Shown one piece after another: positions 1 through 64,000 of a DNA stretch of 64,000 nucleotides. This DNA is from Pisaster brevispinus (Eukaryota > Echinodermata > Asteroidea > Forcipulatida > Asteriidae), in contig JAMKCF010000001.1 of NCBI GenBank assembly GCA_023634235.1, positions 7,380,758-7,444,757 of the forward strand. The letters are read 5' to 3'. Under the pieces are notes generated by a model. It did not search any database. It was not told the origin of the DNA and worked only from the letters and a program-made list of their open reading frames with translations. A program made the position numbers and the translations under genes. Numbering within the stretch: the stretch's first letter is position 1; each line of letters opens with the position of its first letter.

Positions 1-14
1 AGACTTTCATTCAT

Positions 15-1480
15 ATGTTCCTGGTCATCATTGTTGGCCTTGCTTACTCCCTCTCTTGTACAATAAGTTGTAGTACTATAGAAATGTGTACTGTACTACA
101 CACATCTAAGTGCAGTTTTTCATCAAAAACAAAATATGTTGGAAAAAGAATATCCTACTACCAGACTGCCGCATCCACATCTACCTTCCATGTTCAGCTT
201 GTAGAATGTTGGGATATATATCCAAATCCCGGTCCTGACATTCATCAACAACATCACGAATCGAACGCCGAGGACTGTCTACATAGGAAGAAATCTGTTA
301 CATTAAACAGGATTCGGTATGATGTGGACACGTTACGGAGCCTTAACCGCCAGCATTTTCGAGTAACACCAACTGTGTGGACAACCCTCTACACTCTTAA
401 AATTGGCAAGCATCGTACAAGGCGAAGTCGGAAGGGGGGAAGATGCCGCCGTTGTCTACAAGCACAGTCTACCTTAGCCTCTGAATCAAGCAAAGAACAA
501 GTAAGAGTTGCTCTCTGGAACGCCAGATTCTTAACAAACAAAGTACATATGTTATGTGACTTTGTAATTGGTGATAGCATTGATATCTTAGCCGTCACAG
601 AGACTTGGTGCTCTGGAGATGATCGTGATGACTTCACATTGGCACAACTTCTATCTACACTCAAGAACTATGCGTGGTACCACAATCCACGTGTGGGTCG
701 TGTGGGTGGAGGCGTCGGTGTTTGTATCAACAAATCTTTTCACGAACATTTGAATCTCCAGAATTTTCTTCATTTGAGCATATCAATCTACTACTGACTT
801 CTCGCCAGCAAACTCCGGTGCAACTGGTTGTTATATACCGCCCTCAAAAAACAAGCACAGCAGAGATAAACTGACCGGTTATTCCTCCAAAACTGTTCAA
901 CTTTCTTGGAGCAACTGATGTCAACTCCCCATCGGCTTCTGATAGTTGGAGATTTTAACTTTCATGTCAACTCTGAAACTGATCGCAGCGCTATTCAGTT
1001 TATGGACCTCATCACATTCCTCAACTTGAAGCAGCATGTGTCCTTTCCTACATATCGAGGTGGTCACACAATTAACCTCATTCTTTATCGTGACACTGAA
1101 AGTTTCGTCAGCGATGTCGTCTCAACCAGCCGATCACGTAGCTGTTAAGTGCTCCCTGCATGTGCGTAAGCCTGGACCTGTGAAAATCGCCATCAACATG
1201 CGGAAAATTTGTGACATCAGTCTTGAACACTTTCGCAATGACATTCTGCAATCTGAGTTATGTGTCTCTCCATCAAATGATATGAATACTCTTATTGATC
1301 AATACGCTCGTGTCCTTTCTGCTCTCCTCGATAAGCATGACGAGCTCCGTACAGCAAAGCAAGAACTCCTGGCACTGGAAATGAAGGCCTTTTCTCCAAG
1401 AGGTCTAGATATCGACCGTCGAGTTTTAGAAGTGCCTGTCATCAATACAACAATAAACTTTCTTTAGCCAAAAAGCGGCA
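15..1480 (+). pseudogene. LINE (CR1/L2-type) pol fragment: N-terminal region and APE endonuclease
   Basis: This is the 5' part of a non-LTR retrotransposon pol. The endonuclease nicks target DNA to prime reverse transcription. The conserved boxes are readable but spread over three frames: WNARFLTNK (about 517-543), DILAVTETW (580-606), a YRP box (834), VGDFNFHVN (941-967) and an ADH box (1131), where SDH is usual, so the first residue of that box has changed. The N-terminus starts with a hydrophobic stretch after the Met at 15, then a 2A-like motif (213-236), then a basic region. Frameshifts lie near 760, 880 and 1090. No RT of this element follows: the sequence switches near 1480-1495 to an unrelated DIRS pol. 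The family assignment (APE-type LINE) is strong; the clade is inferred. Confidence 0.85.
213..236 (+). other. 2A-like (StopGo) peptide motif in LINE N-terminus
   Basis: The reading frame encodes WDIYPNPGP just after a hydrophobic N-terminal region. The NPGP core and upstream D-I match the 2A consensus D-x-E-x-N-P-G-P, but the consensus E is Y and the next position is P. 2A-like peptides are known at the N-terminus of APE-type LINEs in sea urchins and other invertebrates, where they cause ribosomal skipping or act near signal sequences. Activity of this divergent copy is uncertain. Confidence 0.6.
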
Positions 1481-1494
1481 CCACAGAGATCAGC

Positions 1495-3062
1495 TGACAA
1501 CGAAATCGATGAACTTCTGCACAAGGGTGCAATACGACAGGTGAAATTTAGAAATATGTCAGTTCCTGTCCAATATTTTCTTAATACCCAAGAAGACGGG
1601 TGAATTAAGACCAGTTATTAATCTAAAGAATCTAAATAGATTTGTGTCACATGAGCATTTTAAGATAGAAAATACGAAACTTGTAAAAAAAACATCATTA
1701 AAGAGAACGATTTTCTCACATCGATTGACCTAAAAGTTACCTATTTCGCCATTCCCATTTATGATCAAGATCAACCTTATCTTTGTTTCTCCTGGGCAGA
1801 AAAATATTACTGCTTCACTTGTTAGCCGTTTGGTTTATCCTCGGCCCCACGAATTTTCACAAAAATTATGAAACCTGTTGTGGGAACGGCAAGAAGCAAA
1901 GGTTTTTCGCCTTGTCATATATTTGGATGATATTCTAATAATGTCTTCCTCCAAAGATGAGTCTTTAACAATACAAACTTTATGGTGAATCTTGTCCAGA
2001 ACCTGGGGTACATGATACATGTAAAAAAATCATGTTTAATCCCAAACACCAGTATAACTTACTTGGGTTTTATGCTTGACTCAAAATCAATGACAATACA
2101 TGTTCCACGAACCAAAGTGAACAAAATGAAATCTGCAGGCAAACTATTGCTTTCGAAAACGACGACCATCCGCCAATTCGCACAATTCATAGGGTTAATT
2201 ATTTTGACCTTTGATGCATTTCCCCAAGGAAAACTACATAACCGGAATTTGGAAGTGGCAAAAGTAGAATCGCTGCATACTTTGACAATTTTGAGGGAAA
2301 AATGTTAATTAACTCATCAATTACTGATGGAATTCAGTGGTGGTTATCTGTTCCCCATGATGATTTCAAAAGTCATATCAAATTACCACCCATTGATTGG
2401 GTTATCTCCACTGATGCGAGTAACTTTGGTTGCTCGACGTAAGTGGTCAGAAAACCACAATGCAACACACATCAACATTCTTGAACTAATAGCTGTACAA
2501 AACGCATTGAAAAGTTTGTGTACAAACTTCAAGAATGGACACATTCTTATCAAATCAGATACCAGCACGGCTGTGTCTTACATCTCAAAAATGGGAAAAA
2601 CCATCAGTTCCCTAAAACCATATTACTTACGTAACGGTGGACTATCTTTCACGAAAAGAGTCTAACAAAGAAATGAACCTCAACTCATGTATATTTGAAG
2701 ACATTTTAAAACTCACGTTCCATCCTGACATTGATCTCTTTGCATCCAATGCAAATCATAAATGGAGTCGTTATGTTTCATGGAAAAACGATCCATACGC
2801 ATAGGCCATTGACGCCTTTACAATTTCATGGTCACATATGACTCCTTATATTTTCCCTCCATTTTGTTTGCTCCCCAGAATTTTGGATAAAGTTTCCAGG
2901 GACAGCTCACCGAGGTGCATTTTAATCGCCCCCTTGTGGCCAACCAAAACGTGGTTCCCACAACTACTGGCAATGTGCACCGCAAGACCAATCCTCCTAC
3001 CACAAGGGGCCCTCAACCAACCTCAACAAATCCCGTCTCTCAGACTAGCCGCCTGGATCTCC
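1495..3062 (+). pseudogene. DIRS-type retrotransposon reverse transcriptase and RNase H
   Basis: This is the pol of a tyrosine-recombinase retrotransposon. RT blocks can be followed across frameshifts: EIDELLHKGAIRQ (about 1504), RPVINLKNLNRFV (about 1609-1648), a LPFGLSSAP-like box (about 1829), VIYLDDILI (about 1914, catalytic YLDD) and YLGFMLDSK (2061-2090). An RNase H region follows: WVISTDASNF (2399), NILELIAVQNAL (2473) and the DIRS hallmark DIDLFASNANH (2729). In-frame stops and shifts occur throughout, for example near 1690, 1830, 1980 and 2310. No gag is visible upstream because LINE sequence sits there. The tyrosine recombinase downstream confirms the class. Confidence 0.85.
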
Positions 3063-4040
3063 GGCGAAGATGGCAGTTGCAGGGACTATCGGATGACGCT
3101 TCCACACTTATCTCAAACTCTTGGCGACAAGGCACCGAGAAACAATATGAATCAGCCTGTAAATGTTGGGCCTAGCTGATGCAGTAGAAGGAAAGTTGAT
3201 CGCTTTACACCGGCTATACACGACATAGCTAACTTCTTAGCACACGAACATTCACTAGGAAAGTCCTACTCGACCTTAAATTTGTATAGGTCAGCCTTAT
3301 CATCGACTGTCCCCTCAAAAGGAAGGCACCAAGTGGGTCAACACCCCCTTATTGTTAGATTGCTTAGGGATATATTTAATTCTACTCCACCAAAACCAAA
3401 ATACTCATCAATGTGGAATGTATCCACTCTCCTCGATCATATTAAGAAATTACCAGAGAATAATGATCTTACCGTACTCAATCTGAGTGAAAAATTATTG
3501 GCCTTATTGGCACTTGTATCGGCCCAGAGAACTCAAACTCTCGCTGCATTAGATTTACATTACTTTATTTTTTTCTGACGAGAACTGCAGCATTACGGTA
3601 ATGGAACTATTCAAAACAAATTGCCCGAAGAAGGGAATTATAAACAACAAATTAGTTTTGCAAAGTTTCAGGGAAAACCCTGAATTATGTGTTCTTTAAG
3701 TTTTGAGAGAATATCTTTCTCGCACAGATAAGTTAAGTTAAAAAGCTCCTCAAGCGAAAGTAAACTTTTTATTTCCACACGAAAGCCACACAAAAAGGTG
3801 ACTACTGGAACTTTAGCAAGATGGATCAAAAATATACTAAAAGCTGCTGGAATAGAAATAGATATGTATACAGCTCATAGTTTTCCAAGTGCATCAACCT
3901 CGACAGCCTTAGCTCATGGTGTATCGCTACAGGACATTAATTATACTGCAGACTGGGCAAATGGCAGTACTTTTGTAAAGTTTTACAAGAAATCTTTAGA
4001 GCAACCAACCTTTGCTTCCTCTGTCCTACAATCTAGCTGA
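3063..4040 (+). pseudogene. DIRS tyrosine recombinase (broken)
   Basis: This is the C-terminal integrase of the same DIRS element, which would integrate the circular intermediate. The N-terminal core-binding part includes SNSWRQGTEKQY (3118-3153). The catalytic region has the first Arg in SAQRTQT (about 3522), then an AHSFPSASTS box (3874-3903) in place of the usual H-x-x-R, and the nucleophile Tyr in KFYKKS (3979-3996). The second catalytic Arg appears to be Pro, and stops lie near 3175, 3700 and 3740. The protein ends at a TGA at 4038. It cannot be active as read. Confidence 0.8.
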
Positions 4041-4394
4041 ACACAGTCTGGCAAACGCCTTATATTCAGTGTATAACCATGTAATATGTTTGCTTTATCG
4101 GCTCTACATTTGAAATTTGAGTAAGGCAGACGCCCTTTTTTTCAGCATAATCATTCTTTAATGTTGCTGTATGATTATTGTGTCCTCTGTGAGATGTTTG
4201 TTAACAAACAAGAGGAAAATTTATGTTATTATTAAAGATACCCTTAGCCTTATGGAAGGTCATCACGATGTGATCTTCACAATAAAAGTACTCCTAATCA
4301 TAAACACATATTGGTGTATATTGACCATCACTTATTTTGAGTGCTTTGAACAAGCCACCCCTCTGAAGACTTGTACGAAGTGTTTTGTAATAGA
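4041..4394. other. Non-coding tail of the DIRS element
   Basis: No recognisable coding sequence. Position suggests DIRS 3' sequence, but I could not identify the inverted terminal or circle-junction repeats that such elements carry. Confidence 0.4.
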
Positions 4395-4755
4395 ATTCTA
4401 AAATTATGTGAATAATATGAAATATAATTTGAATTCTATGAATATTAATGAAGTACAAGTCGAAGAGGGTCCCATCCGGTTTGGCACTACACAGGAAGGT
4501 TTCCTTTTGATTTTCCCACCCAAAGTTCGTTTAATATTTGTTCTCTTCCTTTGAAAAGATGACTGACTCCTTCCAACCGGGGCTTATATACCTCATCGGA
4601 CATAGTCTTATTACCATGACAATACTTTTCTTTAAAGTAATTGTGTGACCGCATGCCTGGCACATGGAAAGGAATGCAACCCCTCTTCGACTTGTACTTC
4701 ATTATTATTCATAGAATTCAAATTTAATTTCATATTATTCACATAATTTTAGAAT
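4395..4755. mobile_element. Foldback element with about 74-bp inverted arms
   Basis: The left arm (4395-4471) and right arm (4680-4755) are near-perfect reverse complements. The outer ends read ATTCTAAAATTATGTG and its complement; the inner arm ends read GTACAAGTCGAAGAGGG. The roughly 210-bp centre has no coding potential. The structure is that of a MITE or foldback element. I could not define a target duplication, so the superfamily is open. Confidence 0.75.
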
Positions 4756-4844
4756 GTTTCAATGCAAGCCAAGCCAGGAAAATTTTGTAACACCCTACCA
4801 TCTCTAATTAGTGCCTCAAATAAACAACCAAATTGCATACATCA

Positions 4845-5332
4845 CGTTTACACTGGATCCGGCAAGGGCGATCAAAGAAGGATCAGATCCTGCAAGGGCG
4901 ATCAAATTGATCGCTAACGCGTTTACACTCGAGTCTGATCGCGCATTGATCCCCCCTTGCCCAGCCTCGGTTCAACGGAAGATCCACACTGCTCGTGTGA
5001 CGGGTCAACTGAACAAGGTCATTGATTGTGCGCACACGCAGGCGTTTTTTTTTCTCAACTCGGCACCCTAGTCTGTTCGATTGATTAGACCGGAAGTCGG
5101 TGGGTCAAATTGCGGGGTCTGATCCTGCTTTGCGTTTACACTTTGTTTTTGATCCACCTTGCAGGATCAGATCCTCCTTTGATCCCGCAATAAAGGGGGA
5201 TCAACCCGCAATAAAGGGGGATCAAAAAGGAGGATCAGATCCTGATCGCTCTGACTAGCTGTTGATCGCCCTTTGATCGCCCTTGCAGGATCTGATCCTC
5301 CTTTGATCGCCCTTGCCGGATCAAGTGTAAAC
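4845..5332. mobile_element. Foldback MITE with GATC-rich inverted arms
   Basis: Ends are CGTTTACACTGGATCCGG on the left and the inverted CCGGATCAAGTGTAAACG on the right. Both arms contain repeats of GGATCAGATCCT and GGCGATCAAA. A further internal CGCGTTTACACT at about 4918 suggests an internal duplication of the terminus. No coding sequence. It lies 90 bp downstream of another foldback element. Confidence 0.7.
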
Positions 5333-6029
5333 GCGGCGTTAGCCTGGCAGATTTCTTAAACCCTGTTGACCACACAATACAGCCCTAAACTCCATGTAAG
5401 TATTATTGCAAGCATGACTAGCCACACAGTTTTTGTAACTCTTGCTCTGTGGTTTACATGCGGGCAGGAGTGTGTCCCTCCAACAAAGTGGAGACAGTTT
5501 GTCTGGCGGGGGGGGGGGGGGTGGGGGTGAACGGAGGCCTTCCACAAGTCAGCAAGACATGAAAAGCCAAGCCTGTTACAGAGAAAAGACAGCTGAACAG
5601 ATTGTGTCACTTATCAGAGGGTTAGATCTGGGTAGCTCTGTGTTTATGTGCACTGGTATACCAGATTTTGTGTACATTTGTATGCCAGGAAAACATTTCA
5701 CAGCCCATAAAAACAAATTACACAACTCTGGGAACTGACCACCCCCCCCCCTTATCTAAGATATGTGGAATGGTCCTGTCTAGGATCTCCTGGATGATTA
5801 AGTCCCTCGGGGCTTTGCAAGTAAAAAACAATAAACACAAAAACACTTAAAATCTGCCATCCAACACTGGAAGACCCACAAGGGTTTTACGGTGTCATTT
5901 CCAACTAAATTGGGGATGCCCATTCATTTGGTAATACTTATGAGGTTCGCCAAAATAACTACAATCAAATGTGTATAACATGTCCATTTTTTATGTCGTG
6001 TTCTCCCCTGTTTTCTAATGTTTATCTAG
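5333..6029. other. Unassigned spacer with homopolymer G and C tracts
   Basis: There is a G tract at about 5507-5520 and a C tract at about 5742-5751. Short open frames here show no recognisable domain. It may include the decayed 5' part of the pseudogene that begins about 6030, but I cannot align it. Confidence 0.4.
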
Positions 6030-8740
6030 GATGGCTGGATATCATGGTTTGCCTACCACAATGACAAACACCGATCTGTCATCCCACCTGCAGCAATCAA
6101 TGCAATACTGCCTATGTTTCTTGACAACGCACACTCAGTGGCAATTATACGACACTCCATGAACATCGTCAAGGCAGCAGTTCTGCATTTAAACCTAGGT
6201 CAGATTCCTGTCCTTGCTGCTGACCAACCACTGTATGCTCTTGCCAAGGAAGTATAGTGGACCTGGCCAGCCGCTCACGGAGAGAATCACTTCGTTATTA
6301 TGTTCGATGGTCTACACATAGAGATGGCCACAAGAAGTTTCGGGAGACTTGTTTGAAGATAAAGGCTTGACAAACGCCCTGGTACAGGCCGACATTGCAA
6401 GTTCCGGAGCAGCGAATTCCTTCATACTTGCCAGCCATGTCACCTAGACCTGCCATGCACACAATGTCACAGCTATAAGCCTTTATACACTTCTCCAACA
6501 AGCTTAAGTTGAAAACTGCACATCCAAGGATACTGATGCCATTCAACCAGATAGTCTGCCTTTTGAGGAGTGGTGCGTACGGCAAGCAAAGGCCAGTGTC
6601 CACTTTGACTACTGGTTTAAGACCATGTCATTGGAGCTTCTCCTGCTGCTGTACATCAGAGCACTTCGTGAATGTTACTTCCAGCTGTACATGGAATCCC
6701 TGACGCAGATCGTGCCCTAGATGTTTGCCCTAGATCACACGCACTACTCCAGATTGCTTTCCGTTGACATCCAAGACATGACGACTCGCTGAAAAACACC
6801 CATATTGTCCTAGCAATGTCTGGAAATTCTGTGGTGCACAAAACCAGCAACAAATTCTCTGCCATGGCACTTGATTAGTGCCATGAACAGAACAATGCAA
6901 CTCGTGAAAGGTTCTGGTCGGGCTAATTGACTGACTGGCAATCCAGGAGCACTCCGACGCAGGATGGTAGCAGGGCCAGAAATTGGCAGGATCACTACAG
7001 AGTTTCAGGAACAAGCCATAAAGCAAAACAACGGTGCTGGTGACACTGGGAACCATCACCATAACCAGCAACATGGAGTGCAAGCAGCATTCCTGAGGGT
7101 TATGGCACTTGTGACAGTGATGGAAGAGATGGGAAACCCATTTCTAGAACACAGCCAAGACCTACTAGTCATTGACACAAGCAACATCATGGACACCCTA
7201 ACGGCTGAATCGGTGAGGAGGATCGAGGCCCTTGGTGAGGAGCAGTACACAAAGTTTGTCACAGAAAGGCTAAAGTAGTGTACAACACCTGTCACACAAA
7301 CACTTCCAAACAACAACTTGCCACTGTTCAGTAGGCCACAGGTCAAGTATATGTCAAAACAGAAGGCACAGCTCACAGCACTTAATGACTGTGGTCTATT
7401 TTCGACGCAGTACATCTCCTGTAAGACACGAGACGGAGATATGGATAACTTCTTCCATGAAAACCAGGCAGCCCCGCCTGATCTGTCGAAAGGAGGACAA
7501 ATGCAAAATGGGGTCAAAGCAGATCTACTTCTCTGCCTGGAATCAGATCTGCTCGAAAACAATAGTGCGGCTGTGGCTGATGCAACAATTCTTAATGGTG
7601 CAGCTGTGGTTCAAATGCTAAATCCTGGAGTGTCAAGAACGATTCAAAAGTACAGAGAAAGAGTGTTTGCACCATTAATCTCTGCTCAGCTCGAGAAAAC
7701 CATCCGCAATGACCTTGTCTGGAATGTATACCTACCTGCCAGCTTGAAAGCCTCAACAAGACAGAAGAGGGGGAAGGGCACCAGAAAAAGTGTGGCTTCT
7801 TCTATTGTAATGCCAATAAACTGAAAGGACTTCCTTCGAGTCAATGAGAAAAAAACTGAACTATTTGCTTTCCTGTCACGCGAAGCTGTTCATCTTCAAT
7901 TACCACAGGGCAAGGAAATGTATGCAACAGATGGAAGTGGAGTACTCTGCTCTCCCGCTGAGTCATATTTGGCCGGTCTTGCCCCATGCTCGCAAGATGA
8001 GGCCGACACTCGTATACTGATGTGGTGGTACTGGCTGTGACGCCATTCAGCAAGACACCTCCTGATGAGTTGTGGGTTGCCTTTGGTGACGCGTCAAGCT
8101 TTTGGTATATAGCTGTCAATGGTTGCCACAATGAATCCAACACAGTGTTTGACTCTCCCAGTCTTTAATCCCTTTATTGCTTTCAACGGGTGTTACACTG
8201 TGTCTGCATTCGCTGAAAGGGGAAAGAAGACTGCTGGGAAAGTCCTTCCCAGAGGTAAATGATGCTTTCAGTGAACTCCTATGCATGCCGAGTGAGGTCA
8301 GTGAAGGATAAATGTTACTGCTAGAGCGATTTGTGGTGCTGATGTACGACCGAACCAGTGAGAGCATGGAAGTAAATGCAGGATAACAGCTCTTCACACA
8401 GAAGTCTAGAAGTTTGGAGAACATTCCTCCAGCCCAGGCAGCAATCAAGCAGCACATCAAGCGCACTTGCTAGCAGGCCAACTGTTGGAACCAGGCATTG
8501 TCCAAGGATCCAGAGATGCCAGAGACATCTGACTGAGGCTGGACAAAGGAAACAACTCGGTGGCAGCCTTTTTGGACCGCTCTCCCTGAAGTCTCCCTCA
8601 AACTTGGAAAGTCTTCTCTGCATCTCCTGCTTTCAGTTGCATCTATCTGCAGCGACACTTCCACATGCCAGTGCATTAAGGTCACACTTGTTTGTGCCTT
8701 TGTAATGCCGGTGAGTCTTCCAATCGGTCTCTCTTGATGA
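6030..8740 (+). pseudogene. Degenerate copy of an unnamed multicopy invertebrate gene family
   Basis: A long intronless protein can be followed through several frames. It starts with WFAYHNDKH and INAILPMFLDNAHSV (from about 6045), continues with the region around MFALDHTHYSR (6720-6752), then HEQNN and a GLTGNPGALRR box near 6880-6960. Two intact stretches follow (6964-7278 and 7318-7824), including LLVIDTSNIMDTL, then YATDGSGVLCSPAES (about 7918-7962), EADTRI (about 8002) and a Cys-rich tail near 8630-8705. Stops interrupt it, for example TAG at 6255. I recognise the pattern from many near-identical uncharacterised proteins in cnidarian and amphioxus-like genomes. Its function is unknown to me, and copy number suggests mobile or amplified origin. 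Absence of introns fits a retrocopy or a single-exon family. Confidence 0.65.
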
Positions 8741-9739
8741 CAGCTATCCATGGGGTTTGTCTCAAGAGAGAGAGTCAGTAATCATGGACCCTTGTAACAC
8801 AAGGACATGAACGTCTTGAAGCTCATGGTTGGCGATGGTGTTAAAATACAGTATTAGTTCTCTATCATTATATAACTTTTCATTTAAAACACTGTCTGCA
8901 TGTTCATAGAGCTGTAAACAAAGGTAGCTAGATCACACTCAATACACAGCCATGTTTGTGCTTTTTCAAATTAAAACCTCTTGTAAAAACAAATTACTTA
9001 TGAATGTTTTACTACATGTCTCAAACATTAAAGGATTAACCAGTTCGCTTTGTAGGATGCAATAAGGCACAAATCTCTTATACAATATTTATTTACTACC
9101 ATTTAACTTTCTGTATATGCTTGTTGATAATAATGCCAACATACCACGTGTGGTGAGGCACCTTTGTTGGTAGCATGCACACAGGCACTTGTTACACAGA
9201 GTCCCTCTGGTCATGATTTGGTGGTGCTGGTCAAAACGCACTGCAACCAATTACACGTTAACCTTTAGATGGATTTGTGCAAATGGCTTTGTCAAAGACC
9301 TGTTCCTTTCACGTACCTGTCAAAATTTTATAGAGATAAATTTAAGAACTCCTGCATTCATGCGGCCTTTTATCTCACAGGATGCCGTCTGTTGGACCAG
9401 GTGTAGATCAATGATTGACCCTTACATTTGGTGGCTTTACAATAGTCTTACTGTGCTTAAGAAACACAGATGTAGATTTACAAATGGGTTATTTTTAAAT
9501 GGGTGTCCAAACGCAACTCTGTTTAATTGTCCTTTTTGTTTTAACACTCAATTTATTCAACACTTAAGTAAAACGTACATCATTATTTTGTCTCATTAAT
9601 TCTTTTCAGTAATTTTTTTCTGAAATCATCATGACACAAAGTTGATTCAATTATATTGTAATGCAATGATTTTCCTTTAACAAGGAGGTAATTGATAAAA
9701 AACACCAAGAACAATCACATCACCAAATGCACATTGAAT
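8741..9739. other. Unassigned intergenic DNA
   Basis: AT-rich sequence. A 136-codon open frame at 9189-9599 has no recognisable domain and reads like chance. No repeat structure noticed. Confidence 0.4.
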
Positions 9740-10070
9740 TCTTGATTGCTTAATCATGTTCTTTGTCAAAACATGGTATTTTCCATACCTCGCCCTACAC
9801 TAAAAATCACCTTGAACGTTCTGCCGCTATAATCCTGATTTTTTTGTCAAATAATTGTATACCCAGTACCTATCTCTCTACTTAAAACAACCTTGAGCCC
9901 TTATTCGCTCTGCGGGTGCCAGCATAATCACTTTCTTTGTCAAATCAATGTATCTCCCATACCTCTGCCTGTATATAAATCACCTTGAGCTTTCTGTCGC
10001 TCAGCAGGCGTCAGCAAAATCATGATCTTAGTCAAAATATTGTATCTCCAATACCTCTTCCTGTACACTT
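9740..10070. repeat. Degenerate tandem repeat, 80-92 bp units
   Basis: About four diverged units share CACCTTGAGC, a CGCTCTGCGGG-like block, ATCATGATCTTTGTCAAA and CCATACCTCTGCCTGTA. The CACCTTGA-like anchors lie at about 9809, 9889 and 9981, giving the period. Confidence 0.65.
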
Positions 10071-10217
10071 TTTGCTATTCATGGGTCTTGTGATGTGTTT
10101 GGAGCCCTTTCTCTTCATTCCTGTCGTGGTCAGGTTTCGCGTGCCATATCCTCTGCCATATCTGAAATGTACTTTATTGTGCATCGGTTTGTTATGTATT
10201 ATTTCCTTGGTATTTAA

Positions 10218-10685
10218 CCCTAGATGAAGCCATCAGGCACTTTTTAGGTGTCCGTTTTTAATTAAAAAGTAATTACTCCGCCATTTTATTTTATTTGTAT
10301 TTAAAAAAATTAAGGTTCCTCAACTACACCTAGCCAAATAGCATGCCAATTGTCTTGTTACCATCGGGGTTGATTTCACACCCAAAAAAATCCACCAACG
10401 ACCAGCTCTCCCGGTATTCCCTTGAGAAATGTAAGAAATGTAAGAAATTATGATGTTTTTGCTGACTCATCAAACACGAGGGTTTCATTCAAACAAATGG
10501 CTTAGAGACACATGAAACTTGAACTTATTTTATTTAGTCACAAGGGTCTATATCCAATAGTTTGGGCGATTTAAACATGATTGTGTTCTCAAAAAACGCG
10601 TATTACACGCAAAATATAAAACGGACACTTGTAAAGTACCTGATGGCATAAGTGTGTGATTTTTGTTTGATGGTGTCACGCAGGG
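10218..10685. mobile_element. piggyBac-type MITE, copy 1 (TTAA-flanked, 468 bp)
   Basis: The element is bounded by TTAA at 10214-10217 and 10686-10689. The left end reads CCCTAGATGAAGCCATCAGG and the right end is CATCAGG-containing sequence in inverse, ending GTGTCACGCAGGG. Both ends carry a subterminal GTGTCCGTTTT in inverted orientation. CCC termini and TTAA duplications are the piggyBac hallmark. No coding sequence, so it is non-autonomous. Homologous copies lie at 31052-31534 and, more diverged, 47833-48359. Confidence 0.85.
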
Positions 10686-10689
10686 TTAA

Positions 10690-10850
10690 AAAAAATAATA
10701 ATATTTTTTATTTTTATTTTTACTTTATTTTATTCTTTTAATATTATTTTTTAAAAAGTATTTAAATTTATTTAAAAAAAAAATAAAATTTATTTTATAA
10801 TTAAACTTAATAAATTATTGTTTAATTTTTTTTATTTATCATTATTTTTT
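10690..10850. repeat. AT-rich low-complexity tract
   Basis: Almost entirely A and T, made of runs of TTTTA and ATTTAA, beginning directly at the right flank of the TTAA MITE. Confidence 0.9.
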
Positions 10851-13800
10851 ACAGTCTTATTTGTGCATGCTTATTTGTTTCTTTTGGGTAAACCTAACTG
10901 AGCGAATGGGTAACTTGACCATTTTAAGTCCATCGTGGACAGCTCAGGAAGTTTCCCTCCCAGGTAACTTACCCAACCTGAATGGGTAGATTAACCGGCC
11001 CACTTCTGCACGGTTAAATTGACCAGGTCAGTTTAATCAAGCCAAAAAGTCCAGTGTGAACGCCACCTGGGTAAAAGCCGTCCTGGTAAAAAGCAATATC
11101 CGGTACCCCCGATTTACATGCACACGTTTACACAGAAGCTCGGTTGCACTCCTTGCATTCTCACTGTCATGCACCGCGGTCAAAGATCACTGCGATAGTG
11201 CCCTCTTGTGTTTGTCTTAAGTTAGTCGGCTAGTTTACCTGTCGTGCCGGTTAGTTAACCCACGTCCTTTATCCAAATGCAGACGCTGGTAAGTTTCACA
11301 TATTGGAATGTTAACCACGGTCTCGGTAAAAATTTAATCCAATGCGAACACGGCTTAAGAGTGTTTTTTTTTTTTTTATTAATACAAAAACATGTGAAGT
11401 TTACTTTTATTTGGCTTCCAAGTGCTTGACAACATTCATAAATGTCCCTTTGTAGTATTCCAATATTCAGATCTAATCTTAATAAACATGTACATTTACA
11501 TGTAGGCGATGTTGGCTACTGCATGAGAGCCAATGGAATAGTGATAAGAATATCAAATGCAAGTGCAAACACACCACGATCAATAATAGTACAAGTAAGA
11601 CTGAACAAGTGGATGTGATGGATAATGGTCTGCACGTGATAGCCACCAGGCGTTTTTGTTCAGTACAAGACAAGATATATAAAATCAACTTTTAAGAGAA
11701 CAAAGTCATGAAAATGTGAGAGCACAGTGGAAAGAAAATTTCAGTTTAAAATATATTTAGAACTATTGAGGTAGCTATAGATTGATTACCATTCGTTTTT
11801 GAATACTTGGACATTTATTAATGTTTCCGAACATCCCCTACAGAGTCCAATTTACAATCATGACAATTTGCAGGCTAGTCAAGGACATTGGTTTTTAGAA
11901 TTCCACACATCGTTATGAGCTAGTGTTGATATATTAGGGTTAACTACCATTCCACCGTTTATAATTCCCACTTAAGCTATTCAAGCACCTCCTTTGTAAT
12001 AAACAATGAACCATCTTGTATAGTCCTTGGTACTGTGGTTAGTGTAGTGAAACCCTGGGCTGCGGCAACACAGCTGAAGAGGGGGGTTGGTCACCAATTT
12101 ATTTGGGACGAGTGTGTATACAAAGATAAAGCACAAGTTCACAATTGGATGATTTAATTCGAATGTTCATTGGACGATTTATTGGAGATCACAGTTCAAA
12201 TCAGTTCAATTGGAGAAGAATTTCACAGCACACAGTTAACAGCACACGTCAATACAATCAATAGTTGAACACTCCCACCAGGATGAACTGGCAACTGTCA
12301 GTCAGCATAGGCTAATTAGTAATATTCCTAACAATAATCCAATAATAATAATAATCAGAATAATCCCTTGGTGCGATGCTCGCTTACTTAGGCTAACCAC
12401 TTCATCTGAAATAAGTAAACATAAACATACACCTTGTAAGAATAACGATACATGTACATACATCATGTTCATGTAAATAAAAGACTACTTGTACGACGCG
12501 CAATGGCGATCGCAGATCTGCCCACAGGCATACACAACGCACATGGTTTTGACAGACGCTGTATGCACGGCAAGGCATTACACAACAGCAAATAATACAC
12601 ACATGTGCATGCATAGGGGAATTAAACACGTCAAAGAATGTCACAAAATATCTCAAACTTGGCAAGAAATGCATGTAGATTAAGACTCACCACAGGTTCC
12701 AGGAAATAGCCCATGGCTTATTTAGGGGGAAGACATGTCGCAATGGCGACATAAAACAGAAGAACATCTGTCAAAAAGGTGCACAAAAGTGTAGCACAAC
12801 TGTCCCCGTTTAACCCCAGCAAAAAGAGAGAGTCTCGTCCCGCTCTCGCAGTGCGACCGTACAACACCAAAATATATAAGTCCGCCTACCAAATAGTGGA
12901 GGTCTACCAATTATTTCAAATATAAAGCAATACATCGTACCATTAAGTGACATTGTATTTCTAAGGAAATGTTACATGTGTTTGAATAACAAAGAAGGTA
13001 CAATTTGAATTAATATTATAAGAAACAGGGATCTACTTTCAGAGAGAATGTATTTGAGGTCAAACTCAAAGTCAGGAAAAGTCACCCGGTCATGCAAATA
13101 AGTAAATCTAAAAATAGATCTTGTATCTGGGGAAGCGTATAAGAGCTTTCTCCACATTAGTCACCCATGTAGTAAACTTCAGCCTGGCAGCATTTAACAT
13201 GTTCTCTCATCACTTGTTTTTGCAATTTTATGTACCGGTCCTTCATGTTCTAAGCTTTGCCTGCTTCAAGTTGTTACTGCTATGGACTCGGTTTTCCAAC
13301 CATTTTTATTTTTTATTTGTATCGTTCTTTGGAACTGTGTTTTAATTGTTCCACATATAAATTTGTTTTGTTTTTTTCTGTTCCAGCTTTAGTTAATTGT
13401 TTTTTACTGTGTGTAGGTCTTGGTTTGGGTTTCACTGGGGTTTTCTTACTGTTCTTAAATGCACACACTTCACTAGTATATAGAGAGTGGATGATCAAGA
13501 GAATCTTGTGAGAGAGTACATTAATTTTACATACAATATGTGGGGAGATGTGGTCTGCATTTATGGAATGTTCAGTGAGGCAACCAGGCAACCTTGGTTT
13601 GTCTCGGTCAGGGTCCATCTAGGGGAGCATATCTTTACAGGGGGCTTGTTGGAGTACAGTGTTCCAAAATTCACCAAGTACATGTCATTTCCACAATACT
13701 AGCTGTCACTTAAAAAAGAGATGATAAATTCAAGATCGTGATGGTGCTCGGTCCTTTATATTTAAAGACTTAACAGCCCTGAGATCTCTTGGCTTGAGAA

Positions 13801-14050
13801 GGTGACTGGAATATATTGATCCTTGGCCCCAAAAAACTTAATGGTAAAAGTAATACAGAACTAAGCCTTTCTTAATGAGATTGACAGTTGTCATGTTCCC
13901 ATCTTGACAAATAAAACTATGCATTATGCCGTAGCAAGATACTCCTAAAAATCTGCTTAGAAGTTCCAACCATCCACAAACAATGCCCAAAATTCATTTG
14001 ACAAATAACAGTAAGGTACATGCAATTTGAAGACTATTTCATGAATGTTC
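10851..14050. other. Unassigned intergenic region
   Basis: No gene recognised. At 10880-11360 the sequence is rich in GGTAA and TTACC motifs with phrases such as CAGTGTGAACGCC and AATGCGAACACGG, which suggests an old MITE, but ends could not be matched. There is a T tract at 11367-11380. Short open frames at 11479, 12402, 12489, 13121 and 13313 have no domain features. Confidence 0.4.
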
Positions 14051-14216
14051 TAAGTAACGGACAGAGATATTGAGTTTTGACTATATTTTGTTGTCGGGCA
14101 TTGGCCGGGGACAGTAACTATAAACCAGTGTCCTATCAGCCTGTTGGGAATTGGTTTATAAAAGTTGAAAATGAGTTACCCTTGTTTTGCAAAATAACAT
14201 CTTTACAAAACAAATT

Positions 14217-14268
14217 AACGACGACAACAACTACAACAACGACAACAAACAGACGGCGGCGGCGGCCA
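14217..14268. repeat. Microsatellite (ACG/ACA)n and (GGC)n
   Basis: A run of ACAACG-type triplets is followed by CGGCGGCGGCGG. It directly precedes the palindromic tandem repeat and shows no coding context. Confidence 0.85.
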
Positions 14269-14269
14269 T

Positions 14270-14930
14270 TTGACGTACCAAACTCAAGGAGGCCAAGAAG
14301 AAAAGGAGGAAACAAAGCAAGTGCATACAGTGCTACTGGGTTGGGTACGCCAACTGGCGTACCTGACTCGGGATAGAGCAATTCAAACAAACCAATACAT
14401 ATGTTTTTTTTTTAGTACAATACGCCAATTGGCGTATCCAATTCAAGGAGGCCAAGAAGAAAAGGAAACAAAGCAAATGCGTACACTGCTACTGGGTTGG
14501 GTACGCCAACTGGCATACCTAAGCTACTACACATGTTTCTGCTGAATATGGTAGGCCAATTGGCGTACTTTACTCAATAGGGCAAGAAAGAGAGGAGAAA
14601 AAGGGGGAAAACAAGTTCACACACTGCTATAATACTGGGCGGGGTACCAAAAAACTAACAAACCAAAAAACAGCTATACACTTGTCTCTGCTGAGTTTGT
14701 ATGGGCAAGAAAGACGAAAAGGCAAGTTCATACACTGCAATTAGGTTGGGTACGCCGGTGTACCGGACTCAAATAGGGTAACTAACTAAGATGTTTCCAC
14801 TGAGTATGGTATGCCTATTGACGGCAAGTAAGAAAGGCAAGGAAGAAAGGAGAAAAAGCAAGTTCATACAATGTACACTGCTATAATACTGGGTGGAGGA
14901 ACGCCATATGCATAACTTGACTCAAATAGG
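14270..14930. repeat. Degenerate tandem repeat with palindromic GTACGCCAATTGGCGTAC core
   Basis: Palindromic cores or their decayed forms occur at about 14345, 14419, 14501, 14549, 14749, 14808 and 14899. Between them recur a purine-rich block (GGCCAAGAAGAAAAGGA) and a CATACACTGCTACTGGGTTGG block. Spacing is irregular (50-200 bp). No coding sequence. Confidence 0.75.
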
Positions 14931-15147
14931 GAAAGACCCCAAACTAAGCTGGTTTCATAGAAACTACCATCTTCATCACCACTACCATCCATGTCGTCCT
15001 TTCATCACCATTTTCATCACCAACACAACTTGTATAAAAAAAGTAAAACAAGTCAAATTAATTTTAACTAAAACTTCACCAAATATGATATAATTTTGGT
15101 GAAAATGGTGTTGGCTCTAGGTCTAATGACTACATTTTATCAGCAGG

Positions 15148-15202
15148 CCCGCGAGAACAAATTTCCCCAAAGGGGTTGATCTTTTCAAAGACAATTGGCG
15201 TG
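15148..15202. repeat. Dispersed repeat, left part (split by the LTR element)
   Basis: This matches 33213-33262. Its right part continues after the inserted LTR element at 19995. The last 5 bp, GCGTG (15198-15202), are the target duplication of that element. Confidence 0.75.
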
Positions 15203-15467
15203 TGTAAAGATATGCTACCCTAGATCATGACGGGAGTTGCTTAGATACAGTGACACAGACAACTGAACTCTGACCCAGACTAACCAAGGTTGCCTGGTGA
15301 CCTCCCTGGACATTCCATACTTATTATGCAGACCACATCTTCCCACAGATTCATTCTTACTGTTACTCTCTCTCACTAGACTCCACTTGATCCACTCTCT
15401 GTATACAACTACTAGTGTTGAGCATTCTAATAAATAAGTATTATAGTATCAAACATATATCGTTACA
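15203..15467 (+). repeat. 5' LTR of the gypsy element
   Basis: It begins TGTAAAGATATGC and ends TATCGTTACA. It contains a TATA-like CATACTTATTATGCAG stretch and AATAAATAAG near the 3' end that could serve as a polyadenylation signal. It matches 19733-19994 along its whole length. Confidence 0.95.
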
Positions 15468-15480
15468 TGGTGTCACAATG
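15468..15480 (+). promoter_or_regulatory. Primer-binding site
   Basis: TGGTGTCACAATG directly follows the 5' LTR. TGG at this position is the expected complement of a tRNA CCA end. The tRNA identity is not assigned. The gag ATG at 15478 overlaps its end. Confidence 0.75.
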
Positions 15481-16235
15481 GCTACCCACAGTCTCCCTCC
15501 TCCTCAGCCACTACAACTCCTCACTGGCAACCCTGCTCAGAATTGGAAAAAATTTCAACAACGGTGGAGTAACTATGAAATGGCCACCGGTGTTGCTACT
15601 AAAGGTGATGCAATGAGAGTCGCCACATTGCTCACTATAATTGGAGATGAAGCAGTGGAACTGTATAACACTTTCAAGTGGACAACTGCTGGTGACGAAG
15701 TCAAAATCGCCATCGTACTGGAGAAGTTTGAAGAGTATGCCACTCCTCGAAATAATACGATTTAGGAGCGATATCTGTTCAACACCAGAAACCAAGAGAG
15801 TGGTGAACCTGTTGACAAATACGTCACAGCTCTAAATAATTTTTCCGCCACTTGTGACTACGGCGAACTCCGCGAGTCCCTAATCAGAGACCAACTTGTT
15901 CTCATGTCCGAGAGCGTCTGCTTCGTGAGTCAAAACTCGACCTGACAAAAGCCATTGATGTGGTTCGAGCGTCTGAAGCAGCGCAACAGCAGCTCCGTCA
16001 GATAGGCGGTGAAGAGGCAGTTCGTGCTGTACGACCACGTACCGGTACCGCACCAACCACGCCACAAAGCAGAGCACCCCCTCCTACTAAAGAGTGTCTC
16101 TTCTGCGGGCAAAGCCATCCAATGGAAAAGAGTAAATGTCCGGCATTTGGAAAAACTTGCAGCAAATGCAATGGAAAGAATCACTTTGCAGTGAAATGCA
16201 AATCCAAGAGAGCACCGCTCGCCAAAAACATCTGA
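15478..16235 (+). pseudogene. gag: Ty3/gypsy gag
   Basis: Gag forms the retrotransposon particle and binds its RNA. The start MATHSLPPPQPLQLL follows the primer site. The capsid-like part contains NWKKFQQRWSNYEMATG. Frame is lost near 15765 and regained in another frame. The C-terminal zinc knuckle is CSKCNGKNHFAVKC (C-x2-C-x4-H-x4-C), preceded by a variant knuckle CLFCGQSHPMEKSKC. It ends at a TGA at 16233, and pol continues in a different frame, as expected for frameshift-dependent expression, though decay could also explain the shift. Confidence 0.85.
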
Positions 16236-17671
16236 AACTTGTTGAGGCAGACGACGACGATGAGGATGATGAATACACCTACCAGATTGGCGCTGTTAAC
16301 AACCCGATGAAGGAGATCCCTAAACAGCTTTTTGCCACCATGAAGGTAAATGACTCTAAAAATATACGCTTCCAACTTGACAGCGGCGCTACTTGCAATC
16401 TCCTCCCTCAAAGTGACTATGCTAGAGTGATGGGTAACCCTTCCAATCTAACACTTCGAAAAAGTAAAGCCAAACTACGAATGTACAATGGTAGTTTGAT
16501 GCACCCTGTTGGCAAATGCACTCTTCCCTGCTCAAGGAACAATAAAACTCATGAACTTGACTTCCAAGTTGTTGATAAGGAAGTCACACCGATCCTCGGC
16601 GCTGAGACTTGTCAGCGTCTTCAGTTCCTCAAAGTGCTTGAGCATGACATATCCTATGACAACATGGTGAGCACAATCCATGTAGATACAAAGACACTCA
16701 CTAAAGAGCGCATCATGAAAGAATATGGTGATGTCTTCAAAGGCCTGGGATGTCTCCCTGGTGAGTACCATATTCAACTTGACCCTAACGTATCACCTGT
16801 TGTCCACCCTCCACGTAAAGTGCCAATGGCAATCAAGGATCAACTACGTCAAGCTATAGATGGTATGGTCCATGATAAAGTCCTCACTCCAGTAACTGAA
16901 CCAACAGACTGGGTATCCAGTCTTGTGACAGTCATCAAGCCTAACAAGCTGCGGATATGTATCGACCCTCAGCACCTGAACGGTCGCATTACCCTCTCCC
17001 AACTGTAGAAGAAGTAGCTACCAAACTGAGTGAAGCAAAAATTTGCTCAGTACTCGATGCCAAAAATGGGTTTTGGCAAGTCAAACTTGATGACGAATCT
17101 TCTCGACTCACCACCTTCAACACCCCCTTTGGCCGTTTCCGTTGGTTACGGATGCCATTCGGAATATTGTCTGCCCCTGAGGAATACCAGCGCCGAATGC
17201 ACGAAACTCTCGAATGACTAAATGGTGTATCTGTTATAGCTGACGATATACTAGTCTATGGTAAAGGTGACACTACTGAGGATGACCATGACCGTAATCT
17301 CCATGGAGTGTTGCAAAGAGCTCGACAATGCAACCTCAAGCTAAATGAAAGTAAGGTACGACTCCGACTCGCTGAAGTCCCATACATCGGACATCTACTG
17401 ACCCCTGCTGGCCTCAAGCCAAACCCCGCGAAAATGGAGGCAATACTCAAAATGCTCAACCCAACCGATGTTCCCTCACTAAAGCGATTTCTTGGGATGG
17501 TGACCTCTCTTGCCAAATTCTTCCCTCATCTATCTACAGTAACAGAGCCTCTGAGGAAATTGGAAAACAAAGATATCGCTTGGCACTGGTATGATGAGCA
17601 CGATAAAGCAATCTCAGACATCAAATCGCTCATCACCACCCATCCCGTACTTCGACACTATGATGTCACTT
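16236..17671 (+). pseudogene. pol: Ty3/gypsy protease and reverse transcriptase
   Basis: The protease active site is FQLDSGATCNLLP (about 16372-16410). RT starts near 16780. Catalytic boxes are CSVLDAKNGFWQ (first Asp, about 17045) and VIADDILVYG (Asp-Asp, about 17233). Thumb residues around YIGHLLTPAGLKPNP and KRFLGMVTSL follow. Breaks: a frameshift near 16990, a TGA at 17216 where Gly is usual, and a TAG at 17671. Confidence 0.9.
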
Positions 17672-18010
17672 AGGAAGTGACACTACAGTGTGATGCATCT
17701 CAATCGGGCTTAGGAGCAACCCTATTACAACTTGGACAGCCCGTTGCATTTGCCTCAAGGGCATTAACAAAACTATGCTCAAAACGAAAAAGAAATGCTC
17801 GCTATTGTATTCGGTTGTGAGCGATTTGACCAATATATCTATGGACGTGACCACAAACCTCTCGAGAGCATCATGACCAAACCTATACCCGCTGCTCCGA
17901 AACGACTCCAACGCATGATGCTCCGTCTGCAGAAATACTCGCTGACAGTACGCTATAAGCCTGGCAAGCTTATGCACATTGCTGATACACTGAGTAGGGC
18001 ATACCTGCAA
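17672..18010 (+). pseudogene. pol: Ty3/gypsy RNase H
   Basis: LQCDASQSGLGATLL supplies the first catalytic Asp (about 17684), then PVAFASRAL. After a frameshift near 17770 come FGCERFDQYIYGR and the end of the domain, YKPGKLMHIADTLSRA. It would degrade the RNA strand of the RNA:DNA hybrid during reverse transcription. Confidence 0.88.
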
Positions 18011-18289
18011 CGATCCCATACTCAGTCAAATGACAACTACGACGTTCGTCTGATGGATACAGACTACGATCTAATCCACGACATCGAGAAAGTGAACATG
18101 GCTCACAATAATGCTATCTCGGATGTTCGACTTGCTGAAATACGCACCAAAACGCATGATGACGCAGTATTGTGCACGCTAATGACCACTGTATATGAAG
18201 GCTGGCCAGAAAATCACACACAAGTTTGTGATAGTGTAAAGCCTTACTTCAACTTCAGAGATGAGCTCTCTGCCCAAGATGGAATTATA

Positions 18290-19513
18290 TTTCGCGGACA
18301 CAGTCATCATTCCTTCCTCAATGCGTCATGACATGATTGACAGATTACATACAAGTCACATTGGCATTGAAGGATGTCTTCGTAGAGCCAGAGATTTATC
18401 TACTGGCCCGATATGAATGCACAGATCAAAGACAAAATTGCATCATGTGGTACTTGCAACACATTCAGCCGCTCTCAAACCAAAGAGCCACTTAAACCAC
18501 ATGACCTCCCTGACCGCCCTTGGTCTACAGTAGCAGTTGATCTGTTCATGTTAAATGGCAAAGATTACACAATCGCGACTGACTACTACTCCAACTTCTT
18601 TGAGTTCAACACCCTCCCCTCTACACAGAGTTCAAATGTCATAACCTGCCTAAAGTCTTACTTTGCACGTCATGGCATTCCCGACACGCTCATCAGTGAC
18701 AATGGTCCTCAATTTCGCTCTGCAGAATTCCTGAACTTCACCAAACACTGGGACATTAAACATACTACATCGTCTCTACACTACCCTCAGTCTAATGGCA
18801 AGGCTGAAAATGCAGTGAAAACCGCAAAGTCGCTATTGAGCAAAGCGAAATTTGACCAACAAGATCCCTTCCTAGCCATACTTGATTGGAGAAACACCCC
18901 CACTGAAGGACTCGGATCCTCCCCAGCACAACGCCTCATGGGACGCCGAACAAAGACCCTGCTCCCCACTACGGTCACGCTCCTCAAACCTCAAATCTCT
19001 AGACAAGTCAAAACCAAACTTCAGGAAAACAGAGCCCAACAAGCCAAACACTACAACCGCGGTAGTAAGGAGTTACCTGAATTAACCACAGGAGATATAG
19101 TTCGCGTACAACCAAACAACGACACTAGCGAATGGAAACAAGGCACGTGCGTTCGCAAAGTTGCCCCTCGATCCTTTGAAATTGATATTGATGGACACAT
19201 CTACCGCCGTAATCGGAAGCATTTAAAGCTAACTAGTGAAAAGCGACCCTTGTTCCCATTCCCACTACCTTATGACGACATAGATACGCCCACTGATTTC
19301 ACTGACCCACCGCATGTCCCAAACGTAACTACTCCCTTAGAACCCAGTAACCCCACTATCCCGGAACCTGATGAACTCAAGCGACCCTCACGAGGACGAA
19401 TCCTCAAGCCATCCACCAAATATAAAGACTGTGTAAAGCCTCACACCACATTAAACAGTGTCCCAAATGCCTCATATAATAACTGCACTCTTATTTTATT
19501 GTACTATGTGTAG
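18290..19513 (+). pseudogene. pol: Ty3/gypsy integrase
   Basis: The HHCC zinc domain is visible as LHTSHIGIEGC and CGTCNTF, crossing a frameshift near 18404. The catalytic core has VAVDLFML (Asp, about 18534), LISDNGPQF (Asp, about 18691) and NGKAENAVK (Glu, about 18798). The C-terminal region contains a GDIVRVQPN-type SH3-like segment and a proline-rich tail. One open frame of 366 codons (18413-19513) remains intact from the zinc domain to the stop. Confidence 0.92.
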
Positions 19514-19732
19514 ATTAGAGAGACTTTATAATCAATGGAAAATGCGTAGTGGATTTAATCAATAGAAAATACTAATTCTTTTTTTGTTAGTCCAAACCTG
19601 TAATCAGTTTAGTATGGACTGTATTTATTATTAGTTTGTTTGAAAATACCCTATCTGCTATGTTTTGGCATGTTGCTCAAATTCCAAGCTGGTCCCTTAA
19701 CTACTTAGTTTTTTTTATTAAAGAAAGGGAGA
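19514..19732 (+). other. 3' untranslated part and polypurine tract of the gypsy element
   Basis: Non-coding AT-rich stretch ending in AAAGAAAGGGAGA (19720-19732), the polypurine tract that primes plus-strand synthesis directly before the 3' LTR. Confidence 0.85.
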
Positions 19733-19994
19733 TGTAAATATATGCTACCCTAGATCAAGGAAGTTGCCTAGATACAGTGACACAGACAACTGAACTCTGA
19801 CACAGACTAACCAAGGTTGCCTGGTGACCTCCCTGGACATTCCATACTTATTATGCAGACCACATCTTCCCACAGATTCATTCTTACTGTTACTCTCTCT
19901 CACTAGACTCCACTTGATCCACTCTCTGTATACAACTAATAGTGTTGAGCATTCTAATAAATAAGTATTATAGTATCAAACATATATCGTTACA
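19733..19994 (+). repeat. 3' LTR of the gypsy element
   Basis: It begins TGTAAATATATGC and ends TATCGTTACA. It matches the 5' LTR and is followed by the GCGTG target duplication. Confidence 0.95.
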
Positions 19995-20110
19995 GCGTGA
20001 GCAGAGCGAAAAGCAATTACGGCTCAGGGTTCGGGCCCGCTTAAGTTCCTAAATGCTCTGTCGTACAATCAGAGACACGATTTGGCTTGGCACATAAATC
20101 TCTCCTTTTT
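19995..20110. repeat. Dispersed repeat, right part
   Basis: Continues 15148-15202 after the LTR insertion and matches 33263-33360. Shared blocks include GCCCGCTTAAGTTCCT, ATGCTCTG and CAGAGACACGATTTGGC, and a T-rich end. The short GGGTTCGGGCCC resembles a tRNA B box, so a SINE is possible but unproven. Confidence 0.7.
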
Positions 20111-20129
20111 TTTTGGGGGGGGGGGTTCC

Positions 20130-20470
20130 CTTATAAAATGTACCATTCAGCACCATTTAAAATACCATTAACATAACCTATCTTATTACCAATGTATGGT
20201 ATTCATTGGTGTTATCGGACATCTACCATTTGTGGTTTTGAATGGTACTCTTAATGGTAATTTGAATGGTTTCTGTACCTTTCAATTACCATTCAACCTA
20301 AGGTGTTATCGGACATTTATATGGTAAAACGAATGGTAATTATTATTCGGTATGACGATTGGAAAATTTATCCAAATGGTAACATGAATGGTATTTGGAA
20401 GAGTAATCCGAATGGTAACCTGAATGGTATTCGGAACAGTAATCCAAATGGTAATATAGGGACCTTGGAA
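20130..20470. repeat. ACCATT/AATGGT-rich repeat region
   Basis: Many TACCATT motifs on the left half and GAATGGTAA motifs on the right half give an inverted arrangement. GGTGTTATCGGACAT occurs twice (about 20206 and 20301). Motif content resembles the minisatellite at 31985-33185. Confidence 0.65.
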
Positions 20471-21835
20471 ATATTGTGAAGAATTTTGTTGTTAAAATTC
20501 CACCCCCTAAATTTCAACAGCCTAGCTTCCGTCCCCGTTAATTTCAACAGCCTTGCTTTTCACCAATCAGCAGTGCCCAGCAACACCCCAGTAGTAGTGT
20601 GTGGTTTCCACAGACATTGTATTATATCTGGATGACATGGCAGTGGTATCACACATGAAATAAATAAGTCTCAGCAAATACTCTTCTATTATTTCTTCCG
20701 TTTTTACAGGTATGTGGATTTTTCTTTATCAATTAATAATATCTATCTCACATAGATCAATATGGGATAACTCCAGTTTACTTTTAGACTACCCAGATCT
20801 ATCACTTTATACTTTGTTAATTCTTTTATGAACTGTGTGCTTTAGTTAATACTGTATATACCTTTCTTAAAGTTGCTAAAAGTGTTGTTTTATTTCTTGT
20901 TTCTAATGTTGCTTTGGTTATCATTTTTCATATTTAAGTGTCTGAAAGCTTAAGACTTTATAGAATTCAATGATACTAGGATTTTGGTCAATGACTTTCT
21001 CAGTAAGGTGTATTTGGAGATAGAAAAGTCATAGTAGTTTTTAGTTAGGTTACATATAGTTCAGAGGTGCCATTATCTTTGCAGTACAGTATATAGCAAG
21101 GCATATATCATATAGTCAGCTCTAGTGATTAGAGACCATGCTTTGCCTATGTGGCACAATCACACCTTGAAGAGTAATCAACTCTTAAGCCCTGGGGCTA
21201 TGGTCAATGTAGCTGGGAATATAAGGTAGCTACCTAACCCTGCTGTGTATTGGACATCCCTTTGGGTTCCATAGCAAGAGTCAAGTGCCAGGCTATAAAC
21301 AGTTAGAAGGGTCCAGTTGTGTTATGTAAACTTGTCTCCCAGAGTGTTTTTAAGTTAATGTTTTTCTTTTTATCCTTTATCTTTTGTGTTTCTTAGTGTT
21401 GGTTTTCTTTATACCTCTAAAGTTTACCAAAGACTAGGAAGTTAAATAGGACTGTTTTGAGTATTATTGGTAGTGATAAAGTCACAAGGCCCTACACAGT
21501 TTGAATTGGAATTTAACCCTAGTTTTCAATGGTTATGATAAAAATGTTGTTTACATCATATATGTATGTTTTAAGACGAAGAAACGTTACTGTTTAATGT
21601 ATCATTTTACTATTATTATTGTAAGACATTTTCAAGTATTTTAATGAGTTTTTAATAATGTACTTCTCAGTTAGCCTTTTGAGCCTAGATGTATCACTGA
21701 TGTGAATTGTCTTACATCTGGATGACATGGCAGTGGTATCACACAGTGTGCATTTTATTATATGAAACAGGGAGCATATAATAGGAAAACAAAATATTTA
21801 TAGCACAAAGCTCCCAATCCAAAGGCAACGTGTCC
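20471..21835. other. Unassigned region with a 30-bp direct repeat about 1.09 kb apart
   Basis: Sequence at 20626-20655 (ATCTGGATGACATGGCAGTG and onward) is repeated exactly at 21716-21745. No coding sequence is recognisable between the copies. Confidence 0.6.
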
Positions 21836-22064
21836 CTTTAACTTTGAAAAGCAGAAAAATTTGGCAAACATCTTTCCTGCTCAGTCGCTCTTTGCTTTTC
21901 TTTCACAAGACTCATTCACAAGTTTTTCAGGGATGTTTCTGTTGAGATCAGCAACAGCAAGCGTCACTGAGTGGAACACTTTCTGAACAGTCTGCCAAAA
22001 AGCAAAAGGGCAGTAACAAAAATGTCATACATTGTAATTTCTTTTGTTGGTTCGGCCTGCTTAA

Positions 22065-22350
22065 CACGTTGACTGCCGGTCAAAGATTCGTAGGGCATTC
22101 CCATTTGCCAAGTGTGGTGCGCATGCGCGCATACCAAATAGGTACTTTTTTTTGGTGTCTACATGTTGTTATACAAATTCTAAGGATGTATGTCGTCACC
22201 ACTGCCAGAAGCGTATTTGTTGCGTTCTCAGTGATGCCAGTGAATTCAATTAACAATATAAAAACCTTTCATTCTCTACAAATATACTCGTAGTGGCAAA
22301 ATCTGTTACACCTGTTACTACAAATTCACTCGTAGGCGGCAGTCAACGTG
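22065..22350. mobile_element. TTAA-flanked MITE with CACGTTGACTGCC ends
   Basis: Flanked by TTAA at 22061-22064 and 22351-22354. Termini CACGTTGACTGCCGG and the inverted GCGGCAGTCAACGTG. Short frames inside have no domain. TTAA duplications suggest the piggyBac or Kolobok type. Confidence 0.8.
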
Positions 22351-22354
22351 TTAA

Positions 22355-22653
22355 AGGGACACGTTGCCTTTGGATTTGGGTGCTTTGGACTACAAATAGA
22401 GTTTGTTATGAAATGAGTTATGGTCAGAATGGTTGGAAAGATGTTTTAAAAGTAGAATATAATGATCCACACAAAGATACCTTTAAATTGTATGTATTTT
22501 TATTTACTTCTTGAACTATATATAGCACAGTCTGCCATTTTGTGGATCATTATATTCTACTTTTAAAACATCTTTCCAACCAGTCTGAACATAATTCATC
22601 TCACAAACACTTTTTATAGCCCAATGCAACAAATTCAAAGGCAACGTGTCGCT
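22355..22653. mobile_element. TTAA-flanked foldback MITE with AGGGACACGTTGCC ends
   Basis: Flanked by TTAA at 22351-22354 and 22654-22657. Inverted arms of about 120 bp pair nearly throughout, including GTAGAATATAATGATCCAC and its complement. Partial ends of the same family lie at about 21816-21835 and 22867-22925. It shares its left TTAA with the preceding element. Confidence 0.85.
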
Positions 22654-23035
22654 TTAACTTTGAAACACGGAAACATTTGGCGAACACCTTTCCTGCTCAA
22701 CAGCTCTTAAGAAATTTGACCAAATTAAAAAACAATTCATCTACTTTGCTCTTTTTTTTTTACGAGACTCATTCGCAAGTTTCTGTTGAGATCAGCAAGC
22801 GTCACTGAAAGGGCAGCAACAAAAATGTCATACATTGTAACTCCTTTTGTTGGTTCCCTGCTTAAAGTGACACGTTGCTTTCAGATATGGGTGCTTTGGG
22901 CTACAAATAGAGTTTGTTATGAAATGAATTACTTTGGTTTTTTCTCACGAGACTCATTGACAAGTTTTTCTCTGATGAACCTGTTGAGATCTGCCAGCTT
23001 CAATGAAGGGAAAACTTTCTGAACATAGTCTGCAA

Positions 23036-23169
23036 AAAAAAGAATAATAACTAGACATTCAGTTTTTGTTTACTACAAAAACAAGGCGTTCGTGATCGAT
23101 GTCATCAAATTATGATTCAATGATGTTTAATTTTATCAAACGGATTTTATCAACCTGATTTTATCAACC
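23036..23169. other. Spacer
   Basis: Short AT-rich spacer. Nothing recognised. Confidence 0.3.
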
Positions 23170-23620
23170 CAAATCTTCTACTTCCAGTTTGAACCGAAAG
23201 TTAGGTCAAATGAGGTCATACTGTATAGCGATAGGTAAGTGCTAGGTTAGTCCCTTTGTAATGCCGTGTAGTTGATAAAAATCGAACGTGTCGTTCGGGA
23301 GTTATGATTGTTTCAAGTATTGAATTTGATCATCCGGTTTGAACCGGAAGTCAGTGTTAAATGAGGACACACTTTGTATTGTTAGTTAAGTCTTAGGAAC
23401 TCTTTCTGATGACGTTTACTTGATAACAATACAATGAGTGATTGAGGAGTTATTAATTTGTTAATTAATAAATTCATCATCCGGTTTGAACCGGAAGTCA
23501 AGGTCAAACGGGTCACAATTTGTGTAGCGCGTGTTTAATTTATCAGAACCGTTCAGACGACGTATGGATTGTAACAATCCAATGTGTGGTTAAGGAGTTA
23601 TTAATTTTTCAAATATTACA
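23170..23620. repeat. Degenerate tandem repeat, about 150-bp units
   Basis: Three units share CCGGTTTGAACCGGAAGTCA at about 23183 (diverged), 23333 and 23480, and GAGTTATTAATTTTT-like blocks. The core GGTTTGAACC is itself palindromic. Confidence 0.75.
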
Positions 23621-23694
23621 CGGACTACCATTATTTGGATGTGCAATATACAATGAAATAGCGAGCGACGCCAAATATATTCCTAGTTTCAATC

Positions 23695-23730
23695 AAAGAT
23701 CGTTTAGCGCCGTAGGCGCTAACGATCTTT
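23695..23730. repeat. Short perfect hairpin
   Basis: AAAGATCGTTTAGCGCC and GGCGCTAACGATCTTT pair around a GTA loop with a single bulge. A small array of AACAGGTCTTGC-type units follows at 23737-23778. Confidence 0.7.
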
Positions 23731-23809
23731 GGTTTCAGCAACAGGTCTTGCAACAGGTCCAGCAACAGGTCTTGGAACATCCTTTTCGTCTCAAGTAGTT
23801 AAGGTGAAG

Positions 23810-24538
23810 TCGTCATGCCGTTTTATACCGCCTTGACCACTCTAGTGTGGCTTGCTTTCTTGGCCTTTAACCAAGCTTCAGCTTCGGTCACTATTTATGT
23901 GGCTTCGTCTCATGTCTTCGGTTTTCCCCCAAACAGCGCCTGCTTCAGTTCAAACTCATCCAGGGCATTTTTGAATTCTTCGATGGCAAACTCCTCCTGG
24001 AACTCAAGTCCGCTGTCCGGATAAGCCCGTCTGACAAGCTTTCTTATGGACTGGCAAAGTTCAGCTGGGGTTTTATGTTCTCGCCTCTTTCTTGTTGTTC
24101 TGCACGGTTTCTTACCCGTTGTCTCTCCGATCCAAATCGGCGTTCCAAGGCTTTCAATAAGTCTGCGTAGTTGGACTGAGACTCCTTGGGGAGCGAGCAA
24201 GCCAAATCCAATGCCTGGCTTTTTAAGGCAACCAACAAGTAGTCTGCCATTTCCAGCTGACTCCATCTGTTGATTCTCTCAACTCTCTTGAAGTGCACGA
24301 GATATTCCTCAATGCAAGACGAGCTATCAAACTCTCGGGCCTTCACCCTCGGTAAAGTCGTGGGGCGGGTTTCGTCTTTCGAACAACGATACCCGGGAGC
24401 AGCAGGGCTACCGCTGTGCTCCCCGGTCGTATCCAAAGAAGAAGAACCCACACCAGCGACCGACACCGGGTTGATGGACAGAATTGTGTGGCTGCTGTCT
24501 CGACTTACACACTTGTCGGCTTTGGCTGAATAATCCAA
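23810..24538 (-). pseudogene. gag: Retrotransposon gag fragment
   Basis: Minus strand. The N-terminal half (24044-24538) contains KAREFDSSSCIEEYLVHF and LLKALERRFGSE. The C-terminal half is in another frame (23910-24266) and contains CQSIRKLVRRAYPD and EEFKNALDEFELKQAL. This is the retroviral-type gag capsid pattern of Ty3/gypsy elements with a frameshift near 24120. No LTR, zinc knuckle or pol was found beside it, so it is an orphan fragment. Confidence 0.75.
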
Positions 24539-25086
24539 CTCCCTTGCCCACTGCTTTCTTAAACTGTCTAACCAGAGGTCACTTTAAATCGTCTTTGATC
24601 GTAAGCGTGGTTTTGGGGAAGTTGATAGCTTGCTCCTGGAATTTAAAAAAACAAAATGTCAACTGATCCATCGGAAACTGAAATACTGGCAAGTCACAAC
24701 TTAGCCTTATGTGCTGAATACATGGTTACCAACCGTTCCTCCAGCTACACATTTACATTGTTACAGCTCCTTTGGCTGTTCAATTTTTGTGATACCTTAT
24801 CTCTTACGCATAATTAATTATTTATGCATATTTTCAAGACTATGACTTTGCAATATTGGTTCTGTTAAAAAAAGAAAAATGACAACAAAAACAATCCCAC
24901 AAAGAAATGAGTTGATTTGATATCGATAGTTTTCCGCACAACAAGCACATGGTGCATAGGACTTTTACACAAGGGACCATTTATTCGCTATTTCACAGCC
25001 GGTCTTAATATCACATGCTAATACACCCCCACGTGACCAGTCTTCGACCAATCAGAGTGCATAAACTCTACAAGGTGTGCACCCTA
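24539..25086. other. Unassigned intergenic DNA
   Basis: No recognisable gene or repeat. Confidence 0.35.
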
Positions 25087-25364
25087 CACCCCGTTACCCC
25101 GTTACCCCGTTACCCCGTTACCCCGTTACCCCGTACCCTGTACAGGGAGAATATTCAAAAAGGTTTCACTCATGTTTAAATTTACTTTGACTTGCTAAAG
25201 CGTGAATGTAATGGGCCTTGATTACACTTTTCTGCCCGCAACCCCGCAACCCCGTACCCCGTACCCTGTACAGGGAGACTATTCAAAAAGGTTTCACTCA
25301 TGTTTAAATTTACTTTGACTTGCTAAAGCGTGAATGTAATGGGCCCTGATTACACTTTTCTGCA
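25087..25364. repeat. (CCCCGTTA)n array and a roughly 110-bp direct duplication
   Basis: Five to six CCCCGTTA units occupy 25089-25132. Two near-identical copies of a unit starting CCCCGTACCCTGTACAGGG follow, at about 25130-25237 and 25256-25363, separated by CCGCAACCCCGCAACCC. They differ at about two positions. Confidence 0.85.
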
Positions 25365-25732
25365 TTCCAATCTTTGGGGGTCAGGATAATGCAATCCTAA
25401 ACTTACCATTCAAGGTAGAAAGGGTTAACTGCAATGCCCTGTTTTCCTTCTCAGTTGTTTTATTTTCGATGAGAATTTTAGCGGGTTATTAAATCCTCTG
25501 TAAAGGGAATAGGCTATTGACAGGTTAATTTTAAAACTTCTTGAGAGAGAAAAAAGAAGTGTAGAGATGGACCAGTGGAAAGAACATGTAAATGACAGTA
25601 ACTGTATCTATTTTACATCAATGAAGTAAGCGAGAGAAAGAAGCATACAAATAGACCAGTGGAGAGAACATGTTATTTGTAGTTATTGTATTTATAATAA
25701 ATCGAAAGTGTAAGGAGGGTGATGGGGATTTA
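25365..25732. other. Unassigned spacer
   Basis: A loose repeat is visible: GGACCAGTGGAAAGAACATG at about 25569 and a similar AGACCAGTGGAGAGAACATG at about 25653. Nothing else recognised. Confidence 0.4.
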
Positions 25733-26205
25733 TTTAACACCGGTGTTTACGTTAAGTCCAAAGGGTTGGACTGTCTTGAGTTGGTGAATCCAGTGTGATT
25801 CTCTGAGTTTGCGGTGTGTGTCGTCACCATTGCAAGCCTCAATCACAATGAGTTCAACATCTTTGACGCTGTGATTGAGGCTGTTGAAGTGGATGGAGAC
25901 GGGGTACAGTTTCTTGGTCTTTATGGAAGAGACATGGTTCGCAAAGCGAAGACTGAGTTTGGTCTGAGTCTCTCCCACATACTGTAGTCCACATCTTTTA
26001 CAAGATATAACATAGACCACATTGGGTGTGCTACATAGGGAGTCGGTCTTGATATTGTAAGAAGAGCCAGTGCTATGACTCTTCACTTTAAGTGCAGCTT
26101 TGATGTAGAGACAAGTTCTACATTTAGAGCTGGTACACTTGTGACAACCCTGTATCTCTGTTGAGGGGGGAGTTTGGCCCTGACTAGAATGTCTCCCAGG
26201 TTTAA
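25733..26205 (-). pseudogene. Penelope-like element GIY-YIG endonuclease domain (C-terminal fragment)
   Basis: The minus-strand frame encodes a Cys motif (CHKCTSSKCRTCLYI) and then the GIY-YIG region: VVYVISCKRCGLQYVGET, the conserved Arg in LSLRFANH, HFNSLNHS, and a Glu in RESHWIHQL. It ends at a TAA near 25733. In Penelope-like elements this domain follows the RT and makes the integration nick. The RT is absent. The fragment is cut on its upstream side by an AT microsatellite at 26207-26240. The domain itself is open for about 155 codons. Confidence 0.88.
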
Positions 26206-26206
26206 A

Positions 26207-26240
26207 ATATATATATAAAAATATATATATTATATACGTT
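26207..26240. repeat. (AT)n microsatellite
   Basis: ATATATATA runs interrupted by AAAA, at the junction of the Penelope fragment and the next gene. Confidence 0.85.
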
Positions 26241-26253
26241 TTTTTAACAATCA

Positions 26254-29217
26254 GACTTGAGGACAATGCTGTGTGTATCAACAGTGACGAAGATGAAATT
26301 ATCCATGTAAGTAACAATACCCAACAATTATATTTCTCTGACATGATTTTCTTCAAATTGAACCAACACGGCTATGCAGTGTATTATGTTTTGAAAAATT
26401 AACATTTTAATAAATGGATCATTGTTATTAATATTATCATAAAGCCCACACAGCACTAGGTAATTTCGGAAGTGTGCTTTGCGTTTTGGTCACTCTGAAG
26501 ACAGACAGAATATCATTACATGTATGACCAGTTTCCTCACCATTGAGTTGTTATTAAAATGTGTTGTTAATATGTTCACAAAGGGTAATTAGAACACTTT
26601 AAAATGATACTTTTAACCACCAGGATGAGGATGATCGTGAAGCACAGATTGCAACGGACTTCAGTGACTTGGAATATGATGTTGCTGAGGATAGTGATGG
26701 CGTCCTCATCTTACTGAAGTAAGTTTTTAACGCTAGCAAATCTATTAATTCAAGCAAAATCATATTCACTGAAAGCGTACTCTCACACAAAAAATTTTGT
26801 TTCAATATATTTTTTAGAATCACCACCAGGATGAAGCAAATATTGCAAAAGACTTCAGTGACAGGGATCATGATAAAATCAATGACTTTCAAAATGATGT
26901 AAGTACCTGTAGGCCTACTTGCCAAATTTTGTTCAACAATAAGGTTGTTGTCTTGCTTGTAAAAAAAAAAAAACAGAAGGTATTTTGTGATGTATTGTGC
27001 CAACGACTTCATAATTGCCCAGCCTAAAAAGATTAACCTTAATGCCTGTAGTGTGGTATGGCAATAAAATTGATCCTTCAATAAGTACATGAGCTTGAGC
27101 ATCAACAGCAGTCCAGCATTCTTAATAGGAAAGTACACTCCTCAAAACTTTGAGATCCGTCTCACCCCTGGTCCTTCTCAGAAGCACCTCTTCTTGCTAT
27201 TACATGGTTGTTAGCCACAAACTAATTACTTTATGGTAGAGCTTGTAAACAAAAATAGTTATACTTTAGAATCATGCATTTTCGTAACTACTTTTTGTAT
27301 TGCAGGGTGATGATAAAGAGCTTTCTAGCGGTCAGTCCCAGTTGCTTTATGAAGAAGGAAGTGTCACTGCAGATCAGGCCAGTGTACTAATTTTGTCGTA
27401 TATTTTTAAACACAAAATTAGTGGAAAAGGTGAAGATGACTTGTTGCATATGCTGGGTATTCTTTTCCCAAACACTTTGCCCAAATCAAAGTATCTCTTT
27501 GTAAGGAAATATCAGGTGATATTAGAGGTTCACATGTTCACCTTGGTGGTGAGTGGTGTGGAAGTTGTGAATTGTGCCACACAGAAAATACCTTTAGAAA
27601 GAATGTTAAAGATGGGGTTTTCTTTGTATGTTTGCCACTCAAACCTGTATTCAAGTCGTCTAACTACTCTCTATGGCCCTTTCTGTGTATTGGGAATGAA
27701 CTATCCACACAGGAAAGAAAAAGAAATGTGCTTCTCACAGGTCTTTAGTTTGGACCAATCAAACATAAATGCATACGTTTCTAGAACCACTGAAAAAATG
27801 GAGTTCATGGTTGTGATTGGTGTTACCATCCTAGGAAGGTGGTTGAGAAAGGTAGAGGGCATGTACATTGCTACCCATTCATTGATCCAGAGCCAAGGCT
27901 TCGTTTTTGTGCATCTCATGAAACAGTATTGAGGCTGTAAATTCTAGGGAAAAAGTCAATGGTGTAAAAGGACCAAGCCTGTTGATGTTTTTCTCACTTT
28001 TCAACATTGTCGATGGCTTCACTGTTGATTATATGCACTGTGTAATGTTATGTGTTGTACGTCAATTTTGCTCACTTTGGTTCAATAGTGTTAATCACGG
28101 AGCTGAATGGTACATTGGTAGACAAGTAACAGAAGTTGACGCAAGACTACTTTCCATATCCCCCCCCCCCCCCCCACAAGAGTTAACTAGAGTGCCCAGG
28201 AGTCTCTCACAAAGAAAGTTCTGGAAAGCATCGGAATGGCGATCATTTCTCCTGTATTATTCTCGCCATATTCTTATGGGCGTTCTACCTGCTAGGTTTT
28301 TGAATGACTTCTTTCTTCTGGTGTATGCCATGTATGCACTTCTCCGGGAAAGAATCACACAGAGTTGACTTGGCGGATCTAGCATTGAAAAAGTTTGTGA
28401 TAATGACAGCATATCTGTATGGAAAGAAATATGTATCTTTCAATGTTCACCAACTTTGTCACCTGTCAGATAGCGTACAGCGATGGGGGCCTGCTTGGAC
28501 AGCATTTTAATTTCTTTTTGAAGGAAATAATCAGGTAATCTTAAAATTGATACTTAGTACACAGTGCATCCCACAACAAATTGCAGAGCGCTTTCAGCTA
28601 TACCGAAACACATTGCAGGTAGCAAAGCACTGTATGAGTAATGCAACATATGACTGTAAACAAATGCACAGAACGTTAACTCATAACGGTGCATGTATGC
28701 CTCACAATTTCATGGCTGTTGGGGACATGAAATTGTTTGGAAAGCCAATAAGTAAGCGACCAAATGTTGAAGACAGAGCTGCTATACAGGACCTTCTGTG
28801 AAGAAACTCAACTTAAAGTATTTTCTTAGATTTGAGCAACATGGCTTTCTATATAGCTCCAACAAATATCACAGGGCATCCAAGTGCAACAACACAGTAG
28901 CAGAGCTGACAGATGGTACTATAGGTGTTAACGATTCAATCATTTTGAATGCGCATGGATGTGCCTGTGAGGGATGTAACTGCAATTGTGTAGGAACACC
29001 TTTTGTTGTGTCAACTTGTTCTCGTGTAAGAAAGGTATTCCTACAGGATTACCAGTTACACATCAACTCAAAAGAAATGTATCTTGAAGTTGATAATGAT
29101 ATTGCTACCAGAAGGGCCATTTATGCCCATGAAATAAACAGAAAATGTGTTGTTTGTTCCAAAAGAGGGAGTTGCATGACAATATCTGGGCTACCAAATA
29201 GGTACGAAACTGACTAA
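26254..29217 (+). pseudogene. Tnp2/CACTA (EnSpm)-like transposase gene, multi-exon, broken
   Basis: Three small acidic exons with GT-AG borders are visible: 26254-26306, 26624-26718 and 26818-26898. A long exon starts at 27306 after TTGCAG. The long part has an N-terminal helical region (LLHMLGILFPNTLPKSK), then in other frames VNGVKGPSLL, DGFTVDYMHCV (about 28012), FWKASEWRSFLLYYS (28222-28266), LYGKKYVSFNVHQLCHL (28418-28468) and CIPQQIAERF (28565). The C-terminal part (28800-29217) contains CACEGCNCNC and NRKCVVCSKRG. This order matches the animal Tnp2-type transposase family. Frameshifts and stops near 27540-27930, 28366 and 28508, and a C tract at about 28162-28176, show decay. CACTA terminal repeats were not found. 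Confidence 0.7.
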
Positions 29218-31047
29218 ACAAAATGAGTATTGTCACAACTAACCAGCGATCACCACCAAGTACTACTATTCTCTCAATATTCACTCTACAAAGAAAGACA
29301 AACATGTTGGTTAACAGTAACTAAATTTTGATTTAAGACAACAAGTTTGTCAAACATTTCATGTAAAAGTTTAAAGGGATGATGGTACACAACTGGTATC
29401 CATTAATCTGGACAGTTGGATATTGTATATTTATCATGAACTTATTTGATCGAATGATGGTTATGTGACCAATCATTTTGATAAACCCTCTTATGTATTT
29501 ATTTTCAAGAAAATTCGGTAAATATGTGGATTTTTTGAGGAAATGGCAAAATGCTTTAACTGTACGTCATGCAGCACTTTGGTTTGCATTGTAATAGAGC
29601 AAAAATGTCACCATCACACCCAATTTCATTTTTTAAATCGGCATCTAAATGTCGTTTTCCCTTTAAAAAACACAAATGTGCGTGGAACTGCTGTTGAAAC
29701 ATGATGCCTAGTTGTACTAACTAAACGTGCCCTTCAAAGAGATTATCGAAATGACTGTCTCCAGCAAAGGAAATTAGTTCTGATACTTTATACAGATAGC
29801 CTTAGAGGAAAGTTTATCTTTGTTTATGAACTTAGTGATTGGAGGCCGTGCTGGATCCCTTGATTAAACTTGAAAGCATTTTTTGGATAGACCTTTCCAT
29901 CTTACACAATACTTACCAAAGTGAACCGATGTACCACAGTAACATTTGATATGCATGGTAGTTTGTTGCAGGCAAATTTATTATTTGATTTTGAGGATTT
30001 GTAAAACAAATAGTTCAGCCTAAATTCTGTGACATTTTGGCCTGTAAATGCCCCCCCCCCCCGAAAAGTGTGGAACAAAATATCAACTGGAAATGTTATT
30101 TAATTTAATACATTGTACATAAATAAATTACTCCGCTATATAGCATTGTAATATTTGAACAATTATGGAACTTTACATGGAATACCAGGCCTGGAATTAA
30201 ATGGAGGCAATTTTCCCATAGACTTTAAGAATTTCCAATGGGAGTGCCATTCGCTAAATAAAGATGTCCTTGACGTCTCAAAGATGAAATTCCAGGCCTG
30301 GAATATTCATTTAAATTTTGCTGTCTTTATATTTCATTAAATGATAATGCCTAACGTTATTGTTTTTACCAGTTATTAAGGATCTTTGCCAAGGGTGAAT
30401 CGTGCTGCTTACCGAGGCCAGTATTATATTTATCTACATTTTTACTAAAAACCTGTAACTTTAGTGTTGACGTATTTTGTTTGCTTTGTGTGCCTGTTGA
30501 TAATTTTTGTTTGTGTACTTTCTGTATTATATTGTTGCTGATTTATGTAATTTTGTGAAGTGCTTTTGTTTACCTGTTTAATTGTTGTAATTTGTATGTT
30601 GGCTTGTTTGTGTGACTTTTGACTTGTGTGTTATTTTTTGTACTGCTTTGTGTATTTTTCTGTTGGATTGTTGTATATTTATCTATGAGCAGGTTGAAAC
30701 TTTTATTTAGTTATATGATTTTCTGTCGAGTAATTTCCTCCTCTGTGTTGCCCTTTGGACTCCACTATTTGCCATTTATCTCCAAACAAACTCGATTCCT
30801 TGATTCCTATTGGTAGATCCATAGCATCAAGGTGTGTGATATAAACTTATTTCGCACGGCCCATAACACACCCTGCATATTGGGCTGTTCAAACTCCGCG
30901 TAATTCCAACACCACATTCATCTGCGCATCAAGTTTGCTTGAAGAAACAGTCGCGCTTATGTGATAACTGATAATATCTGCAAATCTTTTTCTTGTGCAA
31001 TCAATTTTATATATTGTTTATTCTTTCTGAATGTACGATTTGAATAA
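29218..31047. other. Unassigned intergenic DNA
   Basis: No gene recognised. Includes a C tract at about 30051-30062, a paired ATTCCAGGCCTGGAAT palindrome at about 30287 with a related AATACCAGGCCTGGAATT at about 30180, and a TTTGTGTG-rich low-complexity stretch at 30470-30670. Confidence 0.4.
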
Positions 31048-31051
31048 TTAA

Positions 31052-31534
31052 CGCTAGATGAAGCCATCAGGCACTTTTTAGGTGTCCGTTTTTAATTAAA
31101 AAGTCATTACTCCGTCATTTTATTTTATTTGTATTTAAAAAATTTAAGGTTCCTCAACTACACCTAGCCAAATAGCATGCCAATTGTCTTGTTACCATCG
31201 GGGTTGATTTCACACCCCAAAAAATCCACCAATGAACAGTTCTCCCGGTATTCCCTTGAGAAATGTAAGAATTTATGATGTTTTTGCTGACTCATCAATT
31301 ACGAGGGTTTCATTCAAACAAATGGCTTAGAGACACATGTGGGCTGATCTCAATGGAAATTTTGCTTGAATTTATTTTATTTTGTCACAAGGGTCTATAT
31401 CCAATAGTTTGGGCGATTTAAACATGATTGTGTTCTCAAAAAACACGTATTACACGCAAAATATAAAACGGACACTTGAAAAGTGCCTGATGGCATAAGT
31501 GTGTGATTTTTTTTTTTGATGGTGTCACGCAGGG
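31052..31534. mobile_element. piggyBac-type MITE, copy 2 (TTAA-flanked, 483 bp)
   Basis: Bounded by TTAA at 31048-31051 and 31535-31538. Nearly identical along its length to 10218-10685, same orientation, including TAGATGAAGCCATCAGGCAC at the left and GTGTCACGCAGGG at the right. It carries about 20 bp (TGGGCTGATCTCAATGG region) missing from copy 1 but present in copy 3. Confidence 0.9.
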
Positions 31535-31538
31535 TTAA

Positions 31539-31984
31539 GTTAAAATACCTTTTAATAATTGTGTAAACAATATAAATAATATGCTGTATGGAGAGACAAT
31601 TCAATGTTTATCTGTGGGTTACATTGTAAATTAGTATTTTGTTTGTATTATGATTTAATCCCAGCTGGAAGTGTGACTCAGAGTTACTTTAATAAAATGA
31701 TTTTAAAAACATTACTTCTGCCTCATGTTCATGTCATTGCAAACCTACTGTGTATCAACCCACTGGTAATTACCATTGCAAGGCCACAACTTTTTCACTG
31801 GCTGTGGCATACAACCAACAACTGTCACCACCAATTGCTGTTCAGACCATTACTGTTGCTGGTCATTACCATTACCAGTTATCATTACCTTTTATTGCAA
31901 ACTTGTCCAAAGCTCACCTTTACTTTTCATCCCTAAATATTTGTTACCTTAGTAACAATATGCTACCACTCATGCAGGTGATAT
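31539..31984. other. Spacer, TACCA-rich toward its end
   Basis: No gene recognised. ACCATT and TTACC motifs become frequent from 31760 and lead into the minisatellite. Confidence 0.4.
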
Positions 31985-33185
31985 ATTATGTAAGTGAGAA
32001 AAAAGATCTTTCAGCTGAAACCATTGATGAAGTTACACCAATATATAGATATCACCATTGCACCATTTAGTACCATTTAGTTACCTTTAATTACCTTAGG
32101 CTACCAACGAATGCCAGTGATGTACCAATTGTGTAACAATTGTTTTCAGAGGTTACCATTTATACTTTTTAATTGTTTACCTACCAAAAGATATTACCAT
32201 TGTACCATCCAGTATCATTCGCTTACCTTCAATTACCATAGGCTTCCACTAAATGTCAGTGATCTGTAGAAATGAAATGATTTGTTTTCAGCTGATTATT
32301 TTTTTTCTTACCATTTACCAACTATAAGATATTATTATTGCACCATTCAGTTACCTTGGATTACCACTGGCTACCACTAAATGTCAGTGAAGTACCATTT
32401 ATCAGCCAATTTCTTTAACTGATACCATTGAAGTGGTTTTCTTACCATTTACATGCCATAATAATAACCATTGCACCCTTCAGTACCATTCGGTTACCTT
32501 GAATTACCATTGTCTACCACTGAATGCCAGTGAGCTACCATTTATCAGCCAATTTCTTTCAGCTGATACCATTTCAGTGTTTTTCTTACCATTTACCTAC
32601 CGTAAGATATTACCACTGTACCATTCAGTTACATTGGCTACTACTTAATGCCAGTGAAGTATCAATCATCAACCAATTTCTTTCAGCTGATACCATTGGA
32701 GTGTTTTTCTTACCATTTACCTACCGTAAGATATTACCACTGTACCATTAAGTTACATTGGCTACCACTTAATGCCAGTGAAGTATCAATCATCAACCAA
32801 TTTCTTTCAGCTGATACCATTGGAGTGTTTTTCTTACCATTTACCTACCATAATAAAAAACATTGCACCATTCAGTACCGTTCGGTTACCTTGAATTACC
32901 ATTGGCTACCACTGAATGCCAGTAAGGTACCATTTATCAACCAATTTCTTTCAGCTGATACCATTTCAGTGTTTTTCTTACCATTTACCTAGCATAAGAT
33001 ATTACCACTGTACCATTCAGTTACCTTGAATTACCATTGGGTACCATAGAATGCTAGTGATGCACCATTCATCAGCAATTTTATTTCAGCAGATACCGTT
33101 CACCTGTTTTTCTTACCATTAGATATTACCATTGTACCATTCAGTACCATTCATGTACCATTCAATACTATAGGCTACCTTTGGA
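31985..33185. repeat. Minisatellite, 124-144 bp units
   Basis: About eight or nine units share AATTTCTTTCAGCTGATACC, TTTTTCTTACCATTTACCTA, AGATATTACCACTGTACC and GGCTACCACTTAATGCCAGT. The AGCTGAT anchors at about 32290, 32417, 32561, 32685, 32809, 32953 and 33088 give the period. Two neighbouring units (around 32650-32830) are nearly identical. Confidence 0.9.
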
Positions 33186-33212
33186 CTTTTTTTATAAGGG
33201 GTTTTTAATAAC

Positions 33213-33360
33213 AGGCACGCGAGAACAAAATTTTGCAAAGGGGTGCTGGTTTTCCAAAGACAACTGGCGTGAGCAGGGTGCAAAGCCATTACGGCCCGCT
33301 TAAGTTCCTGAATGCTCTGTTGTAAAATCAGAGACACGATTTGGCACATAAATCTCTCTT
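33213..33360. repeat. Dispersed repeat, uninterrupted copy
   Basis: Matches 15148-15202 joined to 19995-20110 with scattered differences. This empty copy confirms the target of the gypsy insertion at 15203. Its GGCGTGAGCAG is present once here. Confidence 0.8.
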
Positions 33361-34579
33361 TTTGATTACCCTAAAATGACTTGTTTTCACGAGGCGAAGT
33401 TGGGTGAAAAGATATTTAGTTTTTGAGGCTTTTGCTGTAAATTACTAGAATTGTGGTTCAGATTGGAAAAAAAAATTCCAAGGCTACTTGTTTACGCACA
33501 TTTTTATCGTCCTTTTCGTTAATGTTGTCATTGAATAACAGAATATGTCAGGTTCAGGAGTGATAAGTCCCAAGAGAACAATAAGTGCCTCTTGTTAACG
33601 GCTTCCGCTAATTTGTATGGGGATTATTTTAATAAAGTTGAACACAATAGTTTTTGAGGGCTTATTTCTGGCATCAAAAGCTCACTGAACAATTTATGCT
33701 TAGTCATACGTTTTTCACATTACCATGACGATGAATTAAAATTACAATAAAGCTAAATAATTGCATCCTTATTACCATTTTACCAGTCAACTGTGTAGGG
33801 GGAAATTAATAATTATAAATTTGATCGCCATTGACTTGACCAAGGCATACCAAAGACTTTTTAGTATTATTTTGATGTCACGTTTTCTTTTCTACAAGCA
33901 CAAGCTGAAGAGTTTCCCACCGCATGTTACAGAGTATCGCTTTGGGCGACTGGGCTGTCCAGTGGCTAAAAGGCTGGACCGCCCAGCCGCCCAAAGCGAT
34001 AGGATGTTGAGCAGGGTTTCTTCTTTTTTATAAGTTTACTAGTTTTTTAGGTGGTTTTTGTTTCTATTAAAGTTTCCAACTGTCTCCTCCTAGTTTTCCC
34101 ACATCACTTTTGTTTTGTACTTAAAACTTTTGTTTGTGTAATTTACTAACATTTTGTGATTTAATGTGTGTTTAGGGTTTTGTTTGCGTTTGTTTTTGAA
34201 TTTTCTGTTTTGTTTCGGGTTTTTATTTTCGTTTTTTTTCCACAAATGCATGAGAAAACCGCCTCTTTTGAAAAAAAAGGACTATTCACTGAAAATCCCT
34301 GACACCCCGTTCAAGCCAGCATTGTACGCATGTGTCTTATGTAGAATATGTTTACACAGTCAGGGCAGGCAAGCCGTCGACCAGGCACACACACACAGGT
34401 CTTAACACAGTATGATAATGCTGGCCGTCCGAGCACAATCTAGCGCCAAACATAATTTTTTTGTCATAAAAAGAAGAAGACATGTTACACATATATTATA
34501 CAAAATAATAATTTTTCCCAGAGATTTCCGTTCATGAAACATGTTAACTAAAAGTAGGGCGTACTTTCACTGCTGTAGT
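33361..34579. other. Unassigned intergenic DNA with a 27-bp-arm hairpin
   Basis: At 33936-34000 ATCGCTTTGGGCGACTGGGC and onward pairs with its complement at 33974-34000 (about 25 of 27 positions) around a TGGCTAAAAGG loop. No gene recognised. Open frames at 33761 and 34166 show no domain. Confidence 0.5.
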
Positions 34580-34742
34580 CGAGCTCCGTAGTCCAAGTCC
34601 GAGTCCTCCCAACCGAATCCGAGTCAGAGTTGCTCCGAGTCTGTTGAAAAAATGGGCTCGAGTCCATCAGCACTGGGTGTCTTAGTATATTCCAGCACCG
34701 GGTGCTCTAGTATATTCCAGCACCCCCATCCAAGAAGTTGGG
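34580..34742. repeat. (CCGAGT)n-like and CAGCACC repeats
   Basis: Degenerate TCCGAGT hexamers occupy 34584-34650. AGTATATTCCAGCACC occurs twice (about 34684 and 34711), and GGGTGCTGCAGCACCC at about 34740 is palindromic. Confidence 0.65.
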
Positions 34743-35430
34743 GTGCTGCAGCACCCACAGCAATTTATACATGTGCATGAAACACTGCAATATGAAAACA
34801 GTGATGACAAGACGGACCTCAAGCTCCTCATCAAGAAACTTGAGGGATACTATCTACCGAAGCAGAACATCACGTGCAAACGACACGTCTTCAATACCAC
34901 GTCACAAGAACATGGACAATCCAATGATAGCTATGTGACATTCTTCAAGAAAAGAGTACAGACCTGTGAATTTGGTGAAATCACAGACAGCTTGATCAAG
35001 ACAGACTCGTGGTAGGCATGAACACAAATTCAGTCAGAGCTAAACTTCTCCGGGAAACAAATCTGGATTTGCCCAAAGCAATCGGTAATTGCTGAGCTGC
35101 AGAACAGTTGCAAGCACAAATGGATACAATAAGCGGGCAGAATCCATCTGTAATGCTGTAACAGCAAAGTACCACAAGGGGAGCAGCAAACGCGGTAACA
35201 TTCCCCTGTAGAATATGTGGAAGACAGCATGCAACATGACAATGTCCAGCGTGTATGGTAAAGAATGCTGCACTTGTGGAAGAAAACACCACTTGGCTAA
35301 AATGTGTAGGACAACAACTCACACTACACGGGACGGAAAGTCATCACCAAGAACGAAGCCAAGAAGAAGCGGCCGACAGAAACTGGAAGAACTAAACACA
35401 GAGCATCACCCCCCCCCCCCCACCCTCCAT
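34743..35430 (+). pseudogene. gag: Ty3/gypsy gag, second element
   Basis: The frame contains HVHETLQYENSDD, YYLPKQNITCKRHVFN and SYVTFFKKRVQTCEFG, then loses frame near 35000. Two zinc-knuckle remnants follow: CRICGRQHAT (about 35211) and CCTCGRKHHLAKMC (C-x2-C-x4-H-x4-C, about 35269). Stops interrupt between them. No 5' LTR was found upstream. A C tract at 35408-35421 follows. Confidence 0.8.
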
Positions 35431-35510
35431 TAATGTTTTTTTTATGAAACTGGAAGAGCTATAACTTAAGTTTGATGAGTTGGATATCGATGAGGATGAA
35501 GTATATATTA

Positions 35511-35650
35511 AAGAACTCAATCAGGAAGGGCATGGTGAATGCTACACTGAACAAAGACAAATGCAGTTTTAGACTAAGTGAAGAACTCAATCAGGAAGGG
35601 CATGGTGAATACTACACTGAACAAAGACAAATGCAGTTTTAGACTAAGTG
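35511..35650 (+). repeat. 70-bp tandem duplication inside pol
   Basis: 35511-35580 and 35581-35650 are identical except one base (GCTACACTG against ACTACACTG). It duplicates part of the RT coding region. Confidence 0.95.
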
Positions 35651-36010
35651 AAGTTAAATACTTCGGTCACATCTTGTCAGCAGGCAGCCTCAAGCCAAAT
35701 CCCGCCGAAATTGAAGCAATTAACCGAATAAAAGCTCCAAGTAGTAACAAACAAGAATTAATGCAGTTTCTAGGTATGCTGACGTTTCTGGCCTAATTCT
35801 TGAAAAGATTTGTCGGCTAAAACGGCCCCATTGAGGACGCTAATTGAAAAGGACATCTGAGCATATAACAGAGGTTTTGAAAAGCTCAGAAGTATGCTTG
35901 CTCAAACACCGATCCTGCAATGTAACGAAACCACTAGTCCTTTTAAGTTGTTGTGCTAGTCGTAAAGGAACAGGAGCAGTACTGCTTCAAGAAAACCTAC
36001 CAGTAGCTTA
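35581..36010 (+). pseudogene. pol: Ty3/gypsy RT thumb and start of RNase H, second element
   Basis: LNKDKCSFRLSEVKYFGH and the LKPNPAEIEAI and QFLGMLTFLA boxes are the RT thumb/connection of a gypsy element. Most of protease and RT is deleted between 35430 and 35560. RNase H begins near 35880 in broken frames and stops where the DNA transposon inserted at the TTA at 36008-36010. Confidence 0.8.
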
Positions 36011-36957
36011 GGCGCGCGGTAAATTTAGGGCCGGTTCGGCAACCGTCAAACGGTTGCCCAAAACGATTCATTTACAGAGCGCCAACCGTTTTGGTTTCGG
36101 CAAGCAATCGTTTCTCCGGGATTAAAGACAGTCGTTTGAGGCTTAACTCTGGTGACAGACAAAAGGAGTGCCGCTTGACTGGGGTTTACACCTAACAAAG
36201 GAGTTGTCTTGTGCCAGGCTATCACTGACACCTCTGCCGCTAATCTTTGCTAATCCTACACGGCCGGGAATGCTGGTAACGATGGTTGTGTATTGGATAG
36301 GTGCATGTACGCCCAGGTTGTAGCATTTTCTTCCCATTCATGAACTAATGGAGTTTTTTGGTCAAAACGGCTTTGAACATCTTGCTGCGAAATTTAAAGT
36401 TCGGGTTTCGATATCATTGTTTGAATTTTTGGTGAAACAATAAATATACATTAAATCTTGGTTTTGCCCTATTGGAACAGAAAATTAGTATTTACTCAAT
36501 AAAGGGGTTTATTATTGTCCGTTGTAGTGGCATTTCTTTGGTAACTCTTTTAGAAAAGGTTTAGGGTTATACGTATTTAACACATTTTAGAAGATTTTTA
36601 TTTGAGAAGAATAGAATTGAATTGTGCTTGCCGCACTTTTTTCTCAGCACGCCCAACACATTTTAATGTGGGCGCGATTTCGTCTGACCCTTCAGTGTAG
36701 TTTACGTGATTTGAATATTTTAGAATTCGAATTGTGAAAAATAAGACAAAATAAAATAAAAACTCTTACACATAGTGGTACTGCTGTGGAATAATTTATT
36801 TTGTTTCACTGCTGAATTTAAAAACAAAAGAACTTGGAACAATCATCAGGAAAATTTGATGGGAAAACATAAAATAATACAAAAACGGCAAAAAGTGCCA
36901 CATTTACTTGTGCACGCGGCCATTTCATTCCTAGTTTCTTTCCTGATTTAATTATTG
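36011..36957. other. Left terminal and subterminal region of the TTA transposon
   Basis: Terminal inverted repeat (36011-36056), further CAACCGTTT motifs to about 36100, then AT-rich DNA without coding sequence up to the stop of the minus-strand BEN gene. Confidence 0.7.
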
Positions 36958-37820
36958 TTAGTTAGGGTTTCCATCGAGCAGCCGTTTTCTCTGTTCGTAG
37001 CGGGCTCGCTTGCAGCATTCGTTGAGTGCTTCTACAGTCTTACTTTTAGAGTCTGTGTACCAGTCAGAAAACCCGGGAAATTGCATTTTGGTTTGATGGA
37101 AAATACAGTTGATGATGACTCTGTCGAGCTGGGGGATTTTGCACCGCTTGTTGTTCTCATCTCTAGAGTTCCCAGTGATATTTTTGATGGCCAGTTCGTC
37201 TTTTGGTATCTCTCTTTTCAAGAGGCAGACACAGAGCAGTTTCCCCTTTTCATTGTCAGATGCGTTTCGACGTCTTTGTTGAACTTTTCTCAACATAGTT
37301 TTGTAATCGGCTACGGAACGCACCATATTTTCACTTCCGCCAAGTAGATATGTGCCGGAATCAGGGCCCGCCATGAATTTTGCCGATTGCGGTTGTGACG
37401 GGGATGTGTCCACAACTGCCCCCACTGACGGCTCTGACGATGGCGCTGGGACTGGTCGCATAGACGAACGGGCTAGGATTGATGGAACTGATGCTAGGGA
37501 TGTAGTTGCTGGCTCTTCAAATATATCTGGGGAAATTTTTGAAGCCACGACTTTCACCATCTCCCGGAGTCGATCTTGTTTGATGGCCATGGCTACTTGC
37601 CTTGTCTCCATCTCGTCCTGTTTCCCTTGCATTGTCACCAGGCGGGACTGAATGTCACCAAGAATGTCAAGAATAAGTTCGGAAGTTTGTTCTTGGCGAC
37701 TCATCTGGTCATCGCCATGGAACATGCTAAGAACTTGCTTTCTGTTTTCTGTGAGGATCTGCTTTCTCAGACCAGCAAGTGCAACGTCATCATCTGAGTC
37801 ATCACTTTCAGTATCAACAT
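36958..37820 (-). CDS. BEN-domain protein of the TTA transposon
   Basis: A 287-codon open exon on the minus strand. It probably starts at a splice acceptor (TTCTTCACAG before 37820); an ATG at 37831-37833 is an alternative start. Order: acidic N-terminus (ESDDSDDDV), a Gln/Met-rich coiled-coil segment (ELILDILGDIQSRLVTMQ and onward), a Ser/Pro-rich linker, then about 90 C-terminal residues resembling a BEN domain: KLLCVCLLKREIPKDELAI, NITGNS, and PQLDRVIINCIF with a terminal KTVEALNECCKRAR helix. BEN domains bind DNA or mediate protein contacts in chromatin factors and some viral proteins. Here the gene lies inside transposon ends and may bind the termini. The frame is intact, unlike nearly everything around it. 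Confidence 0.65.
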
Positions 37821-38397
37821 CTGTGAAGAACAACGATTTGTTTATTTATACTATGGTAATGTTTTTAAAGTTTACTTTGTTGAAATATCACAGGCGGACG
37901 CAATTTGTATCAGACGATCACTTTCTAAGTTTGCTTGGAGTAGACTTCGAATTATAAATATAAATAAACTATTTAAAAAATCAGATTTTTTTTTTACACG
38001 AATTCCCAATGCCACACTATCACACGCTAGCATATTGTGTACAGCGGCTGGTACCCAGAAGTCAGCTATTTTGTAACGGCATAAAAGAATACTGTAAAAA
38101 TAAAGTGCTTGTGAACTTTATATTAAATACCTTTTCGTTTGTTGAAAGATCGGTCAATGCTGTCACAATCCAGAAGTTCATCGTGAGCACATTGGATGTA
38201 GATTAAATTAAATCTTGAAAGATCAAAGTTAAACTATCACACTAAAAACTCAAATATATACTTATTTAAGTGATTTTCTCCTCTTCAAATTTAGTCCTTT
38301 GCAATGCAAAGCTACATTCTTGTTTAGCCCTATTCGCGATCATGCCATATCCCCGCTTCGACCTAATCTGTTCCCGATTTCACCGATCAACCAACCC
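37821..38397. promoter_or_regulatory. Shared divergent upstream region
   Basis: About 580 bp of AT-rich DNA between the 5' ends of the minus-strand BEN gene and the plus-strand DDE-like gene. It must hold both promoters and any 5' exons. No TATA box or exon can be assigned with confidence. Confidence 0.35.
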
Positions 38398-39395
38398 ATG
38401 GAGGCATCAGCAAGTCCAATGTCAAGAAAACGGCTCTTTGATGAGGATACCTCTCAAGCACGTGGTACTTTGCCTCAAAAACGGGGTAAAAAGCCGTTGC
38501 ACGAAAAACATCAGAACCTTGTCCACAGGCTGTTTCCGAATGTCTTGTTGATCATGGTTTCGCAGCACATCGGAGGAGATCGGAAACCTGGTCATCTGTT
38601 GGTGTGACAGCACGGAGATTGACGAGTGAAGTTTCGGGTAGGCCTGAAGATTCCGACCTGCCAAAGTCAATCAGTGAAAGCTCCATCAAGCGCTTATTTG
38701 TTGCACCCCATAGTAGCCGCCATGCAAGCAATCGATACCACGGTGTTATTGATGCCAAAGTTGGCGTGAAGGCAAATGATGCATTGAAGGAAAACCCCAA
38801 TTCTCATTTTTGCCGAAGCTCGGTGAATTACGCTCTCGAGATGGCCACTTGTTTCGAAGATGAGGTGTCAGCATGGTCAGTAGACGACAAAAACAAACTA
38901 CTAGTAGGAGGGGGTCCATGTGTGGATAGAAGGATGTCTTTTAAATCTTACTTCATGAGAAACGACATGGTGCATTATCCAGACCATAATTTCGCAACTG
39001 GGTACAAAATTATACCAAGCGGGTACATGCAGCGTCTTCACCGGCCATCATCAAAACAACACGGCAAAACATCATCTCAAGAACCTCCGTTACCAGGCAA
39101 CCAGTGTCAGCTACCTACCTCAAAATATCGACATGACAAGCTAGGCCGTCAACTATCCCAGAACTGGTCCACTTTCCATCTATCTTCGGGGCAACAAGTT
39201 TTACAAAGCTTCCGTCTACACCATCATAAAGACCTCAAACATCTAATTCAAAGAGTCAACGAAAAAGATGGGAAATTTGCTGCCGTCATCATATCAGACA
39301 ATGGACCAGATTGGAAAAAGCACAGTTTGAAGGTAGTCCAAATGATTGGGCGACTTAGGCGTGATTTGAACCTTGACTACTTGGCAAATACATAA
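38398..39395 (+). pseudogene. DDE-like protein of the TTA transposon (frameshifted, C-terminally truncated)
   Basis: Start candidate is the ATG at 38398 (MEASASPMSRKRLF). Frame shifts once near 38600, between GGDRKPGHL and TARRLTSEVSG. The main frame runs 38604-39395. Features: an N-terminal helical region (SIKRLFVAPHSSRHASNRYH), then YALEMATCFEDE, VSAWSVDDKNKLLVGG with a candidate catalytic Asp, a GYKIIPSGYM stretch, then VIISDNGPDWKKHSLKVV with a second Asp, and it stops at DLNLDYLANT. As I recall, related multicopy invertebrate proteins continue with an Asn-x-Ile-Glu-His-Leu-Trp box that would supply the Glu; it is missing here. The DDE assignment is inference from the D...DNGPDW pattern. 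Confidence 0.6.
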
Positions 39396-39774
39396 CGCAA
39401 ACTGGTGGCTACGATCTCAGGTTATACTTTATCGTTTTTTATGATTAAAAGTAATATGTGTGGTAACTTTTGGCTAGCATTTTAGAAATATCAAAAACAA
39501 AGCGCAGTTAAGAAGTGTTAGGCATTTTAGTTTTGAAATTTATAATTACAGTCAGAGCTTCAACAACCACAGTTATAATCCCAACACAATGCACAGTAAT
39601 CCGATTATATCCTTTTTGTTCGGACTCTGGAGGACCAAATAAACTCAGCGCACTGAAGCATGGAATAAACCATCCCCAACCGTTTCACAAATGCTGCTGA
39701 ATCGTTTTTAACTTCAATCGTTTGTCAACCGTTTGACGGTTGCCGAACCGGCCCTAAATGGACCGCGCGCCTTA

Positions 39775-40640
39775 TGCATCAAAGGCATTCACTAAAACGC
39801 GACTGTAGAAGACGAACTGATATTTCGAAACAATCAAGTAAAAATACCATAGTCATTGAGAACGTTTATGTTTGGTAAAATCCACCAGAGTCACCAAAGC
39901 ATTGAAAAAAGCAAAGACTCGGCTTGAGATGTACTGGCCAGGCATGTCGGCTCAGAATCAGGTCACACTTGAAAAGTGCTCATCTTGTTATGAATTGCTA
40001 TGAAAAATGCAAAAGGACAAATGAAGTCACACACGAAACCAGGCAGGCCATGGCAAAAAGTGGGAGCAGTTCTATTTAAATCAATGGCAAACTGTATTTC
40101 CTCATTATTGACTACTATTCCAGCTATTTTGAGATAAATAAATTAAGCTCCACATCCAGCCGAACAGTAATAGAAGTGTGCAAAGAACACTTCTCGAGGC
40201 ATGGAATACCAGAAGTTGTCTCAGACAATGGGCCGCAGAAGCAAGTGCCACTTTCCATCTATTCAGCCAAGATTGGCAATTCAAACATACACTTGTGTCA
40301 CCAAGATAACCACAAAATAATGGAAAAGCCGAAAAAATGTTGGAATTGCTAAACAACTAATGCAAAAAGCAAACAAGGAAACAAAGACCTACATCTAGCC
40401 TTACTTGATTAACACACCAATCTGAGGAATCAGCAAATCACCCATGCAAATGTTGATAAGTAGAAGAACAAACACGACATCGCCTATCAAAGAAACACTA
40501 TTAAAGCCAATGATTGTAACAGGTGTGACTGAGAAACTAGAACAACTAAACGAGAAACAAGATTATATGTAGTGAAGACAGCTGGTGCCTCAGTGTTTAC
40601 CAGAAACCGAAGAGACATGAACAGTCCAAAATGAATTACA
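39775..40640 (+). pseudogene. pol: Ty3/gypsy RNase H remainder and integrase, second element
   Basis: RNase H resumes directly after the TTA at 39772-39774 (ASKAFTKTR). Integrase remnants in broken frames include KKAKTRLEMYWPGMSAQ (about 39905), KCSSCYEL (about 39977), an INKLSSTSSRTVIEVCKEHF stretch (about 40135) and GIPEVVSDNGPQ (about 40205) with a catalytic Asp. Stops and shifts are frequent, so it is inactive. Confidence 0.8.
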
Positions 40641-41152
40641 CACAAGACTTGGATTGGAAACTAGACAGTACAAGCAGTAAGGAGACTGGTCCTAAGGAAA
40701 CAAAAGAATCCCACACAACAGTCTCTATAAAACAAGGTCTGGGGGACTCTGTAAACCACTAAATAAACTAACACTCTAATTCATGAGTATATTAACTGTA
40801 TAATCTTCATTTCAATTAACTGTCTGTTATAATGTGAAAGTTTAATTGTACTTAATATTGTGACAACATTGTAAGTAGATGTAGTGAGTTTATAAATAGA
40901 TGTAGCGAGTTAAGAAAACAACCAATGATTTGTTCAAGCCACAAAATACGACAATCCAAACAATCTGATCAAAAAACTATACCGCCAATTATTTTAAGGT
41001 GTTATAAATATGGACTCTTTAATAATACCTCATGCCAGAAATCTGACATTTATAAGATGTAATGTCTATAATGATTTTTATGATAACTGTATTTATCCTG
41101 ACAACTTATTTACTCTAAAATGTATAAGACTTACTATTCAAAAACAGGGAGA
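40641..41152 (+). other. 3' non-coding part and polypurine tract, second gypsy element
   Basis: AT-rich, ending in AAAAACAGGGAGA (41140-41152), the polypurine tract, in the same arrangement as the first gypsy element (AAAGGGAGA before TGTAA). Confidence 0.7.
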
Positions 41153-41325
41153 TGTAACAGGTTGATGTAGAGCACATGCTGTTTAGTTATGGAATGTATT
41201 GAGATACCTAGGAGGGCCCACACAGGATCGGCTAACCAAGCCTTGTGGTTACAATAAAACTCTTCGATATAGACCAGCACACAAGCAAATGTGTCCATGA
41301 GACCCTCTGTACAGTGTACACAAAA
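41153..41325 (+). repeat. Probable 3' LTR, second gypsy element
   Basis: It starts TGTAACAGGTTGATG right after the polypurine tract and contains AATAAA at 41254. The end is uncertain because no 5' LTR remains to compare with. Confidence 0.5.
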
Positions 41326-42250
41326 CAGTATCTTCCCTTCCTTAATTGTGGTAACTGTAGTGTTATTCGTAAGTGTAGTGTCATTAGCGCATGCGCGCTG
41401 CGGAGGTCAGAGTTTATCTTAATTACACTTGTATCTTGTCCACAAATTCCTGTGTATTCGTCTCTTCATTGACTCGTCATATTTATTGTATTTCCAGAAT
41501 ACTACATGGTGGCATGTTTAGCTTCGAGGAACAACGGTATTTTGAGGTAGAAAACTGTCCGCCCGCCCGAATAATCAACCGATTTTCACCGGCGGCGCAT
41601 GCCACCCGTAACTAAGCACACAGTTACACGTGTGCTGCACATGCAGTGGCCAATGCCGGCTACTCACACAATTATCAAAGCGCCCTGCAAGTCGTGGTAA
41701 ACATCCGACTCCATTGGAAACAAGTCACGCCTGCCTACCATCAAATATCGGACATTTCTCGATGAACAAGAGGTACTTTCCGCGATCGAAAAAGCCAGTC
41801 TCCTACACCTGGAACTCTGATCCCTTCCATCCGTTCTGTGATGATTGATGCTGCATGTATTATAAGCCGTTCTCGTGAGGAATCCAGCGCGAGACTACGC
41901 AATTGTCAAATGCTGCATCTACTTTGTGAGGATCACCCAACAGCAGCAGAGACATTTTGCTCACCTTTTATCTTCCTCCATTCTTACATCAGAAAGTTTA
42001 TTTCTATTCTATTTCTACCTCATGTGGACAAAAAATAACAAACGCAATAATCACAAACTCAACGAAACAGCATGCATCAAGTAGCACGCTGATTAATCAT
42101 TGGCCGGCGACAAATTACTGGGTTAACTGGCGAAGAGCCGATAAGCCTCAATTCGGCTATCTATCGTTTATCAGAGAACGTTCGAACCATGCATCGATTT
42201 GATAGACACTTCTGGCAATAGCCGAGCTCTGAGCAACAAAAGCCCTTCAG
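41326..42250. other. Unassigned region
   Basis: No gene recognised on either strand. It may contain the decayed tyrosine recombinase end of the minus-strand DIRS element at 42251, but I could not align catalytic motifs. Confidence 0.35.
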
Positions 42251-43943
42251 CTAAAAGCTATGATCAATGCGCAAAGCTAAACACAAGAATGTTGGTGTGT
42301 TGTTAAAGATTGAATCGGGGGTAATCAAAGGTGGAGTGAATGAAATGTTCAACAAACGCCAGTCCTGAATAGAGCTAAGCAAATGGTTGCCGTCGGGGCA
42401 AAGTGACGGCCAAAAGTATGCGGAGGTCCATTTGGGAACGATAAGAGTACCACTACCAAGACAGTTGGTCAGATGTTTCAAAGTATGGATTTTGAGGGAA
42501 ACGGGTGGGCACATATAGTTGTTGTCTTTTGACCAATCATGACAGAAAGCGTCCACCCCTGCCGTATCTTTGCACCAGAATCAGGAATTGAATAATGCTT
42601 AGGTTTCGGGGAATCCATTCTGGAAGAATGACCGGATTGTGCTTGAGAGACAATGAACAAATTGCCAAGGCAAGTTCCTGTAAATCAGGTTTGGTGCTGC
42701 CGTGAGCAAGGATGCGGGGAACATTTGCAGTATCTGTATACCATCTTACTTTCTCGCGTGCGAATTCTACGCATAGGTCTTGGATCATCTTATAAACGGC
42801 TGCTAGTTCGCGCCATGTTGAACTACGGGACTGTTCAGGTTTTGACCATGAGCCAGAAAGGTGCAGGGCGGGACAACCTATTACACAGCCGCCGTAGCCA
42901 GTGTCGCTTGCGTCTGAATACACGGCGCGGGATGGGGTATACTGGTGTTTGATAGAAAAACCGTTGAATGCGTCGAGATTGGCAAGCCAGAATAGTAACT
43001 CTGCGGCTACAGGAAATGAAATATGGACGCAATCCGACCAGGAATATCTGCCTTCGATAGTGCGATACATAGCGCGTGTTATGAGGCGGGTAACCGGGCC
43101 TAGGGCGGGGCTCATGGAAATTAGTTTGCCTGTGACGCGCCCTAGCGATCTAACTTGAATGGGTTTGGCATGGCGATGGTCTAATATTGCGTCGTGAATA
43201 ATTTCTTTTAGTTTTGCAATTTTGGCGGGTGGAACAGAAAATGTGAGTGCGCGGGAAACTATGACAAGGCCTAGGTAAGTGATGGAAGTTTGTGGCTGCC
43301 ATATGCACTTAGTTTTGCTGGGAACAAAGCCGCTGAGAATAACAGATTCTTTGACAGTTACTGAATTACGCAGTGCTGAATGTAGGTTGGGTGAAATAAT
43401 AAGTCCATCATCAATGTACATTGATGAGCAAATCCCTTGCGCCCGCCAATGATAGACTAAAGGTCTTGTAAGCTTTGTAAACAAGTAGCATGCGCTTGAG
43501 AGGCCAAAAGGTAAGACGCGGAACTCAAAATATCGCATGGGGGCATGTTCAAATTGCCAATCTAATCCTAAATAGGTTTGATGTGGGGGGGGGGGGAAAT
43601 GTCTACATGATGATAACCCGACTCTAAATCAAAACTGAAATAATACTGATTGGAATCCAGGACTTGTGACACGTGCCTAAGGTCCTCGTACTTGAACTTT
43701 GTTTTGAATATGAATTGGTTAGGGTGGCGCAGATCAAGGACCAGTCTGTTTCCTACCTTTTGCGACAGTTAGGGGGTTGCAACAATGGGGTAGTGTATCC
43801 ACTTCTGCAATGCAATGTTTTCGCAAAAGTTCTGAAATAGCAGATTTAACGAAGTCAGGATGATCGAGGCTTGATATATTGTTTTTTGCATAAAATGGGG
43901 GAGGATTCTCAAGAAATCGGATTTTATAGCCATAATCAATCAC
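42251..43943 (-). pseudogene. DIRS-type retrotransposon RT and RNase H, second element
   Basis: Minus strand. The RT begins near 43943 with FVKSAISELLRKHCIAEVD, then (frameshifted, with a G tract at about 43588) the central palm. A long open frame (42537-43538) carries FRVLPFGLSSACYLFTKL, MYIDDGLII (catalytic YIDD, about 43417), YLGLVIVSRAL, the RNase H Asp in AVYSDASDTGYGG (about 42920) and RELAAVYKMI. After a shift, WSKDNNYMCPPVSL and SAYFWPSLCPDG (42400-42545) continue the DIRS RNase H/methylase-like region. No clear tyrosine recombinase follows. The 333-codon intact stretch makes it younger than the copy at 1495. Confidence 0.85.
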
Positions 43944-44778
43944 GCCAATGACAAATTCACTGGCTTTTTAGCTCATTTATCCGATAAGGAAGACAGGGTT
44001 TGAGTTTACCTTCGACTCATTCGGGGGCCCCGGAATCGCCCTGGCTGTGTTCCCACTCTCTAGATGTTCCTGGTATCGGTTGGTCTGGGCCCTGGCTGTC
44101 CGTGCTGGCGCTGGAGAGGGTAGTGTATCCACTTCTGCAATGCAATGTTTTCGCAAAAGTTCTGAAATAGCAGATTTAACGAAGTCAGGATGATCGAGGC
44201 TTGATATATTGTTTTTTGCATAAAATGGGGGAGGATTCTCAAGAAATCGGATTTTATAGCCAGAATCAATCACGCCAATGACAAATTCACTGGCTTTTTA
44301 GCTCATTTATCCGATAAGGAAGACAGGGTTTGAGTTTACCTTCGACTCATTCGGGGGCCCCGGAATCGCCCTGGCTGTGTTCCCACTCTCTAGATGTTCC
44401 TGGTATCGGTTGGTCTGGGCCCTGGCTGTCCGTGCTGGCGCTGGAGAGGGTAGTGTATCCACTTCTGCAATGCAATGTTTTCGCAAAAGTTCTGAAATAG
44501 CAGATTTAACGAAGTCAGGATGATCGAGGCTTGATATATTGTTTTTTGCATAAAATGGGGGAGGATTCTCAAGAAATCGGATTTTATAGCCAGAATCAAT
44601 CACGCCAATGACAAATTCACTGGCTTTTTAGCTCATTTATCCGATAAGGAAGACAGGGTTTGAGTTTACCTTCGACTCATTCGGGGGCCCCGGAATCGCC
44701 CTGGCTGTGTTCCCACTCTCTAGATGTTCCTGGTATCGGTTGGTCTGGGCCCTGGCTGTCCGTGCTGGCGCTGGAGAG
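43791..44778 (-). repeat. 330-bp tandem triplication within the DIRS element
   Basis: Units 43791-44120, 44121-44450 and 44451-44778 are virtually identical. One visible difference is CCATAATC against CCAGAATC at about 43932. Each unit spans the gag end, a stop, and the beginning of RT (GYKIRFLENPPPFYAKNN), so the gag-pol junction is repeated three times. Confidence 0.95.
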
Positions 44779-44903
44779 CTTGTAGGGAGGGGCAAGCCGA
44801 TCTGACATGGCCGTGAAGGCCACATGGGAAGCAGGTGCGGTTGTCGAGGGTAGTGCTTCGGTATTGAAAAATATAGCATATCTGCCACTGATGGATCTCT
44901 TTT

Positions 44904-45329
44904 TCAGGCCTGGCTTCTTAGTTGCGGCTGCTTTTTCCGCTTTTCTGATGCGCTGGAATCCGATGCCAAATCGTCTGCTGCGTACTCTTTCACCACGCCC
45001 CAGCCTAGCTCTAATCTATCGGCGAGGCGTATCAGCTTCTGTCGATCTTTGACGAGTTTTGCGACGTCGCTTACAATGGCTTTGGTGCGATCAATGTCTA
45101 GAGAGTCAATACTTTGTGTGGCCTGCTCGACGAGGGAGAGGATCTTTTCGCAATGATTGTACTGTTGCTTGTTACCCTGTCTCTTAAAAGTGGGAACGTC
45201 TGCCGAGAGCCGCTGTTTCTTGCAAGCGCTTTCGACTCGAACATCCAGCGAGTTGGTAAGCGCTTGAATGGCCTGCAAGACTTCTTGATTGCCTTGGTTG
45301 GGCTGTTGGTTCCCGTCTACAGACATCAT
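44904..45329 (-). pseudogene. DIRS gag-like protein
   Basis: Minus-strand frame of 141 codons starting MMSVDGNQQPNQGNQEV. It contains VPTFKRQGNKQQYNHCEKI and RQKLIRLADRLELGWGVV, a pattern typical of the first protein of DIRS/Ngaro-type elements. It stops at 44904, and the C-terminal part continues in another frame through 44640-44890. It precedes pol in the right order and orientation. Confidence 0.75.
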
Positions 45330-45539
45330 AGCGTTACCGCAATAAGGTGTGTCCGCTTTAGTAGTGTGTGATTTTGGGTGGGTAATTAACGTGTGGATAG
45401 GTTGACTGTTGAACCGAGAATGAGCCGAGTGTGAACTTGGTTATTTATACTAATCAGTAGTTATGTAATACGAAATGCCAAGCATTCGCACCTGTTGTGC
45501 GAAAACGAATAGAAGTTCTACTTCCCCGAATTAGGGTTG

Positions 45540-46416
45540 GAAAACACCAACGAGACACTACCTGTATCACAGACCAGTGTCCAAGAGAACACCCACATCA
45601 ACAAGGCTTGCCCAGCAGCTTTCTTCCATATTCACAACATCAGACGCATTAGTCGATTCCTAACACAAGACTCTCTTTTAAAACTAGTTCATGCATTTGT
45701 GACCAGTCGCCTTGATTATTGTAATAGCCTTTTGTATGGTCTGCCAGTCAGAAATAGCTAAACTACAAAGGGTTCAAAATGCCGCAGCCAGATTACTAAT
45801 ACACACCAGTTTGAGCACATTACACCTTTACTTTGTCAGTTACATTGGCTGCCTGTTACGTACAGGATTAATTTGAAAATCCTTTTGACATTTAAAGCTC
45901 TTCATGGCCTTTCTCCAAAGTACTTACAGGATCTTGTTTCCATCCAGAAAGTACCTATTTGGAATGCGCTACCGTTGCATATACGTAGCGCACGGAAACT
46001 TACCTCTTTTAAATGTAATATAAAAACCCATCTTTTTAAAGCCGCTTTTTAGTGTGTTTTTTGGTCTTGTTCTTTTGTGTCTTTCTTCTATGGTCGCCTT
46101 GCCAGTCAGTTTAGATTTTTTACATAGAAAGGGTTAGAGGCGTCTGTCTCCTGAAAAGATCAAAACATTACCGATACCAGCAGTGAAAGGCCTATATGTA
46201 ATTGTAATAAGTAATTTTAGTTCTCTGTTGGCGGGACAGACGTATCCCCATACTGTGGTTTTGGCACTGGCCTGGTGACCAGTCTTTAGTCTTTATCATT
46301 TTCTTCCGTTCTGTGCATTTTAACATTCTGTGCATTTTAACATTTGTTATGCGCCTTTGATCAATTGTATGTAAGGGGCGCAATATAAAGTTTAAATATT
46401 ATTATTATTATTATTA
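45540..46416 (+). pseudogene. LINE (CR1/L2-type) 3' end: RT C-terminus and 3' tail
   Basis: The frame encodes FFHIHNIRRISRFLTQDSLL, LVHAFVTSRLDYCNSLLYG and KLQRVQNAAARLLIHT, then in another frame RINLKILLTFKALHGLSPKY, and WNALPLHIRSARKLTSF. This is the C-terminal RT/connection of CR1/L2-like LINEs. A deletion removed sequence between the KYLQDL and WNALPL boxes. The 3' end is an (ATT)n tail at about 46395-46416. It is a 5'-truncated insertion. Confidence 0.88.
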
Positions 46417-46462
46417 CCTGATCCCACTGTCTGGTTGAACCTCTCACACTGCGCTTATCAAC

Positions 46463-47330
46463 ATGGCCAAATATCCTGAAATTAATTGGCAGGCAAAAAA
46501 CCTGGCCGATGAGTTTAAACTTTTCAAACAGAGGCTGATATTATGCCTGTAAGACAATTGCCCAACCTGACAGACAGGCTATCAAGATTAAAATTGCAGT
46601 AGGTATTGAGTGTTTGAAACGCCTTAATGCATCCAGCTTATCTCAGGCCGAACAAGATAGCCCGAAAAACAATTGTCTGTTTTTGAAGACCAGTTGCGCA
46701 TAAGCGTGAACTTTCGCATTCATAGACTAGAGCTGATGCGATTTCGTCAAAAATCAAATAAAACACTTGCAAATAGATGCAGAGAAAAGGCTGGTCAGTG
46801 CGATTTTGAACCCTCTGAACTTGATGAGCGAGTTATAGAACTAGTGATTGCCTCAACCCCACTAGACTTATTCAGACACATCTTGCTACAAAAACCACGT
46901 GGCTATAAAATTGAAACATTGCTTGAGGGGCGCCGTCATGAGGCTGTAGCTGCTAGTGACCAATGTTTGCAAACTCTTTCGAGCGATGCAAACCAAAGTA
47001 AACCTGCTCTCGCAACAGTTACCTCTGCACAGCGCACTTGCGGAAACTTTGGCCTTTCACATAAGCCGCGCAGATGTGATACTTGCAAATCTTGTGGAAA
47101 CAAGGGGCACTGGGCAAAATTTTGCCGCAAGTCTAAAGCCAAGGGTCGACGCCGTGCACCTAGCAAGTCACCAAATCGCCACCGCCGACAAACGCGTAGC
47201 ACATCCAGGTCGGCCAACCGAAAACGCTCAAATACCTACACTGGTCCCAAGGGAAAAGCTCGGACGACAGGAGGGAACACCACTACTTTGAGGATGAGTG
47301 TACTGACGATGTACTAGTTGAAGCATTTAA
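46463..47330 (+). pseudogene. gag: Ty3/gypsy gag, third element
   Basis: ATG at 46463 (MAKYPEINWQAKNLADEF). Frame breaks near 46550, then 46673-47317 is open: FRIHRLELMRFRQKSN, CDFEPSELDERVIELVIAS and GYKIETLLEGRRHEA. The second zinc knuckle CKSCGNKGHWAKFC is intact; the first reads CGNFGLSHKPRRC, with the second Cys replaced by Phe. An Arg/Ser-rich basic tail follows. No LTR is visible between it and the LINE tail upstream. Confidence 0.82.
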
Positions 47331-47832
47331 CTACATCACTGTCACCCAGCGCAAAAATAAAGCCGAAACGTACACCACACTGGATGTTGTCTGTCCAGAC
47401 CGTCTTGGGCAGCACCATCTCCAAGTGAAAGTTGACACGGGCAAGTGCCAACACTCCCAGTACGTACCAGGCGCCAAATCTATGGTGACCAGTGGAGGAA
47501 TCAAATGTCACCCACAGAAACTAAACTTAAAGCATACAATGGCTCCAAAATTACCTGCCATGGCTATGTACACCTCATGTGCAGATATCGTACTGGTACC
47601 GCGAAAAGTTCCGGGTCCAGCTATTGCTGGCCTCCCTACGAGTCAAATCCTACATCTAAAGACCACTCACTGTCACACAGGCTCCATGTCCTCCACCCCG
47701 TCAGGCACTCCCACAGAAACCGGCAGTGAACCGAAGCTCTACTGTGCGTGACATCCAAGATTTGAAGGAGAGGTATCTAAAGCAATTTGATTCGTTGGGC
47801 AATTTCAAGACAAAGGTGCGTCTAAATCTGAA
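47331..47832 (+). pseudogene. pol: Ty3/gypsy protease region, third element
   Basis: The protease Asp-Thr-Gly is in LQVKVDTG (about 47420-47443). Frame shifts immediately after and continues as NTLPVRTRRQIYGDQW and KLKAYNGSKITCHGY. The region before RT (DIQDLKERYLKQFDSLGNF, about 47750-47806) ends where the TTAA MITE is inserted. Confidence 0.8.
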
Positions 47833-48359
47833 CCCTCCGTGACACTATCGCTCACTTATTGAGTAACAGTTTTAAATTAAAAAGTCATTAGTCTGCCATT
47901 TTTTTTCTTCAAAAAATCAAAAAAATTCCAAGTTCTACAACTGCAGCTAGCCAAATAGCATGCCAATTGTCTTATCACTACCCGGGGTTTGTTTTTAACT
48001 AACACAATCCAACAATGACCCGCTCTCCAGGAATTCCCATAGGAATTGTACAGCAATTACTCAGCCTTGCTAAGTTGTGTAAACAAAGGGCGTTATTCAA
48101 AGAAATGGTTGATTGAGCAGAAAGAGACATGTGGGCTCATCTCAAAATCCACTTTTGCTTGAATTGATTTTATTTAGTCAAAAAGGGTCCATATCTAATG
48201 CTTTGGCAGATTTAAAAGTGATTGGGTGATTGTGATTTGGGTGATTGTGATTGTGATTTGGTTCTTCACAGAAATGTTTTACACGCTAAAATCAAACTGT
48301 TACTCTAAAAGTAAGGCAGGGTGAAATGGTGTGATTTTGTTTTGATGGTGTCACGGAGG
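47833..48359. mobile_element. piggyBac-type MITE, copy 3 (diverged subfamily)
   Basis: Right TTAA at 48360-48363; left site TGAA at 47829-47832, one base from TTAA. Ends CCCTCCGTGACACTATC and the inverted GATGGTGTCACGGAGG. The interior matches copies 1 and 2 (GCTAGCCAAATAGCATGCCA, ATTGTCTTATCACTACC-like, GTGGGCTCATCTCAA). It splits a gypsy pol. Confidence 0.88.
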
Positions 48360-49275
48360 TTAAGCCAGGCTCCGAACCGAGCATAGATGCCCCACGCAGG
48401 TGTAGCATACACATCAAGCCCAAACTTGAGGCCGAACGGAACAAAATGGAGCACGATGAAGTAATTTGCCAAATCTCGCAACACACAGATTGGTGCGGCT
48501 CCCTTACGACAGCAGTCAAGAAGTATGGTTCTCTAAGGCTATGTCTCGACCCGAAACTCTTGAATGAGAGTTTGAAACGCTGTCCACACAAGATCCCCCA
48601 CCCTTGAACTCAACCCCGAGTTCTCACAGGCCAAATTCTTCTCGAAACTTGACGCAAAGGCCGGGTACTGGGCAGTCCAACTAGAGGAGCAGTCTCAGTT
48701 ACTAACCACATTTCACATACCCTTTGGTCGATTCAGTTTCCGTCGCCTCCCCTTTGGTTTATCCGTGAGCCAAGACGTGTTTCAGCAATGCATGAATGAG
48801 ATAATACAACAAGTGCCGGATGGTGTACGGATCGCTGATGACATTGCCGTCTTCGGCCGCACCAGACAAGAACACGAAAAAAATCTGCTAGCTCTCATGG
48901 AAACAGCTGAACGAGAGGGGCTGGTATTCAACAGTACGAAATGCGAACTAAAAGTCAACCAAATACACTTCTTCGGTTCCATCTACTCCAACTGTGGTGT
49001 CCGTCCTGATCCCGGTAGAGTTGCTGACATACATGCCATGCCGATACCTCAAGACAAGGAGGATCTCCAACGATTCATAGGCGTCGTGAACTTCATCTCA
49101 CCCTACATTCCCAATTGTGCAGACAAAGCTGCCCCACTGCATGATCTGCTTAAGAAAGAAGTTCCATTCCTGTGGCAGGAAAATCATCAGGCATCCTTCC
49201 AAGCCCTTTAGCATTCCATATCGCCAGTCTTGCCTCCATTTTTATGACCCCCAATCGGAAACCACCCTTACCATA
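48360..49275 (+). pseudogene. pol: Ty3/gypsy reverse transcriptase, third element
   Basis: RT resumes directly after the MITE: IDAPRRCSIHIKPKLEAE, TDWCGSLTTAVKKYGSLRLC, FFSKLDAKAGYW (catalytic Asp, about 48640), FRRLPFGLSVSQDVFQQ, GVRIADDIAVFG (Asp-Asp, about 48821), IHFFGSIYSNCGVRPDP and RFIGVVNFISPYIPN. The 148-codon stretch 48765-49211 is intact. A TAG at 49209 follows, and coding resemblance stops at about 49275, where the repeat-rich element begins. RNase H and integrase are missing. Confidence 0.88.
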
Positions 49276-49290
49276 AAAAACTGCTTATTA

Positions 49291-51983
49291 AGCAGTCTGT
49301 GAGCAGTCTGTGAGCAGTCTGTGAGCAGTCTGTGAGCAGTCTGTGAGCAGTCTGTGAGCAGTCTGTGAGCAGTCTGTGAGCAGTCTGTGAGCAGTCTGTG
49401 AGCAGTCTGTGAGCAGTCTGTGAGCAGTCTGTGAGCAGTCTGTGAGCAGTCTGTGAGCAGTCTGTGAGCAGTCTGTGAGCAGTCTGTGAGCAGTCTGTGA
49501 GCAGTCTGTGAGCAGTCTGTGAGCAGTCTGTGAGCAGTCTGTGAGCAGTCTGTGAGCAGTCTGTGAGCAGTCTGTGAGCAGTCTGTGAGCAGTCTGTGAG
49601 CAGTCTGTGAGCAGTCTGTGAGCAGTCTGTGAGCAGTCTGTGAGCAGTCTGTGAGCAGTCTGTGAGCAGTCTGTGAGCAGTCTGTGAGCAGTCTGTGAGC
49701 AGTCTGTGAGCAGTCTGTGAGCAGTCTGTGAGCAGTCTGTGAGCAGTCTGTGAGCAGTCTGTGAGCAGTCTGTGAGCAGTCTGTGAGCAGTCTGTGAGCA
49801 GTCTGTGAGCAGTCTGTGAGCAGTCTGTGAGCAGTCTGTGAGCAGTCTGTGAGCAGTCTGTGAGCAGTCTGTGAGCAGTCTGTGAGCAGTCTGTGAGCAG
49901 TCTGTGAGCAGTCTGTGAGCAGTCTGTGAGCAGTCTGTGAGCAGTCTGTGAGCAGTCTGTGAGCAGTCTGTGAGCAGTCTGTGAGCAGTCTGTGAGCAGT
50001 CTGTGAGCAGTCTGTGAGCAGTCTGTGAGCAGTCTGTGAGCAGTCTGTGAGCAGTCTGTGAGCAGTCTGTGAGCAGTCTGTGAGCAGTCTGTGAGCAGTC
50101 TGTGAGCAGTCTGTGAGCAGTCTGTGAGCAGTCTGTGAGCAGTCTGTGAGCAGTCTGTGAGCAGTCTGTGAGCAGTCTGTGAGCAGTCTGTGAGCAGTCT
50201 GTGAGCAGTCTGTGAGCAGTCTGTGAGCAGTCTGTGAGCAGTCTGTGAGCAGTCTGTGAGCAGTCTGTGAGCAGTCTGTGAGCAGTCTGTGAGCAGTCTG
50301 TGAGCAGTCTGTGAGCAGTCTGTGAGCAGTCTGTGAGCAGTCTGTGAGCAGTCTGTGAGCAGTCTGTGAGCAGTCTGTGAGCAGTCTGTGAGCAGTCTGT
50401 GAGCAGTCTGTGAGCAGTCTGTGAGCAGTCTGTGAGCAGTCTGTGAGCAGTCTGTGAGCAGTCTGTGAGCAGTCTGTGAGCAGTCTGTGAGCAGTCTGTG
50501 AGCAGTCTGTGAGCAGTCTGTGAGCAGTCTGTGAGCAGTCTGTGAGCAGTCTGTGAGCAGTCTGTGAGCAGTCTGTGAGCAGTCTGTGAGCAGTCTGTGA
50601 GCAGTCTGTGAGCAGTCTGTGAGCAGTCTGTGAGCAGTCTGTGAGCAGTCTGTGAGCAGTCTGTGAGCAGTCTGTGAGCAGTCTGTGAGCAGTCTGTGAG
50701 CAGTCTGTGAGCAGTCTGTGAGCAGTCTGTGAGCAGTCTGTGAGCAGTCTGTGAGCAGTCTGTGAGCAGTCTGTGAGCAGTCTGTGAGCAGTCTGTGAGC
50801 AGTCTGTGAGCAGTCTGTGAGCAGTCTGTGAGCAGTCTGTGAGCAGTCTGTGAGCAGTCTGTGAGCAGTCTGTGAGCAGTCTGTGAGCAGTCTGTGAGCA
50901 GTCTGTGAGCAGTCTGTGAGCAGTCTGTGAGCAGTCTGTGAGCAGTCTGTGAGCAGTCTGTGAGCAGTCTGTGAGCAGTCTGTGAGCAGTCTGTGAGCAG
51001 TCTGTGAGCAGTCTGTGAGCAGTCTGTGAGCAGTCTGTGAGCAGTCTGTGAGCAGTCTGTGAGCAGTCTGTGAGCAGTCTGTGAGCAGTCTGTGAGCAGT
51101 CTGTGAGCAGTCTGTGAGCAGTCTGTGAGCAGTCTGTGAGCAGTCTGTGAGCAGTCTGTGAGCAGTCTGTGAGCAGTCTGTGAGCAGTCTGTGAGCAGTC
51201 TGTGAGCAGTCTGTGAGCAGTCTGTGAGCAGTCTGTGAGCAGTCTGTGAGCAGTCTGTGAGCAGTCTGTGAGCAGTCTGTGAGCAGTCTGTGAGCAGTCT
51301 GTGAGCAGTCTGTGAGCAGTCTGTGAGCAGTCTGTGAGCAGTCTGTGAGCAGTCTGTGAGCAGTCTGTGAGCAGTCTGTGAGCAGTCTGTGAGCAGTCTG
51401 TGAGCAGTCTGTGAGCAGTCTGTGAGCAGTCTGTGAGCAGTCTGTGAGCAGTCTGTGAGCAGTCTGTGAGCAGTCTGTGAGCAGTCTGTGAGCAGTCTGT
51501 GAGCAGTCTGTGAGCAGTCTGTGAGCAGTCTGTGAGCAGTCTGTGAGCAGTCTGTGAGCAGTCTGTGAGCAGTCTGTGAGCAGTCTGTGAGCAGTCTGTG
51601 AGCAGTCTGTGAGCAGTCTGTGAGCAGTCTGTGAGCAGTCTGTGAGCAGTCTGTGAGCAGTCTGTGAGCAGTCTGTGAGCAGTCTGTGAGCAGTCTGTGA
51701 GCAGTCTGTGAGCAGTCTGTGAGCAGTCTGTGAGCAGTCTGTGAGCAGTCTGTGAGCAGTCTGTGAGCAGTCTGTGAGCAGTCTGTGAGCAGTCTGTGAG
51801 CAGTCTGTGAGCAGTCTGTGAGCAGTCTGTGAGCAGTCTGTGAGCAGTCTGTGAGCAGTCTGTGAGCAGTCTGTGAGCAGTCTGTGAGCAGTCTGTGAGC
51901 AGTCTGTGAGCAGTCTGTGAGCAGTCTGTGAGCAGTCTGTGAGCAGTCTGTGAGCAGTCTGTGAGCAGTCTGTGAGCAGTCTG
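49291..51983. repeat. 11-bp satellite array (AGCAGTCTGTG)n, about 245 units
   Basis: 2,693 bp of an 11-bp unit. By eye I find no variant until the last unit (CTGTAAGCAGTC at about 51981). The unit length is not a multiple of three and the reverse complement contains no stop triplet, so all three minus frames are open. The 913-codon minus frame here (RLLTDCSQTAH repeated) is therefore a by-product, not a gene. Confidence 0.97.
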
Positions 51984-53620
51984 TAAGCAGTCAACTGCCA
52001 GGCAGTCAAATATAATTATTAAGCAGTCTATAAGAAGCTGGGGACAATGAATGCTTCATAAGCAGTCCAAAAGCAGGCATTTGAAGTCGAAGTCGTTTTC
52101 ATTGGCAGTCGTGAGTAGTCGTTGGATAATTAAGCAGTCACAAAACCCACAACTTTTTCAGGTAAGCAGTCGAAGGCACTTTCTAAAGAGTTGAAGGCTT
52201 AGGGGGCTTACAACTGCAAACTCCTGTACATATTCATGAAGGCTTATGTACACCAAGGTCACTCAAGAAGTGTAACTTGACACTGTCCATTGCATAACAT
52301 TTCCTGTGTGGTAAGTTGGAATTCTAGCACTCATATTGAAAGTGCAATGGCTACTGGAAGCTGCTTGTGTAGGAGGTGTTGGTGTGTAGGTTTTTGTACC
52401 ACAATTTAATATGTTAATCACTTGCAAGCAATGGAAGTTATACTCTATACTCAGTGGAAACTAAATAAGACAATAAAGAAACAAACATGACCAGAACATG
52501 GAAGATTGATCAGAATTATCATGGATTGGTAAGCTGTTTATGTATAGTTAGTACAATAGAGATGTATGTAACTACTACTAAAGATTCTGTGTGTCAATAT
52601 CACTTTGTTTTTGTCAATGGAGCATGGGGGAGAGTATTTTCCTTTGATGATGGAGAAGCCATGGATTTGTTGCTCATCAATATGAAATGTATTAATCATG
52701 GAGGTACACTGAATTCTTCCATACATACTAAAATGTTTTATTTTACTTTTTAATGTGAAAACAATCCCAGTCGACTCTCGTTACAACTAAGGTCGCTGGG
52801 ACTGGCCGATAAATGAGCTCTTATAATAGGGTCGACAGGAAAACAAATAACACAAAGCAGAAATGAGATTCAGGACTCTAGAATGTACTCTTTATAAGCA
52901 GAACATATTTAGAGCACTGCTCTTTATAACAAGAGCTGACTGTTTATTTTTGGACCTTGTAAGACATCAGCAAAGTCTGTCCTGAAAAAAGGAACATTTG
53001 ATTCTTAAGCTGGCCAAATTGCTCACAATCAAATGGAAAGACATTTATTTTTATCAGTATGCATCTTTATATGAATGATGGTCTCTTCCATGGCTAGGAG
53101 TGTGTGGAATTCACGGTATATTCTTTACTCACACACAGCTTGCACAGAAATTCAAAGCTTTTTGCCCTGTAAGCGAAGAATGGTGGTCGCAAGTGAATAG
53201 AGCTTCATTAAGACAGTAAACTGCAAGCCTTCATAGAAAGTTAGTAGTCAACTGCTTAATTTTAGAGCTTCATTTAGACAGTCAACTGCTTAAATAAAGA
53301 GCTTCAATTAGACAGTCAACTGCTTATTAAGCCTTCATAGAAGTGGCAAAACTGCTTAAATAGAGCTTTAAGCAGCCTCTACGACTGCTTAGCGTAAAAT
53401 GAAGGCTCAGCTCATTTGCATTTTTCGTCTGTGGGAAGGCTTAGCGAATGATTATAGGGCTTCGAAGGCCTATTGAGCCTTCGAAGCCCTATTCAAAACA
53501 CATGAAGACAAAAATTTGACTACCAAAAAAAATGCTTGTTAGACTGCCTATATGACTGCTTATTTGACTACTTATCGACTGCTTAATGAAGGCCTTCACT
53601 TCGGTAAGGGCAGTCTCCAT
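51984..53620. mobile_element. Repeat-rich element with oppositely oriented AAGCAGTC motif clusters
   Basis: From 49280 to about 52180 AAGCAGTC or TTAAGCAGTC occurs in plus orientation, with extra scattered copies at about 51984-52170. From about 53210 to 53620 the inverse GACTGCTTAA recurs, partly as 40-50-bp units (AGAGCTTCATTTAGACAGTC). This looks like inverted subterminal repeats of a DNA transposon, with the satellite as an expansion of the left cluster. The middle (52180-53200) has no recognised protein. Exact ends and target duplication were not found. Confidence 0.55.
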
Positions 53621-53639
53621 CGTTTTCCCTCTGACCCAA

Positions 53640-56600
53640 AATTTTGAAGAATTTGGACGGCAAAAGTAAAGCTGACTCGGACAAAGTGGTCAGGGCCAAG
53701 CGAGCACTCGGTCATCTGCTCTGCATTTTGAGACCGCTTGTTTTGATCGAAACCCCAACGATCAACAACACTTTTGGAATAAAGTTCAAGGCGATGCTTC
53801 GTCCCGATGCCGTGCCAACAATAGTTTTAGCTCGTAAGAAAAGTAAACAGGTGGGAGAGAAGAAGAGGGGAGCATTTGCTAAACGAGAGAGACTCGGGGT
53901 AAGTTTTGTTTTTTTCCCCATTCATATCAATGCGTGTGCTTGCGTGTGTTCGTTGTTGTTTACGTACATCAACTACATGTACATACATTGTACAGTACGT
54001 ACTTTTTACATGTGCAATGTATGTACATCTTGTGTTTATGTGGACGGTGTCATGCAAGGTGTGAGCGGTGTACTTTTATTTGTGCATTTAAATCTTCTTT
54101 TAGTTTCATTTGTTGATAAAACATAACAAAACACATATTTGGGAAAGGGAAAATCTATGGAAAAAAAAATAAAAAAATAAAATAAAATAAAAACATTGGA
54201 TTGGGTAGTCTCGTATTACCGTGGGTAAATATGGATTAGTAGTAACCTTGCTCTGATCTATGGTACCATGGTACCTGGGTACTGGTAGTACATAGTGTAG
54301 CTAGTAGTAGTACTAGTATCGAAATTGTCATTAAAAATTATTTTAAATTGTATTCTAATTTCTATTAGGTTCTGGAGGATGCGCTACCACAGAAAAACAA
54401 ATGGGAGAGCAACCAAGTTGTTGAGACTGATGATGACACAGAAGATCAACCAGGGTGCAGTAATTTCTGCATAGAAAGCCCTTGGACCCAGAGTGTACTG
54501 CTGCTATTCCAAGTATGGTGGTAAGTTCATAAAAACATACTGCTCTGTCATACTACTGTTAAAACATCTAAAAGGAACCAATGATTAATCTTCTTGCAAT
54601 TATAGTATCTGAAAACATTAATTCAAAGCAACTGATGATGGGAAAGATGCTTAAATAAATAAAAAAGTATGTTGTTTAATGCCCTTCATTTATTTTCCAT
54701 TTAACAGAGTTCAAGACAATGCACGGACGCTGCATGTCAGACAGACCCAGTGAGAATTCCGTGTGATAATATTTGTAAGTATTTAAGTGTATGCAATTGT
54801 CATGTCTATTTCAACTTCAGTATCATAATGTTGCAAAGTATAATAAATATGTATATTTGTTCTTATTTTGGTCAGAGTTCATGATTGTAAACCACTCATT
54901 CATTTTCTGATGTTGAAGAAGGAATACAAGCTGCACCTGAAGTTAGCAGTGCTGCAATACTGTGCATGCTGTTGTATGATGATGAGGATATACAGATGGA
55001 ATCTCAAGACATTGAAGATGAATAAATAGAAGATGAACAACAGCGTGAAGATTCTCCAGACTACGAACCATCATCATCATCATCATCTTCATCTTCATCT
55101 TCTTTAGAACCTCGTCGGGCCCAATCATTCACAAAGTAAATACTGAGAACTTTTTTTAAAAAGCAACATCATAAATATATATTTTTTTAATTAAATAGGG
55201 GGGTGGTGGAATTTTTTTTTTGCACATTTAACCTTTTACTTTGAAAGTGAGTGGAACCTACTTTTCATTCCTACAGTAATTGTGCTATAAACAATTTGTT
55301 ACCCTAATGTTTGTTTTCTTGGTTTTGTTCATCAGAAGGGGGAGAAGTCCACGAACAAATGAAACAACATCCGATGTTCCTCCTCAAGATCATCCTAAGT
55401 ACATAGTTTTTGAGGGGGAGCTCTTGAAGCTTTTTAAGAAATGTTTTAAGTGTGGCTCCCGGAATGTGTCTGTCACAAAACGTAGTACGGGCACATTTAT
55501 TTCAATATTTCAGAGATGTGGGGCCTGTAAATCAAAGGAAGCATCCTGGAATTCCCAGCCTTGGCTCGGTGCGACACCTGCAGGAAATCTGCTACTGTCT
55601 GCTGCTCTCCTGTTTGCTGGGGCCAGCCCCTCACAGACCCTCCAAATGCTGACCAGCATGGGTGTTGCATGCATTTCACTGTGCACCTTTTTCCACCACC
55701 AGAAAAAAAACCTGATGCCATCTGTTGAGTCTGTGTGGGCTGAGCACATCACTGAGGTGAAGCAGCAACTACAGATTGCGGGTCAGCCCCTGGTCATTGG
55801 TGGTGATGGCCGAGCAGACAGTCCGGGCCACTCTGCCAAATATGGGGGTGATACAACCACTGAAATAACCATCAACAAGATTGTTGACATCCAGCTTGTA
55901 CAGGTGAGTCTTTGATCCTAAGGAATTATACAGTCGATGTACATGTGATTCACAGGAGAAATGGTTATCGTCAATTGTTTGCACACCATTCTGACAATGT
56001 GGGTTTTGTGCAAACAAAAATTCCATGTCATTTTATTTTTAGTTTTTTGGGGGCAACTAGAGTCAGTTGCTTATTTCTGTGTTTTTCTTTTCAGAGGATG
56101 TTTCTGTCCATTCATGCCTTGATCGACTCAGATTGAAAGTTTGTTACTAATATTCCTCCAAGTAATTTTCTTCTTTCGTTTTGAATTTGTTTATTAGTGC
56201 AAGGAAGTGAAGAGCAGCTACCACATGGAGCTTGAAGGCTTCAAACGAATGATGGAAACCCTCCGTGGAGCTGACCTCACTGTCAAAAAGCTGGTTACTG
56301 ACCGTCATCGTTTATTGGCCAAATATGTGAGGGAGAATGAGCCAACAATTCTCCACATGTATGATGTCTGGCAAATAGCAAAAGGTAGTAGAAGTTATGG
56401 ATTTTGTGTTTTATCTGACCATAAATACTCAATGTTGATGCCCTTAAAAAACGTGTGTGCTGAAAGTACAAGGTTGTTTGATACTGAGGGGCAAAATGGC
56501 AAGAAATTGTTTAAATGCCCAAAGCATATGTGCACAAAATCAAAAATAATTGTCTGATGCAACAATTCCTTTCTTTGTATTATACATGTATACAGTATTT

Positions 56601-57575
56601 GTTATGTTTTCACTTTGATGAGTAATTTAGATTTATATTTATTTTATTTTATTTTCCTTTTTCTTTAGGGAATCAAGAAGAAGATTGATAAGTTGGCGAA
56701 GAAGAAAGGTTTTGAGTGTGGCAGAATGGAAGAGGTCCATCAATAACCAACGATGCTGAGGAAGATCTCAGACAAGCCAAGTGGACCACAGTGTGCAACC
56801 ACATCGTTGGAGTCCATGAAGGTCATTCTGCCCTATACCCCAAAACCATGGCCAACTTGGAAGGCGAAAAAAGAAATGGATGAAGCCAGGTATAAACATT
56901 TTAAAAAATCACTCTATTGCCACCTCTTACGGTTTTTGAATGTACATGTAGGTGTTATAATTCTCAAACAAAACAATTGCAACAAATCAGGTTTATTTAC
57001 TTATAGGAACGGAGGCAACTACCAAGCTTACCACAATCCTGGAGAGTACTTATCTGAAGAATGACATTCGTAAAATGTCCTCCACGACACAGACGTCCTC
57101 CGTAAAAAGTTTCCACAACCTGATTAACCAATTTGCGCCAAAGATGAAGGCCTTCTCATATGATGGTATGACTTGCAGGTGAGCCAAAAAGGGTGTTACA
57201 GTTGTTAAATAAATACTTATGTGATTTATTAATTTAAATAGGTGCTTTGTTTTGGGTGTTCTACTTTAGCTTATCGTCATTTTTTGTAGCTCCCTATTAA
57301 TCAAAATTAATCAACAAAATTTTGTGCTAATCAACCAACTTTTAAAATGTCCATTCAACAGCTTTTTCATGGAGTTGGTTTTCCTTTTGTGTTGTTAAAC
57401 ATTTTATAATTTTTATATTTGTTTAGGCTGCACATTGCATGCCTTCACTACAAAGAGAACAACAACAGAAGCCAGGCTACCACTTTAGAGGGCACTAAGA
57501 TGTTTCACCTCAGTAAGCCAAAGTTTAAGCCCGGGGAAGCTACAGTAAAACCAATCAAAGAAGCCGCCTCCTTCG
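53640..57575 (+). pseudogene. THAP-domain DDE transposase (Kolobok-like), multi-exon, broken
   Basis: Exons with GT-AG borders: up to 53899, 54369-54520, 54708-54774, 54919-55135, 55336-55903, 56198-56384, 56669-56889, 57007-57178 and 57427-57575. The first exon holds a damaged THAP end (ALHFETACFDRNP in one frame, MLRPDAVPTIV in another). A Ser-rich acidic linker follows. The core has a Cys motif CFKCGSRNV, GGDGRADSPGHSAKYGG (candidate Asp), NKIVDIQLVQ, EVKSSYHMELEGFKRMM, LVTDRHRLLAKYV (second Asp), HMYDVWQIAKG (third) and HYKENNNRSQATT. TAA in exon 54919-55135 and frameshifts in exon 56669-56889 break it. Kolobok assignment is from THAP plus this core and is my inference. Confidence 0.75.
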
Positions 57576-58931
57576 GTAAGGGTCTTGCTTCTGCAATTTT
57601 ATCAAATTTATGTGCCAAGAACCAGGCCTTTATAAATTTTCACCTGTACTGGTAGTCTGTATTTTTAGGAAATGTGTATGCATACCGAACAAAATATTTC
57701 TGGCTTTTGGACTGAGTGAAAGTATTTGAAAAGTTAGAAAAAAAATAGTGGTAATTATTTAAATTGTTTTTTTTTTTTATACAATGCGTATAATTTCTTT
57801 ATATGTATGTTTTTGCAATGATAACAAATTCAGTAGGGGGTTTTCTGTTGCGCAAAGTGTGCTTAATAAAAGTTTCTTACTGCCAATAAATGCATATTCA
57901 GAGACATTTTCTTGCCAAATTTCAAATGAATGTCAATGCAGTATATAATTTTCTTCAAGGGTTGTTATTTGTAATGACTGTACCGTTTGTTGTACCATGG
58001 AGCTATAAACTAGGAGTTAGCACGAAAGCTTCCCTGACCTTAATCCAATTAACTCCCGAAACCAGCCCCATAGAGAATGTACAGCGACCGCCCGCAGATT
58101 TTACGACCAGTGTTGCCTTTGTATGCAATGATCGCCACCGCTGTTCTCTGGTAACCCATGCACTCGTTGCGCACGGAACGTTTCGCTGCTTCAACCAGCC
58201 ATAGAAGACGGGCAGTTTGTGCACATGCGCAGTTCTCCATAGTACATTTTGTGTGGAACGTGGTACATTCACATGATGCGCACAAAAGTTTTGATTCTGG
58301 TGGTGTTTTTCCTGTGAAAATTGGTCAATTCTTCGGTAAGTTATGCATTTTTGACAATAAAGGGAGGTCCTAAGTAATTATTAAATATGAATGTTTGTAT
58401 TATAGTCATAGCTGATTAATTAATTAATCAATTAATTAATTAATTAGCAAGCTTGCTTGCTTGCTTGCTTGTTTCGTTTGTTTTGTTTGTTTATTTATTT
58501 ATATGGTTTTAAACTCGCACAAAACTCTGAAATGATCAGTTTATAAAGATAAAAGTAGAAATTTGTGAACAGATGTTTGGGGTATTTTATTTTAAAAATT
58601 GTATCACTCAGTATTTTCAGTGAAGACTGCTGTATTTTTCAGGCATGATTTTACCTTTTTGATATCAAACCGTGCTCTATATCAAAGCATGATTATTGAC
58701 CATGATTTTTTAAAAATGTTATCGTTACATATACAAAACGGAGTATTAAAAAAATTGGGGCAAATTCTTTGTCCTTTAATTTGGTGCATTTTTTTAAAAA
58801 CAAGATCATGGAAAGCACAAGTGATGTAGTATTATTACTATAATTAATAAAAACCACTACAACTCAGACATTAAGTGCATCAAACAAACAGAACTTAACA
58901 GGTTTTTTAATATATCCTTTTTGTTTTCCTT
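57576..58931. other. Unassigned region with compound microsatellite
   Basis: No further exon recognised. At 58416-58503 runs of (TTAA/AATT), then (TTGC)n, then TTTG/TTTA repeats form a compound microsatellite. Confidence 0.5.
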
Positions 58932-59900
58932 TGTCGACTGTGTGGAGAAAGAAAGGCTGTTGAAGCTGGCAGAACCCCACATGCAAAAGAAAAGTATGCG
59001 TCGCTCATTCAAAAAGCCTTTGGAGAAGACGTCAGCAGAGAAGATGAGAAAGTTCATCCTCCATTTGTGTGCCACAGCTGCACCAAAAAGCTGAGTCGGT
59101 GGTGGTCATGTGCCAAGTTGAAGAAGAAGGCGCGTTTATCCGTCAAGCTCACCTCATTTAATGAAATACACTCCTGTGAGTTTTGTAGGGAGAAGAATCA
59201 GGTTGATGTTCTACAATGTAACCTTAGTCATTTGTTTGCATTGTTCATGTTTTCGGCATGTTGACTTGGCTTGTGGAAGAGAAGTTGCAACTGATGAGGT
59301 TGGGTCATCATGGTCGGCCAGAGGTGTTTGTGAACATTTTCCGTAATGCATCATGGAATGTCATGGTTTGTGGGTTGGATATGGTCAGGGAGTGTGGCAT
59401 TTTTAGTTGTATGAATGAGAATGCATTAAAACAATTCCTGGAAATTCTCATGTCACACAACACATGTAGAAGGAGCGATGACTTTCAGGAGCTTGTAAAA
59501 GTGAAGGAAGGGCCTAGTGGTCAAATTCCAGTAACAATTACTGGGCGAGATGTCTACCAGACTCATCCTACCTGCACAATTAGACACGAGATGTGTAGTC
59601 TTCTGGTGGAAAAACCACTAGATCGATGTAAAGTATGCAGAGTGGATCGCACAGATCTTCGATCGGCTGCCTTAAAACTGAAGAAGATGCATGAAACATC
59701 CGTTGCAGCTCAACCAACCACTCGCAATGACCTCATGACTCATGATCAACTGAAAAAAGCTTCAAAACTACAAAGTGAAAAACGGGTACTTAAACAGAAG
59801 AACAGTCAACTGAAGAGCAAGTTGATGGAGATGATGAAGATGGAGAGTGCCCCTGTCTCTGTTAAACATGATAGTCTCCTTCAGGAAGTAATGGCAGAAT
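58932..59900 (+). pseudogene. Gene fragment with RAG1 N-terminal-like zinc-binding domain
   Basis: The frame from 58932 encodes CRLCGE, then YASLIQKAFGEDV, VHPPFVCHSCTKKLSRWWS and a final IHSCEFC pair (about 59167-59190). C-x2-C, HP-x3-C-H-x-C and H-x-C-x2-C in this order and spacing match the N-terminal zinc-binding region of RAG1. Mobile elements carrying this region without the RAG1 core (N-RAG-TP in molluscs) are known. After about 59258 a second part follows with GRPEVFVNIFRNASWNVM, an HPTCTIRHEMC...CKVCRVDRTDLRSA zinc-like cluster and a coiled coil. It is cut at about 59903 by a minus-strand LINE. A splice border or frameshift near 59195-59260 joins the two parts. Confidence 0.7.
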
Positions 59901-59902
59901 GT

Positions 59903-60590
59903 GATTCATTCATTCATTCATTCATAATGGTTTATTCAGACCTTGCATCGCAGCCAAAGGCTGAATTGCACATGGTTTACAGTAAAAACAACAGGATTAA
60001 TTACACAATAAAAAGTCGCCTGAAAATGCGGAAATATAATACACAGATACAACAGACATTAAAAAATTTAAACTTCGGGGTTCTAAAGCCACCTTTTAGC
60101 AAATCGTGCAACTAAAAAAGGAGCATATACTCCCATACAGTCCTAACGATCTCGCTATCAGAAACGCAACATATTCTTATACTAATTCTTATTCAAGTTG
60201 AGTATTATACAGTTTTGTTAGGTAGGGGATTGGACTATCCTGATAGCGTTTGGTCCTGCATCGCTCGGTTTTCAGTTTATTTGAGTTGCGTAGTTGCATA
60301 CCAGTTTTTTTGGCCACACCGTGGGGGCAGCCAATTCCTAAATGTACATGAGCTCATCATTTTGTTGACAAATTTGGTGCAGATTTGGTTTATTCTCTCT
60401 GTCAATGGTAAAAGATTACAAGATGTAAGGGCTACATCGTAGGTAGAATACTTTGACCCTAGGATGATCTTACAGGTGCGCTTTTGGATGCGTTCAATAC
60501 ATGTTTGCTGAGTGACAGTGATGCCAGAGTTCCATACAATTTATTTGCATTGTAAAAAGAGCCATTCTTTCAAAAAAGCATTTCGGCTAT
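59903..60590 (-). pseudogene. LINE 3' end, minus strand
   Basis: On the minus strand, WNSGITVTQQTCIERIQKRT, CKIILGSKYSTYDVALTSC and FRNWLPP (60300-60530) are the C-terminal RT boxes of a CR1/L2-type LINE. The 3' end is a (GAAT)n tail, seen as ATTCATTCATTC at 59905-59922. It inserted into the RAG1-N-like gene fragment. 5' truncated. Confidence 0.82.
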
Positions 60591-61065
60591 ACAGTGCTAT
60601 GTATTTGTAAAATATTGAAATGTGTAACTCCAACAGTAAATTTTCACTTCTTAACTGGTAAGCTTGATTTAGCCGCTTCTAAACCTTTACGCAGTCCTTT
60701 CTCTGCCTTTCTGGTGATTTTTTTGGTTTTTGCTTTCTTGATGTCCAAGTACACCCTGATGAAAGCCTTGCAACGTATTCTGACATAATAAACTAATACA
60801 GTATTAAATAGTTTCTTGGAAGTATCACCAGTCAATTTTTCTTTAATTTAAGTACACCAGTAATTTTGAACTCTTAAGTTCATTGAAATTTTGCTGAGAA
60901 GTTCCTCTTTCACATTAACACCTTGAAGTGAGTACAGCTTGTCATTTGTAAGGACTGTCTGAGTAATTTGCTCCATTGTCCTAAAAATTAGATAAACACT
61001 GTTGGATACTTAAAAGGGACCACCCCTGTTTTGAGTGTCTATCCATTGTTTTGTATACTCTAGAA
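60591..61065. other. Unassigned spacer
   Basis: No coding sequence recognised. Its last 8 bp (CTCTAGAA, 61058-61065) are the left copy of the target duplication of the following element. Confidence 0.4.
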
Positions 61066-61994
61066 TAAGCTTGGGCGGTTTTTGATTTTAGGGTCCACGG
61101 TATACCGTCGCCAAAATACCGCGGTTATCGGTATTACCGGGAACTTTTCGGATGGGGAAAAAACCCCAAAGAGTTAAAGCACAACAAACACCACGCATTG
61201 AATTGAGGCCAGACAATCATGGTTATTTAACAACAGGTTAGCGCTGAGCTTGTCTTTATCTTTTATAAGAACAAATAGATTGACTTGTTTTCAACATAAA
61301 ACTTATCAAAATAAGCTTACTGTTCGTGCAGCAGCGGTAGGAAATTCTCATGGTTGATAACTTGATGAAAATACCGCGATCTATTTTCGTTTGCATGCTG
61401 CACGCGCTGTCGGTATCTTGGTGGTACCCGCACAGCCATTTGTGCATTGCTAATGCATGTACTCGTTAACCAGCGCGCCACGATCCCGATCCGAACGTGT
61501 AACCAGGAAGTCGCGGAATGTCGGTGTTTATCAGAAACTCGCCGCTTTTTACGCTCTTTGTCGCAACTTATACAAGCTGTCGGTAGAGGGCGCACTAAAA
61601 ATGTAGCGCCCTCTTGAAGTGTTCGCTCACCCAAATGGCATTGCAAAACGTCAAGTGTGCGTTTGCTTGTGTTGTGATCGCCCGCTTACTTACAGAGATA
61701 CGGCCGTGTGCCGCCGGGGGCAGGAAACTGCTAAAAACCGCAAACAATAAACAGTATGCTCGGGATGGACAATTGGGCTTTGTATTCTCCTCATTTATGG
61801 CCTAACAGATAAGTTTTTTTATTTATTTTTTTAAATGGCTACAGCACATGCGTTCATGTTTTGTTTTTTTGGTGGTATTGAAATTGAAAACCGTGCGGGA
61901 CGGTATTTCGGTATTTCTAAAACAGCTCACGGTATTTTCGGTATTGAACAAAAATTGTAACTACTCGGTAATACCGTATAACCGCCCAAGCTTA
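61066..61994. mobile_element. hAT-type non-autonomous element (929 bp)
   Basis: Flanked by identical 8-bp CTCTAGAA at 61058-61065 and 61995-62002. Termini TAAGCTTGGGCGGTT and the inverted AACCGCCCAAGCTTA. Subterminal regions are rich in CGGTATTACCG-like palindromic motifs at both ends. 8-bp duplications indicate hAT. No transposase found inside; the minus-strand frame 61317-61646 shows no domain. Confidence 0.85.
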
Positions 61995-62093
61995 CTCTAG
62001 AAATGTTTTAGGGTTCTGTGATGAAGTGACCTGCCAGGTTAAAAGGAATCTAGAGTACACCTCTGCTGTTGCATTTTTTTGTTTCCTATATTT

Positions 62094-63777
62094 TTAAGCA
62101 ATGCAAATGGAATATATCCAGAATTGTATCGAAGCAGTTTCCTCATCTTTATCTATTTTTGTCAAAGTACTTTCCTCAACATGTATCTCATCGTAATTGT
62201 TGCGTGCCTTAATTAAATACAGAAAAACAGTCTGAATCATGTATTGATAAACAATAAGAGTTTCCTTTCCTTTGTTCAGGTTATGCAGCAATTTGTCCCA
62301 TTCCAAACTTAATTTAGTTTTTATGTGATGAAAGCTCTTCCACATGGTTTCATAGACCTCAGGCTTCAGCTTGTTGCTCATGTCACAATCTAGGATATTC
62401 CACAATGACAGGATGCATGTTAAGGAAAATTCTTGAAAATAAGGGGTGCTGATGGAGAGAAGAACTTGAGTAATTAACGCCAGTACTTGAACGAAGTTTC
62501 ATTCTCCATATTAAAGATGGGGTTGTTCTGCATGTTTCCCAGTGCTTTGGAGAAGTTAAGAACTGCACCTTTCAGTGCATCTTCCTTTGTCATCATCACA
62601 GGGGGTCTTGTCATCACTGAAAATAAAAAACATGAATAATGCAAAGTCAATAGACCAAATATTATAACCATGCTAAGATTTCAATACATTCCCCCAAAAT
62701 TTAAGTGTGCAAGTTTTAGTGGGTTTTTAATTGAACAATAATAGTTTAAAACAAAGAAAGTTGACATAAATTATAATACTCTGAATTGAGTTAACAGACT
62801 GCACTGTCAAAATATTTATCAAGATTTGTATAGACTTTAAAAAAAAAAAAGTTAACAATAAAAAGGGCGGACACAAGGCCCAAATAACCTAACAAATAAA
62901 TGGCAAGTACCAAGTATCACAAACTTGTTTACTTTAATCCAAATACTATTTTGAATGAAATTGAAGTACTTGTTGTATGAGTCTGATGATATATGAACCA
63001 AGAACATGTTGCTTTATTATTTAATATATCATGATTAGGCATGATGTATTGATTGATACTGCATGCAGTGTTTTAACTTTTAATACTGTTCTGTTCTTAA
63101 CAAGTTAGGCTAACCTTTTTCTCTACCCTTTCTTTTGTGGTTGACTTTCTCAGTGTCAGCAACAGGTCCTGTTGTATTAGTTATGGATTGTCCCTGTCCT
63201 TCAACGTCCATGGTAGTTACTCCCTCCTGAATGGTTGTTGGAGCATTTGTTGAACTTGATGGTCCTGCATCACGAAAACATAATTCATTACGATTTACAA
63301 TTACATGTTAAGTAAATGACCAACCAAGCAAGCCTTTGTCATGTTCATGCAAAAACATAAACATAAAATTTCAATGCAAACTGTTCCTATTAAATACACA
63401 AATGTTTGACGTAAAAAAAAGCAACTGCATTTCTAAATACCTTTAAGTTCGTTGTCTGTTTCCATCATTGAAGAAGTAGTGCTGGGCTTACAACGATCGC
63501 ATAGCCAAATACCTTCGGGACGCGAAAGCAAGCCCACACAACCGACGTGGAACTACTGCACCGGGCAGCTTTCACCATCACACGGGATCATGTCTTTCGA
63601 AAGCATGCCCTTGCAGATGCAGACATCGCAAGAATCATCTTCTACATCGTCATCGCTGGTCATGGGGGAAGTTTTTTTATCACTATTGTCGTCTGATACG
63701 TCCGAAAAGTCACTGAAATTGTCAAAATCAAAGTCTCTAAGACCAAATTCGTCGTTGTCTGAAACGCAACCGGCCAT
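62094..63777 (-). pseudogene. Spliced PHD-finger gene with premature stop
   Basis: Minus strand. ATG at 63777-63775 (MAGCVSDNDEF), acidic Asp/Ser region, then a PHD finger: CDVCICKGMLSKDMIPCDG, ESCPVQ, stop TAG at about 63552, FHVGCVGL, LCDRC. The stop replaces the conserved aromatic (usually Trp) of PHD fingers. Exon 1 ends at 63441, exon 2 is 63127-63264, exon 3 has its 5' border at 62616 and includes MMTKEDALKGAVLNFSKAL; all have GT-AG type borders and compatible phases. A further open stretch at 62094-62405 (LKPEVYETMWKSFHHIKTKL) probably belongs to it. I do not recognise the family beyond the PHD finger. It could also be expressed with the stop if a downstream start is used. Confidence 0.6.
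62620..63126 (-). other. Intron of the PHD-finger gene
   Basis: Lies between exon 2 and exon 3. AT-rich, no repeat or coding sequence noticed. Confidence 0.5.
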
Positions 63778-64000
63778 CTTGAATGTAACCATGGAGCTCT
63801 CTCCCGTAAAACGCGCATGCCAGTACCCACAATCCATTGCGATAATTTCTCCCAGCATTCCTCTCGGCTCGCGAGTGGCGCGTAATTTGATTCGTTTCCT
63901 GTTTATTCTTATCAAGGTTGCGGTCGTAAAACCAGTGGCGGTGGCGATCATTGTTGTTCTGATGCTGCTTTCATACCCCCTGTCATGTCCAAGAAGTACA
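63778..64000. other. Upstream region of the PHD-finger gene
   Basis: Higher GC than its surroundings, with several CpG (GGCTCGCGAGTGGCGCG at about 63866), which would fit a promoter of the minus-strand gene. The open frame continues upstream to 63951, so translation could start earlier. Confidence 0.35.

Follow-up and report, generated by a model that had tools for sequence, protein, structure and literature searches.

Background

Zator is a eukaryotic DDE transposon described as related to ISAzo13/TP36 and as producing a 3-bp target site duplication (TSD) (PMC10045372, PMC7386202), and the former source, in its available excerpt, likens it to ISAzo13 and reports 3-bp duplications for both. 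ISAzo13 itself is bacterial, and its transposases belong to the PF07592 family (DDE_Tnp_ISAZ013). Two-gene layouts, for their part, are typical of PIF/Harbinger transposons, which duplicate TWA targets and encode a Myb-like protein next to the transposase, whereas the element considered here shares the two-gene layout and has a BEN protein instead of the Myb-like partner.

BEN proteins are known in repression, insulation and chromatin, according to the excerpts available from PMC11472053 and PMC6911014. PMC11472053 also attributes to BANP a coiled coil and an oligomerisation that is required to select unmethylated CGCG. BEN genes are moreover present in bracoviruses and chordopoxviruses, and those of bracoviruses were found inserted in Lepidoptera (PMC4574769), likewise a mobile or transferred setting. 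These differ from the gene described below in that their carrier is the bracovirus of a parasitoid wasp, in that they have three exons and encode up to 1200 aa, and in that the excerpt of PMC4574769 mentions no transposase partner.

The present analysis concerns a window of 64,000 nucleotides from Pisaster brevispinus, in which positions 36011-39771 form an element with inverted ends, TTA on either side and two divergent genes inside (Table 1). We consider it likely that this element is a decayed member of a clade of two-gene cut-and-paste transposons combining an ISAzo13/Zator-type transposase with a BEN DNA-recognition subunit; the within-family dN/dS, DUF5725 matches and a caution on Z weigh slightly on this reading.

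Table 1. Coordinates of the element, its parts and its insertion target in the window.
Feature	Positions	Strand	Basis or remark
Decayed Ty3/gypsy RT-RNase H coding sequence, left part (insertion target)	35472..36010	+	ORFs, reading frames
Target site duplication TTA, left	36008..36010		Sequence; interrupted Ty3/gypsy frame
Left terminal inverted repeat	36011..36061	+	Opens with GGCGCGCGG; inverted-repeat comparison
Left array, four AAYCGTTT motifs	36048..36113		36048-, 36061-, 36084+, 36106+
BEN gene, main exon	36958..37820	-	Long helix, then C-terminal BEN domain; stop 36958-36960
BEN gene, likely intron	37821..38130	-	GT donor, AG acceptor; inferred from sequence and the N-terminal part of starfish protein P0005
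BEN gene, likely upstream exon	38131..38200	-	3' boundary 38131; 38200 approximate; inferred
Broken transposase gene	38284..39386	+	tblastn, residues 3-372 of the 619-aa P0009 in frames 1, 3, 1, 3
Deletion junction	39384..39386	+	Code for residues 373-619, including the third acid, gone; right-end block common to short copies starts here
Right array, four AAYCGTTT motifs	39678..39734		39678, 39700, 39716, 39727
Right terminal inverted repeat	39721..39771	-	Inverted-repeat comparison
Target site duplication TTA, right	39772..39774		Sequence

Ends of the element and insertion site

The original prediction of near-perfect inverted ends flanked by TTA was upheld, the terminal inverted repeats (TIRs) growing from 46 bp to 52 nt with 92% complementarity (36010-36061 against 39721-39772), a count which takes in one base of the duplication per side. 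A 20-nt core of the TIR, searched with up to 3 mismatches, matches the window twice, at the two element ends, while 100 shuffles give a mean of 0.00 matches. At the left junction CTTA is followed by GGCGCGCGG, and at the right one CCGCGCGCC is followed by TTATG. The interrupted retroelement is named from its motifs and is presumably of the Ty3/gypsy type; since its frame, read by eye, runs from ...QENLPVA in the left flank into YASKAFTKT in the right flank with a single TTA kept, both the boundaries of the element and the duplication are fixed. We also considered, and ruled out, that the TIR might end at the inner GGGCCGG, the outer inverted sequence being common to independent copies with different flanks.

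Elsewhere in the window, a fairly open pol region spread over several frames (16136-19513) is taken to be Ty3/gypsy-like, and frames at 25730-26371 and in another locus of the genome (L052:2971-3366) have in common a ...VGETQTKLSLRFANHVSSIKTKKLYPVSIHFN... stretch, in which we presume a resemblance to the GIY-YIG endonuclease end of a retroelement. A long array at 49242-52055 is simple tandem-repeat DNA and not a gene; on its minus strand no frame of the three is closed, and a peptide ...LLTDCSQTAHR... recurs.

Short and larger copies in the genome

The left end has at least 24 further long matches in the genome of the animal itself, at 83-96% identity. Among 20 left-end loci, one is the window and three are without a second end, leaving 16 short copies; 15 of these are flanked by identical duplications, all TTA or TAA, the lone exception being L019, which lies in a tandem arrangement. 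Three short copies have one flank in common (L020, L021 and L022, two of them on contig C27 and one on C22) and are probably duplicated segments rather than separate insertions. No recognisable piece of either gene was detected in the short copies by tblastn with P0009 and P0003 over 19 loci.

Larger copies were drawn from the transposase loci discussed below, both ends being in hand for 10 of the 20 loci examined, which makes 11 with the window. Their duplications are identical in nine cases (TAT in L040, TTA or TAA in the other eight) and mismatched in L037 (ATA/TTA) and L045 (TAA/TGA). Within a first family, L036-L040, the copies are 99.6-99.8% identical over an aligned element of about 7.0 kb (6.3 kb for L039, which is incomplete at the locus edge), and their homology stops at the element ends, the flanks all being different. 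The transposase frame is open at 638 aa in all five and the BEN frame at 337 aa in four (214 aa in L036), so that these copies have moved with both genes. A second family comprises L041, L042, L043, L046, L047 and L048; its three members with both ends in hand are 7.2-7.7 kb long.

The transposase and its loss in the window copy

The broken transposase gene of the window keeps a first D (SVDDKNK) and a second D (ISDNGPDW). A search with its conserved stretch returned seven proteins at E <=10 from 291 candidates, namely P0009-P0014 (587-672 aa) and the shorter P0015, with 89% identity between P0009 and the searched stretch. When P0009-P0014 are aligned, the first D lies in SVDDKNK or SADDKNK, the second in DNGPDW (DNGSDW in P0011) and an E in NM[IV]EH. 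The third acidic residue that had been anticipated in longer relatives is thus found in the full-length proteins (E387 in P0009) and is gone from the window copy. The right-end block is whole in all but one of the six short copies compared, and since the five with the whole block agree in the sequence to its left whereas the window differs there, the window copy is considered to have lost the C-terminus of its transposase by deletion. The same common sequence ruled out an intron as the explanation for the missing part.

Direct database comparisons were less informative. The window ORF of the transposase gave no Pfam, NCBIfam or PDB match, and P0001 and P0002 were likewise without informative match in NCBIfam. 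The PDB sequence search yielded no match with alignment A3 and weak, unrelated rows with A1, none of 108 pattern matches to A3 in genome contigs was confirmed, and P0014 found no match in plasmids. The structure model of P0009 has a mean pLDDT of 43.7, too poor to judge the RNase H fold, and its Foldseek rows were uninformative.

Kinship with ISAzo13 and likeness to Zator

P0014 matches PF07592 above the curated cut-off. The scan covered 14 transposase proteins or pieces, among which five further ones (P0010, P0011, L037, L041 and L053) match weakly, each time within the D2-E region of the profile, and eight do not match (the window ORF, P0001, P0002, P0009, P0012, P0013, P0015 and L049). A PF07592 search of the genome itself gave no match, nor did the controls. 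Seven bacterial ISAzo13 loci were then taken for comparison and six of their transposases aligned. Profile-profile comparison returned E-values of 5.8e-6 and 2.7e-6, with hhalign probabilities of 85 and 89%; in 60 column shuffles the maximum was 21.5 for the whole comparison, 22.6 for the D2-E half alone and 22.7 for the N-terminal half alone, against observed scores of 54.8, 37.4 and 42.6, respectively. The alignment of the transposase with ISAzo13 hence takes in the N-terminal as well as the D2-E half of the catalytic domain.

Besides this likeness, the spacing between D2 and E is nearly the same (43 residues in P0009, 42 in the bacterial L001), whereas D1 and D2 are 140 residues apart in P0009 and 92 in L001. 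A CxHC motif occurs in the tail of 6/6 full-length relatives and of 0/6 bacterial proteins, two bacterial proteins score 346 and 458 bits against PF07592 where the best score here is 28.5, and no BEN gene is annotated next to the seven bacterial transposases.

On the grounds of its transposase kinship and 3-bp duplication, the element is placed with the ISAzo13/Zator kind, the likening to Zator resting on published features. Both features given for Zator are found here: the kinship with ISAzo13/TP36, through P0014 and the profile comparisons, and a 3-bp duplication, seen in 15 of the 16 short copies and in nine of the 11 larger ones. The proposal of an undescribed, distinct element type is not supported as worded, the kind being a known one. 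Two differences from Zator can be named, in that the TSD is nearly always TWA here and that a divergent BEN gene, unmentioned for Zator in the published excerpts, is usual here.

These differences bear on whether the element represents a eukaryotic superfamily of its own, one that arose from the ISAzo13 stock separately from Zator. The weak PF07592 similarity of most members, the constancy of the second gene, the wider D1-D2 interval and the CxHC tail would fit such a history, while the 3-bp TSD and the ISAzo13 kinship are precisely the two features that the excerpt of PMC10045372 gives for Zator; we regard this as a sizeable minority possibility, which concerns classification only and is compatible with the preferred reading of a two-gene ISAzo13/Zator-type transposon. 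Far less credit, and indeed hardly any, can be given to a PIF/Harbinger-type element with diverged genes, an idea drawn from the TWA duplication alone. The TTA or TAA duplications of 15 of 16 short and 8 of 11 larger copies would suit it, but the transposase is of a different family, aligning with ISAzo13 over both halves, and neither a Harbinger nor a Myb-like family occurs in the Pfam rows. PIF/Harbinger was consequently ruled out on transposase family, as had been argued from the outset, with no Harbinger-type Pfam match among the 14 proteins or pieces. The early identification of the D...DNGPDW protein as the transposase was also supported.

The loci L049, L050 and L053 carry a more diverged transposase lineage, with the second D in VDGEPDW (L050) or VDGGPDW (L053), by eye nearer to the bacterial DGGGSN, and their diverged partner gene retains an acidic start (DSSDDDD/SDDSDDD).

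The BEN gene

The gene had been called fully open, and this is true of its main exon, with 291 codons from a TTG; as to the gene as a whole, the exon starts past a likely splice acceptor, and upstream of it there is a likely further exon with its end at 38131. In this candidate exon, LDCDSIDRSFNKRK aligns weakly with MDCGSSEPAFNKHR of P0005 (E 3.4), its place, strand and phase being fitting, and the likely intron would measure 310 nt.

Comparison with VIA-align clearly found the BEN fold in the predicted model of the partner protein, a fold it has in common with BANP, NACC1, BEND3 and Bsg25A, and Foldseek ranked BANP first, at an E-value of only 0.75. A helix at residues 44-100 probably forms a coiled coil, in which case the protein would have the order of BANP, coiled coil then BEN, as the excerpt of PMC11472053 describes it. 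It differs from these four proteins in being encoded by a transposon and in a sequence that falls under the Pfam BEN cut-off: 7 of 11 partner proteins match PF10523 at all, the best with 22.4 bits against a cut-off of 23.2. The Pfam scans of the same 11 proteins contain no Myb row. Phages searched with the BEN protein gave no match, and no relative was confirmed in viral contigs searched with P0005, the TIR core, alignments A3 and A1, P0009 and P0014.

Linkage and joint evolution of the two genes

The genome of the animal (G000, 550 Mb) contains at least 74 transposase matches in 47 loci, 20 of which, mostly from the top of the match list, were examined. A BEN gene in opposite orientation lies upstream in 15 of the 20, and a diverged BEN-like partner was recognised in L050 (hhalign score 35.8, maximum 19.3 in 60 shuffles; Pfam BEN E 0.13) and, by reading, in L053, which brings the total to 17. 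The locus L049 retains the front part of the partner gene known from L050, and no partner gene was seen in L052 and L054. Measured against the transposase of L037, those of the loci with a partner show 34-43% identity (70% for L041). With the window protein as query, 19 of the 47 transposase loci have a BEN match; conversely, of the 25 BEN loci 19 have a transposase match no more than 3.2 kb away and six have none inside 5 kb. The original prediction that other copies would hold the two genes together is thereby supported, the genes not being found mainly apart. No copy examined joins these TIRs to a Harbinger transposase, the 19 short-copy loci containing neither gene.

In the same line, pairwise protein distances of transposase and BEN across eight loci are correlated at r = 0.94, as high a value arising in 5 of 5000 permutations; two groups of close copies contribute to it. 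Six pairs were compared for BEN dN/dS: about 0.15 for window-L045 and about 0.12 for L037-L041, synonymous sites being near saturation; about 0.5 within a family for L041-L048; near identity for L041-L043; and no ratio for two between-family pairs with saturated dS. For the transposase, dS is saturated in the pair L037-L041 and dN is 0.21.

A BEN gene captured from the host and carried as a passenger of one copy or family would account for the six BEN loci without a transposase match inside 5 kb, one of which (C3:5096850, L056) has a 400-aa open frame. Against this, a BEN or BEN-like gene accompanies 17 of 20 loci across the diverged transposases noted above, the two genes have diverged to matching degrees, and BEN has been under constraint; on these three points the passenger gene was ruled out, and we hold it to be very improbable. 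The L056 frame (L056:1-1501, G000:C3:5096300-5097800), of the BEN family and with internal short repeats, is possibly a relic or a host-adopted copy.

End repeats and a possible role of the BEN protein

The motif AAYCGTTT, chosen after inspection of the ends, occurs eight times in the whole window, always within about 110 bp of the two element ends. Its total is unremarkable (4.5 expected, with 6 of 100 shuffles reaching 8), and it is its placement that stands out. The motif positions of the right array, counted from the right end, are the same in five of six short copies, L026 having two of the four. Three of five related families (L036, L041 and L045) each have CpG-containing 7-mers of their own, which recur at the ends and are missing mid-element, bearing in mind that such counts partly reflect the TIR itself, which is present twice; in L044 the repeated end motifs are C-runs or also occur mid-element, and L053 has no such motif. 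The tips of the window family contain CGCGCG, those of the first (L036-L040) and second families do not.

Its family and the duplications lend good support to a DDE transposase that works on these ends with a 3-bp stagger. In the scheme we favour, this product of the first gene would cut at the inverted ends and insert the element mostly at TWA. The divergently transcribed second gene, inherited with it, would supply a coiled-coil and BEN-domain protein, most likely the element's own DNA-recognition subunit, whose oligomer may bind the CpG-containing repeats near the ends and bring the transposase to them or to unmethylated DNA. This reading of the repeats is preferred because of the constancy of BEN, its fold and the repeat arrays, and we infer from these the binding, a contact with the transposase and a need for BEN in transposition.

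The main alternative is that BEN is an element-encoded regulator, a repressor or anti-silencing factor acting on a shared divergent promoter or on host chromatin, and no part of the transposition machinery. It would agree with the roles in repression, insulation and chromatin for which BEN proteins are known from the excerpts cited above (PMC11472053, PMC6911014), and with the about 150 bp that separate the likely upstream BEN exon (38131) from the transposase match (38284), where one BEN-bound promoter could serve both genes. The repeated motif of the window, however, sits in both ends and not between the genes, although a regulatory role is still compatible with this; we judge the regulator rather unlikely, yet well ahead of a passenger gene.

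A bolder version of the recognition-subunit reading is put forward tentatively, and we would not expect it to be right in full: the elements would form a separate two-gene superfamily in which BEN is the obligatory end-recognition subunit, perhaps sensing unmethylated CpG as oligomeric BANP does, and would be a possible source of animal BEN-domain genes.

Significance

No description of a transposon-encoded BEN protein was found in the titles and abstract starts of the literature searched, and a description in a database alone, such as Repbase, is possible; it is the partnership of transposase and BEN that was not found described there, the ISAzo13/Zator kind itself being known. The ISAzo13/Zator group would gain a second, conserved gene, and BEN domains, known from host chromatin factors and viruses in the sources consulted, would gain a home in a DNA transposon. 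Since a single genome holds near-identical copies in which both genes are open, the part played by BEN in transposition can be tested directly, as can a methylation gating at the ends. Domains of other transposons have become host regulators, and the present elements may likewise point to where some animal BEN genes came from, an origin that is open to test.
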